Below the pieces are notes generated by a model that worked only from the letters and a program-made list of their open reading frames with translations, searched no databases and was not told where the DNA came from. From Odiellus spinosus (lineage: Eukaryota; Arthropoda; Arachnida; Opiliones; Phalangiidae), in NCBI GenBank assembly GCA_963920705.1, contig OY987237.1, positions 8,214,601 through 8,278,600 of the forward strand: a stretch of DNA of 64,000 nt, given 5' to 3'. Below, one piece after another: positions 1 through 64,000 of the stretch. Numbering within the stretch: the first letter of the stretch is position 1; every line of letters starts with the position of its first letter. Both the position numbers and the translations under genes were made by a program.

Positions 1-1149
1 GGAGGTACCTAGAGAAATATTATGCAAAGCAACGGTCACACTAGCATTTCTTAATCAATTTGAAACGGTAAAATCAAACCGATATTCAAATTAAGCCTCA
101 TGTGTTTACGCATTATCTTAATAAATCGATTTATTGGAGCTACATCTATCGGTGTTGAAACCAAATCGGTGCGAAACTGGTTCCCGAAGCAGTTTCGAGA
201 AGTCCAACCAAATCGATTCGAGAAAAGACGATTTCCAGTTCACACGACTCTAGCGAAACGTTTTGAAATGGTTCAAATCGATTCCAAGGCCTAGTATGAA
301 CGCGACTTAATAGTTACTGTTTTATGCGTGTGACGCGCTTGCGAACCACTGTTCCTCCCAGTTGAAAAGGGATCCTTTATGTAAGTAATGGAGAGCCAAT
401 AAAGATACATTCATTCACAAAGGTTGACCCATTTATACAGGGGCAAAGACAAGCTACGTTGGGCAGCATTTTTAACTGAATTTGTTACCTATTAAACTTA
501 AATCTATTCCTATAAAGTTTAGACTAAAACTTTATAATAGAGTATATTCTTAACGCCCGCTATTTTCTAAGCTTTTAAGTCAACAATTTTTAGCGTAAAA
601 TAATTTTATTCCCAAAGTATCCAATGCGTATCCATTTTCCATCGCGGCTAAATATTACCTCCGAGCAGTTATTCGTTCTCCTACAACTGGCTATCAAACT
701 TTAAAGGGAAACTCTAATGAAATTTTAGTCTGTTAAAAGTAAGGGTGAAGAGGAACATTAAATGGTTAATGTTTTAATAGATTCTACAACCTAAAATTGG
801 ACCTGTTTGCGTCATTCTGGAAATGTCTATGAATTGCGAAATTAAATTAAAAAGTTTTTGCTGTGAGACTTTCCTCTTAAGGCACTCAGGGAGGGAAATG
901 GGGCACTGTCCCTAGTTGTCTAATTTTGAAATTTTAACCCCTTATAGCCCACGTATGTTTGTCTTAAGGGGCAGCTGAGTTCACTAAGATATCGCGATTC
1001 TTAGCTCTCTCTCTTCTTCTCCTCTATAGCTTGTTAAACCTTATAAGTTCAAGTTGGCATCCCGAGTGAATAAGACTTGACGTTATTTTAAAATATATTA
1101 TCGTACCAATGTAACCTTGGAACTAGAGCTTAGTAAAAGGAAAGGTATA
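1..1149. other. AT-rich intergenic DNA, nothing recognised
   Basis: No exon with splice sites, no inverted repeat and no tandem array was seen. The short open frame at 100-294 has no family resemblance and no splice context. A phrase near 735-760 (GGTGAAGAGGA) resembles the left edge of the repeat at 11,110-11,540, so part of this stretch may be old MITE sequence. Confidence 0.5.
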
Positions 1150-1245
1150 TACCTTTAGTAACACTATCATCTAAAATTTATAGCTACTATACAAGTCATT
1201 ACCCGTCAAAAATGACGGATTTAAAAAAAATGTGGAATAATATGT
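1150..1245 (-). mobile_element. Fragment of a MITE end (same family as 16,488-17,106)
   Basis: On the minus strand this reads a T-rich run, then a phrase with CCGTCATTTTTGACGGGTAA. This matches the left end of the longer element at 16,488 (GTCTGTCATTTTTGACGCGT). The CCGTCA...TGACGG part forms a small stem. Only one end is visible, so it is a fragment or a solo end. Confidence 0.5.
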
Positions 1246-1849
1246 ATAAAGCCCCGTTTCCAATCAAGTTTTTTCAAGCTTCGGCCTTCGCTTTTCTCTC
1301 ACTTGAAGCCTGATAATGAGGGTTAAACGATTAGCTCGATTCTTGCCAAAAAATCTTGATTGAAAACGCGCCTTAATTAACAAATAATTAAAATAACTGA
1401 AATTCCGCCTAATCTGCTTCAGTTCTTTACAAAATTACTTTAAATAGCGACCGAAGCTGTTCGAAATGTTGTTTTCCTTCACTTAATTATAATAATAAAC
1501 ATACAATCGAAGAGCAACGAAGCAATTTTAAACGTATACTGTACGTATGAAGGAGATTTATTCCAAGCAACCAGCTCCCAATTTCCCAAAGAATCTTCCA
1601 CCTCGCCAGATTCGAGCGACGCCAAATTAACCTGACCGTTAACTATATAGAACCAAACGCAATTTGTGCATACAGTAAAGTTTTTAAAGGCAGGGTAAAA
1701 TGAATAATAAATATATTTTAAACCGAGTTATAAAATCCTGAATAAAACCTTAAATTTTATCTCGAATAATGAATCCTTGACAAACAATTCGAACGGTTAC
1801 GAGAACTCTCTACAAGAGCTACCATTTTAGCTGGGATTAAAAGATGGAC

Positions 1850-2245
1850 TATTACCGTGAGATTTTTGGCAATCAATTAAACGGAGAATTTTCGACTAAT
1901 CAAACACACCCCACATTTAATCAACGCGACACGTGGCGTTGAGTTCACTCTTAAAATCGTGCTAAATCTGGTTTTTGAATATTTTAATTAACCCACATCA
2001 CAATCGTGCGTACAACAGCGCGTGTCGCGAATATTTTACGAAGCCAATATGGTGAGGAGTCTTTTGATTAGTCGGAGGTTCTCCTTTTACTTGAATGCTA
2101 AAATCTCAATCACAATTTGGAGACAGTTTCCGAATGGTTTAATACCCGAACAAGTCTTTTTTTTTTTTGTGTTAATAGTAAAATCGATAAAAAATCAATT
2201 CATTTTTATCTTCGCCCTCCCTTTATTCCTACTTTCTGAGTAAAT
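1850..2245 (+). repeat. Dispersed repeat, copy 1 (GTGCGTACAACAGCG family)
   Basis: The phrases ATCGTGCGTACAACAGCG, GAATATTTTACGAAGCCA and GTCTTTTGATTAGTCGGAGG recur almost unchanged at 32,195-32,410 and in weaker form at 11,110-11,540. The right part is T-rich and ends in pyrimidine-rich sequence (CGCCCTCCCTTT). It is a non-coding dispersed element; its exact ends and class are not clear. Confidence 0.6.
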
Positions 2246-2286
2246 AAAAATAAGAATTTCTAGTCTAATATTTGTTGTAATTTTCT

Positions 2287-2352
2287 AGTGGATTAGGCCT
2301 ATTTAATCGATAAAGAATCGATAGAAAATCATTACATGACGGGTTGCATTTA
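2287..2352 (+). mobile_element. Fragment of right arm of the GGGAGAATG MITE family
   Basis: GGATTAGGCCTATTTAATCG followed by a second ATCGATA and GGGTTGCATTTACAC matches the right arms of the complete copies at 16,035, 34,842 and 43,109. The terminal CTCCCTTTAA is lost, so this is a truncated relic. Confidence 0.55.
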
Positions 2353-2460
2353 CACTTAATCGAACAAAACATACCGAGTTACCAATATACCTTAGAAATA
2401 AACAAATGTTTTGTCGCCAACTCCCCCTAAATAAGAATGCAATCAATTTAAATTTTCCGA

Positions 2461-2905
2461 ATCTTTCTTTCTAAAAAAAACGCGTTAAATTGTCCTCATG
2501 ATCGAACACGATTACACGAAGCTAGGTCGAAGTTAAATTAATTTTAATTATCACTAATTAACAATAGACATCTCTTTCTTTCTAAAAAACGCGTTAAATT
2601 GTCCTCGTGATCGAACACGATTACACGAAGCTAGGTCGAAGTTAAATTCATTTTAATTATCACTAATTAACGATAGACATCTCTTTCTTTCTAAAAAACG
2701 CGTTAAATTGTCCTCGTGAACGAACACGATTACACGAAGCTAGGTCGAAGTTAAATTAATTTTAATTATCACTAATTAACAATAGACATCTCTTTCTTTC
2801 TGAAAAACGCGTTAAATTGTCCTCGTGAACGTACACGATTACACGAAGGTAGGTCGAAGTTAAATTAATTTTAATTATCACTAATTAACGATAGACATCT
2901 GTTTT
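2461..2905. repeat. Tandem array, 109-bp unit, about 4 copies
   Basis: The marker CGCGTTAAATTGTCC appears near 2481, 2590, 2699 and 2808, a constant period of 109 bp. Each unit also holds GATTACACGAAG, TAGGTCGAAGTTAAATT and TTTTAATTATCACTAATTAA. The copies differ by only a few substitutions, so the expansion is recent. Each unit carries AACGCGTT and a small hairpin around CGTGATCGAACACGATTACA. Confidence 0.93.
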
Positions 2906-4229
2906 TGGGGGCAAAAATAAGATACAATTAGTTTTATAATTTATTATTAAAGAAGATGTTCGTTTACATTCCCTTTAGGAAAGGTAACAAACGTAACAAG
3001 GGTTTTCTCTACACGGTTCGGTAACGTTATCTTACGCAGAGTTTGAAAATCTTACGTGATTTCGTTGCGCGACTGTCAAAACCGTACACACACCCAAATA
3101 TAGGACCCTAAGAGTTAGCCCGGAATTTAAGAGAACTTTATAATACAGAACCAGTCCCAGTTTTCATCTCAAACAAAACTGTATAATCCCCGTGTAACGT
3201 GTAAATCAAAGAAATTAAACCATAGCTATATAAACGTTAACTAACTTAATCCGAAATGAAATTTTCCAATGTTTCGGACATTACTAATAGTTGTCGCTTG
3301 ATGGTTCCGGCGCGAGTGAGAATCGAAATCAGGTTTGAATTTCATCGCGTAAAAGCGTAGAATTCCTAGCGTATCTTTATATGATTTGGGTTTGTTAGAT
3401 CCTGTATATATTTCTATTCGTTGAAACCTTAAATTGGATATATCTACCGTAATTTTCAACTCGATTTAGTAACACACCCAATGCCAGGTCCCTTTTTATA
3501 TCGAAGTACACAAAACATTGAGATTACGGGTAGGTTTTAGCGTTATGTGTTGCAAAATCAATGGGATATTTTGACGATACGGCGGTTGTTCCAAAATTGC
3601 TTTGATGACTTTGGGCGAACCAGTCATTAAGAGACGGGATTTTCGGCGAATATAAACTCACCATTAGGACTGCAAACCCAATAAAATATCGCCCCTCACC
3701 CACTCTTTCTAGGTCGTTCTCATCGTCATCCGAGTTTGGTTCAAACTCCTAAGTTCTAAACGCGTTTTGAATTCCTATTTAGGATGGTAAGCCATTTAGC
3801 GATGGGACGGATCTTCTAGGATATCGGGTATATCACGTGTATTAAATTAAATATAACTAATAATACATTTGAAGATATTATAATAATACGTTTGAACGGG
3901 AACTGCTTCAATACCTTTTGGCATATTTTAAGAAAGTTTATATTTTAAAAGGAATTAAACTATGGTTCCGAGGAAGTAAGGCTTTTACGGAATTTTAAAC
4001 ACAAAGCTGGCTTGCATGATTCAGTAGTGTTATATTTCTAAGATAGTCATTCTGCATATCTTTTACAATGTGGAATCAACATTACACATCTATTTCTCAA
4101 AATTTTTGTGTGATTACTAAAATATATAGATTCCAAATTTTAAATTTGCAGAAATGAAACATTTACATTTTTTTAAATATTAGCTTAGTCAAATTCCCTT
4201 GGAACGTTTGGGTTCTGTTTTTCAGAATT
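2906..4229. other. Intergenic, nothing recognised
   Basis: AT-rich single-copy sequence. The open frame at 3241-3459 (minus) shows no conserved motif and no splice sites at sensible places. Confidence 0.45.
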
Positions 4230-4480
4230 ATTTAAAAAACTTATAGGAAAAGGGAGCAAAACTGAAAACTGAGCAAGAAAGTCAAATAAAAATCATGGAA
4301 TGGGAAAATTGGCCTACAAGGTCATGGAATTAAACCAAACCTTCAGGGAAAGTCAGGTCATTTTTGATAAAGCCCAAGTGTTAAAATTATTTATAAATAT
4401 AATAATAGACAAAATGTAAATATTGTAAACTTAATTCTATCAGGGGAAATTATATTATCAGGAAACACCAGGGGGAACAC
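4230..4480 (-). mobile_element. Degenerate copy of the TTCCCTGACTTTT repeat family
   Basis: Read on the minus strand it holds TGACCTGACTTTCCCTGA and related phrases shared with the element at 18,795-19,162 and the sequence at 12,355-12,700. Ends and target duplication were not found. Probably an old decayed copy. Confidence 0.4.
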
Positions 4481-4863
4481 TATCCCTTTTCAAGAAAAAC
4501 CTTGAAATTTAAGAATCTTTTTCCTTTTTTTTTTTCTTTTTCTCCTTATAGTATAAGAAAGGAAATTTCTAGTTTCTCCCTGAGCCACGCGGCTTGATCT
4601 GAGTCGTTTAACTCAATAATGAGATGGAAATCCGAAAAGGAAAAAAAAGTACTAAGAAAAGAGGGAAAAAAGATGGTTATAGAGGCGGTTGCGGGAGGAA
4701 GCTGAGGAACCGTAAGAAAAAAATCTATGGCGCCATTGACAAACCTGGTCATCTAGCCATTTTTACATCAACCGAGAAAAGGAAATGTGGGCGGAGGGAA
4801 AGAAAGCCTTAATGTATTAAAAAGGTTTTGCTCAAACCCCCAGATATATTATAGCTCGCTTAT

Positions 4864-4940
4864 TTAATGACGTCATTAAAATGTGAGGAGCTCCTCCCCC
4901 TATTCCCGCCCGCCATATTGGATTATTTATAGCCAATGAT
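4864..4940. promoter_or_regulatory. CRE palindrome plus CCATATTGG motif
   Basis: TTTAATGACGTCATTAAA (4864-4881) is a perfect 18-bp palindrome centred on a full CRE (TGACGTCA). It is followed at about 4910 by CCCGCCCGCCATATTGG, which contains a YY1-like GCCAT and a CArG-like CCATATTGG. The block is GC-richer than its surroundings. Whether it drives a transcript cannot be told; no exon was recognised beside it. Confidence 0.4.
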
Positions 4941-5329
4941 CCAGGCTCGGGCGCGTTTCTTAACCCTTAATGGCGTATTTATGCTCGGCTAGAGTCTTCC
5001 AACCTAAATAGTATATTAGTTCAGTGATCAATAATAATGAAACGTGACAGTCTTTTTCTCCCCTAACTCTTAAATAGCGGTCGAAACTAGGCTATAGAAT
5101 TACTTAAGGTTTAAAGTAACGCGATATTACTATCAGGTAAACCCTTAATCGATGCGCTTCCTTTAAAATTGAAATATTTGAGAGAAGATAAACGCGGTAG
5201 GAAAGTTTTATGGGTTTTTTACTACCATCGATATATTATATACTGGATTATCAAAAAAGAATACGCATGCACCTGCTTAAATAAAACTGTCAGTTTCAGT
5301 ATAAATATGACTTCATTAAACGACATTCA
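4941..5329. other. Intergenic, nothing recognised
   Basis: AT-rich sequence with no recognisable gene, RNA or repeat. The open frame at 5169-5426 runs into the following tandem array and is a chance frame. Confidence 0.4.
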
Positions 5330-5960
5330 TCAACATTCCAAATATATTTTATCCGCATTTCCAAACCTTTTTTCATATTTTATCCTCATTTCTAAACCTT
5401 TTCTCAAATTCTATACGTATTTCTAAACCCTTTCTCGTATTTTATCCGCATTTTTAAATTCTTTTTCATATTTTATCCGCATTTCCAAACCCTTTCTCAT
5501 ATTTTATCCGCATTTCTAAATAATTTCTCATATTTTATCCGCATTTCTAAATAATTTCTCATATTTTATCCGCATTTCTAAATAATTTCTCATATTTTAT
5601 CCGCATTTCTAAATAATTTCTCATATTTTATCCGCATTTCTAAATAATTTCTCATATTTTATCCGCATTTCTAAATAATTTCTCACATTTTATCCGCATT
5701 TCTAAATAATTTCTCATATTTTATCCGCATTTCTAAATCCTTTCTCATATTTTATCCTCATTTCTAAACTCTTTCTAATATTTTATCCTCATTTCTAAAC
5801 CTTTTCTCATATTCTATCCGCATTTCCAAACCCTTTCTCATATTTTATCCGCATTTCTAAATCCTTTCTCATATTTTATCCGCATTTCTAAATCCTTTCT
5901 CATATTTTATCCATATTTCTATAAACTAGCTTTCTCATATTTTATGCACATTTCTACATC
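5330..5960. repeat. Tandem array, 31-bp unit, about 20 copies
   Basis: The unit contains TCATATTTTATCCGCATTTC followed by TAAATAATTT or TAAATCCTTT. The centre (about 5500-5720) is nearly homogeneous while the flanks vary (CCGCAT or CCTCAT, TAAACC or TAAATC), as expected for an array that grows internally. Confidence 0.93.
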
Positions 5961-8900
5961 TACTTCGCGTATATATTATGTGTCACATATTCTATAGCCT
6001 GCACATTCTTAATTAACCAGTTCTATAATTTTATTCGCAATTCAAAACCATTCCTGTATATTTAATCAACACTTCCAGATACAAATATTACCGGAATTGT
6101 CGTTGATATAATAAAATTCCTTTTTAATTCATATATATACCATAAAACCTAAGAATAAAAGTCACTAAAAGTGTCATAATTATTCAAAACCTAGGGTGCA
6201 TACGTAATTCAACTAATTGCGCCCTTCCGTATCACGATGCAACTTTATTACACACGAACTCGCCTTACATACCTGCAATTGCGCGAATAACGTTAACGTT
6301 CTTTTATAAAACGAGTAAATTATTTAAAAACAAAATACGCGTGCTAGGAGTTCATATTATCCCTGTATTTGCGCATGCGCAACATTGTTATAATAAAAAT
6401 CAAGGGAAAACTTATAGGCTCTCACCTATTTATAGTAATTCAACCTTTACTCTTGTTCAATATCACTTTAAGTCGACCATTTTTTCCTTATCGGTATTAA
6501 TATTATGTATTATTACGCCACAACGTCCGGTATTATGCAAAAATACTTTGAGCAAGATTAAAGGTCTCGTTCAACCTATATAAGCTAATGAAGATATTCA
6601 AAGAAAACATGGAAAGGTAGGTAATTGAAGAGAGTCGAGACTCCAACATTCAGGGCTCATACCTCAACTAACTGTCTCGTTTTCCATCTAGGCCTTGGGC
6701 TACAGTGGCCACAACTACCATGACATCTCAGACACTCAACAGCTTCTGCGCGTGTGGGCTACGATCAGACTTGTATACCGTTTAATTTGGTTCCAAATAC
6801 CTTACCCGCCTCCTTTCTACGTCATTCCCGGACCATTCTTATTGTCTATGTAAATATTTTGTTCCATATCTTAAATGTTCAGTTCATTTAATTAACAAAC
6901 TTTATTAAAAGTTTAATATTTTATTGGAGCGCTCGTTTTCAACCCAGCTAACAACCGCGCTTTTATTTATAACTTTATATTAATAATTATTTCATTTTTC
7001 GTCCTTAATTTGTGAAATTAGCTTTTGAGCCCGACTCTGGTTTGGGTTCATCCCTGATTTAAAATGGATTTCTATAAATACAAAAATCGAATATATATTC
7101 ATTTATTTATTTATTTATTCGTTCTATTGAAAGAAAAAATTATTTTTAAACATAAGAATAGAGCCAGACTGATCAGATGATTAAAAAAACCAACTTTAAA
7201 TTGTAGCCTTTTTACGAATTAACTCAAATAAGTCGAACGAATTTTTAGCTTTTGCTCGTTACGATAAAGGCGAAATGACCGCTGGCTAGTTTGGGTTGCT
7301 CATGCATAATTTAAACTCATTCGAGATCGCCACAAGCGCAAGAGGAGCTTTCTTTTCTTTTAGTATAATCGCCTGGGCACTCTTTAAGAAGGTTTTTTCG
7401 CTAACACTATAATAATTATGGTTATCCATCAAGCCAGACATCTCTTAAATTAAGTCCAAAAGGATTTTTTTATTTCTTTATTTTTTTTTTCCACCATAGC
7501 TTCTCTTTCCTAGAAAGAATCTCGTCTTTCTTCTCACGCGGTCTTATGCCGTTCATTCGACTTAAACGAGTTAACGCGTACTTAACTGAAGTGGTTGGAT
7601 TTATATCAAGGAGAGTTTTCAGGACCATTTGACGTTACATAAGTATTATGATTCGAAAAAGTAAAGTTCAATTTTGGAAATGAAGTGAAGAAATTGCTTC
7701 ACCTAATGTTCTGACACCGAGTCGTCATTCATGATCAATAAACGGTCCTGATCATGAAAACTCGCCTTTGACTCGGTTTAGCTGACTTTATGTTTTCTTG
7801 TAAGAGAACGCTTCGTTGGATGTAATAAGTCGTACGCCTCCATTGAATATACGAGCGTCCCAATAATCTTAATTGAATCCTTTCACTTCGTACCAAGTGG
7901 AAGAGGCTATAACCAACTTCTTAAGAGCCCCGCGTGGTTATAAGGGCGAGGAAAAGTGGATAAGACGTTTTAGCATAGCTGTTTATTATACGATATATTG
8001 TTCGTCCAATAGGAGAGGGGATCAAGTGTATTGACTCGAATAATTTCCAATAATTGGTTAATTATACCATTCTCTTACCCTTAATTTGATCTTTGAAAAG
8101 AAGAAGGGGGGTTCTTTTTTATATATATAAAAAAAAAACTCGATGTCTCGATTGGATAAATTTGGGACGGGCTGTGTTTTAGTTATGTATCGGATTATTG
8201 GATTGCTTTTAACAAAAGAGTTGGAGACTACCATACCAACGCGTTTACATTTAAATTTTTGATTATGCATGCTCTAGATGTTTAAGGATAATTTGCAACT
8301 TTTATTTAGTTTAAAATAGAGTAATAATGCTCTGAACTAAATTATGCATTTCTCTGCGCTGATTTTATGGAAATTCTAGAGGGATCAATCTGAGATAACT
8401 TTTATGATATTTTTTTTAATGAGCTTAAGAGTTTAATGACATTTAATAAACGGGGGTTAAAATGGTGTTCAAGGTTTTCATTGACCAGTGATATCCAAAT
8501 GGTGCAAACATTTTCTATTGACTTATTCGAATAACGCCCATTGATTGGTTTGAATTAAGCCAGGGAGTTCTAAATTATTTAACGTCTCGGTTATAGGGCC
8601 TCATAGAAATAGGGGGCCCATCATTTAAAATAAATAAGCCCATAATTTTAAATAAGGGGCTAAATTCTAGAGCTGCCATTGATCATGTATGTTTAAAATA
8701 GATCTAAACCTTTCTTTTAAAGGCTTATTCTTCTAATATAGTTTAGAACCCATAATTCAATGTGTTCTTTTTAATAATCGAGTAACGTTTTGTTACGCTT
8801 TTTTGAGAATCTGAGTTTGAATGGGGTATAGTATTTTTTACTACGAGGCGTGCGATTGTCAAGTTCAATTACCCCATTGAAAATGACACTTAAAAACTTA

Positions 8901-9256
8901 TACCGACAGATAATCGACACCTAAAGCCACCCGAAACTTGGCAAGCAATCCCGCTAAAGTGTAAAAGACGCGTTTAAAAATAAAAACAAATATACAGATG
9001 GAGCAGAGAGCTCTCTGTTCTTCTAAAATCGAAAGAGATGCGCCCAGCAAATAAAGAAAAGGCGGTAAAAATAAATATTTCTCGACACACCCCTCCATTC
9101 CATTACGAATTCGAGCTTCTAGCTGCCACCAAAAGTCACGGCCCAAGAATGAAAAATCTCGAAAAATCCATCCCTCCGATAATAAAAATAAAATAAAATT
9201 CATCCCTTAAAGTTCAAGTCTACTAAAACAATAATCGCGTTTCTAGATAATTATAA
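5961..9256. other. Intergenic, largely featureless
   Basis: AT-rich sequence. It has a short (TTTA)n run near 7101-7119 and a few pyrimidine tracts. Open frames at 6341-6583, 8058-8270 and 8898-9203 were inspected: none carries a family motif, and none is bounded by a convincing donor and acceptor pair. Confidence 0.4.
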
Positions 9257-9612
9257 CTTCAGACAGAAGCCGATGAAACCCTCCTTTGAAGTCTACTACT
9301 CTAATGTTCCATATAGCGCTCCTCTCTGTATGGGTAAAATTCACAATTTTACGAGATCGGAGGGGTCCTACTTCATACCCCCCCTGTCTACGGAAAATTG
9401 GAAATTCTCTCTCTCCACAAACGAGGACGTATTTTTGACGAACTCCAAGGCTGCTAGAGATATTCGCTCGACGAACTCCCGCTCCGAAAATATCTACCGT
9501 TAGGAGGCGTACGAATCGCGCTTTTTGAAACTAACCCATACAGAGAGGGGTAGACAAGACCCGGGAGTAATAGACTTCAAAGGAGGGTTTTATCGGCTTC
9601 TGCTTCAGATTA
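9257..9612. mobile_element. Fold-back / MITE element with ~80-bp arms
   Basis: The left arm (from 9257, ACAGAAGCCGATGAAACCCT, then CCTTTGAAGTCTACTACTC and CCTCTCTGTATGGGT) is repeated in inverse at 9525-9612 with a few differences. The roughly 190-bp interior is unrelated between the arms and encodes nothing recognisable. No clear target duplication was seen. Class unknown. Confidence 0.8.
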
Positions 9613-9664
9613 GACCATAAATAAGAAATTTCCAACTATAATAAGTCTATTAATAATATTTTTA

Positions 9665-9760
9665 CTAGGGGTGTGCGAGTACCCGAGACGGGTACCCGGT
9701 TTTTAATACCCGTAAACGGCTTTTCAAATTACCCGAAACTACTACGGTAGAAAAAGGTTT
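9665..9760 (+). mobile_element. Possible hAT-like terminus
   Basis: GGGGTGTGCGAGTACCCGAG followed by CGGGTACCCGGTTTTTAATA looks like the ends of many hAT-derived MITEs, which often start with CAGGGGTGTGC and continue with short inverted motifs. No matching right end was found, so it may be a solo end or chance. Confidence 0.3.
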
Positions 9761-11109
9761 CATCCTCATCACCCGTGATTAAATGAATCTACATGGTTAT
9801 CGAGCTATTTCTGGGTAATAAACTGAAGAAAATTAGGGCCCATGAAACATAAAAACAGGATTCTATTGGTTGTTTTGTGTCGAATAGACTTTTTAATTTC
9901 ATAGAAAAACCAATATCAAAAGCATCAAACTTAGCAAAGAGTCAAAGAGAAGAATACTATTATTTTAAATTTTAACTATTTCTTAATTAATATTCATTTA
10001 CTTAAGTATTTAGGGCATTTTGAGAGCCTATTATAATTTTCTAAACTTTATGCCTCGACGTTATTGGTTGTAAAGTAATTTAATGCCCGATTGGTGTTCA
10101 TTAACCAAAATTTTTAATTTTTTCGTAAAATTTTAAAAACCCATATGAAAAATTTTATATTGGGCTTCAAATATTTTCATTCTTTCGCTTTGATGACGTA
10201 GAATGTAGGAATAACGTGATTAATATTGTTCAATTACGTTTAATTTCAAGATTATTAACTATTTATGAGCAAGGGATGGTGTATTTTACTCCTAGATCTC
10301 ATTGGAATGAAAATTAACTATTTTCACAACCAGACTTTTTCTTTAAAATAAAAAAATATATAAAAAAAATTTCAATTGTCATGAATCAATGTCGAATGCG
10401 TGGTTTTAAAGCCAAGGCCCGTCGCCTTTGAAAAACCATAAAAAAAAGAAACAAGGGAGTGAAAAAATAAATACTAGCAGTTAAAATAATCTTGGCGGTA
10501 CCCATTAAGCCAGAAAGATGAAGCTAGATACGGAATAAAAAAAAAACTAGGAAGAAAATGGAGCAATGCCACATAAAGCGAGTAGGGAAACCATCTTTTA
10601 CTTTTAGTAAACCGTATATAAGAAAGCACGAAGATCCCGGCGGTCCAGCACGCGCAACTAAAACGAATGGCAACCTATCAAAAGAAGCGCCGTTCAAAAA
10701 AAGGAATAAACAAGATGGATAGAAAGACAAGATCACCCGTGAATAACTAATTTAAACAAAAAATGTGAATACTGTCACTGATGTTTCATTAATTCCATAT
10801 GTAATTTGAGTCAAATTTTCGGAAATATCGTTAAAAATAAATTCAATCAGTCTCTTTCTTGAAAGTACTTCGCCTTGAAAATTTTTCTTTCATTTTAAAT
10901 TTATCAATAATCACGTTTTTCTTACATTCTCAGTATCTAAGCGGAAAGATTTATATTTTTTTTTGAAATTTAAATCGTTAACTTTGAATATATATTTTCA
11001 CTTGAATGAAAAACTAAAAATATATTATAAGCCATACGGAGAGAGCATCATATGCTAGTAATATTTCTACGAGTGCCTAACTTCATATATAAATCCCATC
11101 TTTTCCGAG
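9761..11109. other. Intergenic, nothing recognised
   Basis: AT-rich sequence. The minus-strand open frame at 10,524-10,736 is hydrophobic only because of pyrimidine bias and shows no domain. Confidence 0.4.
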
Positions 11110-11540
11110 TAGGGTTAGACCTTAAATGAAAGGTGAAGAGGAAAATGAACTCATTTTTTTAAAGATTCAGCGATTAAAACATTCGGAAATGTCCTTGAAC
11201 TAAAATTAAAAGGAGAACCTTCCACTAATGAAATGATTCCCCACCTTTGACTTCATAAAATACACGCGACACGCGCTGTTATAAGCACGATTGGTAGCGT
11301 GAAAACAATCAAGAACGAGCGTCTTTCAGAGTGTGTCGCAGCAAGTGTCGCGGGGATTTTGCTAAGCCAAAAGTGAAGCGTCTCTTGATTAGTCGAAGGT
11401 TATCCTTTTAATTTTATGCAAAAATCTTTGAACGTTTCAGAAACACTTCTTTACTGTATAACTACGCAAAGATGTCTTAGTTTTAGAAGCAGAATCAATA
11501 AAAAAATTAAAAATCCCTCTTTATCCTCCATTAGAGAACT
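11110..11540 (+). repeat. Dispersed repeat, copy 2 (GTGCGTACAACAGCG family)
   Basis: The centre (GTGTCGCGGGGATTTTGCTA, AGCCAAAAGTGA, CTCTTGATTAGTCGAAGGTT) matches copies at 1850-2245 and 32,195-32,410. The left edge (AAAGGTGAAGAGGAAAAT) and the right edge (CCCTCTTTATCCTCC) are roughly inverse to each other, suggesting a MITE with imperfect inverted ends. Confidence 0.55.
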
Positions 11541-12354
11541 TGCACTCCTAAATTAAATATGTCCAGCCACAAGGAGACAAACCAATAAACTTAAAAACTC
11601 ATTCTCGAGGATATAAAAAGAGAAAACGCGCCAAACCTTGTCTCCTTATTCGCGCTCAAAAAACGTATTTTTCTATGCATGGTCCCCTCTTTCTTTCCTG
11701 AAATTTTTGGGGTTTTTTAAACGAGGAGTATTATATTCTTTTAAAAAAACGGGGTAAAGGAATTTCCAGAACTTCTATTAATATAAAAAAAACTCTAGAG
11801 CTAGAGCGGGTATAGGGAGCAATTCCGCGAAATTTATTGCCGCGTATTATTGAAAGCTAACCTATTTACTTAGCTCCATCTAGAGGCGGGGAGAATCCTC
11901 TTTTATATAAGAATATTGTGGAAATTTTGTACAAAAGACTTCTTTACCACGCACTAGGGTTATTCAACTTCCCTAGATGGATTTTGGAAAAAGGGGATTC
12001 CAACATTCTCCTATCTTAAAATGGAATATTAGTTTTCTTTTCAATCTAAGAACTATTTCTCGGCTAGAAATGAAATGAGTTAAAAGTATATACAGTTACG
12101 AAAAAGAAATTTCCCTGGGATTTTGTTCTAAACAAATTAATTTCAGCTGCGAAATGGTATTAAAATAAAATGGCGGTTAAATTAACATTTTTAATTATAT
12201 TAATTACGTAGTATCAGAAGAAGATACAAAATAGATATAAAGGAGACTCTTTGTATCTCTAACTCTTATAATTTCTTCCTCATTAAAAATATAATGTTTT
12301 TCATGATATGCTTGACCGTTTGACTCTTGTTATTAGTTTTTAAATTTAATTTAA
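11541..12354. other. Intergenic, nothing recognised
   Basis: No gene, repeat or motif cluster could be supported here. Confidence 0.35.
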
Positions 12355-12700
12355 TTTTATCTCCAAAATTTTGGAAGGTTTTCCCTGACCATTTCTAAAT
12401 ACTTTTCCCCGATCACCTTTAATATTTTACACGGATTTATTGTTACGGGCGAGCTCTTGCCATTCCTATTCAAGGTCGATAGTTTATGAGAAAATTTTTG
12501 AATCTTTAGGCAAATATTTTTGGTTTAAAATAATTACGTTACAATTATCTGGTCAACCAATCATTATTTACGGTTCCTTGACGCGTACCGAAACATTTAA
12601 TTTATCGGACTATTTAGCTCATTTTCAAATTCCCTGACCTTTTTGGTCAATTTCTAAATTCCCTGACTTTTTGAGCCAATTTCCCAATTCCCTGACGAAC
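12355..12700 (+). mobile_element. Copy of the TTCCCTGACTTTT repeat family
   Basis: Repeated phrases such as GGTTTTCCCTGACC, AAATTCCCTGACTTTTTGAG and CCCAATTCCCTGAC are shared with the intact element at 18,795-19,162. The open frame at 12,440-12,637 lies inside and is not a gene. The terminal CAGGGT was not found, so the copy is truncated or degenerate. Confidence 0.5.
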
Positions 12701-13702
12701 TGAAGCAGAGAAAAAGGTTAGCAGTTCAGTTTTGGAACTGATCTGTTCTGAACTGCGCTCACAAGCAACTCTTCAATGAAAAGAAAGTTGGAATCGAATT
12801 TTCTTTTACCCCTTTATCGAAAACTACGCGTACAAAGTATTTTGGTCATGATTTTTCCCTCGTTTTCATATATATTTCTCCCAAAAATTCTCTCTATTTT
12901 TCAGCGTTTTAACAAGCAAATTCTACCTGGGAATTTATGGTAGACAACGAAAAAGAAAAAAGTTCTATAAACGGCGCAAAAAATGAAAAACCTTGTTATG
13001 AGAGAGATTGTCGATATTTGAATTTCAGATTTCTTTCCCGCCCTGAGAAAACTCGGTATAAAAAACAGCAAAGACTTTTTTTTCCATTTTTACTCCGTTT
13101 TGCCTAGCGAGCAAACGCGGATCTAAAGTCTTAAGACCCGTCGCATACCAGAAAAACTGTTTAGTCGCTAAGTCCTATATCAAAACTAGTTTTTTCAGTC
13201 ACCTCAATCGAAAATAAAATAGCTATCAGAACACGTGGATAATTTTATAACTCACAGAAGATTAACCTTAAAATAATCATTATGACATATCACGTGGGTA
13301 TACGTCATAAATCGTCTCTAGTCCATGAGATTATTGAGATTTTCTACAGCAGATTTTGTTACTTACTACTTTTGAACTGTTTGCTCTTAGAGGACGCTTA
13401 TGAACGCCAGGTTATGTTACCCATCTTTATATCTACTAAATGGAAACTTAGAACTAAAAACGGAATAGTTTTTGAATTTATTTTTGGAATTAACATGCCA
13501 AAAAACCCACTTGAGAATTTTTTCACAATTTTTAAACTCGTTTTTGCCGTTTAAATTAATTTCTCAAGTTTGATAAAATTTCTATAAATTCGGGCCAATC
13601 ATATTATTTCAGCTTTCAACAGTACTTGTAATGTCGTAACATTAAAAGAATAGGCCGGCGTTAGAACCCTAAGACCTTAGGACATTAAAAGCACTATTGA
13701 AG
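12701..13702. other. Intergenic, nothing recognised
   Basis: Open frame 13,282-13,554 was inspected and lacks family motifs, a Kozak context or splice support. Confidence 0.4.
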
Positions 13703-14046
13703 CATGGATTAATCAACCTCACAGGGATAATTCACTCTGGTAAAATGATTGTTCGAATCGCACCCTGGTGACAAAAATTGTCTACACCGGAAGCTTCTAG
13801 CTACCGATACACGGGGTGAAATATTGAAGGGGAAAAAAACTCTAAAGCAGACGATGCTCTCATGGATTACTTCCGGATTTGAATCGGTAAGTGGGAAAAT
13901 TGAGGGGCCGGATTTTAATCGGTAAGGATGAAAATTGAGGGGCCGGATAAAATGTCTGGCGGTCATGTTTGAAATAAACATCTCCAACTACTAGTATAGT
14001 AAATCGTACCAGAGTGAATTATCCCCGTGAGGTTGATTAATCCATG
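13703..14046. mobile_element. MITE with ~42-bp terminal inverted repeats
   Basis: The left end CATGGATTAATCAACCTCAC plus AGGGATAATTCACTCTGGTA recurs inverted at 14,007-14,046 with one or two changes. TTGAAG is found just outside both ends and may be the target duplication, with one extra base on the right. The interior holds two direct copies of a ~40-bp phrase containing AAAATTGAGGGGCCGGAT (13,877-13,951). The minus-strand open frame across it is a chance frame. Confidence 0.85.
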
Positions 14047-14150
14047 GTTGAAGGATGAAATAATATGATTGGTTCGAATTTATATTTAATTTTATAGAAA
14101 TGTTACCAAACATTAGAATTTAATTTAAACACCAAAAACGTGTCTAAAAA

Positions 14151-14466
14151 CAAGAATTCATTCAGGTTCCATAAGAATATGGGAGGGCCGCGATTCAATA
14201 ACCATGCTCCCAAACTTTGTAGCAAAAGTTCGTCCGCTTCGAATCGATTTTTCAAGTAAATCGCTCCTGACATTATATTATTAACCCGCGCCACTAACGA
14301 CCTTGACATAATATTTTGGGTAATAAAAATGGAGCCGACCGAAAAAAGATCTAAGCGTACAAATGTTGGGAAAATTGCGGACGAACTTTTGTTACAAAGT
14401 TTGGGAGGATGGTACCAGAGGCTAAAGCTATGCTCCCATATTCTTATGGAACCTGAATGGATTCTT
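14151..14466. mobile_element. Fold-back element with ~85-bp arms
   Basis: The left arm contains TTCAGGTTCCATAAGAATAT, then CATGCTCCCAAACTTTGTAG and CAAAAGTTCGTCCGC. The same phrases return inverted at 14,377-14,466. The arms differ by small insertions (for example GGATGGTACCAGAGGCT on the right). It follows the previous MITE by about 100 bp, so elements are clustered here. Confidence 0.8.
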
Positions 14467-14469
14467 GCA

Positions 14470-15280
14470 AAAAATTGTTTGAAAATTGTCAAATACGTTT
14501 CTTGGCATGGTGTCCCATTTTAACTCCATCAAGTTTCCCTTTCCCTCGTTAATAGTGTAAGGTGAAAGGTCATTAATCAAGGTTACATTACACTATAAGT
14601 TATCATCATGTTTTAATTGAGTTCTACCATAATTAAGTACAAATAATAATTAATTTACGAAACTCAAGAAAGTACTAGTGTGTGACGGGCCTAACTGGTA
14701 ACGAAAGGGTGGTTTTAAATTGATAAGGAGAATCTTCAAAGAATAAAAAAATCCAATTTTTTTACCACACTTTACTTATATAGCATCTCGCTCCAGTTTG
14801 AAAATATTTTAAAATGATTAGAATTTGAGGGACGAAAAATTGAGAGGTATATATGGCTTATATTACTGCGCAGCTTATATACTGATAGAACAAATATTTT
14901 TACAACACTATTTTTCTTTGTATGGCTGGTATAAAAATAAAATAATATATATACGCTTTTGGAAATTTCGTATATTTTTGGTTTACTTCGCCAAATAGAT
15001 TTTAAGAAAGGGACTAAGGGGTTACAGAAGAAATACAAAGAGAGCATGCAAGACCCCAAGAAGAATGAAAATCGAACTATGACCTCGTTACCTTTAGTTT
15101 ACCTCCCAGTTTTACACATTATTCCTGCCCTCTAAATATCATAGTTGTTCGAATTTATAACTTTTAATTCCAGGCAGATTATGATTTAATATATTTTAAA
15201 TTAAAAGCTAAAATTATTTTACTTTTTGACAATCATCTTCGAGTTTTAATTTAATATCTGTTGTTTCAGTTTACTGAAAT
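14470..15280. other. Intergenic, nothing recognised
   Basis: AT-rich. The minus open frame 14,772-15,059 has no recognisable motif. Confidence 0.35.
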
Positions 15281-15288
15281 TGTAACAC

Positions 15289-15437
15289 CTTCTGGGTCTT
15301 TGGTAACAAAGACATTTTAGATCAAAATATCTAACACTTCAGTCAATTAAAGTATAACAGATCCTTCTGGGTCTTTGATTGCAAAGACATTTTTAATATA
15401 AATAAATTATATTGAAGCTGTCACACATTTTTCACGA
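15289..15437. repeat. Two direct copies of a 74-bp unit
   Basis: CCTTCTGGGTCTTTG followed by CAAAGACATTTT occurs at 15,289 and again at 15,363, a 74-bp spacing. Intervening sequence is AT-rich and diverged. Confidence 0.6.
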
Positions 15438-15500
15438 GTTCTAACTGGATTTTGAGTAGCATTTTCGGAGAAATCGTTTAAAAACGATTCAAAACAAAGG
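15415..15500 (-). repeat. Dispersed repeat GCTGTCAC / GTGACAGC, copy 1
   Basis: GAAGCTGTCACACATTTTTC, then TAGCATTTTCGGAGAAATCG and AAAAACGATTCAAAAC. The inverse of this order is found at 48,095-48,175, and the terminal phrase GTGACAGCCTCACTTTAAA also occurs at 40,588. Probably one end of a non-coding transposable element. Confidence 0.55.
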
Positions 15501-15504
15501 GTAT

Positions 15505-16034
15505 TAGCGTCTATGATATCAGATCGTATAACTATGCATTTCAGGCAAATTGTGCCTAAGTAGCTAAACCTAAGAGCTGCCTTAGATGCACTTTAATACC
15601 AAATTCATATACAGGTTAAAGGGAAATAAGTTTAGTAATGTTTCTCCCTTTACTGTAAATTTTGCTTCAAATAAGGAGGAAGAACTAGGGCTATATTTAG
15701 AAAGCGAATTCTATTCCAAATCGACGGGCCAGTAAGGATTAAATCGATGTAAACACTGTAAAACCAAAATAGCGCGAAATTTAAAGGTGAGCACCCACGG
15801 AATTCGACTAATACCATAAGCCTATTAATTCTTCACCCGTAAGTTTGAGTTCCCCAAACTCCACTCTACACTAGAGTGAGATATAAATTTGAAAAACCTA
15901 GTTAATTCTCCCTACCCCACCTCATTCCTCTTGACAGCAAACAGGTAGTACCAGCATGCATTGGGAGAGTTTCAAGCTACCATCACTAGATGGATTTGAG
16001 TAGCAAGATTAGCTTTGTCGTACATTACCTCCCT
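15505..16034. other. Intergenic, nothing recognised
   Basis: No feature could be supported in this stretch. Confidence 0.35.
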
Positions 16035-16385
16035 CCTTAACAATCCCTTATCGACTCGATAATTACAAACAAATATTAGAACTAGAAATTAATTTAAATA
16101 TAGGCTTAGCTGGATTCATAGAGATCCAAAATTTCTTCGAATTGATGGGTCAGCGACCAATAAGCGAAGGTTCGACGTTAAGGCGAGATCTCCAATACCA
16201 TTCGATTGGTCGCTGACCCATCAATCCGAAGAAATCCAGGATCTCGACGAATTAATCTAAGCCTATTTTTCTTGGTATGTTTTAAATTGAAATTTAGTTT
16301 AATATTTAACTAACTGGTGGATTAGGCCAATTTAATCGATAAGAAATCGATAAAAAAAATGTTAGGATACATTCTCCCTTTAAAG
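16035..16385 (+). mobile_element. GGGAGAATG-family MITE, copy A
   Basis: Two long arms face each other: TAGGCTTAGCTGGATTCATA, then TTTCTTCG and ATTGATGGGTCAGCGACCAA (to 16,161) are mirrored at 16,205-16,268, with 21 bp perfect at the inner ends. The right terminus ATTCTCCCTTTAAAG (16,371-16,385) is intact; the left terminus has decayed. The interior is nearly identical to that of copy B at 34,842. Confidence 0.85.
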
Positions 16386-16487
16386 AATCGACAATTTGTC
16401 ATGTTTGACAATAATAAATATCAAACGCGAGGGCCGCGGCGGACAAGAGCATATATAATAAAGCAAAAAAGTTGGCGTAACTAAAAA

Positions 16488-17106
16488 CGTTATTTGTTAG
16501 CATTTTTTAAAGTCTGTCATTTTTGACGCGTAATAACTAGTTATTCAGACTCTTCGAACATCGACTGCTTAATGGGTTTTAGTACTCCTAGATGTAAAGG
16601 AGGATTACAGTGAGCTCTGCTCTTTTCGATCGGAGAATCGATTAGAGTGCACTTAATTCGTACATTTAGATACTTGTATTCTTATATAACGATATATATG
16701 TGTAAGTTAATAATCGCGAATTCCTAATAAATGCAACTAGTAATTGAAGATTCGAGTAAAAAGAAAGGTTTTCTCTCAATTTCGAGCCTTTCAAGTAAAT
16801 TTCCTTCTTAATGTTTAAGCGAAAAAGAAAATGGAAAACGCTCTATTTCTCCATTACCGAATATTCGAGAGATAATTTTAAATTTCTCGAAATTACAGAA
16901 AAAATATCAAAATATTTGGCTACCATCGAATTAGACAAGAGGGGTTGAATGTATCCGTTCAATCTGTTACACTCATTACGCTATTACGTAACTAGTTATT
17001 TATTTGATAATTTTATTAAAGGAAGGAACTCATTGAGTGAAATTCTAGAATACTCAACGTTAATAACTATCTATGACGGACTTTAAAAATGATAAAAAAA
17101 TACGTT
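16488..17106. mobile_element. MITE of ~620 bp with imperfect inverted ends
   Basis: The left end (AAAACGTTATTTGTTAGCAT, TTTTTTAAAGTCTGTCA, TAATAACTAGTTATTCAG) is mirrored near 17,045-17,106 (ATAACTATCTATGACGGACT, then TTTAAAAATGATAAAAAAAT and ACGTTTTT). A fragment of the same family lies at 1150-1245. No coding sequence inside. Confidence 0.65.
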
Positions 17107-18792
17107 TTTTTATATTAATTTGCTATGTGACATATGATAATAATAATAATTAATATACTTCAATATTAGGATAATAATAATAATTTCCGGAATTCATATT
17201 AAAAGGATTTCCCCTTTCAACGCCCCTTTAGTGCGAAGAACATTAAGTCTAGGATTGTAACATCAGGGAAAGAAGAAAAAGTGAAATGGATTAAAGGGAT
17301 ACCGAAACTAGAAGCGTTATTATACGCATAATATATTATTAAAACTCAACTAGGGTTTCTCTTTAATTTGCAGTTAATTAACAAAGTTGCGAAGTGAGCA
17401 ACTGCTGAACCTAATTTTATTTACAAACTGCTAAAAATATCAGAAAATCTACATGATTTCGTACACTTCGTCCGAAATCCAAAATCTCTGAACGTTCTTT
17501 ATGAGAAATTAACATAAAAATTCCCAAAATCTGTTGAAAACCCTAAAATCTGGTACAAAATAATGATAATGAGTGGCCGATCCCTCGAGAAAAAAATCTA
17601 GTTTCAATTTTGTTCCCCGAAACCGATAAAATATTTTAAATTGAATAATACACACATTTCAAGGTGTTTGAAACAAACATATTTTTTCTTCATTACCCCT
17701 TTAAAAGCCTGGATATATTTATTTTATAACGGTTCGTTTTCCCAAAGAACAGCTACGCCTAATAGCTTCGCAAATTATCTATTTAGGACTTTAATGGAAA
17801 ACAACTTAATTTAACAATACGTTTGTGTTGTTAGCCTAAAGAAAATTATTCCTAAACTAAAACATTCAACGTTGATATGTTCAATTAAACTCTGAAAATA
17901 TGTTATTTTTAATCGATTTAAACTGTTAAAAACATTGTCAAAACTTAACACAAAGGTTTCGTGATAATTTGGCTCAAATAAATATAAAATTTTATTTCAA
18001 GAGGACTCAATTGATGAAGGTAAAGAGAGATTGTCTTTGAAATGATATTTATTGAACCGAGACAGACGTTTGTTAGATATAATAGGGGCTTTAGAGTTAA
18101 ATTCGAATATTCTCGAGAATGTTTCCAGTCTAAAATTTCTTCGAAAGAGTTCGCGACAATTGATAATTAAATGTAAATTGCCGCGAAACCTTTGTTGCGA
18201 GTTTTGATACTCTTATTTTAACAGTCCAAATCAATTAAAAATAACTTATCAGTCTAGTATCCTTGCCAGAACGCGCCTAAACAGATCTAAATGATGTAAT
18301 ACTAATTTTAGTACATTTCACTTAACATCCCAGTTAATTCAAGAAGATACCATTAATTATTATTAATAATTATTAACCCACTAATCCCGTCCTTCGGTGG
18401 CATCAAAAAGTACGCCGACAAACCATTGTAATAATAATTAAAACCAAAAATTGGGTTAAAAATATCAAACCAGCTTAACAAGGGGGTAGTTATAAAGCTC
18501 CCATTTATTTTAGTTTACCAGCATTAAACAAATTATCCTCGCTTGTTTTGGGATAAAATAATTAAAAAACTTCGGGTCATAACTTCACCCAATACTCAGC
18601 TGTTAATTGTTTAAGCCCATAAATGTATGTACATAAATAACATAATATTTAGGGTGTGTTTCTAATTTTGGCAAGATTATAATAAAGGTAATCACATCTG
18701 TAAAATTTAATTGTATACTTCTATTAAAATTAATTGTTTGGAATTATTTGAAAATCGTTTTTGGTCAAAGGTATTAAGTTACGTCATGGTAA
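17107..18792. other. AT-rich intergenic DNA
   Basis: Very AT-rich with a few AAT/TAAT runs (17,130-17,190). No gene or repeat recognised. Confidence 0.4.
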
Positions 18793-18794
18793 TA

Positions 18795-19162
18795 CAGGGT
18801 ATCCACAGTTTTTCCCAGATCTTTTCCAACGATTTTCCCTGACCGTTTCAGCTAATACTACCCAATTTTTAACCTTTAATTTTTTATATAATTGCGTTCG
18901 CCAAACTTTTTGCACGCGTATCTTTGTTCTAATCTGTACAATTAGCTGCATATAATGATTGTAATTTCCTGGATTCTTGAAAGATCTTTAATTTCCCCGA
19001 CTTTTTAAAATATCTTAAAATTCCCTGACTTTTCCCTTACTTTTTTGATTCATTTTCAAATTCCCTGACTTTTTAAAATATCTTAAAATTCCCTGACTTT
19101 TCCCTTACTTTTTTGATTCATTTTCAAATTCCCTGACTTTTCCCTGACCTGTGGCAACCCTG
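18795..19162. mobile_element. MITE with CAGGGT ends and TA target duplication
   Basis: The ends read CAGGGTATCCACAG and CTGTGGCAACCCTG. Each is flanked by TA (18,793-18,794 and 19,163-19,164), the duplication made by Tc1/mariner-type transposases, so this is probably a non-autonomous member of that superfamily. The right half holds two near-identical direct copies of a ~66-bp unit containing ATCTTAAAATTCCCTGACTT (19,005-19,140). No transposase is present. Confidence 0.88.
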
Positions 19163-19164
19163 TA

Positions 19165-19869
19165 ATAACGCGTTGTTACAAGTTCTTTTACAAAACTCCC
19201 TAAAGAAACGATATCTAAATGACCTTGAACTAATTAAGCCAAGGTTACTCCTGAATAATCTAAAGTTTAATTTGATTCATGTCCAATCTGAACTGGCCGA
19301 TTATATTAAGTTAAATGCGCATTTATTTAAATTCAAAAGTAAAAATTTACTAAAGAAAATTATCAGTTCTTCGAGAATATACTGCAGTTTTCATTTAAAA
19401 TCATATTCATTATGCAAATACGTCAACTTCCCCATAACAACAGTTATAAAGAAACTTAAACCTTATCAGTCACATAACAAAAATACTACACGAAGAGATA
19501 CACTTATGGAAATTGAACAAATATCAAGATTTCCATTATCAATTTTCACCAATAACAAATTAAAACGTTGACGTTCACTTACAACAAACTAGCCCCCAAC
19601 ATCTCCACATCAATTCATGTTAACTTACGAAACTTGAAAATAACGACAAGATTTCAAGTAATACTTTAAATTCCCTCCAAAAAGAAAAATTTTCCGTTAA
19701 CGTTCATCAAAATAGCTTACACCATCTCCTCAATAATATCACGTAAAAAACTATCACTAAATAATTCTCCAACAATAAATATTAACTAAAATCTGATACC
19801 AGTCGAACAAAATTAATATTCAACTATTCGGCAACAATGAAATATAATATAAAAGGTAACTAGACTCAC
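19165..19869. other. First-intron side of the 19,870 exon; otherwise nothing recognised
   Basis: If the exon at 19,870-19,957 is real, this sequence belongs to its first intron. The plus-strand open frame 19,173-19,571 is AT-biased, lysine- and asparagine-rich and lacks any motif; it is most likely chance. Confidence 0.4.
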
Positions 19870-19957
19870 CAGGTTCGGTTTCTTGCGCTTTTACCAACGT
19901 TGTGATGAGAAGAACCGCTAGAAGAGACACGGTCCATCCGTAAGGGGACCACGACAT
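19870..19957 (-). CDS. First coding exon of an unidentified secreted or membrane protein (signal peptide)
   Basis: The ATG at 19,957-19,955 (context GAGATGTCG, purine at -3) opens a 29-codon frame starting MSWSPYGW. A hydrophobic core follows (LLAVLLITTLV), then KAQ with a likely signal-peptidase site and ETEP. The exon ends at 19,870 in a strong donor (CCTG|GTGAGT), leaving phase 1, which is common after signal peptides of modular extracellular proteins. Upstream lie a GAGA tract and an initiator (see next entries). No exon that continues it was recognised between here and the left edge, so the first intron is either longer than 19 kb or followed by small exons I cannot identify. The family is unknown. 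Confidence 0.72.
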
Positions 19958-20057
19958 CTCGGATTTCCCAAAAAGGAAAGGCTTTTTCATCTGCGAATTT
20001 CAGAGAGTCCAACAGAAAAGTTCCCGAAGGAAGAGCGCGCTTACAAAGCACACGTGG

Positions 20058-20215
20058 AGGCCGGTCACTCTGGACCGACTGAATCGCTGAACTGCACGCT
20101 GATTCTCCTCTCCCGCGGCGAAGAGGACTTCATAAACTGGCACCCTCTTCCTCCTCCCGTTCTCCCATCGAAGATCTTTTTGGGGAAAGAGAGAGAGAGA
20201 GAGTCAGAGAACTCT
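20058..20215 (-). promoter_or_regulatory. Candidate core promoter of the 19,870 gene: GAGA tract and TCAGT initiator
   Basis: On the minus strand GATTCAGTCGG puts a TCAGT initiator at 20,082-20,078, about 120 bp upstream of the ATG. A 16-17-bp AG repeat (20,187-20,203; CT on the minus strand) lies about 110 bp further upstream, in the place where GAGA-factor sites are usual in insect promoters. The block is GC-rich, unlike the neighbouring DNA, and includes CACGTG (20,051-20,056). No TATA box was seen. Confidence 0.5.
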
Positions 20216-20289
20216 GTAGAGGGGTGGGGCAATCGCCCCATTAGAATCCCTCTAGCTATCCTAAAACACCGAATTTATCGAGTGTAGCG

Positions 20290-21272
20290 ACATCAAGCGG
20301 AATAAGAGAGAACTACCAAAGACCAAATTTGGTCGTAAATTTTTTTAACGCGCGACAAAAAAGGGGTATACGGGATTACATTTACTACAATACGAATCAC
20401 TTTTCGTTTTCATCGAGTACCAAGATAAGCTCGCTTTTATCCCTACTCTTTCGCTATTTAAAGATATAAGATTGGAGCCTACAGGTTTGTACAAGGTGAA
20501 AGGTCAAAACTGATTCTCTAATATTGAGGTGTTCTTTTATACTTTAACAACTCGTAAAATTGGTTAACTAAACTGCGTATTTGGCAAAAAGAGATTTGAG
20601 TCCCGGGGTTGTTGTCAAATTAGTTTTACTTTGGTATATTAAAATCGCGCTGAAAAGGCTCATAAATCTAGGCTTAGTTCGTAGTAGCCCTAAACTAATT
20701 GCTCGTCCCTTAACTAATTTCAAAACGTTTGCAAACGTAATAATAATTTCTAGCCTCGATTGGTATTAAACTGTTAAAAAAATATTCATTTGTAAGGCCG
20801 AAATAAAACCATTTTATCTATTTGCAAACCCTAAAATCAAAACATCAATTCGTTAGCCCTAAACTAAAACCACACATTTATTCGTTAACCCTAAAACAAA
20901 AACCTAGCCGTATATTTACTTCTGATAACATTTGTTCTCTAAGCCTACTCAAAAAACAAAATATCTATTCGATAATTATAAATTTAATTCATCTGAATTT
21001 GTTAATCGTAAACCAAAAGCATTTTAACATATTCTTAACTCCCTAATAATTAAATAACTAAAACACTTCTCGGCAAAAAGTAATAATGTAATTTATTAAT
21101 ACAATTAGCTAAGACTAATTCATAATTTATTTTCAACTAGCTAAGCCTAATTCATAATTTGCTAAACCTTTATAGTTCAATTACCATTTATTCTCTAATG
21201 AGGCCCTCGATTTCCGAACAAAAAAGGAATCAAAAACATTCAACTCACGTTGTTACGAAGAATATGATTTAA
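20290..21272. other. Intergenic, nothing recognised
   Basis: Open frames 20,581-20,769 and 20,822-21,046 are chance. A loosely repeated phrase of the type AACCCTAAA(A)C...AAAACC (20,825-20,910) was noted but is too degenerate to call an array. Confidence 0.35.
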
Positions 21273-21656
21273 AAGAATTGGTAAAATTGCAGTATGAGGA
21301 ATTAATTTTAGAGACAAACCAACTACTCCATTCGATAGAGCGTTAAATTCGCGCCTGAAATAACCGCCGCTTTTTAAAATATCAATAGTTTTCTTACCGT
21401 TTTCTTTTCGCGCAATTTTCTAGCTCTTCCTCTTCAAGAGCAACGCCGCCAACGCGCAGGCGCCTTGTGAACTTTTTTTATGGGCGCGAGGGTTCGGCTA
21501 GTTTTAACCGCGTATTTGAATTTATTTTGCCCGAGCGGCGGGGAGGGGGATATTTTGGTCCTAAATTTAATGCTCTATCAAATGGTACATTAGGTATCGC
21601 TGGAAAATAATCTTTCCCCTTATTTGCTCATACTGCAATCCTACCAAAGAATTCAA
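21273..21656. mobile_element. Fold-back element with CpG-rich loop
   Basis: GAATTGGTAAAATTGCAGTA with CTCCATTCGATAGAGCGTTA on the left is mirrored at 21,555-21,656 (TTTAATGCTCTATCAAATGG, CTCATACTGCAATCCTACCA). The arms are about 85-100 bp and diverged. The interior (21,355-21,545) is strikingly CpG-rich (GCCGCCAACGCGCAGGCGCC, CCCGAGCGGCGGGG) compared with the AT-rich surroundings. Confidence 0.65.
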
Positions 21657-24600
21657 AATATTGAAGTTTAACAATCAACCAGTAGTCCTCCATATTTTTG
21701 CGGGGGGGATGGAAATGTACAATAGCGTAATAATAGGCAAACTAATTATGAAGGGGAGATAGTCATAGTTCGTTTGATGAAAGAAAATACACTGGTCTAA
21801 TTATGATCTAATGGTGGCACAAGAAAATTGAGACTATATTAGAAATGAGAACTCAACATACCTTTATGAATAGAATGTGATGATTCAAGGATACAAAATG
21901 ACCATCCTACGGCTTCGCAAACTCTCCCTGTGACGTATCACGAAGGGGGAAGGGCGGGAGATACTCAACATCAAGGCAGCCCGCAATTTCTCACCAAGCA
22001 CGGCCTTTTAGAAGTTTCACTGTTCCAGAATGTTTAGATATATTTTGTTCGTAACTAGCAATAAAGTCTATTATAAATGGCACGAAATCCATTCACATTT
22101 TGTTTTCCGTTGACTCTTATTGTAGACAATGAAAAGTTCTGGAAACCTTCTACATCAGCGATTGACGTCCGTTACACTGAATCATCGATAGATTACTGAG
22201 CGGGACAGCGAGCAGCGGCGCGTTCTACTTCTACGGTTCTCCTCCGGAAGGTTTGCTGGATCGGGCCAAAAAGCCAAGTTTTTTTTTAAGACGTTTCATT
22301 GGTTGCCGATTGTTACGTCACCGTGAGACTCGAAAACAGACGACGGTTCCTGGCCTTAGGCGGGAATGGAGTTCCCTTGTTTTGTTTTAATTAAACTGGT
22401 AAGATTTTTAATGTTTTGTAAATAAATAAAATTATTTTTACCCACTTTAATGTTTCTGAGGAAATAAATGCATCTGAAGAAATTAATAATTAGGTTTTCC
22501 CAAGCTGTATTTATGTAAATAAAAGTTAAAAACCAATCATGATTATGGAGGCCCTATATTGCAAGGCTAAGAATTGTGTGGAATTACTTTTGTTCTACAC
22601 TTGGATTGAATTTTAGAAACTGGCCACACACTCAAATATTGGTCCTAGATTTATCTTTATTACATTGAATGGAGAAACTGATCTGCAATCAGATCTCGAT
22701 GCATATTTTACACTTACGGCGATAGACTTGAAGGCTAAGCCGAAAGAGAGCGAGCACTTCGGGGACCGCAAAAACGAAATTACTTCCTGGAAAACAAGAA
22801 AAAGTTAGCGGATAGGTGGGAATTTTTGTGTGTTGCGGTAGCGCGTGCTTGGCTCGGTAAGTCGAACGAGGTCTACAAAGATCAACCTAATTCGGGTTGA
22901 TGGTCAGAGACACCGGAGAGAGGGTCCCAATTCCCAAACACGGAATAGTTTCGGGGGCTAAAAGAGCGCTCCCTTTCTCTCTTTCACTGGCGAATTGATT
23001 AGAAAAACGTCCACTCCAATCGTGTTTTCGTCCCTTTTTCGGGACCATGCGTCTCCTAAATCCCATAAGCGCCTTTCCACGAGCTATTTTAAAGGGTAAG
23101 TCTCGGGTATTTCGACTGAGAGATTACAATAGAATTACGCGCACACCTCGCTCCACTTTTGGAAAATGTTAGGAGATAGTTTTAGTGAGGGTAAAGGATA
23201 AATTAAGATATAATGTAATTATAAATCCCTACCCCCTCTTGATAAGAATCGTGGCGTGTGTGTCTCGGCGCGGTATTCGAATGTATTTAGAGACAATTTC
23301 TTAAAAGGGGTCTTAACTTAAACGCGCGAAACTTTAGGACATCATATCGGTTACTAGAGGCACTGATGTCACAGTTAATAAGACTATGGTACAATGAATT
23401 GAATTTAGAGTTAAATTTTGGGGGTTCCCTTAGAATTGAGCTTCGTAAGAGTAATTTTCTCATTTTGGGGCTAAAATCTGAAATTATTACATGAAACTAA
23501 AAACTATATATTTCAAAAGACTTATCCTTTAAAGATATAATACATGATTATGTAAAACCATAATATAAAACGAAGCTTCATTTTCATAGATCCCGGAAAG
23601 CTATCGTTTCTTGCAGTCTAATTAGTACCTTTTTTCACAATTAACTATGGTAATTCTTGTTCTTTTTAAGGGTGCAACGAACCTTATGAAAACAAAGCAG
23701 AGGGGGGCTTTTAGCGTAATTAAGTGGAATTTTTTGAAAGAAAAATGTGACCGAACCGCCGCGCAACTGCTTAGTATACCCAGAGGTATACCTAGTTTTC
23801 CTCAAGGTTGTCCAAAATTGGAGGTGGGGTGATATAATTTAGAGGTTTAGGCACGTATATGCAAACCTGTAGATTATTATTACGGACGCCGTTTGCATGA
23901 CCCAATTTGCGCGGGACTGCCTAGGTTTATCCTCAGTAATTACTAGGGTAATTAACGGAGTTCGCATATATATATGGCTGGTGACCATTGAGCGCGAAAT
24001 TGGAAGAAAAGGCCTACCTAGTACCTGGTTCAACGAGTCAGTTGTTTTCAGAGAAGGGGCGCCTTGAGAGTTCGATCGGTGACCTAAATAAATTATATTC
24101 CGCGTGAAATTTTAATCTGGTAATAATGGTTTAAGTATCAATTTCGTCCAATTCGTTCACGTAATTATTGAAATTGTTATCAATAAAACCAAAAGATTCT
24201 TCGTTGAACATTTTCACTTCGAAAAATTTGAATAATCATCGCTTGTTCATAAAAATTGGGATTAGTTATAACTAACGTTGGGTCCTACATTCGTAATTAC
24301 CCGACTTTAATTAAGACCGGACCGTACCTTAACGGCACGACTTGTCAAAAACACAATTCTATTTTCCTAGAAAAACCGCCGACTCCTAACTATTCGAGAT
24401 ACAGCTCGCAAACTAACGAAACTTGACGCGGATTAATACAAAGCGTTAAATGACGTTGTAATAAAAAGTAGCTTTAACTTTCAACCAACAGTTAGGGCTT
24501 ATTTTATAAAAGAGGCACAATTGAACCAAGCGCTTGTATGAACGCTTTATAACCATAGTCAAGTCCTACGTTGAAAACAATTGTAAATTGAGATGTCTAC

Positions 24601-27600
24601 AGAGAAATGTTAGGAAGATTACGCTCGCCGTGTTCTATGATATAAATCCGGGTAGAAAGCTCCCAGGATTTAAACGACTACGCGACAAAGAATAATGAAT
24701 CTAGATCTTGCATATATGGCTGAATACTGTCAAAGGTACACGAAAAGAATGCTGACTTTTCAGTATCAACCTTACCAACATCTTGTGAACATTTCTTCAT
24801 TTATAGATACGCTGGACAGTGATTATTGTTATTTCTATGGTAACTTGAGTATTTTTAACTAAGTTTAACGCGGAGTCTAATGGAAAACGCTGTAAGAGTT
24901 ACGCCGCAACTTAAAAGATTAGAGCCTTGCGCCAAAAATCATAATTTGCATCCCCATTCAGTACACCTTTGGAGAAAAATATCCAGATAATTATTCCTAG
25001 TTGGCGTTATTTCTATCTCTATACAATCTAACCGTTTATCTTATTTCCCCCGAACATGACTTCATTCCGTCTTTCTTCTTGTTTGAGGCGAGAAAAACAA
25101 ATTACATTTTGTTTGGAAGGGGGACTGCTTACATTCACGCCGCCCTTGGCGCACAAGTTCTTTTTAAGGGTGGTTAGAATAAGGGTCAAATTTGAAGCGA
25201 ATTGATACACAATGATAAACCATTTATACGAAAAAAGTAGTACATCGCTAACTCGTTCGGTTGAGATATAGCGCCTTCGAGGATAAACTTGTTAGTAGAA
25301 AGTTCTCTCAAGAGAGAAAAGGCCATCGAAGTTACGTTGAGGTTCTAAGCAGGGAACAAACGGTGACCGGCCACAGTTCTGTATCGGTGGAACATATCTT
25401 CTTATCCATTCCGAGTGCGTGCGTCCAAACTAAAGCGCAAAAAGAGAAGTCGCATCTTTTTCCTATTTCGCGCCTTTTCTCTCTCCCTTTCTAGCTCCTT
25501 CGTGGCATCCTCGACTCCTCGTTTTGATAACACACCGAAAAAGATCTAGACAAAACAACAGAATTCCTCTTGACCCTAAACTTCAACCTCCTGACTTACA
25601 ATGGTTCCGTGGCTTATGTCAAATCATTGAAATCAAACCAGGCGTGAATGCGAATTGCGTAACTTTTATTATTTTTTTTTTTTTTTAACTGTTTCTACTG
25701 AGAGAAGTAATATCCACCACCACCAATGATTATATTTAACCGATATAGTACATTTTTCTCCACTCTTATCCTATATAGAATGTAATTTTAAATTAAAATT
25801 GTAGTATTGGTTTAGATTTAAGGAAAGAGTTCTCGTATGCTATTAGTTCGTGAATCGTGTAAAAGACCTTGATTTAAAAGCACAAAGCTTCTGTTTGGGT
25901 TTGCAAGTTCTACTCGTGACATCGTAGCATTGCCGTAAACTTATCAAGATTGATTTTTAATGAAAGTAAGGAATGATTTTCCTCTTCCTCCTCGCTTCCC
26001 TTTGTGTTTTCGTACCAATTCCAATTTGAAGCAGATAGTGCTACTATCCCTTTAAGGAGAATAAAGTTGTTTCGAATCGATTCGTTTTCATTTAACATAA
26101 AATTAGACTGGAATGTTATTTAAAATAATTGATATACTTATTGTTGGTGAAAGCTTAAAATATTTATTTATGGTGTATGAAGGCCCTATTAAATATCGCT
26201 ACCATCCCCCTTATCGAATAGATGAGGATAACGGGATTACATGACAGTATGTGTTTCTCTCCTATATATAAAAAGAAATTCAAACTTTCGAGTTTTGACT
26301 AACAATTCAATTAGACAACATTGTACTACAACCCATCAATAAAACTGACATATTCAACTCGCATTGCTGCAACCTATAGTAAGAAAATACCCTACTTCAA
26401 TTTATTTCCATTTCTAAAACCAAGTTAAGACTGATCTATTTTGCGTACAAAGAAAGACCCGTCGTTCTTGACTGGAATAAAATACACGAAGGCTGGGTGC
26501 GATATAAGAATCTATTGACGCTCTTTTCGTTTCAGCCTTTAGTGGAAGATGTCGTCTGTCTTTAAGAGGGAGTTTTCAACTTCCCCTTTAGACTTATCGG
26601 CCTGATATCTTATATACTACGGTGGTTGTATACTAGCTATAGGAAAGGGCCTGTACCCTCTTGAACCGGGACACAATGCAAAAACTTTAAGAAAAGAAGG
26701 AAATAATATCGCGAATTGGCTTGTACTATCGCGACTTCCAGGCAAGGAGAGGGCAGAAGAGCGGAAAGGAAGAGCTAGGCGAAAACGGGGATTCCGGCTT
26801 CCAGAACCGGCCAATCACTCGTATACTTGGCTTTTTTACACTCGCCTAAGCGAAAGGGATAGAGAAAAAGTAGCGAAACACGAAACAAACACACAGTCGC
26901 TACCCTACAACCAACCAGAACTGTTCTGGAGTAACTTCGTGTAGTCTATAACTTAGGTACGAAAATATATGGGAATGTTTTCTTCCCCATTGTGGCACTA
27001 TAGGAGTAAAACTCTGATCTTAACAATCTCCAACATTTAACTCATCCATTTTATCAATTTTAATTTGAACACCAAAACAGGCATCGTGTCTTTGGTCATC
27101 CTGTGATGGACTAAACCTTTTGATGAACTAAGCACATAAAAAACTACATAAATTTCCCTTGGCCCTAGCTAAGATTTTGGGGTTTACGACGATGTGTTGA
27201 CTCATTCACTACGGATTTTCAATAACAACACCTAATTCTAATGTAGTTAGAATTGCGGGTTTGACCTCGGGAAACTGATACGTTTTAGAACTGACAGACT
27301 GGTGTACCATTTTTGTGGTAAGGCATAAACTAGATTGCTGTTTCTGTTTTCCTAAAGTAAGATAAAAAGAGCGAAGGACCCAGGCAACTTTTCTCGTCCC
27401 CGTTTTCGTATTGACGCCAAAGTCCCCCTCCAATAGATGGTAGTTCTGATAGCACTATTGAAGGGTGGTGGCCAGATAGTGTGGTAGAAAAAGCGGGAGG
27501 CATGGGGGAATCATCGTTTTGGTTTCACTTTCTTTTCATGCTAAGCCTTGCTGCCTTGGCCTTCCTTTGATACAACCCTTTTTTCTTTCAAAGAACGGGG

Positions 27601-28089
27601 CTTAGTACTTTTTCGATTTTCGATTGGAATAAAGGGGCGGGGGAGGACAAACCCCTATCAGTTTTATTTGGCAAATTGCGCGTAAACCAAAATCCGACCC
27701 GTACCACCTCTTGCCTTTTAAAATGTTAGCCAATAAAAAATATAAAATTGATATAAAGGGTATACAAAAAGGTCAACGAATTGCCAGAAAGGCAAAGTAT
27801 AAAAAAAGGGTTTCTTTCTATAGAGGTTTAAAAGTTTTATCGGTTAGCCTGAGTGAAAATAGCCTGGAGAAGGATACAGCTTCCCCCAATCATTTTTACG
27901 TGAAAGCGAGCGCAAATACCCTTTCAATACGAGGGTGCTAAAAGAAACATCGGCCCTGCTTGAATGTATTGAACGGTTGTTACATTTTGACTTCGTGTAG
28001 TTTGTTTTTAGGCGACATCTATTGGCGAAGGAATTTAAAAGGTTTAAATAAATCATAAAATGTTAGACACATTTACTCACCATAAAGTA
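21657..28089. other. Intergenic stretch with scattered CpG-rich blocks, no gene recognised
   Basis: GC-richer blocks occur near 22,140-22,400 (ATTGACGTCCGTTACACTGA, CATTGGTTGCCGATTG, TTACGTCACC), 22,730-22,990, 25,300-25,510 and 26,460-26,820. The block at 22,138-22,400 has an inverted CCAAT box and a CRE-like TTACGTCA and could be a promoter. About 450 bp later a donor-like CTCG|GTAAGTCG occurs at 22,856, but no coding exon could be tied to it. All open frames here were inspected and show no conserved family. Confidence 0.4.
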
Positions 28090-28480
28090 GTTGTTTGGTC
28101 ACGATTGGGTTATGGGTTGTGTGAAAAAGGCACATGGATTGGTCATGAAGAATGATTATCAGGGATCGGCCAAGTCAAAAAGAAGCTATTAGTCCGAGGG
28201 AGGGTCATCTGGACCAATCAGATAAGGTCATAGCGGATCTAGACAGACAATGCGAAGGCTAGGACAGAACAAAGGTTACTACAGATCGATCAATGGAGAT
28301 GTCATCATGGATCGATCAAGAAGGAGGGAATGTCACTGTGAAAAACTGAGGGAACGTCATCAATCTAGGGATTGGTCAAGACTGTGGGGTCATCATGATG
28401 TGGATCGGTAAAAACTGACTGCAGGCCAAGACTATAAAAAATAAAACTGTGGGCCAAAACTACATGAGAAAACTGTCGGT
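28090..28480. repeat. Degenerate short tandem repeat
   Basis: Phrases like GGTCATCATGGATCGATCAA, GGGAATGTCACTG, GGAACGTCATCAATCTAGGG and GGGGTCATCATGATGTGGAT recur about every 35-45 bp with many changes. An old, decayed purine-rich minisatellite is the simplest reading. It lies beyond the 3' end of the corin-like gene. Confidence 0.45.
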
Positions 28481-28521
28481 TCAACAATCGATTTGAATTT
28501 AAATATACTAAATAGTATATT

Positions 28522-28527
28522 TTTATT
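28522..28527 (-). terminator. Candidate polyadenylation signal of the corin-like gene
   Basis: AATAAA on the minus strand, about 280 nt beyond the stop codon. It is the first canonical hexamer seen downstream. The true cleavage site is unknown. Confidence 0.35.
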
Positions 28528-28807
28528 TTTTATATTATAGGAAAAATCTGTAAAAAAAATACAATCTTTGCAATCTCTTTATGAAGTCTAAAAAGGACGA
28601 ATATATCTCTAAAACTCTGCTTTTAAATAAACGCCACGAAAGTCAAATATGAATCATCTGACTGAAATCAGGGGATTATTAAATTACTCCACACAGTAGA
28701 TGGTATACGATTTGTAAGTCCTTTTTTTTTTCACCAGCTGCCGTTACTATGTTAATGTTATGTACAGTTTCAACGGAAGTTGGTACCGAGAAGCAGCAGT
28801 GTATAAG

Positions 28808-29979
28808 CTAAGCCTCGGTCGCCGTGATGATGTGACTAATCCACTGAGCGTGCGTGGAGATTTTAGTGAAGACGTGAGAAACGTTATTCTGGCCACAGAT
28901 TGATGACGTCGTGAAACCAAGAACTGACCACTTGGAATCCATCTCGCAAAATAGAATTGAAGGGTTATCCTCCTAGTTTAAAAAGTAGATGAATATCAAA
29001 GGTCAAAGAAGGGTTAGAAGGCGCATTCGATAAAAGATTGAGCTCAATTTATGTCTCAAGATAAGCCTAATTTATGCCTCAAAATAAACATAATTTTTCC
29101 TCGAGGTTTAATTTAAGTTAAAATCAATGTTTTATCTAATTTTGTAACAATATTATATTAGATTATGATAATCAGTACCAAATCGTTTTTGGTGCTTCAA
29201 GTATAAACCTATCATTTTCCTTAATTTGGTCCATTTGACCAATCCTGGCACGAACGAAGTACAATAGTTTAAAACTCGGAGTTCCACAGACCAAAAAGAT
29301 CTTACCTTGCAAGAATAATTAGCCAAGATTCCTGTTGGTTTGGCGCATATTCCACCATAATTATTGTAATCATTGATACAATCTGTGGATGACTTGATCC
29401 TCATTTGAATTTGTAGCAAAGATTGCGCTAAGAAAGATATTTAATTAATCTGAATGTTAATTTTAAAAATTAAATAAAAATTACATTTACTATCCCACGC
29501 CATGGCGTAACAAATACTTCCTTCTAAGACGGACTTCTCGGTCGGTAAGCAAACGTGGCGGACGTAATCCGAAGTGTTGACCGGGTGGTCGAGTTTCAAT
29601 AATGCGAGATTACTTCGGACATCGGGAGATTGAAATATCCTGGAGACGATTCTGGTCTGGTCAAATGGTGACGCGGATGACTGACGAACTTTACCCAATC
29701 CAACTGTCCAGTTGGTTTGAGTACCGCTGAAGTATATTAAACGAACGTTGTACGCAAATAACTGGAATTAATTAAGAATATATTTAACTTACGTTTGTAA
29801 ACAATCGCTATGAACCAGTAACCAATGTTCATTGAGAAGAACGGCGTCGCATCTCAAATGTCCGTCAGTTATTAATGATGCCATCCATGGCCAATCACCG
29901 TGAACCGCTTGTTGGACGGAATCGGGTCGCGATCTTATGCTATGAGTTGATTGGGTACTGGCTGGTCTTTTACCGCATT
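28808..29979 (-). CDS. corin: Corin-like protease-fold domain, catalytically dead (29979-29793, 29726-29491, 29427-29306, 28972-28808)
   Basis: Fold landmarks are clear: [88 protein letters not shown] and WISHII. The block that is normally AAHC is HSDC, the block normally NDIALL is SNLALL, and the block normally CQGDSGGPLVC is [11 protein letters not shown] at exactly the same length. The S1 residue 189 is Tyr718 instead of Asp. There is no R-IVGG activation site; the sequence there is [11 protein letters not shown]. The linker cysteine (ECG) and its partner (HVCLPT) remain, so the domain should stay disulphide-bound to the stem. The intron between the first two of these exons is 66 bp, with its acceptor at CTTCAG|CGGTAC. 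Confidence 0.93.
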
Positions 29980-32900
29980 CTGTAATAATTAGGATGATTA
30001 AATGGATTAATATAAGGAGGGGCAGTCACTCCAAGGCAATAGCTTCAACTATAAAAAACTGATCAAGTAACTGAGTATGTAAATCTTGCTAATAATTTTC
30101 CCTTCAAATCACGATGAAATCTATCTGAAAACTACGAAATCTCTCTAAAATATCGCGAAATAAGACCTTGAATATCGATTTGATCCTTCAAATTGGTTTG
30201 AAAAAGGTTCCAAAGTGTGAAGTGTGAACGTAGCTTTAGATAAATGTCCGAACAGTCGTAAAGTGGTCTATTGTCTTAAATGTAAACTTTTAATTACCTA
30301 AACCGTTGCACTTGACGAAAATGGGCGATTTGGACTCGCAGTCGGATTCCTCGAAAGTGACGGGCGAGGTCAAAGGTTCGATCATCTTGGTATAAGTGGT
30401 GTTAGTGGAATTGTCAACTCTGGTTTCCACCAGTTCAGCCGTACGGTATTGTAGGTCACTACAAGCCGTCGTTGCCAAGTGTCTCATCATAACTTCGCGG
30501 CGGGCCAAAGACATGGAATTGTTACGATTTTCTAAACACACTTTCGATTGGTTGGAAGCGCCCGAACTAACGGAAACCACGAAACCCTCTTTCTGGTAGA
30601 AACGGAAGCGAGTTTCGTCGCGTTCCGCTCCATCGGTGGTCGAATTACTCGACATTAAGTACACTAAAAGAATTATTGAAATAATGTTCGAACTGACAAG
30701 ATCAATAATAAGAAGTGTAATTGAGCTTACAACATCCACGTTCATCCGCTCCATTCGTGCAATCCCTCGTTTGGTCACATCTCTTGGACAAAGAAACGCA
30801 CTGTCGACTTCCGCAATAGAAATCGCTCGGTTTACAGAAGGCTGAATGGTGTAATTAAGATTATTACTCGAATTTTTGATTAAAATCTAATATAATTAAC
30901 GTACCACAGTTCATTTCGTCACTGAAATCGGGGCAATCAACCACCCCGTCACAAATGAGTCGAGTTTTTCCTCTCGTTTTTAATTCTTCCGCACAATCTA
31001 TAAATATACAACAAGGAATAATAAAGATTATCTTTTTCTATAAAACTAAACTCATTTCGATAAAACTAATGCAACATGTTACAGGGAATAATAAAGATTA
31101 TCCTTTTCTATAAATCTAAACTAATTTCGATAAAACTAAACTCATTTCAAAAAATAAACTTATTTCAACATAGTTAAATCTTTTTAGCACACATAAAACT
31201 AATTACCTGGCTTAGGTGTGCAAATGTCTTCGTCTTTGGACACGGGCAATTTTGAACAATTAATCTTATCTTGAACCTCCTTGGGTAACAAATTGGCACA
31301 AGCATTTTGAAAGTCTATAACGAAACGAAAGAAAATTTAACATTTTTTTTTATTTATTTTTTTTTCGTTCATTGTTGACCGAAGATGAAACTAACCGTTG
31401 CAGAAATCGCGACAAGGCGGAACCATTTTGTCATCGACGCAATTGGACTGCAACAAACTACAGATAAACTCCTGCGCCAGAGCGTAGCACTCGAAATCAA
31501 TAACTTGACGGTACGAGATGACCTCTTTATTGACCTCTTCGACATTCCTATGACCCACCACGTTGGGATATGACGTAGAATTGTAGCTTAAATTCTGACA
31601 AAAATCTAGCGTGACGGGGACGCAACGTCTGGGTCCGTCGTTGGGGCTCTTCGTCGTCAAACCAACCAGGGAACCGGGATACTGGCGTCGGGGAGACCAT
31701 GGGTCGTGAATCGCGTCGGACGCTGATTTTCTTTCTGATAATTGAGAATGAACTTTAAAATAATTCATAAATTGAAAAATTATTTAAGATACAATACCTT
31801 GGATATTTAACGCTTGATGATCAATCTTAAGTTTACCGAAAACACCGGCGTGATTTCTCATGACCTCTTCGGACAAAACGAAGTAAAGGTCACCAGTATC
31901 GACATCTTTCCTCTCAGGACGCATGTGTAAATTGAAATGAACAACCAATTTCTTGTTGTTTTCGCTGTTAAAGACAATTAAATTCCATGAAAATTTAAAT
32001 GTAAAGCAGAGGAGATCAGAAATTTGAGCGAAACATGAAACAATATCTACAAGAAATTTTCTAGATCAACGATCTTCAACAATTTCGACATTATTAATTA
32101 TTGAAACGTGGTCTTTGGAATAAAATCAAATTATTTTATAGCCCCACATTTAGCTTAAAAAAATCTCCGAGACACGTGCTGCGGCACACACTTTGAATCG
32201 GCCACAATCGTGCGTACAACAGCGCTTGTCTGGAATATTTTATGAAGCCAAAGTTGAGGAGTCTTTTGATTAGTCGGAGGTTTTTCAAAATCCGAATCTT
32301 TTCCGATTTTTGCATAGATATTTCCTTCCGAACAAGCCTTATTTTTAATATAGTAGAATCAATGAAAAAATCTCTTGATTTTCCTCTTCACCCTACCTTT
32401 TAAGTTAGCTTGACGTTGTTACACACAAAATCCCTATAGTCTTACATAATCAAATAAAATGGAGTCATAAGATGTCGCCTATATGGTAAACAAATATTAA
32501 ATTTCTCACGATATTAGTCCTCATTTTAAATAAACGAAACGAACTTCCTCGTAAAGAAATTAGAATTTAATTCAAAATGTTGTATAACCTTGCTTTGGGC
32601 AAAATTTAACGTATCAAAAAACCGGTTCCCTATGCAAATGTGTACGCTAAACAAGAGCGTATTTTACTGGAGCGATTTTAATGCCATAAACATAATTATA
32701 TATTCATAAAGGAAGATATTAAAAAAAAAATCACAATATAAAAATCACACCGGCCTAATTATACCAAGAGCACAGTTTTCTATATAAAGTAGAACGTACT
32801 TGTCAAAGGTTACGACCTCCGAATGATGATAAGCATCTTTAACAACGCTACTATTGTATAGAGTATCCAACTAGAATGAAAAAAATACAAGTTTTACAAT

Positions 32901-34693
32901 TCATTCATAATATTATCGAATCTAATAAATCACGGTACGAATGTGGGTTGCGGGTTCCGCTTGGTCGAATAATTTTTCAAGTCACCCTGTCACCGATTAC
33001 AAACGTTTTAAAATAGAAACTGGTATTTTAACTTAATCGGAAAATAGGCTTATCACGGATACGTAGATAACCAAGGTATTTCCGGTCTGAAGTGACGATT
33101 GGCGGGAGAATGGTTATCAGCAAGATTTCACACTATCCATGGTTCCCTGTTAAGCCTACTTTTCGAATAAGATGAAATTGATACGAGTGGGTACACTTGT
33201 AATATCTAACGAGTTCTAAAGGTTACTTGCCTTCCAAATTATAAGTTACACGTAACTATTGTTTATCACGGAGGGTAGAGAAATATCGTTCTGAACGTTA
33301 AACCGCGGTTCGAAATGTCTCGAAATATTGTTGTTTTTTTAAATAAAGTAATTTATTTAACCTTTCTCTTTCCGTTAAAACTTTGGATAATTATTTCTTT
33401 GTGTATAATATTTTCAATATATTTTTAGTATAAAAACGCTATTCGTACCCACATATATAAATGGGGACAGAAGCACTTTAAATATATAGAAAAAGAAGAA
33501 TCAGTCATTACCTTGGAACGATAAAACTCGGCTTTAGACTCGAATTCGTTGGAATTGGAATCTAGAAGATCTTCCGTAAATTTGTCACCTTCTACTATCA
33601 CTAATTTTCCTTTGAAAACTCGATCTGCACGGTAGAAAACAATGGATATACGTTATAAACGAGGAAACTTTATAATTTATCGATTGTGGGAACGTGATAG
33701 GATTTTAAATACCGGTAGCAAAAAAAAATTAAACTTGGAATTTACCTGTTAAAGGTTTCTCAGCGAGGAATTGAACTAAAAGAAATAAATATATAAAATA
33801 ATATATGTATTATCGTTATAACGTATCGAAAAACATTTTGTAATGATGGGATTGTACCGTTTTTTTGTACCTAATTATTTTTTCTAGGTTATGGGAAAAA
33901 CGGGAGATTACATGAAATCTATGGAATCTCCAGCATCCACCCTTTTTCTGTGTTAATTCAAATAAGAAAATAACATGGTTTGCCGACTCCCTACTTAACC
34001 TTTACTGATGGTATTATGCTACCGGAAGTTGTTTACTTTTATGGAATAAAAGTTTACTAAATTTTAAAATTTTAGAGAAATCAAAAATTGGGCCAATCAG
34101 AAGCAACCAGCCTTTAACAGCGCTAGCAGGATCTTTTTTTTTTTTCATATGGGGGCGAGCTAAGAGGTTTTAAAGACCCATATCCTAAATTGTAATTTCA
34201 TTGCTTTTTATATAAATTGTTTTTGAAGAGTGTTAAATTCCATGTAAGAAAGTGCATAATTTCGGGTCAGATAAAAGTAATCATGTTATTAATTTTTCAC
34301 TATCTATAAATTTAAAACGAGATAACTCCCAAATTAACTAAATTATGTCATTCCATACTATTTGAAATCAAAACTCAAATAACAATTAAATTCAAGTAAC
34401 GAAAGTATAAGATACGAAGCAGTATGCTATTTTTAATATAGTTGCTATAGATAATTATAAACATTAATAATAATTGTAATAATTAATAAAAAAAACTAAA
34501 ACCTAGTTTATCTTGAAAAAGTAATTGGGGGCAAATATTTCGTAAAAAAAATATAAAATTTATCAACAAGTCGTTTAAAAAACAGTAAAAAAAAAACCCG
34601 ACGCGTACGGAATTTTTTTTTTAAACTGTCATTGTAAAAAATAACCCGTAGCCCCAATTAAAATGTAAGAAAAATAGCAATTGTTCATGTTTT

Positions 34694-34732
<39 letters not shown>

Positions 34733-35799
34733 CTAAAACCCGAATTATGTATCATTCTGCCCTCGTAATTATATATACGCAAAGCGGTTTTCAAAGGGAG
34801 GCTGAACAATTAAAGATAACGCTCAATAGTTGCATTAGATCTTAAAGGGAGAATGCAAACTAACAAAAAGTGATTTTTTTTTTTTTTTAAATAGCTCTAA
34901 TCCATCAGAAAAATGAAATCACAAACAAATATCAAACTAGAAATAAATTAAAAACTTACCCGGAAAATAGGCTTAGCTGGATTCATGGTGATCCTGAATT
35001 TCTTCGCATTGACGGTTATTGGAAATCTCGTGGAGATCTCGCCTTAATGACGGGTTTTTGCTGATTGGTCGCTGACCCATCAATGCGAAGAAATTCAGGA
35101 TATCCATGAATCCAGCTAAGTCCTTTTTCCGGGTTTAGTTTAAAATTGATTTCAAGTTTTGTTTGTTTTAATTTGTTTACTAGTGGAGTAGGCCTAATAA
35201 AACGATAAGGAATCGATGAACAATCACTTTGAGTTAGGTTGCATTCTCCCTTTAAAAGAAATAATTTAAAAAACTGCGAAATAAATATATTTTTGTAAAC
35301 AAAAGCTTTCAACCAATCAGGTGCCAAATCGTATTATATAAAACAATGGGACCAAGCAGATAGGCGCCAACTAAATAATCAAAATCTCATTTACATTCGA
35401 ACTCTGCTAAGCCTATTTAATAATAAAGTATAAACAATTCCAACTCGAATAAATAAACAAATAATTAAAAGTACGCTAACATAAATGGCTTTTTAACCTC
35501 TCTCGAGCAGATTAATGTAATTTAAAGTCGAGTTAAATTTATTTTTCATCTTCCCTTTAGTTTAAATGTAATTTCTTACGTCCGAAATAAATGCCGGCGG
35601 CTGCGCCGAGGGCAACGAAACTGATAGCTAGAAAGACGCAGGCGCAAGTGCACGGGGTACATCCTTCTTTTTGAGTAAACTTGATTTCGTGACTCTCGCC
35701 ACTCTCACTAGAGGCGCCGCTATTCACGTCAGAGCCGCACAATCCTTTCTTCTTGCCGTTGACTGTAAGAGGTCGCTGTTGAGGAGAAACTCGGCCACG
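28808..35799 (-). CDS. corin: Corin-like type II transmembrane serine protease homologue (pseudoprotease), 14 exons, 5' end missing
   Basis: Exons (minus strand): 35799-35580, 33775-33746, 33624-33512, 32870-32800, 31964-31798, 31734-31396, 31314-31207, 30997-30905, 30841-30731, 30663-30298, 29979-29793, 29726-29491, 29427-29306, 28972-28808. Every junction is AG/GT and the phases agree, giving 775 residues and a TAG stop. Order: transmembrane (~50-72), SEA (~84-200), frizzled CRD with 10 cysteines (238-345), LDLa (351-380), LDLa (383-417), SRCR (418-541), protease fold (560-775). In mammals corin is the cell-surface convertase of pro-ANP and has more Fz and LDLa modules. Here the catalytic residues are all replaced (Asp598, Asn641, Asn724 at the His57, Asp102 and Ser195 positions), so proteolysis is not expected; a binding or scaffold role is my inference. 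The first coding exon, upstream of 35,799, was not found. Confidence 0.92.
30298..30663 (-). CDS. corin: Corin-like SRCR module exon
   Basis: The 122-residue exon has a long N-linked glycosylation-rich sequence (NST, NNS, NST, NTT sequons). The scavenger-receptor motifs visible are [22 protein letters not shown] and [16 protein letters not shown] followed by ECG on the next exon. The domain is less cysteine-rich than canonical SRCR, as is usual in corin and its relatives directly before the protease fold. Confidence 0.85.
30731..30841 (-). CDS. corin: Corin-like LDL-receptor class A module 2, complete
   Basis: [15 protein letters not shown] and then [18 protein letters not shown] give all six cysteines and the acidic calcium ligands. 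Introns of 63 and 67 bp flank it, both phase 1, the classic arrangement of a shuffled extracellular module. Confidence 0.92.
30905..30997 (-). CDS. corin: Corin-like LDL-receptor class A module 1, with four cysteines
   Basis: The calcium-binding end is intact ([16 protein letters not shown]). The N-terminal half ([15 protein letters not shown]) has one cysteine where two or three are expected, so only four of six cysteines remain and one disulphide is lost. The exon is symmetric, phase 1-1. Confidence 0.88.
31207..31734 (-). CDS. corin: Corin-like frizzled cysteine-rich domain (31734-31396, 31314-31207)
   Basis: The ten cysteines are all present: RRC, DFC, FEC, FIC, SNC, PPC, DFC, NAC, INC and DIC. 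The conserved phrase YPNVVGH and the CRDFC...NACANLLP linker mark a complete Fz fold. An 81-bp intron splits it at the DFCN-G junction, phase 1. About 37 residues ([18 protein letters not shown] and on) join it to the SEA domain. In mammalian corin the Fz domains help recognise the substrate. Confidence 0.92.
31798..33624 (-). CDS. corin: Corin-like SEA domain, three exons (33624-33512, 32870-32800, 31964-31798)
   Basis: The strand [13 protein letters not shown] is followed by the helix-forming [19 protein letters not shown], then [20 protein letters not shown], and [14 protein letters not shown] with a closing segment [17 protein letters not shown]. This is the usual SEA order. The loop that in self-cleaving SEA domains reads G-S-V/I-V-V is NKKLVV here, so autoproteolysis is not expected. 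Two introns of 641 and 835 bp divide the domain; the second holds a dispersed repeat at 32,195-32,410. Confidence 0.85.
32195..32410 (+). repeat. Dispersed repeat, copy 3, inside a corin intron
   Basis: ACAATCGTGCGTACAACAGC, GGAATATTTTATGAAGCCAA and GTCTTTTGATTAGTCGGAGG match copy 1 almost base for base; the tail ends CTTCACCCTACCTTTTAAG. It sits in the 835-bp intron within the SEA-coding part. Confidence 0.65.
33746..33775 (-). CDS. corin: Corin-like 30-bp microexon after the membrane span
   Basis: Only 30 nt between TTTCTTTTAG and GTAAATT, coding [10 protein letters not shown] across both junctions. Its length is a multiple of three and both flanking phases are 1, so it could be skipped without changing frame. 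It links the membrane segment to the SEA domain. Confidence 0.75.
34698..34731. repeat. Poly(A) tract, about 34 bp
   Basis: Uninterrupted A run in the large first visible corin intron. It could be the tail of a retroposed sequence, but no element body was recognised beside it. Confidence 0.8.
34842..35255. mobile_element. GGGAGAATG-family MITE, copy B, in corin intron
   Basis: Both termini are intact: TTAAAGGGAGAATGCAA at 34,842 and TTGCATTCTCCCTTTAA ending at 35,255, a 17-bp perfect inverted pair. The subterminal arms (ATAGGCTTAGCTGGATTCAT and its inverse ATGAATCCAGCTAAG) and the core (TGGTCGCTGACCCATCAATG) are shared with copy A. It lies 325 bp downstream of the transmembrane exon in transcript order. 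No coding sequence. Confidence 0.9.
35580..35799 (-). CDS. corin: Corin-like exon: cytoplasmic tail and transmembrane segment
   Basis: The exon opens after TTTTTCTAG and has no in-frame ATG, so at least one coding exon precedes it. Residues 1-49 are polar with a basic patch (NGKKKG) and a serine- and glutamate-rich stretch. A cysteine cluster (CTPCTCAC) enters a hydrophobic segment ([18 protein letters not shown]). The short N-terminal tail before a single membrane span fits type II topology; the cysteines at the inner face could be palmitoylated. It ends in GGAC|GTAAGA, phase 1. Confidence 0.88.
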
Positions 35800-36105
35800 C
35801 TAGAAAAAGAGAAAAAAATAAAATAAAATAATTAAAGAACGTTTAAGATCCAGCAGAGTTGCCAGATCAAAATCTTGAAAAATTAACGATTTAACCAGAA
35901 AATTATAGTACGTTATATTTTCGCGCGAAATTTGAAATTGGTCTTTCTTAGAGCTTTAAAATTAACATATACATAACAAACAAGGAAATAACTTAATTTT
36001 AATTAATGGAGCCCCGAAAAAAACCGAAATCCTTCAAGATTCGAAATTTTGGAACTACGTGAAAACTTAACATTTCATTTTCCCTTTTTTCGTTTCTTCA
36101 TTAAC

Positions 36106-36146
<41 letters not shown>

Positions 36147-37185
36147 ATGAATCTTTAACTTTGCTTTTATTGGTAGATTTCGGGATGTCGAATCTGTATT
36201 TTAAATATTTTATTTTGACAAAACTGATTACTGGATTGTTCTCGACTCGCTTTAACGTAACTACAAACCCCAAAAGCAACCGAAATACACCAAAATAAAT
36301 TCCAGATTCGAAAACTAAGTCAACTCCGCTTGTATAAACGAATAATGATCATGTTTTTGACCTCCATGGTTATCTAAATAACCGTTTAAGTGTTTTAACA
36401 AATGCTTTTTGAATTTAAAAATATTTCCTTTGAATTTAAATGGATTCTATATATATTTTACTCTATTTTCTATTCCTCTACTCTTCAAATAACTTGTTAA
36501 CATATTCAAATTCTACACTGCGTGACCCATTGACCAATTAAAACATTTTCTTTCCTTAAAGAAATTATTTACGCAAACACAAAATAGAAACTATCAAAAA
36601 TGTTTTTCGGGAAAGTTTACGAGAAGTATACTTGAATAAGAATATTCCTTCTGAAAAGTAAACATATCAAATGTTTTCATAAAACGTTTTGTATAATATT
36701 AACGTATGTATAAATAGGCCAGAAACAGCCAAGAGGTCTAAGACGTTACCTTTTATAACAACCCGGAAACAGCCCAGTTTTAAGTCAATAAAATACAAAA
36801 TAAAACTAAGTTCTTGAACGAATCTTAATTCGCGGATAGCGTAAAGGAGATTCCTAGTTGGTCTTCCGTAACAAGCCTGAGATATGAGAGAGAAAAGGTC
36901 ACCTCGTAACACCACCTGCTAAGTCAACTATTTACTAAGTACTACACTGATATCGTCATCAAATCTTCAACTAGTCCATTACGATTCTTTCAGACGTTTC
37001 ATTCGAGTAACACGAGAAGGCTGTTGAAGTTACGTGTCATCGTCTGTCAATATAGAGGATAGAAAAACACTCCCTAATTTCCTAAACTTCATCCTATAAA
37101 TTAAAGAAAATTGAGAACAATGATAGCTAATTATTACTGTTACATAAAACTTATTGACAAGGGTAATGACATTATACATAAGTTT
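35800..37185. other. Probable 5' intron of the corin-like gene
   Basis: The missing first coding exon must lie to the right of 35,799. I searched this stretch on the minus strand for an ATG-bearing exon ending in phase 0 and found no convincing one. The minus open frame 36,667-36,915 has no donor in a useful place. Confidence 0.4.
36109..36143. repeat. Poly(A) tract, about 35 bp
   Basis: Uninterrupted A run upstream of the first visible corin exon. No associated element recognised. Confidence 0.8.
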
Positions 37186-37189
37186 ATTA

Positions 37190-37790
37190 AAATATTGAAC
37201 CTATTTGACCTTTTTCAGTTTCATTTTCATTGAAGGATATAATTTAATGAACCCATTTCACCTTTACGGATTCAGTGAAATATGATATTAAGCCTATATT
37301 AGATTTTTATTTTAGTTTCAATTTCCATTAAAAATTAATTAAGTTTATATTTAATCCTTGTTAAGTTTCAGTTTCAATTAAGGATGATTTTTAACTTATT
37401 TTACCCTTTGCTTAGTTTCTATTTCTTTTGCAGGATATTTTTTAAATAATTTGAACTTTGTATAGTTTCAGTTTTAGTTATGGTTAGCTTTGTAATTTAG
37501 TTTCCATTTCTTTGAATTAATGTTTTGACCTTTTGTTTCGTTTCGGTTTCCCTGAAGGATATTTTGAGAATTTTTGCATAGCTTTAATTTCATTGAACAA
37601 TAACCTTGAACCTATTTGACCTTTAGTTTAGTTTCAATTTCATTAAAGGATAATTTTGAACCTATATTTGACCGTATTAGTAACAGTTTCAGTAAAGGAT
37701 CATTTTGATCCTATTTGACCTTTTGTTTAGTTTCAGTTTCAGTAAAGGATAATTTTGAGCCTATATTTGACCTTTTGTTTATATTTTCAA
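37190..37790. repeat. Degenerate tandem array, ~50-bp unit
   Basis: The phrases CTATTTGACCTTTTGTTTAG, TTTCAGTTTCA and GTAAAGGATAATTTTGA recur about a dozen times with changing spacing. The copies at the right end (37,610-37,790) are most alike. Confidence 0.8.
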
Positions 37791-37979
37791 GTATAATTCT
37801 CCCTTCCAGCCCCACTCGCCGCCTTGATCCGTCACGGATGCGGATAATCTTATACCTAGCATTACAGACTCATACTATTATGGAGAGTTTTCATATATTC
37901 TTGATAACAAAATAAACAATTTGACAATGGTTGTGGTACTTAATAGCGGGTCCGTGTCTAACGGGACATCTTAGTTATA

Positions 37980-38150
37980 GAAGAATACGCGCGGGGGCAG
38001 AAGCACAATCGAACAAGTGGTCCGGAACGCGATATACTGATATCTAGCCGGTTGATTCCGTTGGCGCGAGGCGGAAAATTAGGGATGTGTGACGTCATTT
38101 TTTGTAGATTCGCGAACCGGTGCAGACGCGATTATTCTTTTCGACCACTC
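37980..38150 (-). promoter_or_regulatory. CpG-rich promoter-like block with CRE and initiator
   Basis: TGACGTCA stands at 38,091-38,098. On the minus strand a TCAGT initiator (GATATCAGTATATC) follows at 38,041-38,037, so the CRE would lie about 55 bp upstream of the start. GCGCCAACGG, CGGCTAG, TTCCGCCTCGCG and CCGGTTCGCGAA make the block CpG-rich in AT-rich DNA. It lies 2.2 kb upstream of the first visible corin exon in the right orientation, so it is a candidate corin promoter. A possible leader donor is TGCTAG|GTATAAG near 37,853. The link to corin is inference. Confidence 0.45.
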
Positions 38151-38356
38151 TTACGGTTTGTTATTTAAAATAAATCACTAGATATTTTTTACCAGGAATC
38201 TAAAGCTACGGTATGTTGTAAAGAAAACGTGAAAAGTAAAATCAATAATGATTTTTATTAGATTCTTTATTTGTTGAATTGATAAATAATTACATTTTAC
38301 TCGATTCTTGCCTTGTCAAATGAATCACAAGAAAATGATAAAAATCCCGAGGCCTG

Positions 38357-38364
38357 TGACGTCA
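38357..38364. promoter_or_regulatory. CRE (TGACGTCA)
   Basis: Exact eight-base CRE in CCTGTGACGTCAGAG, 260 bp from the one at 38,091. No other promoter motif is evident next to it. Confidence 0.35.
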
Positions 38365-39130
38365 GAGTTGCTTTTCATTTCAATATTCTCCTATAGAATA
38401 ACGATAGAAATAAGCTTCCCCAATGAAGAAAAATCGCCTAATTTGATCAAAAATGGTCTATATCGAAAATATTCAACAGAATTTGACCAAAAAATAAAAA
38501 GGACAAAAATTAAAATGCCACATGATATTAAATTTCCTTTTCACCCTCCCATACAGATGCACGAGCCTTTTATTTACTTTTGCGTCATTTTCTAACAAGA
38601 CGATGCCGGATTTTTTGTCCGTTAAACATTCCTTTGATTAAAAAAATATAGGTTGGAAGTTTTATAGCTAGTTTTTATTTCAAAGAGTCGGTTGAATGGT
38701 AGAAAGGTTATTTACCTTACAATTTAGAATTTAAAATTAAAAGAAACTGTGAAATTTTTCGGAGTTTTTTGTGTAAGGTACAATGGGTACCATTTATTTC
38801 TATATCAAGGGTCTATGAAACGTATTACGAATCTTTTAGCACACCTTACTAGAGGGACTTGACACCATTGAGATATATATTTTCTTTAAACTACAGGTAT
38901 AAGTTATTGACTCTGTTTTACCACAGAGCTCTGATTGGTGGAAAAAACGAATAGCGACCGAAATACGTCACCTTTAGCAACACTCAGATTGTAGGAATTT
39001 TACACGGAAATCGATTTTATAATAACCAAGATCAAATTGAAGCCAGTAAGAACCTTGAAGGAGACTTAACGTCGATCATGTCTTCGACTACTTTATCGTA
39101 AAACAAGGTCTGCTTTTTTACTGTCCCCGC
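38365..39130. other. Intergenic; small CCAAT/CRE-half cluster near 38,930-38,990
   Basis: GCTCTGATTGGTGG (inverted CCAAT) is followed by ACCGAAATACGTCACC, a pair also seen near 22,300-22,330. The open frame 38,308-38,595 is chance. Confidence 0.35.
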
Positions 39131-39132
39131 TA

Positions 39133-39184
39133 CACCACGGCCAACTTATATCAAGTCCTCCGTAGATCTAAGTTGGCCGTGGTG
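39133..39184. other. Compact 16-bp perfect hairpin
   Basis: CACCACGGCCAACTTA (39,133-39,148) is exactly complementary to TAAGTTGGCCGTGGTG (39,169-39,184). After one mismatch three more pairs (ATC with GAT) extend the stem into the 20-nt loop. The arms are GC-rich in AT-rich DNA. It could be a small-RNA precursor, a tiny MITE or a binding-site palindrome; the stem is shorter than a typical pre-miRNA. Confidence 0.6.
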
Positions 39185-39189
39185 AGTAA

Positions 39190-41525
39190 AAAATACTATG
39201 AGCCTAAGGTAATCATTAAATCATTCCTTAAATATATTTTAGTGGATGAATTACATTTTGGGGGAGTATTTTAACGTCCTTAAAGGTCACATTGGCTTTG
39301 ATTAACGTTTCCTCCCGGGGCCATTCACACTCCATTTCTCGCGAAAAAAATGTTTATAGTAAGTTGTTGTTTAGGGCGTTTTAGTTCTAAGCGGTTTGAA
39401 ATTTCAATTTATTCTCTAGCTGTAGTTAGGCATGCTGCCCATTGTGCTTCTCGAAGAATGGTTTAGAAGGCGGATGTTTTAAGAAGTTTGAAGAAATTTT
39501 TCGAGAGAATACATTAAAACGGGGTGCGGTACCGGGTAGAACATTATATACACGAACTCAATTGAAATTGACATCAACTGCTTTTTTGCTCAATGAGGTT
39601 TAACATAATGTAGCAATACACCCCAGTTTCTACATATTATGTCAATTAAAATTGAAAATAAATTTATAATAAATATTCATTATGTTTCAAGAGGTGTTTG
39701 CAAACTAAAGAGAGCGGGGGCGGATTAATAAACAGTGTTAAAATTTATTGAGAGTGAAAGTAGTTTTGAAAACAAATATTGAATTGGATTAGAGTCAGAA
39801 TCAGAATGAGTTTGCAGTAGATAAGAAGATAAGTTATCCGTCTTCTTCAACGATTTAGATGCAAAGATATTAGGTAATCTTATTAAATTGTGTGTGGAAT
39901 ACTTTAATTGACTTATAGGATAAGAGTAAATGGTTTTAGTATGGTTTTGGTGAAATTATTTATGGTAGATTTCAACCTTTCATTCGAAACTTATCGTTAA
40001 TTAAATATATTTTCTTAAAAACGGGTTAATTTCGAGGTTTGAAATTTTGCATATGTTGATCTCGGAATTCGTATAATTTTTATTAATTGGATAAAATCTA
40101 CTAAATTCTCATGTATATTATCTGTTTGATTAAAAATGAACTATTTTTCATTCGAAGATAAATTAAAAGCATAATCCATATCCGTTTTTATCCAAAAATG
40201 GCCTTATCCGCGTTATACGTTCGGATAAAAAAATTCAAAATTTATTTTCGTGAAAAATAATGAATAAAAAGATGATTTAAAATCTTATCTTCGTTGTTTT
40301 ATTTATATTCTTCAAATTAAAAGTCAATTTGAAATATTTTTCTCATATTTTAGACTGATTCTGGAAATGTGAATTTCCTTATCATTGTTATACGTTTGAA
40401 TACGAGTAATTTGTTCGTAGATAAACAAATTTCATTCTTAAGTTGCAAAGAATTGATCCGAAAATAAAATATCTGAAAATATACGAAAAACAGAAGATAA
40501 TGGTTATCCGATTCCGAGCTCTACATATATGGGTTTTTAAAATTATGAAAAAACTAAAAAATATTTTAGAGGTCTGCGAAAAAAATAGTGACAGCCTCAC
40601 TTTAAATATTATATCATCTAATACTCCCTTAATTATTACAATTATAGCCAAAATAGCGTACGCAAACCATTACAATAAAATTACTATAAAAAATACCAAA
40701 ATTACTGACCTTAAATTAAAAAAAATACCTGTTTCATATAAAAGAAAAAATGATACAACATCAAATGACGCGAAATTCTCATTAATAATACTATGATATT
40801 ACGTTAATTGGGGTCTTTATAAGAAATAAAATTTATACAGACAAATAATGGCATCTCCCCGCGTTTCTTAGTATTAAAGTCAATACAAACATTACATAGT
40901 GTGCCAATAATTCAAATAAATCTGACCTAACGACTGTAAGTTCGGAAAAACTGGCTTAGAACGATACTCCCTCAATAATCTAATATTTCAGGTTAGTATA
41001 ATATATGTTTGCAAGCTAATGTAAAGCTGGAGCGGAACAATACACAATGGTAAACCTCATTAATAATAAAATAGTTTCGTAAACTAAACTTTGAACAGAA
41101 AAAATATTAAAGAAAATAAGTTTTGGAACTTCTAATGATCTTCTAAAAATAAATTTAGCCCCAAGCTATTGTTTGGATGCCCGGGTCGGTGATGATCTAA
41201 TCTAACTCAAAATGATTCTAGGTGATAAGAGGATAATATGGTAAAGTTACTATGTTTTGGATCTAATTACATTAAAATTCGTTCGACGAAATAGACTCAA
41301 CAATGCGAAGTTTTAATATAAGAAGAATGAGTAGGTAATCGAAGATATAAGATAATCCACCCAATCCCACTTTGTTCGTATTAATTCTTAAAATTCGAAC
41401 AAGCTTCGTATATATTTCATCAAACACCGGACGATATCTCCTTGGAGTATATGGCATCCAACGTCAGAGGGGTCCGATACTCGAAAATAATGTGTACGAG
41501 TTAAAATAAAAACAAAATTTCAGAT
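39190..41525. other. AT-rich intergenic DNA; GTGACAGCC repeat end at 40,588
   Basis: The phrase GTGACAGCCTCACTTTAAA at 40,588 is identical to 48,154 and marks one end of a dispersed element. Overlapping open frames on both strands at 40,388-40,796 are AT-biased chance frames. Nothing else recognised. Confidence 0.4.
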
Positions 41526-41529
41526 TAGA

Positions 41530-42130
41530 GATTTTTTAAAGATTTGATTGGGATTTTAAGATTTGTTGGGGATCTTAGCCATTTGATAGATTTGTAGAAG
41601 ATATTGGATTTGAAAGTTTTAAAAGATTTGGTTAAGGATTTGAAAGATTTGGAAAATTTGTTCGGGATTTAAAAGATTTATTCGGGATTTGAAAAGATGT
41701 ATTCTGGATTTAAAAGATTTATTTTAGATTTAAAAGATTTATTCTAGTTTTTAAAAGATTTATTCGGGATTTAAAAGATTTATTAGGGATTTAAAAGATT
41801 TATTCTGGATTTAAAAGATTTATTCGGGGTTTTAAAAGATTTATTCGATATTTAAAAGATTTATTCGGGATTTATAAAGATTTATTCTGGATTTAAAAAG
41901 ATTTATTCGGGATTTAAAAAATTCTTCCGGATTTTGAAGATTTATTAACGATATGAAGGTTTCGTTTGGGATTTTAAATATTTGTTAGAATTTTAAATAT
42001 TTGTACTTAATTTTAAAGATTTGTAAGATTTGTTCCTGATATGATGATATCTTACATAAGTATTTGAAGAATTGTTAGTGAAATTTTCTGGGATCTAAAA
42101 GTTTTGTTCGGGATTTGAAAGAATTAAGAT
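41530..42130. repeat. Tandem array, ~20-bp unit
   Basis: The unit is AAAAGATTTATTCGGGATTT with frequent one-base length changes (19-21 bp). Homogeneous copies lie at 41,690-41,910; the edges (GATTTGAAAG, GGATTTTAAAT) are diverged. Confidence 0.9.
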
Positions 42131-42979
42131 TATCTGAGACTTTTAAGATTTTAAATATCTGACTGTACAAGAATTTTCGGAGTATCGGATCCCTGGACTG
42201 ACTCACAGAGTTCAATGAAGCATCAAGTCCTTTTGATCTTTGTCTCTCCTACATATTTGTTTTCCATTGTATGAGGAGTAAGCAAAGGTGAATCTGTTCA
42301 TTGTTCTTTACCAGGGGGTGTACCACCTTTACAACACGTTTTTATTTGCCGTGCCTTAAATACTTAACAATTCGTCTGGGTCTCTGGGAGCGTCGATAAT
42401 GATAATCCCGCGTATATCAACTACTCATTCTTATACAATTTAAGTATGGATAAAAAAAAACTGTGTGGGGGGGATAGGTTTAACTATTCACAGATATGAC
42501 CTTTCTTGTAAAACCATAATTAAACCACATTTTCAAACTTACTAATTACATTACGGCCCTTAACCTCGCTTAACTTAATACCAATAGTAAAAAAAAACAA
42601 AGGGATGTTTTTGTGTTTGACATATCAAGTTTGAAAAGAAAGCCGGCAATATTCTAGCAATCTTAATGTTTAATAATGTTCTTTTCTTCTGGCATTTTTT
42701 TCCATCCATTTAGGGAGTTTTTTCGGGGCCTTTAAACTATTACGAGAACAAGAATCTATTATCTAGAATAGAATTTCGACGGGCATAAAGAAGCCGAAAA
42801 GCTTAACGTTATCTAAAGGGGTTAGTAATCAAGGAAAAAGCCAATGACACTTTCCTTCTAGAAAATAGAACGCACAAGTTTTCATGGACAATACTCGATT
42901 ATGTTTCGAGAAATGAGAAGAAAAAATGTTATTTCTAAACATTTGCAATTTTTTTAAGGGGCCTATCTGCGATTTTTAA
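42131..42979. other. Intergenic, nothing recognised
   Basis: No gene or repeat could be supported. Confidence 0.35.
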
Positions 42980-43105
42980 AGCCCCTTTAAAGTCGCCTTA
43001 TTTTCAAGTTTAGCAGACGACGTTGACCATAACATAGTGTACAGTCAAAGCTAGGCTGTGTGCATAAGATATCATTTCATATGGATAAATTTCAGAGCAG
43101 AGAGG
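42980..43105 (+). mobile_element. Half-arm related to the 62.5-63.2 kb palindrome
   Basis: GACGTTGACCATAA, AGTCAAAGCTAGGC and AAATTTCAGAGCA occur in the same order and spacing as at 62,810-62,860. Only one arm is present here. It abuts MITE copy C, and in the palindrome the same two families are also combined. Confidence 0.55.
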
Positions 43106-43108
43106 GCC

Positions 43109-43441
43109 TTTAAAGGGAGAATGCAATAGTCCTACATACAAACAAATATTAAACTAGAAATAAATTTAAAATTTACCATCAAAATTCGACTTAGCATAAA
43201 ATTTGGGTTTAATATCATAGGAGGACGGTACTTTTAATCAAAGTTACTAGAAATATGGTGATTTAGGGACCAAAATCACAATTTTATGGTGATATAGGGT
43301 GGTTTAGAGACCTCAAAAAAAAGTAGGGGGTTTTAAGTATTTTAGGGACCTGGTGGGAGCCCTGCTGTTGGATTAGGCCTATTTAAACGATAAGGAATCG
43401 ATAAAAAAACACTTATTTTTAGGTTGCATACTCCCTTTAAA
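43109..43441. mobile_element. GGGAGAATG-family MITE, copy C, with different interior
   Basis: Termini TTTAAAGGGAGAATGCAA and TTGCATACTCCCTTTAAAA, and the subterminal AACAAATATTAAACTAGAAA and GGATTAGGCCTATTTAAACG, match copies A and B. The core is unrelated to theirs (TTTAGGGACC, GGTGATATAGGGTGGTTTAG, GGGAGCCCTGC), so the family exchanges or acquires interiors. Confidence 0.85.
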
Positions 43442-44214
43442 AGGCAACCTTGTTATAAAATCCTTAAATTCAGTTTCATCATCCCTTCAAATTAATATTG
43501 GTTACGCGTTTCCCAAATTACTGACCAGGGTATTTTTGGATCTACGTCTTATTATTTATTATAATATACCAGTAATAAATGAGGCTTGAAAATAATTTTA
43601 TATGAATATGTAATTGCGCACGTTGTTCCTTTCATTGGAAAAGAGGTTAGATTGATATATTAATAATCATACTGAGTTCTGAGCGTGTACAATACTATAT
43701 ATCTTTATTTCCACACGGTTTGGTTTCCTTAAAAATACACAAAGTGTCTAACTTTGTTCGTGCTACAAACTACAACTGATTTTAAATATAGAGATTTGAA
43801 TATTTCCACTATATAAATGTACATTATTTACTCCTCCAGCTCCATACGAGGTTGTTAAATTCGTGTGGTATGTTTTTTAATATTAAGAATATGGATATAT
43901 TATTGGGTCAATATTTAATGATACGTTATTAGGGGTTATTAATGCATGAACGATTCCAATGTAAGATGATAAAAATAATTGATGGTAAAAATAAGTTCAA
44001 TTTCATAGCGTCTAAATCGAAACCTTAAAATATCTCAGACCAATATATGACTGCTTTAAATATACCGTTTTAATTTTGCAAGAAAAAAGTATTGAAAGCT
44101 AAGATAATTTAGACTGAAATAGAATGTAATTGTTCTGAAAATTAAACTGAAAGTTAAACTTTTAAATACAGATTTAATCGAATGAAAATTAAAAAGATAG
44201 AAATAAATTTAATC
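43442..44214. other. Intergenic, nothing recognised
   Basis: AT-rich sequence without supportable features. Confidence 0.35.
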
Positions 44215-44935
44215 AAGGTTTAATCATTTTAATTACGGTTTAATCATTTCAATCATGATTAAATCATTTTAATCATCATTTTGATCATGATTTAATCATT
44301 TCAACCACGATTTAATAATTTTAATCACGATTAAAACATTTCGATCGCGATTTAATCATTTCCATCACGATTTAATCATTTCCATCATGATTTAATAATT
44401 TTAATCATGATTTAATAATTTTATTCATAATTTAATAAATTTAATCATTTTATTCATGATTTAATAATTTTATTCATAATTTAATAAATTTAATCATTTT
44501 ATTCATGATTTAATTATTTTAATTACGATTAAATCATTTTAATCACGATTAAATCATTTCGATCATGATTTAATAAATTTAATCATTTTAATCATTATTT
44601 AATCATTTGAATCATTATTTAATCATTTTAATCATGATTTAATCATTTTAATCATTATTTAATCATTATTTTATCATTTTAATCATGATTTAATCATTTT
44701 AATCATGATTTAATCATTTTAATCATGATTTAATCATTTTAATCATGATTTAATCATTTTAATCATGATTTAATCATTTTAATCATGATTTAATCATTTT
44801 AATCATGATTTAATCATTTTAATCATGATTTAATGATTTTAGTCATGATTTAATCATTTTAATCATGATTTAATCATTTTAATCATGATTTAATCATTTT
44901 AATCATAATTTAATAATTTTTTTCATGATATAATC
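44215..44935. repeat. Tandem array, 20-bp unit, ~35 copies
   Basis: The unit TAATCATTTTAATCATGATT is exact for many successive copies at 44,680-44,900. Earlier copies vary (CACGATT, TTCATGATT, CATAATT). The unit contains the palindromes TAATCATGATTA and AATCATGATT and is about 85% AT. Confidence 0.95.
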
Positions 44936-44939
44936 GACC

Positions 44940-45914
44940 AATGCTAATGAATTGATTATGGGAGTGACCTGACCCTGTGTATCTGTTATGCAACTCTTTT
45001 ACCCCCACCCAAAATTACGTATTCATAAGTACATAAAAGGAAGTACACGTATAAAAACCATGCAATGTCAAAAACACCAGAAAGTTTCTCTGAAGTTCAA
45101 ACTTCAAAACCATTAAATAGGATTAAATCTAAAAGTTCATATTAATTTAATCTCGTGGTAAAAGAAGTTTTCCCGTCAAGGTGGCCGTTGGTAGGCGGAA
45201 ATAAAAGGGATTTAACCAAAAAAAGAAACAAATGAGAATCAAATTTAAAAGCTTGTATATAAATTACGATTGTAGGTGTAAACCTGTCGAGATTACGAAG
45301 TTAGATGATGACCCACATTTTACCGGAATCCCAAAATCTTCCAAAAAAAACTGGTCTTTTAACTTTACTATTCCCTCGTTCACCTAGAGTCACCTTACTA
45401 GGGGAGAGTGAACAACCACGAGTTATCTTGACAATATTTGCAATGCCATTCTCATTATTAGTCTCGCTTCCATACGCGGTTGGAACTTAACCTGGTAAAC
45501 TGTTTTTAAAGAAAAAGACTCATGCAAAAAAAAGCTAAATAGGGAAATAGAAAAAACCCCCGAATGGCTTGTTCTACTTGTTTATGTCATAGAATCGTCA
45601 CCGTTGACGTCACGAATTAGCTTAGAAAAAGACACGTGACGTAGACCATGACGTTTAAGGTGTTACATCAAAAACAAGGGCATATATTTACATATTATTA
45701 TAGCATTAATAGGTTCGGACAGACATGATCATGAATGATGTTAAAGATAATAAAGTTTATTGTTATTAATAATGAAATATTTAAATCTTGATTTCATAGA
45801 AAATGTAAAGCTATCGCGTCCTTAATATCTAATTTATCAGATCATTAAGATAACGTCTTAGCTTTATTTGTTGTTAATAGTTGGTATTATAAAATAATCT
45901 AGGAACCATCAAAA
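44940..45914. other. Intergenic with CRE at 45,605
   Basis: TGACGTCA at 45,605-45,612 stands in CACCGTTGACGTCACGAATT. ACGTGACGTAGACC and CATGACGTTTAAGG follow within 50 bp, giving three CRE-like sites in a row. The plus open frame 45,305-45,490 has no recognisable motif. Confidence 0.4.
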
Positions 45915-46098
45915 ATAGACGTTAAAATGCCCCTGTTTCTATTAAAGAAGTTGCCTTTTTTCAAGGTTGGGTCGAATTATAGGATTATTTATACTTTTGC
46001 CAGCCTTGAAAGCAACAAAAAGAGACGTTAAATAGTATCTGTTTCTACGGAAGATGTTGCCTTTTTTCAAGGTTGGGACGAAATGAACTATTATCCAT
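45915..46098. repeat. Direct duplication, 106-bp period, two copies
   Basis: AGACGTTAAA, CTGTTTCTA and GTTGCCTTTTTTCAAGGTTG followed by GG(T/A)CGAA occur at about 45,918-45,975 and again 106 bp later. Confidence 0.75.
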
Positions 46099-46802
46099 TA
46101 AAATAAAATGCGGGAACTTTTCCGAAAAAGACACATCTTGAGTGCGTTAAGTTTTAGTTGAAATATTTCTAAAATTATTATTTAATAATTTATTTTTTGC
46201 CAGATTTACCCTTTAAACAACGATTAAAGAAGAAAATCTAAAACAATCGGGTTTTATTCCAAGTACAACGAGACCTGGGAAGGTTTTGTCACTAGGGTAA
46301 AAAGGCCTGAGACTGATATAAAGGAACCGGTATTTGTACGCTGCACTTTCATATTGATATTTAATTTTTTACTTTTTTTTTATTATAATGACTTCCTAGG
46401 TTTTAATTTAAAGCGAGTGAACTGAAGGGGTTCCGCTTTACCTGGATTTTACAGAGATACGTGACTAGATGTCTCATTTTGGCTGATATAGTAATGAAAA
46501 AAAAAAAAGAAAAAAAGTTGTTTGAGGGGTTTGTTCGATAATAGAAGATGTAGTCATTGCGAAAGATTTTGTTTTGGTATTTTGAAAGGAAAGTTAGCAT
46601 GTTCCTTTAAATTCTGGGTTAACTTTGAATCAGAAGTAGTATTATCATTTACCCCATCAATTAAAGTTGAAGGTTAAACATAATCATTCCATTGAGAATT
46701 ACTAAAATTCATAATTTGTTAGTAGGTTTTGTTTCTTTACTTTAGCAATTTATTAATTAATTAGCTATCTTAATGAATTTAAAACCATAACGTCTTCACA
46801 CT

Positions 46803-47022
46803 ATGAGTTGTAATCAACGCTATTAGTTACGAGTTGTAATTAAATATGTTCATTACGAGTTGTAATTAAATATGTTCATTACGAGTTGTAATTAAATATG
46901 TTCATTACGAGTTGTAATTAAATATGTTCATTACGAGTTGTAATTAAATATGTTCATTACGAGTTGTAATTAAATATGTTCATTACGAGTTGTAATTAAA
47001 TATGTTCATTACGAGTTAATTA
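46803..47022. repeat. Tandem array, 26-bp unit, 8 copies plus a partial
   Basis: The unit ACGAGTTGTAATTAAATATG plus TTCATT begins at 46,829 and repeats without change every 26 bp to about 47,010. A diverged first copy (ATGAGTTGTAATCAACGC) sits at 46,803. Confidence 0.95.
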
Positions 47023-47029
47023 ATATATT

Positions 47030-48090
47030 CATATATTAAAATATATCGGTAATATACGTGAATATAATAGAAAACAACAATCAATTATATTACCCTTATT
47101 ATAAATATAGCAACATTGTAATCTCACAAGGATATATCATAAATTAACGTGTAAAATATTTTATCAATAATTAATTTAACAACTGGACAGCTTCGCAACC
47201 CACTCTTGCCCTATTTAAGTTAAAATTAGAAAAAAAATTAATTTTAAAACTAAAAGTAATAAACTTCTAATCAACGATTATCTTTACGATACCAAAAGGC
47301 GTTCGCCCTTTACCTACAAAATTCAAAATCGTGCCCACACAACACCGACTTAAAACAAATCTTATTTAGAAAGTAAATTTATCAATTGTAGGAAATACGT
47401 TAAAAAGGGGGTGTTGAGATTGAGGACAGAGATGGGGCCCACGTCACATTTGTTGTAATCTTCAAAAGGGAATGTTTTTATAATATTCAAACTAAAGAAT
47501 TAAGAAATTAGGTCCGTAATAAGACTCTCAACTAACAATAACCAACACGTAACAAAAGGATTGAACAGTAATTTAGAAATAAACCCAACACACTTCAAGG
47601 AAAATGAGTAGGCGAACCGAAAATTACTCATCAAATTGTAAACTTTGAAAGAATACTATTCTAAGTGAGACTGTCACAATTTATTTAGAAGGACTAAAGA
47701 TTTTTGGTTTTTAATTAGTATTATAAATGCACCTTCAACATTTTAGACCTCTGGGTTGACGCGTTATTAAGAAATTTCAAAATTAAAATGTCAAAAATAA
47801 TTTTGATTTTTTTTTTTTTTTCCCCCACTGGGATGCAAATAACGATATGTTTCAAATAAATGGTCGAACTTTCTGGATTTAGTACTTTCACGAAAAAGAT
47901 CCCGCGAAAGTTTATCACGCGCCAGATAGCGCGAGAATCAACTGATCTATAATAGCCACGGTATACCACGCGACCGTAATGATGACGTATTATTGCCGGG
48001 AATTTTTACTTTAAAAATTTCGAAAAGTGAGATTATAAAATATATATTTTTTAAAGGTCAATTTATCTATATGTATATATATTTTGAATC
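47030..48090. other. Intergenic, nothing recognised
   Basis: AT-rich. The minus open frame 47,721-47,969 lies over a small CpG-containing patch (AAAGATCCCGCGAAAG, ATGACGTATT) but shows no conserved motif. Confidence 0.35.
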
Positions 48091-48094
48091 ATTT

Positions 48095-48175
48095 TTTAAC
48101 GATCTTTCCGAAAATGCTTCTAAAATTCCATTTGTAACTCATGAAAAATACGTGACAGCCTCACTTTAAAAACCC
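48095..48175 (+). repeat. Dispersed repeat GTGACAGCC, copy 2
   Basis: ATCATTTTTTAACGATCTTT, CCGAAAATGCTTCTAAAATT and ATACGTGACAGCCTCACTTT. This is the inverse of 15,415-15,500 with moderate divergence. Confidence 0.6.
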
Positions 48176-48179
48176 TTTC

Positions 48180-49649
48180 GAATTTATTTTGGGCGAAAAA
48201 CTGAAAACAAAACGAAATAACCCGCATTAAATTATTACATAGAACCGTATAAAAAAATTGGAACAATATGGGGGTGTAATAAAATCAAAAGTTATTATAA
48301 AATATTTCGTTCAATGCCCCATGAAAAACTAAAGAAAAAATAGGAGTAAACTAGTCAAAATTGTAAAAAAAATCAAGGTTTACATTAATATCTAGAGCCA
48401 TATGATAATTAATCCCAATTTCATTAGATTAAGAAAACTGGTTCAACTCATTCATCGTTTTTCGCCAAAAATATTATCGAATAACGAATTTCGGGTATTA
48501 AAATATCGGACCCAATCGTGGACCATCTGTTCCTAGAGGTTTAAACCCGTCTTGCTTTAGAAAGTTATAACTTCCGTTACCGGAAGTGTGCCTCTCTCCC
48601 AAAAATGGGGGAGGCGGAAAATTTTGGTCGTTCATTATTATACGGTAACACTCGACCATGACCAGGTGGTGTTCTAGAGTTTTAGAGTTCTTATTCTATC
48701 ACGTAAGCTAAATCCTATTTTTTATATTTCTGGACAAAACTTAAGGAACCTTTTGGGACTTGAATGCCAAAAAATATTTAGGCAGTTTATTACTTTTCTT
48801 TCTGTAACGTGTGTAATAATAATAATGTAAAACAACTCAGGCGTAATAATGGGTTTCAAAAGTTCACTGTTTCGTCATTTAAATTGTTATTTAAGTACCG
48901 GCGTTTGTTCAAGTCTCCAAAAAAGGTTTTTCGCGATGATATTACAGTAGAAACATAGGCAAAAAAGTTGCTTAAAATTAAGCAAATACTTCCAAATTAA
49001 CTTTTTTAACACATATTTGTAAATTTAGGCCATTTTTTGAATTTAAGTTTCTAACCCTAAAAGTTATAAGTTTAATCGGATTAATTTTAAAAACCATTTT
49101 CAATCCTGCTTTTGCAGTTAGAACCGAAACTATAGAAACCAGAAATTTATTGCGGTAATAAATTTCAGCCCGCACTAATTAAAACACTGCCTTCAGCTAC
49201 GAGAATTGATTTACAATTTAAAACTAGGCATAGAGGGTAATCAAGTTTAATATCTGTTTCCGTTTCAAATCTTTCGAGAGACATTTTGTAGAACTTTTAG
49301 TGAACGGTTTCGGTTGGTAACCTGACATAATTTTTCAAAAACTCAAACTTTGGCCTATTCGGGTGCATCCAACTATATTAAAATTAACCCCCTTTGAGGT
49401 ACTAAAGACGCCGGAAATGATAATTATTAGAATCATATTCAGTACATCATTTTTGGAGCAAATAATAACAACTAAGAAAAATGTACTAAGATAGTTCTAA
49501 ATAAAACTCACCCAAAGACCTAATCCCTCTGGCTATAACATGATCAAATTTAAATGACTCTCTAATTAATGGTATTAAATTAAATAACTAATCATCACTG
49601 ACTAGTAGAATAAAGTACATATTATCCTATACATCACCGATTACAAGAA
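48180..49649. other. Intergenic, nothing recognised
   Basis: A palindromic ETS-like ACTTCCGTTACCGGAAGT lies near 48,569-48,588. Otherwise AT-rich and featureless. Confidence 0.35.
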
Positions 49650-50320
49650 ATTTTGTTACACATCACAGACAGTAGACTAAATAATTAGGTTCTATCACTG
49701 ATAGTAAACTAGTTTGGTTCAATCACTGAGAGTAATCTAATTAGGTTTAATCACTGATAATAAAGTAATTAGATTCAATCACTGAGAGTAGATTAATTAT
49801 GATCAATCACTGATAGTAAATTAATTATGATCAATCACTGATAGTAGACTAATTAGGAACAATCACTGATAGTAGCCTAATTAGGAAAAATCACTGATAG
49901 TAGACTAATTAGGAACAATCACTGATAGTAGCCTAATTAGGAAAAATCACTGATAGTAGTCTAATTAAATAGGAACAATCACTATTAGTAGACTATTTAA
50001 TAAGGAACCATCACTAATAGTAGACTATTTAATTAGGAACAATCACTAATAGCAGACTATTTAATTAGGAACAATCACTAATAGTTGCCGAATAATTAAT
50101 TAGGAACAATCACTAATAGTTGCCGAATAATTAATTAGGAACAATCACTAATAGTTGCCGAATAATTAATTGCGATAAATCAGAAATAGTAAATTAATTA
50201 ATTGGGATCTATCGCAGATGGTGAACTAATTAGGTTGAATCACTGATTGTAGACTAATTATTTAGGAGCCATCACTGATTATAGACCAATTATTTAGGAG
50301 TCATCACTGATAGTAGGCTT
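49650..50320. repeat. Tandem array, ~28-bp unit, about 23 copies
   Basis: The unit is built of AATCACTGATAGTAGACTAA and TTAGGAAC. Variants form blocks: GGAAAAATCACTGATAGTAG alternates with GGAACAATC near 49,860-49,950, and a longer form with AATAGTTGCCGAATAATTAA repeats at 50,070-50,170. Spacing varies from 27 to 37 bp. Confidence 0.9.
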
Positions 50321-50790
50321 AGGCCAAAGATGAAACTCACCTCCACATCCTTAGGCATTGTTGTATTTGGCTCTGAAACCGATTAATCCAATGAAATGAT
50401 CAGTTATTGTCACAAATTATAGTAATAAAGACTCTTCTGCGGTCATATCCGTTTCTTCAGGATGTGTTTCACATTATTCTTGTATAGGCACTATAGAATG
50501 TAATCCGTGTATAAATCCAAAACTGTTTAATTGCATGCGAAGATGCATGCGTATTTTCGCGGCTTTCTTTGATTGCGGTTGGACTGTATCTGAGTAGAAT
50601 CGTTTGTGATTTCCACGCGCTTAAAAATGTTTTGAAGAGAAAATCTTTCGGAACAGGAAAACGAAGGTGAAAAGGTTAAAAAACTGAAACGCTATCGCCA
50701 TCTAGCGAAATTTAACTCTGTTTCCCAAAAAACCGTCTGCTTTAAGATTTTTACGTGTCCGTGGACAGGAGGCTCTATTTTGCACATTTA
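50321..50790. other. Intergenic with CGCCATCTAGCG motif
   Basis: CGCCATCTAGCG at 50,696-50,707 is a perfect match to a motif type that recurs in the window (see findings). Moderately CpG-rich around 50,530-50,710; no exon recognised. Confidence 0.4.
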
Positions 50791-50794
50791 TTTT

Positions 50795-50915
50795 TTACAA
50801 ACTTGGTTTTACAAACTGCACACGATCAGCTATTCTGGCTAATAGCCAAAGTTTGCAAACCCGACACACGAAATTTTACAAACTGCACACCGAAATTTTA
50901 CAAACTGCACACGAT
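50795..50915. repeat. Short direct repeats TTTTACAAACTGCACAC
   Basis: Three clear copies of TTTTACAAACTGCACAC and two looser ones lie within about 120 bp. Too few for a satellite. Confidence 0.6.
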
Positions 50916-51053
50916 TTTACTACTAGTATATTTAATCTTGTATTATTTCGAATAAGTAAATAACTATGAGAATTAAGTTAAATAATTTATTTCACGAATG
51001 TCCTAAATAACATTAACTCTAGTCATGGTTTTCATTGAGTTTTATTTTCCTCG

Positions 51054-51059
<6 letters not shown>

Positions 51060-51084
<25 letters not shown>
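51060..51084. repeat. Poly(T) tract, about 25 bp
   Basis: Uninterrupted T run. No retroposed body recognised next to it on the minus strand. Confidence 0.75.
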
Positions 51085-54000
51085 GCAAACTTCTTCAAAA
51101 TTAGTTTTTCCGCTTAAAAATGGAAGGAAATATTTAAGTAATACATTCTATAATTATTTTTCCCAAATTGTTAAATGATACGCGCTAACTATTAATTTAC
51201 AGAATAAATATTATTTATTTAACTAATTAAATCAAATGATTGAATTAGTTCTGCCCCTTAATTGACTAACTAAATATTAATTGTACTGTTTAATTGATTG
51301 AAATATAGTAAAAATCCAAAATTGAAACATCTTAAAATGACCGTAACTTTTCTCTTAATTAATAATAATGTCTCAAACCTGCAATAAGAATAGGGATTTT
51401 ATAATATTTAATAATTGTTTTATTTACACTATAAATTATCTTACATTTATATTTTACAACTATTAAAAATAATAACTTTCGAAATAAATTATAATCTCGG
51501 CTTAAAATACCGTTAAAATTACAAATTTATTTAAATTCATTTTCATTTTCAATATTTCTACTCGCTATAAAAGAAATAGCTTTTTCTTAAAAATCCAAAC
51601 TTTATTCTCTCGAAAGAAATTTGGTGATTTTTATTATTCTTATGGAAACCCTGGCGCCATCTATCAGCTTCAGTGGCTCATTTTCATAAAAATATTATTT
51701 AGGCGGCTATGTCCGAAGCGACGCCTTCTAAGAGTTTGAAATTGGTACTAAAAGGTTTCTAGCCTCGCCATTGGCTGAAATTTTAGGAATCCCTCTCCAT
51801 GGCGAGCGTAAGCTTCAAGCTTTATTAATATCTCCTATTTAATATCGTTGAAATAATGCAGAGTGGTTTCCTGCACGCTGTACTCTTAGGGTGTTTTTTG
51901 AATGAAGTATCAATATGATATGTCAGAGATAGCGTTCTCCGCGGTTAATCTAAGAAGAAGATTTAACGGCAAATTTGCATAAATTTTACAATAAGCGATT
52001 AAATTAAATTTTTATTAGAATTTGAAAAGTAAAAAATATTTAATTCATATGTTTAGACGTAATTAACTTTAGTAAATAATTTCAGTTCATTTTTGAGTAA
52101 ATATTCGTAATATTTAATTTCAAAACGTAATAAATATTATAAATATTTATTCTATTTTGTAAATCTCGACATATTTTGCATTAATAATACGTAAACTTTA
52201 TAAAGGTCCTTAATTAAAACGATAATTTGTGTTTAATTAGTAGATTTTGACGCAAACTGGTGCAAATATTTACCGAAATTGATTTATAATTATTTTTAAG
52301 CGTAAATTATATCGTAATATCTTTGTAATTAAAGTTAATTGATAAAATTAAGTTAATTAAAATATTTTTTCGCATTTTGAGGCTAAAATAGGCTCATTTA
52401 ATTATATAAAAACGCGAGGAGCTTATATATTCTTAATCAAGTTTAATCGCGATTAAATTTAGTCTAAATTAAAATTAAAATTGCTCGTACGTTCTCAAAC
52501 ATATTTTTATCGGATAGCCCGCGTCCTCAAACCTAAGAATAATTCTATTTCTTTTTAATTTATCTTAATTAGGGCCCGTAATTAATTTAAAACTAAATTT
52601 AAATCACGTTTAAAATTGTAAAACTGGATGTATGAAAATTCTATGGCAGCGTATCTCGTCCTGAAAGTTTCGTTTTGAGAAAAAGGTTTTCGAACGAGTC
52701 TTTTCGCTAAAACCTAAATATTTGGCTTAATTTTAACCAATTTTAAATCCAAAATTATGTCATCTGAAAGATAAGAATACGAGGAATCCGCTCATGTAAT
52801 TATAATTAACTTAAGACTAATAGTTAATTAGTTATTCAATTAGAAAGTTAAGCCTAACTCCTTTTTCAGTTCGAAAAATTGAATTAACGCTTATAATTAG
52901 ATTAAATCTCGATTATATTTAAACAAAGCATATTTAATCTAGTTAATTAACGCGCGAAAAACTCAAAAAAGTTAATTTCATTATCCTAGGATAAGCGGTT
53001 AATTAGTTAGGTAATTAAGTTCCACGATTTTAACCAATTTATTTTGTTTCGAAGTTTTTAAATAATTTTCCCGCCTTGAAATTAAGTCGCGTTTAAATGT
53101 GACATATGTAAAAAAGTCAATTAATATACGGAGAATTAAATAAAATTAGTCTCTTTACCCTACGACCATCCGTTAATTAGTTATTTAAGAAAGTTTGGGA
53201 CTAATTAAGCAATTTTCTTGATTTTAAAATGTTTACGACGTCACTACGGCTTTAAAATAAAACTTTATTAAGAAAATTAAACGTGTTTCGATAGATTGGC
53301 TCGCGGGGATTTCAAAAATGTTAGTTTCAACGCTCAAAAGTTAGTATTTAATTTAATATTTAATTTAAATCAAACCCCCTCCGCATTTTCTTCCATTTAT
53401 TGGTTCACGGAGCTCGTTGTAATAGAGGGGAGCCTATAACTTAGGAGGAAAGCGTCTCTTTACTCCATAGCGCCATTCGCTTTCTTCCATGAACGATATA
53501 AGTTACTAGTGTTCGTGTTTAAAAATTGAATGAAGACAAAACTCCATTAAGGGGAAATCCAATCCTTATTTTTTTCCCTGTAGTTGAAATAAAACTTCAT
53601 TCGGTTTGTTTGGCAAACGGAGGTAAAGGGGTCTGAAAGTGAGAGGGGAATGAAATTCCCGGAGAAACACGCGCGCGCGGAGTCAGCTTTTATTTTCAGC
53701 GGGAGAATAATAAACCATAACTCTTTTTCCGTAGAAAACACTCTGCAAATTACGGTTGATCTTAGCTCCAAAAATGGTTGCATTAGAAACCGTTAAAAAT
53801 TGCCAAAAAAGTGTCGATGGACTATTCCATTTTAGAAAATTGGGGGTCTAGGATTTTCTATATATATTTGTACAGCCCGAATACGCTAAGGGTATAACTC
53901 AACTTCCAATGAAAGATTAGTATAATAGGTAGGAAAACTCCGACTGGTAGAAATTACAATTTAAATAATTTGGCTAAATTAACGGATTTAATGAAATTTA

Positions 54001-55678
54001 AACGAATGAATATTATTCTAGGTATTATTAAGCATCCGTTACGCGTTCAATTTTATTACGGCTTGGATTAATGTTATAGAAATTAAATAAATAATGAAAT
54101 TAATGTAAATCAATGAAATTAAGTTAAATTAAGAATCCATAATGTAAGTCTATTTAAATCGGGTTTAAACTTAATTACAACTGTAACAAAATTCAATTTT
54201 TTAAGAGTTCGGTTCTATAGTAATAAATATATTTTGTTCCAAAATGTGGCGGGAAATTTCCTTGACCCGTGATTGGCTACCACTAATTTCTATTGAAATG
54301 TAATTAAATTCGACATGATTTTTGTCAAAAATGTCTAGAATTAAACGTAATCGTGACTATTTAATCGTATTGTATCACGTATTTCATGTTTTAAAGTTAA
54401 TTTATAAGAAAATTATTCAAAATTAAAAAGCGTCCTAGGTTTTTTGAAGTTGCATCTGCATTCTTATTGGACGCTTACTTGGGAAGGGAGCAAACTTATT
54501 ACGTCATGGCTTTCTTTAAATCCCATGTTATTTTATGCAAATTAGCTAAGTTTAAGGGGAGATTTTTTCAGTGTGTTCCAACGCTATTACGAATGAAACC
54601 TGGAATTATAAAGCTGGAAATTGTTTTCTGTCGTAAAAATCATCTGCCCACGCGAATTGATCTAGCCGCTGGTGTTTTATTTTACATAAATTTGAATTTT
54701 ACATACTCATAAACCAACTTCCAGGGGCTACTAAAATTTCAATGATTTCTACCTATATAAATTATGCAATAAAGAAATAAACATTTTCCTATTTCTTTCA
54801 AACTTTTTGGCGTGCAATTAAGAATAAATAATACCAATTTTTTAAATTTTTTTCTTTTAATTTTCTAATTGTTCGGTTTCTAATTTTACACAATACAGAT
54901 TTTGAAGACGAATAAAAACAAACATTTTTTATTAATTAAAAAAAAAAAACATATTAAATAAAGAAATTTACTCAAAAATTACGTAATTAATTTAAATAAT
55001 GTTTTTTTTTGTAGCGCAATGAAGCATTCAAACGTTTTCTTAATCCTTTCTCGATAATTAAGCGATAATTGCCCTTGAGACGAAGATGAAGGCAATTTGC
55101 CATTTCTCTTCTACGGAATACATATCTTTATTTGATTCTTACGGTAAATGGGAGTAAGTCTTCATTTTTTTACTGGAGAATTAAGGAGAATCCGATGAAA
55201 ACTGGTAGTTGGAAGTGATCATTTTTGCTCTGATAAACAAATAAGAAAGGAAGAAGTAATTTTAGCGAATAAAACATAGAATGAGAATGATAGCATTCAT
55301 TTTACGCCTCTCAATCTCGGAAGATTCATTTAATCGAAGAGAGGGAAGAGGGTTAGGAGAAATGAATTCATTTTGATTACCAAGTACATAAAATTCCATA
55401 GCTTATTATGAGAAAGAATTAGGTTCTGGTTTTCTGTTAATTCCGGTGTTTTTTGGCGTAAAGATTGCTGTTCAAAACTTGTACCCAAGATCATATACTA
55501 CAGGGAAGGCTAGTAATTACTCCTAAATTACAGGTTTTGCATTGGCAGGATTAGTTTATTCATTTTTATCATTAATCTCACCCCCTTTTGCATGCTTAGA
55601 CAAATAAATAGATGACGGAGGGAGTTCCGTAGAAGAATGAGAATTTTGGTCCTTCTTCGAGCTAGGAAGATAGAGCTT
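51085..55678. other. Very AT-rich intergenic DNA
   Basis: Dominated by TTAATTA and AAATTTAA phrases between 51,100 and 53,350. E2F-like TGGCGGGAAA occurs at about 54,246, GGCGCCATCTATCAG at 51,652-51,666 and CGACGTCA near 53,237. Open frames 53,547-53,783 and 54,467-54,712 were inspected and not supported. Confidence 0.4.
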
Positions 55679-56081
55679 TCAACTCTTTCCTTGGGTGGTC
55701 ACTGATGATACTATGTATTAGAAATAATTCTGGTTTGTTGAAGAGTAGTTTAAATAGTAGTAGTAGGTCGAGGAAGAGACTGTGAGTTGTAGGAGGCATC
55801 CATTTGAGAGCTTCTAGTCTGTCAATCCTACCAAAGCTCCGCAGATTACAAGGGATCTTGGAAACTCAAGTCTGTAGACTTCAACTCTTTCGTCAAGTGG
55901 TCAGTGATGATACTGTGGATGAGAAATAATTCTGGTTTGTTTAAGAGTAGTTTAAATAGTAGTAGTAGGTCGAGGAAGAGACTGTGAGTTGTAGGAGGCA
56001 TCCATTTGAGAGCTTCTAGTCTGTCAATCCTACCAAAGCTCCGCAGATTACAAGGGATCTTGGAAACTCAAGTCTGTATAC
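55679..56081. repeat. Direct duplication, 202-bp unit, two copies
   Basis: TCAACTCTTTC begins the copies at 55,679 and 55,881. GAGTAGTTTAAATAGTAGTA, AGACTGTGAGTTGTAGGAGG and CAAAGCTCCGCAGATTACAA are identical in both. Differences are limited to a handful of bases in the first 60 bp, so the duplication is young. Confidence 0.95.
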
Positions 56082-56639
56082 TGTCGAGTAGGGTTTTATC
56101 CTGAAAGTAATGAATAGAGTTTTGGTAATGATATAATCTAGATATCTTCCCCATTATCTCCTTAAATAATTAGGTTAGTGTCAGCCAAACTGAGTTAGCG
56201 AATCGATAGATGTTGTCATTATGTTTCTAAAGCAACGAATTAAATAGACCTTTGTTGTCTTATATCAAATTGAATTTGGACCCTTATAATCTCGGGTTCG
56301 TTTAGTTTTATTCGTTTAAACCAAATTAATTAGGAATTATATCGAAATTAAATCATTTTCTTTTAGAAATTGATATGGGTATTTCGAGCCAAGGCTTAGG
56401 TGTAAGTTTATGTAATTAATATATGTAGAATTAGGCCTATTTAACGATATTAATGTTATTAATATTATTATATATGATTCTGTTATTAAATTTTATTCAG
56501 TTTTATTCAAATTTAATTAAAATTTCATTAATTAAGTTTTCTTATATATGTATAATATGTTTTCATATATATGTACATGTATTTAAATATATTTAATTTT
56601 TCCCCCTTTTTCGCCCCATTTTCAATTTTTTCCGATTTT

Positions 56640-56760
56640 TTTCGCGCCTTTTCAATTTTTCTCCTCTTTTCGCCCGGTTTTCAACCAATCAGGAGCGAGA
56701 CGTGACGTCATCGTGACGTTGAAGAGGAAATTTGCGAGCTGGAGAAGCCGTCATTTCGAG
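56640..56760 (+). promoter_or_regulatory. CpG-rich promoter with CCAAT box and CRE
   Basis: After a pyrimidine-rich tract (TTTTTCGCC, TTTTCGCCCGG) come CCAAT at 56,685-56,689, a full CRE at 56,703-56,710 and a second half site TGACGTT at 56,714-56,720. GC and CpG content jump here and stay high to 57,000. This CCAAT-CRE pair is a typical promoter layout. Confidence 0.6.
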
Positions 56761-57038
56761 GTTTGTCTCTGCCCAGAGCACTCGCTGCTCTTTTCTCAGA
56801 TTTTCACGGAGAGCCGAGATTTCTCCCGGTGGCCGCCGGGATTTCTCCCTGTTGCCTCTGATGCTTCTCCCGGTTTCCGCCTAGGAATCTCCCGTTGGCG
56901 CCGAGGCAGCTCTCGCTCATCTTTTCGCTCTGAGAGGCGAGACTTAGGGCGACGGCGTGGATTCAAGATGGATGCCAACGATTATCACGGCTTCCATGTT
57001 CTGGCTTAAATGGAACTAATTAACCAAAGAGTTTAATG
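56761..57038 (+). other. Probable noncoding first exon (5' UTR), plus strand
   Basis: CpG-rich sequence downstream of the CCAAT/CRE block and ending at a possible donor, ATGTAG|GTATTT (57,038). The 98-codon open frame across it (56,713-57,009) opens at a non-ATG codon. The only ATG in it starts a 13-codon frame, MDANDYHGFHVLA, which may be an upstream ORF. A similar open frame runs on the other strand, as expected of CpG-rich DNA, so I do not call a protein. Confidence 0.4.
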
Positions 57039-57047
57039 TAGGTATTT

Positions 57048-57955
57048 AAAGTTTTACAATAATTTTTAAAATAAAATTTTAATAATTTTAAAATAAAATT
57101 TTAATAATTTTAAAATAAAATTTTAATAATTTTAAAATAAAATTTTAATAATTTTAAAATAAAATTTTAATAATTTTAAAATAAAATTTTAATAATTTTA
57201 AAATAAAATTTTAATAATTTTAAAATAAAATTTTAATAATTTTTAAATAAAATTTTAATAATTTTTAAATAAAATTTTAATAATTTTTAAATAAAATTTT
57301 AATAATTTTTAAATAAAATTTTAATAATTTTTAAATAAAATTTTAATAATTTTTAAATAAAATTTTAATAATTTTTAAATAAAATTTTAATAATTTTAAA
57401 ATAAAATTTTGATAATTTTAAAATAAAATTTTGATAATTTTAAAATAAAATTTTAATAATTTTAAAATAAAATTTTGATAATTTTAAAATAAAATTTTGA
57501 GAATTTTAAAATTTTGATAATTTAAAAATTTTGATAATTTAAAAATTTTGATAATTTTAAAATAAAATTTTGATAATTTTAAAATAAAATTTTAATAATT
57601 TTAAAATAAAATTTTAATAATTTTAAAATAAAATTTTAATAATTTTAAAATAAAATTTTAATAATTTTAAAATAAAATTTTAATAATTTTAAAATAAAAT
57701 TTTAATAATTTTAAAATAAAATTTTAATAATTTTAAAATAAAATTTTAATAATTTTAAAATAAAATTTTAATAATTTTAAAATAAAATTTTAATAATTTT
57801 AAAATAAAATTTTAATAATTTTAAAATAAAATTTTAATAATTTTAAAATAAAATTTTAATAATTTTAAAATAAAATTTTAATAATTTTAAAATAAAATTT
57901 TAATAATTTTAAAATAAAATTTTAATAATTTTAAAATAAAATTTTAATAATTTTT
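57048..57955. repeat. Tandem array, 21-bp unit, ~43 copies, in a putative first intron
   Basis: The unit AATAATTTTAAAATAAAATT plus T repeats almost perfectly. A block of the variant AATAATTTTTAAATAAAATT occupies 57,238-57,385, a block with GATAATTTT lies at 57,405-57,590, and truncated units lie at 57,500-57,545. The array ends at the polypyrimidine-like TTTTTTTAATCTTTTACAG, so it fills almost the whole presumed intron. About 90% AT. Confidence 0.95.
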
Positions 57956-57969
57956 TTAATCTTTTACAG

Positions 57970-58172
57970 ATTTCGGATTTAGTGTTTGCCAATCAAATCT
58001 GAAGATTTCTTTGATGAATTTCAAGTTTTCAACGCATGTGTGCCCTTTTTGATTTGGATTACTTTGGGTCATCGATGCCTTTGGATTACCATTTTTGGAA
58101 TTATTTCAACGTTTGTGCGCTTTTTATTTTGGATCAAATCTGGACAACGAGAACTTCCAACTAGACCATCTT
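57970..58172 (+). other. Possible second (leader) exon, plus strand
   Basis: An acceptor-like TAATCTTTTACAG precedes 57,970, and CTTAATG|GTAGGATG near 58,172 could be a donor. Within it two related ~80-bp copies occur (TTTTCAACGCATGTGTGCCC and ATTTCAACGTTTGTGCGC). No long ATG frame conserved between the copies was seen, so if an exon it is probably untranslated. Confidence 0.3.
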
Positions 58173-59699
58173 AATGGTAGGATGAATCGTTTTGTATTAT
58201 ATTACATTAGACAGGCAGGTTTTGTCCAAGTTGGATTAAGGTTGGGCCTTCGCAGGTTATTAAGCCTAACCATAACCCAACTTAATTCCTTAACTAGACT
58301 TAGTCGAGATATGATTAACGGAAGCATGCATGCAATTTTAACTCGGTATAAGAAAGGGGATCATTAGTCGGGTATAGCGTTTAGCGTTACTTATGTAGCA
58401 TGGCCTGTTAGCAAAAAGCGGAGAGTTCCTCATTAACTAGCGAATGGTTAGAGCTAGTTAAAGTTGCGGGTTATCCGGGGTCCGTGTACTCAACTCTGAT
58501 GGCCTACCCGGCACGACGTAGACATCTAGCAGAAGCTGAGGGTTTCATATACGAAGTTACGCTAACGAAGTATCGCTATACCTTTTTTATTTTAATTTTA
58601 AATAAATAGACTACCCTTTCTTAACGATAAAAATCCGTCGGGATTTTTGGACAAGAATTTATTTACATTCGAGGCTTAGCTTTAGTTCATGGCAGTTAAA
58701 ATTTCTTAAAGTGTTTAAAATTAAATTAAAATTAAATTAATAGAGTTTATTAGAGTATCTTTGCCCTTCACCCACACATTAGAGTAGGCCTTTTAGTCCC
58801 AAGTTAAGTTTAATTTGTTATCATTAAATCTAATAAATTAAAATAATTAAAAGTTTAAGTTTGTTTCCGCCTTTTATGAAATAAAAATTTTTACGTATCG
58901 CTGTGGTTGATTAATTTTGAAGGCGAGCTCGCGTGGAGTAGGATTAGGGAAGACATCGATTCATCGATGGACCGAGTGTGGATGGGATTGTGTATTTTTG
59001 TAATGTTCCAGTTCAAAATCATTTGCCATTTCTAATTCCTAAAGTCAAGCCTGCGTCTCCATCGATCATCGTTTCCCCCCTTACCCCTTTTATATTTTAA
59101 TTTTAAGCATACTCCTACTGTTTTTTATTAATCTTTCTAGCGCCCTTCAAATGTCCCTTTCGTCTCCAGTGGATCAACAGGAAATTCGCAAGTATCTCCA
59201 CAGAGCTAACGTCTCTTGGTTTTTTTTTAATTCTTTCCCATCCCCGAGCTCAACGAGGGTTTTTTCCCGCGATTAGTCTGCCCCCCCCTCGTTGGCTCAC
59301 CTACTCGTAGTTTTAAGATCACTGATAAAAATCTCGCGTTGCCGTAAATTTAATCTCTTAATTTTCAGTCTCATCACTTTTTTTTTTTTTATTTTCATTT
59401 TTTTTCTGTATTTTTTTCTAATTTTAAATAAAAATTTAAATTTTTTTGTTTAATGTTATTGTTTAACGATATTTTTACTTTTCAGATATTTTGGGCGGGA
59501 AATTTTAATGATTTTAATTACGTTAAGTTAGGTTAAGTTTAGTCTCGATCCTTTTAATGTTTTTGTATCGTTTCAGGTTCATATTTTATAACGAGACGTT
59601 AAATTTAAATAAAAAAAAAACCAAATTCAGAGTCAAGAATAATTTTACGATAATTTAACTTTCTTTCCAGTGATCGAATCATTTATTCCGATTGATTTC
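58173..59699. other. Probable intronic DNA, nothing firm
   Basis: Moderately GC-rich patches (58,460-58,560; 58,910-59,060; 59,155-59,300) alternate with AT-rich DNA. E2F-like TTGGGCGGGAAATT lies at about 59,490. Several acceptor-like TTTCAG sites occur from 59,480 on. No coding exon recognised. Confidence 0.35.
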
Positions 59700-60000
59700 G
59701 GACATTTTGATTTAATTTTAAGGATTTGTTTTGGCTTTTTAATCGTTTTTCTTTCGTTTCAGTATCTGAGAAGATATTTTCATTCGATAAAGCGTTTAAA
59801 CTCAGAGCAGATCATTCTTAATTAGTGTTAAGGTTTTGTTTTGGCTTTTTAATTTTTTTTCTTTCGTTCCAGAGTCTGAGACGCTGTTTTCTTTCGATAA
59901 AGCGTTTAAACTCGGAGCTGATCAATCATAATTAGCGTTAAGGATTTGTTTTGGCTTTTTAATCGTTTTTATCTTTTCAGAATCTGTTTCAGATGATCTT
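59700..60000 (+). repeat. 120-bp tandem repeat carrying a 3' splice-site-like sequence, ~2.7 copies
   Basis: TTTGTTTTGGCTTTTTAATC, then a pyrimidine run ending TTTCGTTTCAG, then CGATAAAGCGTTTAAACTC recur at a 120-bp period (markers at 59,792 and 59,912). The splice-like tails are CTTTCGTTTCAG, CTTTCGTTCCAG and TATCTTTTCAG. Each is a good acceptor on paper. Confidence 0.85.
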
Positions 60001-60088
60001 TATTCAAGATTATCAACTTTCATCTCGATTAAACTTAAATAAACGTACTATTAATCATTTTTCTTAAGTTTCTTTTCAAGAATTCCAG

Positions 60089-60170
60089 GCAGGATGCGAA
60101 GTCTCGGTCTCTCTCGGTGTTCGTTAACGATTTCATTGCCTGTAGGATTAGAGAATGGAATTAAATTAAC
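60089..60170 (+). CDS. Possible 5' exon with open ATG frame, plus strand
   Basis: Bounded by TTTTCAAGAATTCCAG and the strong donor TTAAC|GTAAGTTT. An ATG at 60,094 opens a frame to the donor (25 codons, MRSLGLSRCSLTISLP and on, phase 2). The exon is GC-richer than its flanks. No family resemblance. It could equally be an untranslated leader exon of the gene that starts at 56.7 kb. Low certainty that it is translated. Confidence 0.35.
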
Positions 60171-60319
60171 GTAAGTTTATATTTTTTCATTTTTAATTTG
60201 TGCTGGATGGAAATTATTGCTAGTAATCGATTAATTCGATTAATTTTCAAAGAAATCAATTACTTTCATCGATTAATCGCTTACTAGTAATTGAGTAATT
60301 TGATTGATTTTGAACAAGG

Positions 60320-61205
60320 TTGAATTTGCAACAATCTTGTTGTGGAGTTTTCAACACAATCTTGTTGTGTAGTTTTCAACACAATCTTGTTGTGGAGTTT
60401 TCAACACAATCTTGTTGTGGAGTTTTCAGCACAATCTTGTTGTGGAGTTTTCAACACAATCTTGTTGTGGAGTTTTCAACACAATCTTGTTGGAGTTTTC
60501 AACACAATCTTGTTGGAGTTTTCAACACAATCTTGTTGGAGTTTTCAACACAATCTTGTTGGAGTTTTCAACACAATCTTGTTGGAGTTTTCAACACAAT
60601 CTTGTTGGAGTTTTCAACACAATCTTGTTGGAGTTTTCAACACAATCTTGTTGGAGTTTTCAACACAATCTTGTTGGAGTTTTCAACACAATCTTGTTGG
60701 AGTTTTCAACACAATCTTGTTGGAATCTTCAACACAATCTTGTTGGAATCTTCAACACAATCTTGTTGGAATCTTCAACACAATCTTGTTGGAATCTTCA
60801 ACACAACCTTGTTGGAATCTTCAACACAACCTTGTTGGAATCTTCATCACAACCTTGTTGGAATCTTCATCACAACCTTGTTGGAATCTTCATCACAACC
60901 TTGTTGGAATCTTCATCACAACCTTGTTGGAATCTTCATCACAACCTTGTTGGAATCTTCATCACAACCTTGTTGGAATCTTCATCACAACCTTGTTGGA
61001 ATCTTCATCACAACCTTGTTGGAATCTTCAACACAACCTTGTTGGAATCTTCAACACAACCTTGTTGGAATCTTCAACACAACCTTGTTGGAATCTTCAA
61101 CACAACCTTGTTGGAATCTTCAACACAACCTTGTTGGAATCTTCAACACAATCTTGTTGGAATCTTCAACACAATCTTGTTGGAATCTTCAACACAATCT
61201 TAGTA
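60320..61205 (+). repeat. Tandem array of 25-bp then 23-bp units, ~38 copies, open in three frames
   Basis: Units of 25 bp (GAGTTTTCAACACAATCTTG plus TTGTG) fill 60,333-60,488. 23-bp units (lacking TG) follow to 61,205. The unit has no stop in any forward frame, so open frames of 263-314 codons appear in all three; each would give the same 23-residue repeat (69 nt). The unit contains the imperfect palindrome CAACACAATCTTGTTG. Variant blocks are nested symmetrically (see findings). I regard it as non-coding minisatellite. Confidence 0.93.
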
Positions 61206-61379
61206 AAATTTGCATTGTTTTTGAAGCCAAGGCTTAGCATCTATATGGAAATATCGTTTACGGAAGTGATATTTCATTCTAAATGATGTCAATATTGCTT
61301 CAATTGGATTAATTTTAATCCGACAAACCGTAATCAGTTCCGTCCAAAACTAATTTTGCGTAATTTTTATTTCCATTTA

Positions 61380-61569
61380 TCCATTCTGTTTGGAGTTTCC
61401 GTCCGTCAAAAGTGGTTTCGTTTCTAGAAGTTGGTCTTCGTGCCTCAGAATTCCAAGATTTCCTTCGTCCAATTGGAAGACGGTGTTCGTCCATCGAGCA
61501 AAGATCAAACGACGTCATCAGTGAGACGGGAGCCGTTCTTTAAGATCTACCTAAATCTACGAAGTCGAT
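61380..61569 (+). promoter_or_regulatory. Promoter / 5' UTR of the 61,570 start exon
   Basis: CpG-rich sequence with CCAATTGG (about 61,467), a CRE-like CGACGTCATC (61,510-61,519) and an initiator-like TCAGT at 61,518-61,522. An in-frame TAA lies 18 nt before the ATG, so the reading frame does not come from further upstream. Confidence 0.45.
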
Positions 61570-61596
61570 ATGCCGAGAGATCCCGCTAATATCGTC
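61570..61596 (+). CDS. First coding exon of an unidentified gene (MPRDPANIV)
   Basis: ATG at 61,570 (context GTCGATATGCCG) opens nine codons, MPRDPANIV, ending exactly at a consensus donor GTC|GTAAGTTTTT, phase 0. An in-frame TAA upstream and the CCAAT/CRE/initiator cluster support it as a start exon. The continuation was not found in the remaining 2.4 kb, which is mostly repeats, so the gene body lies beyond the right edge. The family is unknown. Confidence 0.5.
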
Positions 61597-61779
61597 GTAA
61601 GTTTTTGGATTCTTTTTTATCTTTGACGCGTGACGGATTCAATTTATCGGTTAGTTTTCTCGATAGATCGTACAAAGTTCTATATTTATCTCCCATTAAA
61701 AAAAAACTTGTTTAGATTTTAGTTCATTTAAAATTAAGTTTATTTTCCAGTATTAGGTTTTATGGATATTGCATTCTCC

Positions 61780-62400
61780 CTTTAAATTCTATTTTATTTA
61801 ATGTTCTAAAGCCTAAAACCTAGTTAATTTGCTATTTTTTAAATGAAAACATGGGTTTCATTATCCCTTTTAAACTATTTAAGTCATTTTTAATTTGGAA
61901 AAGCCAAAAAACCTTAATTTGCTATTTCAAAGGAAAATAAGGTTTCATTATCCCTTTAAAATTATTATATTTTAGTATTTTTTGCAAAAAAGCCTAAAAG
62001 CTTAATTTGCTATTGTTTTAAAGGAAAGTAAGATTTCATTATCCCTTTAAAATTATTACCTTTTAATTTTCTAAAAGCCTAAAACCTTAATTTGCTATTT
62101 TAAAGGAAAACAAGATTTCATTATACCTTTATAATTATAAAATTTTTATTTTTAGCCAAAAAGCTTAAAAACTTAATTTGCTACAGTTTTAAAGGAAACT
62201 AAGGGATTTAATTATCCCTTTAAAATTATTTAAGTCATTTTTCATTTTCAAATTTTTTTTAAAGAAAATTAAGGGGTTTCATTATCCCTTTAAAACTATT
62301 TTAAGTCATTTTTAATTTTGAACAGTTGAAACCTTCATTTGCTTTTGTTTTAAAGGTTTCATTATCCCTTTAAAATGATTTAAATTTAAGTAATTTTTAA
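61780..62400. repeat. Degenerate tandem array, ~80-95-bp unit, about 7 copies
   Basis: Each unit holds AGCCTAAAACCTTAATTTGC, TATTTTAAAGGAAA and GGTTTCATTATCCCTTTAAA. The last phrase resembles the terminus of the GGGAGAATG MITE family (ATTCTCCCTTTAAA). The same phrases continue in the arms of the next palindrome. Confidence 0.85.
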
Positions 62401-62527
62401 TTTGTTAAAAAAGCCTAAAACTTTTTAATTTTCCAGGAAAGTTTTAACCACTTTTAACGTTTAAATTTGTTTAAAGTTTAAACGCTAATTAATTTCGAAA
62501 CCCTGATTATAAAATGTGCCAAGTTTA

Positions 62528-63214
62528 GGTTTTACGCTTTTTGCAAATTAAAAAATAATTTTAATAATTTTAAAGTGATGATGAAACCCCCTTTTTTTTC
62601 TTTAAAACAATAGCAAATTAACTAGGTTTTAGGCTTTAGAAGATTAAATAAAATAGACATTAAAGGGAGAATGCAATCCCGTAATTAAAATGAAATATAG
62701 TTTAATCCGTTTGCCATTAGAGGAGCCTTACCATCTTTATCTTTTAAAGGGACTCTCCGCTTATTTAAAACCACTTGAATGTTGACTTATATTCTAGCTT
62801 AACGGATGACGTTGACCATAAATTGAGCAGTCAAAGCTAGGCAAATTTTAGAGCAAATAGCTCCGAAATTTGAGCCTTAAAATGCTCTTCCCTTACGCAT
62901 TCAGCCTCGCTTTGACTAAGTACAATTTGCTACGGCCAACATCGTCCTCTACGTTAGAATATAAGTCATCATTAAAGTGGCGGAGAGTCCCTTTAAAAGA
63001 TAAAGATGGTAAAGGTCCTCTAATGGCAAATGGGTTAAACTACATTTCATTTTAATTACGGGATTACATTCTCCCTTTAAGGTCTATTTTATTTTAATGT
63101 TTTAAAGCCTAAAACCTAGTTAATTAATTCGCAATTATTTTAAAGTAAAAAAGAGGTTTCACCGTCACTTTAAAATTCTTTAAATTATTTAATTTGCAAA
63201 AAGCGTAAAACCTA
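62528..63214. mobile_element. Near-palindrome of ~690 bp (arms ~310 bp) containing GGGAGAATG MITE ends
   Basis: The left arm runs from AGGTTTTACGCTTTTTGCAA (62,528) through AACTAGGTTTTAGGCTTTA, TTAAAGGGAGAATGCAATCC, TTTGCCATTAGAGGA, AAAGGGACTCTCCGC and TTGACTTATATTCTA to AGTCAAAGCTAGGC (~62,840). The right arm mirrors all of these from 62,903 to 63,214 with about 10-15% difference, leaving a loop of only about 60 bp. The GGGAGAATG termini stand at 62,660 and 63,081, so the inner 422 bp form one MITE (copy E) and the outer arms are also inverted. Confidence 0.88.
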
Positions 63215-63527
63215 GAAGACTAATTTTTTCATTGTTTTAAATTAAAGTTTTTCTTCTATATTTTAGCTTTTTTACGTAATTAAAAGGGTTTCGTTAGAAT
63301 TTTTAATTGAAACACTAATATTTTAGGTTTTTTGACAATTAAAATTATTTTAGAAAGTTGTTACGATTAAATTTTGATTATAAATTATTGGAATTAAATT
63401 TAAATCGTTTAGATTTGTTAGAATTTACGATTGAAATCATTTAAAAAAAGATTGGTAGAAATTAATTTTGATTTTAATTTAGTTAATGTTATTTAACTTT
63501 TAAATTATTTAGTTTTAATTCAGAAGC
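63215..63527. other. AT-rich spacer, nothing recognised
   Basis: T- and A-rich sequence between the palindrome and MITE copy D. Confidence 0.35.
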
Positions 63528-63882
63528 TAAAGGGAGAATGAAATGTAAAGATTTTTTCCCTTTTTAAATAGGCTTAATCCAAATGTAACAAAAATGAACA
63601 AATATTAAACTAGTAATAAATTTAAAACCATCAAAATAGGCTTAGCTGGATTCGTAGAAATATCAGCTGAACTCCCCTTATAATTCCTAGCAAACAATGA
63701 CATTGGATGGCCCCTTCAGCTGATCTTCTTCCATCCTGCTAAGCCTAATTCTAGGCTTAAGTTTGTAGATTAATTTCTAGTTCAATATTTGTATTTAAAT
63801 TTCTTTTACTGTTGGATTAGGCTTCTATTTAAATGATAAGGAAACGATGAAAAGCGCTCTTAAGGTTTCATTTTCCCTTTAA
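63528..63882. mobile_element. GGGAGAATG-family MITE, copy D
   Basis: Ends TAAAGGGAGAATGAAATG and GGTTTCATTTTCCCTTTA. Subterminal TAGGCTTAATCCAA, CAAATATTAAACTAGTAATA, ATAGGCTTAGCTGGATTCGT and the mirrored CTGCTAAGCCTA, TGTTGGATTAGGCTTC are all present. The core (CAGCTGAACTCC ... GCCCCTTCAGCTG) differs from A, B, C and E but is itself a small inverted pair. Confidence 0.88.
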
Positions 63883-64000
63883 TGAAGTGTAGGTGATAAT
63901 GTAAAACGCGAAAGGAGGTTAGTCTATTTGCGGATACGATTAAAGCGTACGAGAAAAACAAACTTTTTCAACTTAAATTACGCTTTGTTTGAAGTTATAA

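Follow-up and report, generated by a model that had tools for sequence, protein, structure and literature searches.

In the 64-kb window (the whole stretch of DNA analysed, positions 1 to 64,000), we detected a minus-strand gene, predicted from the genomic DNA, which spans 35799 to 28808 and whose 14 exons, spliced at AG/GT borders, give a single open frame. An acceptor AG precedes all 14 exons, and a donor GT follows each of the 13 exons that need one. The spliced coding part measures 2,328 nt, i.e., 775 codons plus a stop with no internal stops, and its GC content at codon position 3 is 0.487 versus 0.294 in the introns. The rebuilt gene bears out the stop-free, cleanly spliced minus-strand gene of 775 residues described in an earlier note, whose range (28808 to 29979) comprises the four protease exons only, the coding part found here extending to 35799. 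Its start codon must be situated upstream of position 35799. The exons are as follows:

35580..35799, minus strand, exon A: codons 1-74, encoding the cytoplasmic tail and, at residues ~50-73, the type II transmembrane helix, from borders and hydropathy
33746..33775, minus strand, exon B: 30 nt, juxtamembrane, from borders
33512..33624, minus strand, exon C: SEA domain, part 1, from Pfam and borders
32800..32870, minus strand, exon D: SEA domain, part 2, from Pfam and borders
31798..31964, minus strand, exon E: SEA domain, part 3, from Pfam and borders
31396..31734, minus strand, exon F: Frizzled cysteine-rich domain, part 1, from Pfam, PDB and borders
31207..31314, minus strand, exon G: Frizzled domain, part 2, with 10 Cys across exons F and G, from Pfam and PDB
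30905..30997, minus strand, exon H: first LDLa repeat with 4 Cys (usual 6), from Pfam, Cys counted by eye
30731..30841, minus strand, exon I: second LDLa repeat (residues 383-417) with 6 Cys, from Pfam, Cys counted by eye
30298..30663, minus strand, exon J: 122 codons in the place held by the scavenger receptor domain in corin, no SRCR match, from Pfam and PDB searches and borders
29793..29979, minus strand, exon K: start of the S1 domain, R/IVGG absent, His57 block HSDC (Asp598), from borders
29491..29726, minus strand, exon L: Asp102 block SNLALL (Asn641), from borders
29306..29427, minus strand, exon M: ends at Cys191-Lys192, Tyr718 at position 189, from borders
28808..28972, minus strand, exon N: Ser195 block EDNPSILFC (Glu193, Asn724) through the stop codon, from borders

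Elsewhere in the window, positions 60331-61201 are an array in which a 23-base unit is repeated in tandem about 37 times (97% matches), and the long open frames in all three plus frames of this array are probably not a gene. Another array, at 57058-57954, has a consensus unit of A and T only, with a 44-base period and about 20 copies (95% matches). Across positions 1-64000, no tRNA was found by ARAGORN and no Rfam family at gathering score.

Pfam searches with the encoded protein recovered Fz (1.8e-21, residues 238-339), Trypsin (5.1e-21, residues 562-766), LDLa (3.3e-11, two stretches) and SEA (3.5e-11, residues 87-192), and the best 19-residue hydropathy (2.36) starts from residue 52. Together, these features describe a type II membrane protein with the order TM-SEA-Fz-2LDLa-(unrecognised region)-S1. 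The Frizzled domain keeps all 10 cysteines and matched Frizzled-7 in the PDB at 8.3e-17, with Frizzled-7 and Frizzled-4 structures at about 1e-16. Given these cysteines and matches, the domain should fold and might bind a ligand. Exon J gave no SRCR match in Pfam (E up to 10) and no match in the PDB (E up to 1), and the only PDB chain retrieved with the SEA stretch, MITSUBA-1 (E 0.37), was judged a chance match. The first LDLa repeat, in exon H, keeps acidic residues near its end ([12 protein letters not shown]) despite having 4 Cys. The protein carries 13 N-glycosylation sequons in total; the sequon NYS at residues 717-719 (exon M) falls on positions 188-190, where the base of an S1 pocket would be.

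The genome (443 Mb, 286 contigs) also holds corin-type exons outside the window. A search with the S1 domain gave 11 matches, of which 4 are exons of the window gene and 7 lie elsewhere, including contig 11 (G000:C11) at 6891218-6891466. The Fz model likewise gave 11 matches, including the window gene and G000:C11 at 6874808-6875047. On the contig of the window gene, about 108 kb from it, G000:C15:8358702-8361069 carries two open frames with a Frizzled domain (581 and 204 codons). In the 40 kb examined on contig 11, corin-type exons occur on the plus strand at about 6.874-6.893 Mb in the order Fz, two LDLa, SRCR_2 and four protease exons. The exon matching SRCR_2 did so at 1.2e-6 (29.5 bits versus a cut-off of 27), and the protease exons read RIVGG, AAHC, DLAL and GDSGGP. 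From their order and strand, we take these exons as one putatively intact corin gene, hereafter own corin. These separate, intact corin-type exons argue strongly against the window gene being this genome's corin. The protease exons of the window gene and of own corin agree in borders and phases (1, 2, 1, 0) in four of four cases, and 71 of 227 aligned residues are the same in the two S1 domains, which argues that the genes are paralogs and that the reading frame of the window gene is right. The window SEA sequence gave a best E of 0.49 in BLAST against the plus-strand frames of the 40-kb corin region. A whole-genome search with the Pfam SEA model gave no match, missing also the three-exon SEA of the window gene and 14 controls, and is thus uninformative on other SEA genes.

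The S1 domain of the window protein carries Asp598 at triad position 57, Asn641 at 102 and Asn724 at 195, with Tyr718 at position 189; all four residues and their numbering, as given previously, proved exact on rebuilding the gene. The Ser block [11 protein letters not shown], described as having no length change, does equal the length of CQGDSGGPLLC in own corin, while outside this block the window protein is six residues shorter just before position 102 in an automatic alignment with own corin. The oxyanion position 193 is Glu in the window protein and Gly in own corin, and, by eye, the activation site [RK]/[IV][IV]GG is absent from the stretch between ECGKRP and WPW, the place of R/IVGG in own corin. 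This is a dead S1 protease, a domain that cannot act as a serine protease by any known rule. All 10 cysteines of the S1 domain of own corin are present, 9 of them in register in the automatic alignment and Cys182 paired by eye. These cysteines, the strong Trypsin profile match and a third-position GC content above that of the introns fit a kept fold rather than a decaying gene, so that the S1 fold looks kept and the gene looks retained.

A gene in decay, drifting toward a pseudogene, would account for the first LDLa repeat being down to 4 Cys and for exon J no longer matching SRCR. Such a course is improbable considering that the 775 codons are stop-free with intact splice borders, that the protease and Frizzled cysteines are all kept, and that similar proteins are entered in the survey tables for bee, fly and moth. 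Retention of a catalytically dead protein is thus the reading that we follow, and it agrees with one part of the earlier note's proposal, in which a corin-type receptor had become a pseudoenzyme in this lineage, with the domain kept for binding or structure. The loss of catalysis stood, and the gene looks retained (an open 14-exon frame, with 10 of 10 cysteines in both the protease and the Frizzled domain). The supposed change of a corin-type receptor in this lineage did not, given the intact corin-type exons on contig 11 and the separate membrane homolog beside corin in the insect survey tables. Under that proposal, the window gene would be the corin ortholog and corin activity would have been lost here, as could be suggested by its Fz, LDLa and S1 domains, which follow one another as in corin, and by the four of four protease exon borders in common with own corin. 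However, contig 11 has corin-type exons with the full triad, R/IVGG and a recognisable SRCR, and their RIVGG, AAHC, DLAL and GDSGGP motifs argue against reading the window gene as a corin whose activity was lost in this lineage. The window gene also has a SEA domain, while the corin region reached only the above E of 0.49 in its plus-strand frames, and the corin ortholog of the bee, SP30, is without SEA in its entry (PMC1761132). We therefore consider a lineage-specific loss of corin to be very improbable, and the window gene to be a retained paralog of corin.

A six-frame scan of the window for GDSG, [GC]DSG[GS] and [AS][AGS]HC, which a motif split by an intron would escape, gave no match to these unsplit motifs on the minus strand and two matches on the plus strand, at 26787 and 39434, neither of which falls within a detected exon. 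No alternative exon restoring the active site was thus found on the minus strand, and a misjoining of exons, with other splicing yielding an active protease, is hardly credible given this absence and the exon borders and phases equal to those of own corin in four of four cases.

The order TM-SEA-Fz-2LDLa-S1 and the replaced catalytic residues both match the SPH56/CG1632 type in the survey tables of insect serine proteases. In the honey bee, SPH56, the homolog of CG1632 (~777 aa), is entered as LC-TM-SEA-LC-FRI-2LDLA-SPH with the blocks TTASC/TTVL/EFAGSP (PMC1761132). The corin ortholog SP30 is separate from it and has TASHC, DVAL and R/IVGG, with no SEA in its entry (PMC1761132). According to these entries, SPH56 shares with the window protein the transmembrane segment, SEA, Frizzled, two LDLa repeats and a pseudoprotease, a similar length (~777 versus 775 residues) and the replacement of all three triad blocks, and in both proteins position 193 is Glu and position 197 is Ser. 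They differ in the replacing residues, which are S/T/A in the bee and D/N/N in the window protein. The Ostrinia survey, whose homolog class requires at least one replaced triad residue, lists in its row 'SEA' the fly SPH198 as TM-SEA-Fz-2LDLA-PLD and the moth OfuSPH21 as TM-Fz-2LDLA-PLD, with 'Corin' as a separate row (PMC10036332). The layout of fly SPH198 in that table equals that of the window protein, and because the layout agrees, we infer that SPH198 is CG1632; OfuSPH21 is unlike the window protein in that SEA is not in its entry. In Tenebrio, Corin SerP285 has H, D and S, and a membrane homolog, SerPH570, is labelled SEA and known by class and name (PMC11172050); compared by this label and homolog class only, SerPH570 is probably like the window protein. 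Full loss of the triad was read for the bee protein only, those of fly, moth and beetle carrying the homolog class label in the tables. The Plutella survey describes its homologs as a protease domain alone, save three clip-domain ones, and gives none with a Frizzled domain in the parts available (PMC4676143), and the corresponding parts of the Nilaparvata survey name a frizzled domain with the protein not specified (PMC4085338). A pattern scan of bacterial and archaeal genome contigs matched 19 stretches, none of them a relative.

Based on layout, length and motif tables rather than a tree, the window gene is likely an ortholog of the SEA-type membrane homolog (bee SPH56/Drosophila CG1632), i.e., a corin paralog with a long-dead protease. 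Since the surveys for bee, fly, moth and beetle each list, apart from corin, a membrane homolog, the simplest view is that catalysis was lost long ago and that this loss is shared and not special to this lineage, with separate losses possible. The window gene thus most likely adds a member to an already published insect pseudoprotease family, and a supposed lineage-specific death of an enzyme becomes an older, shared pseudoprotease family with little visible functional work.

The fly literature gives scattered data on this family. CG1632 RNA occurs across the whole eye disc (PMC11792340), CG1632 appears as entry 34 (value 2.89) of a list for sensory organ precursor cells (PMC2824816), and in one eye assay in flies its knockdown had no significant effect (PMC4521751). 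A GFP-tagged line of CG1632 is named in PMC4379497. A Wnt receptor screen that singled out DFz2 and DFz4 included RNAi of fly Corin (PMC12463391). The passages covered of the literature naming CG1632 held no functional assignment for it. A full-text search found 7 papers with this name, one of which apparently concerns a bacterial gene so called, and it was absent from their titles and abstracts.

A protein-binding role has been proposed for other insect serine protease homologs. The window protein is most likely a membrane binding protein, which would be exposed at the cell surface and serve there as a receptor for binding or as a scaffold. Its Frizzled domain would be the likely ligand site, for a Wnt-type lipid or another ligand, and the pseudoprotease S1 domain would serve as a protein-binding module. 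A fuller scenario, in which a corin paralog became early in insects a membrane pseudoprotease with an intact Frizzled domain but without catalysis, oxyanion hole and zymogen activation, as a dedicated co-receptor or decoy for Wnt-type or lipid ligands, its S1 domain being bound to proteases, inhibitors or other partners, is put forward as speculative and, taken as a whole, rather unlikely. As its genome combines an intact corin with a dead paralog that bears a Frizzled domain, this species would offer a clean setting for asking what membrane pseudoproteases do.

Among known systems, the S1 domain was matched best in PDB sequence searches by the vertebrate type II transmembrane proteases TMPRSS6 (2.1e-19) and enteropeptidase (3.1e-18), which are active enzymes and are not known to carry a Frizzled domain. 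Tenebrio SerPH364 and Apis SPH54 resemble the window protein in being membrane-bound, LDLa-bearing homologs, and SerPH364 has a SEA domain as the window protein does, with S, D and E as its triad; unlike the window protein, both have EGF and SRCR, and not Frizzled, in their entries. The insect corins (Drosophila Corin, Apis SP30, Tenebrio SerP285 and own corin) share with the window gene the order Fz, LDLa, S1, while, as far as their entries go, they keep the triad and R/IVGG and a recognisable SRCR and are listed without SEA. Own corin also shares its protease exon borders and phases with the window gene.
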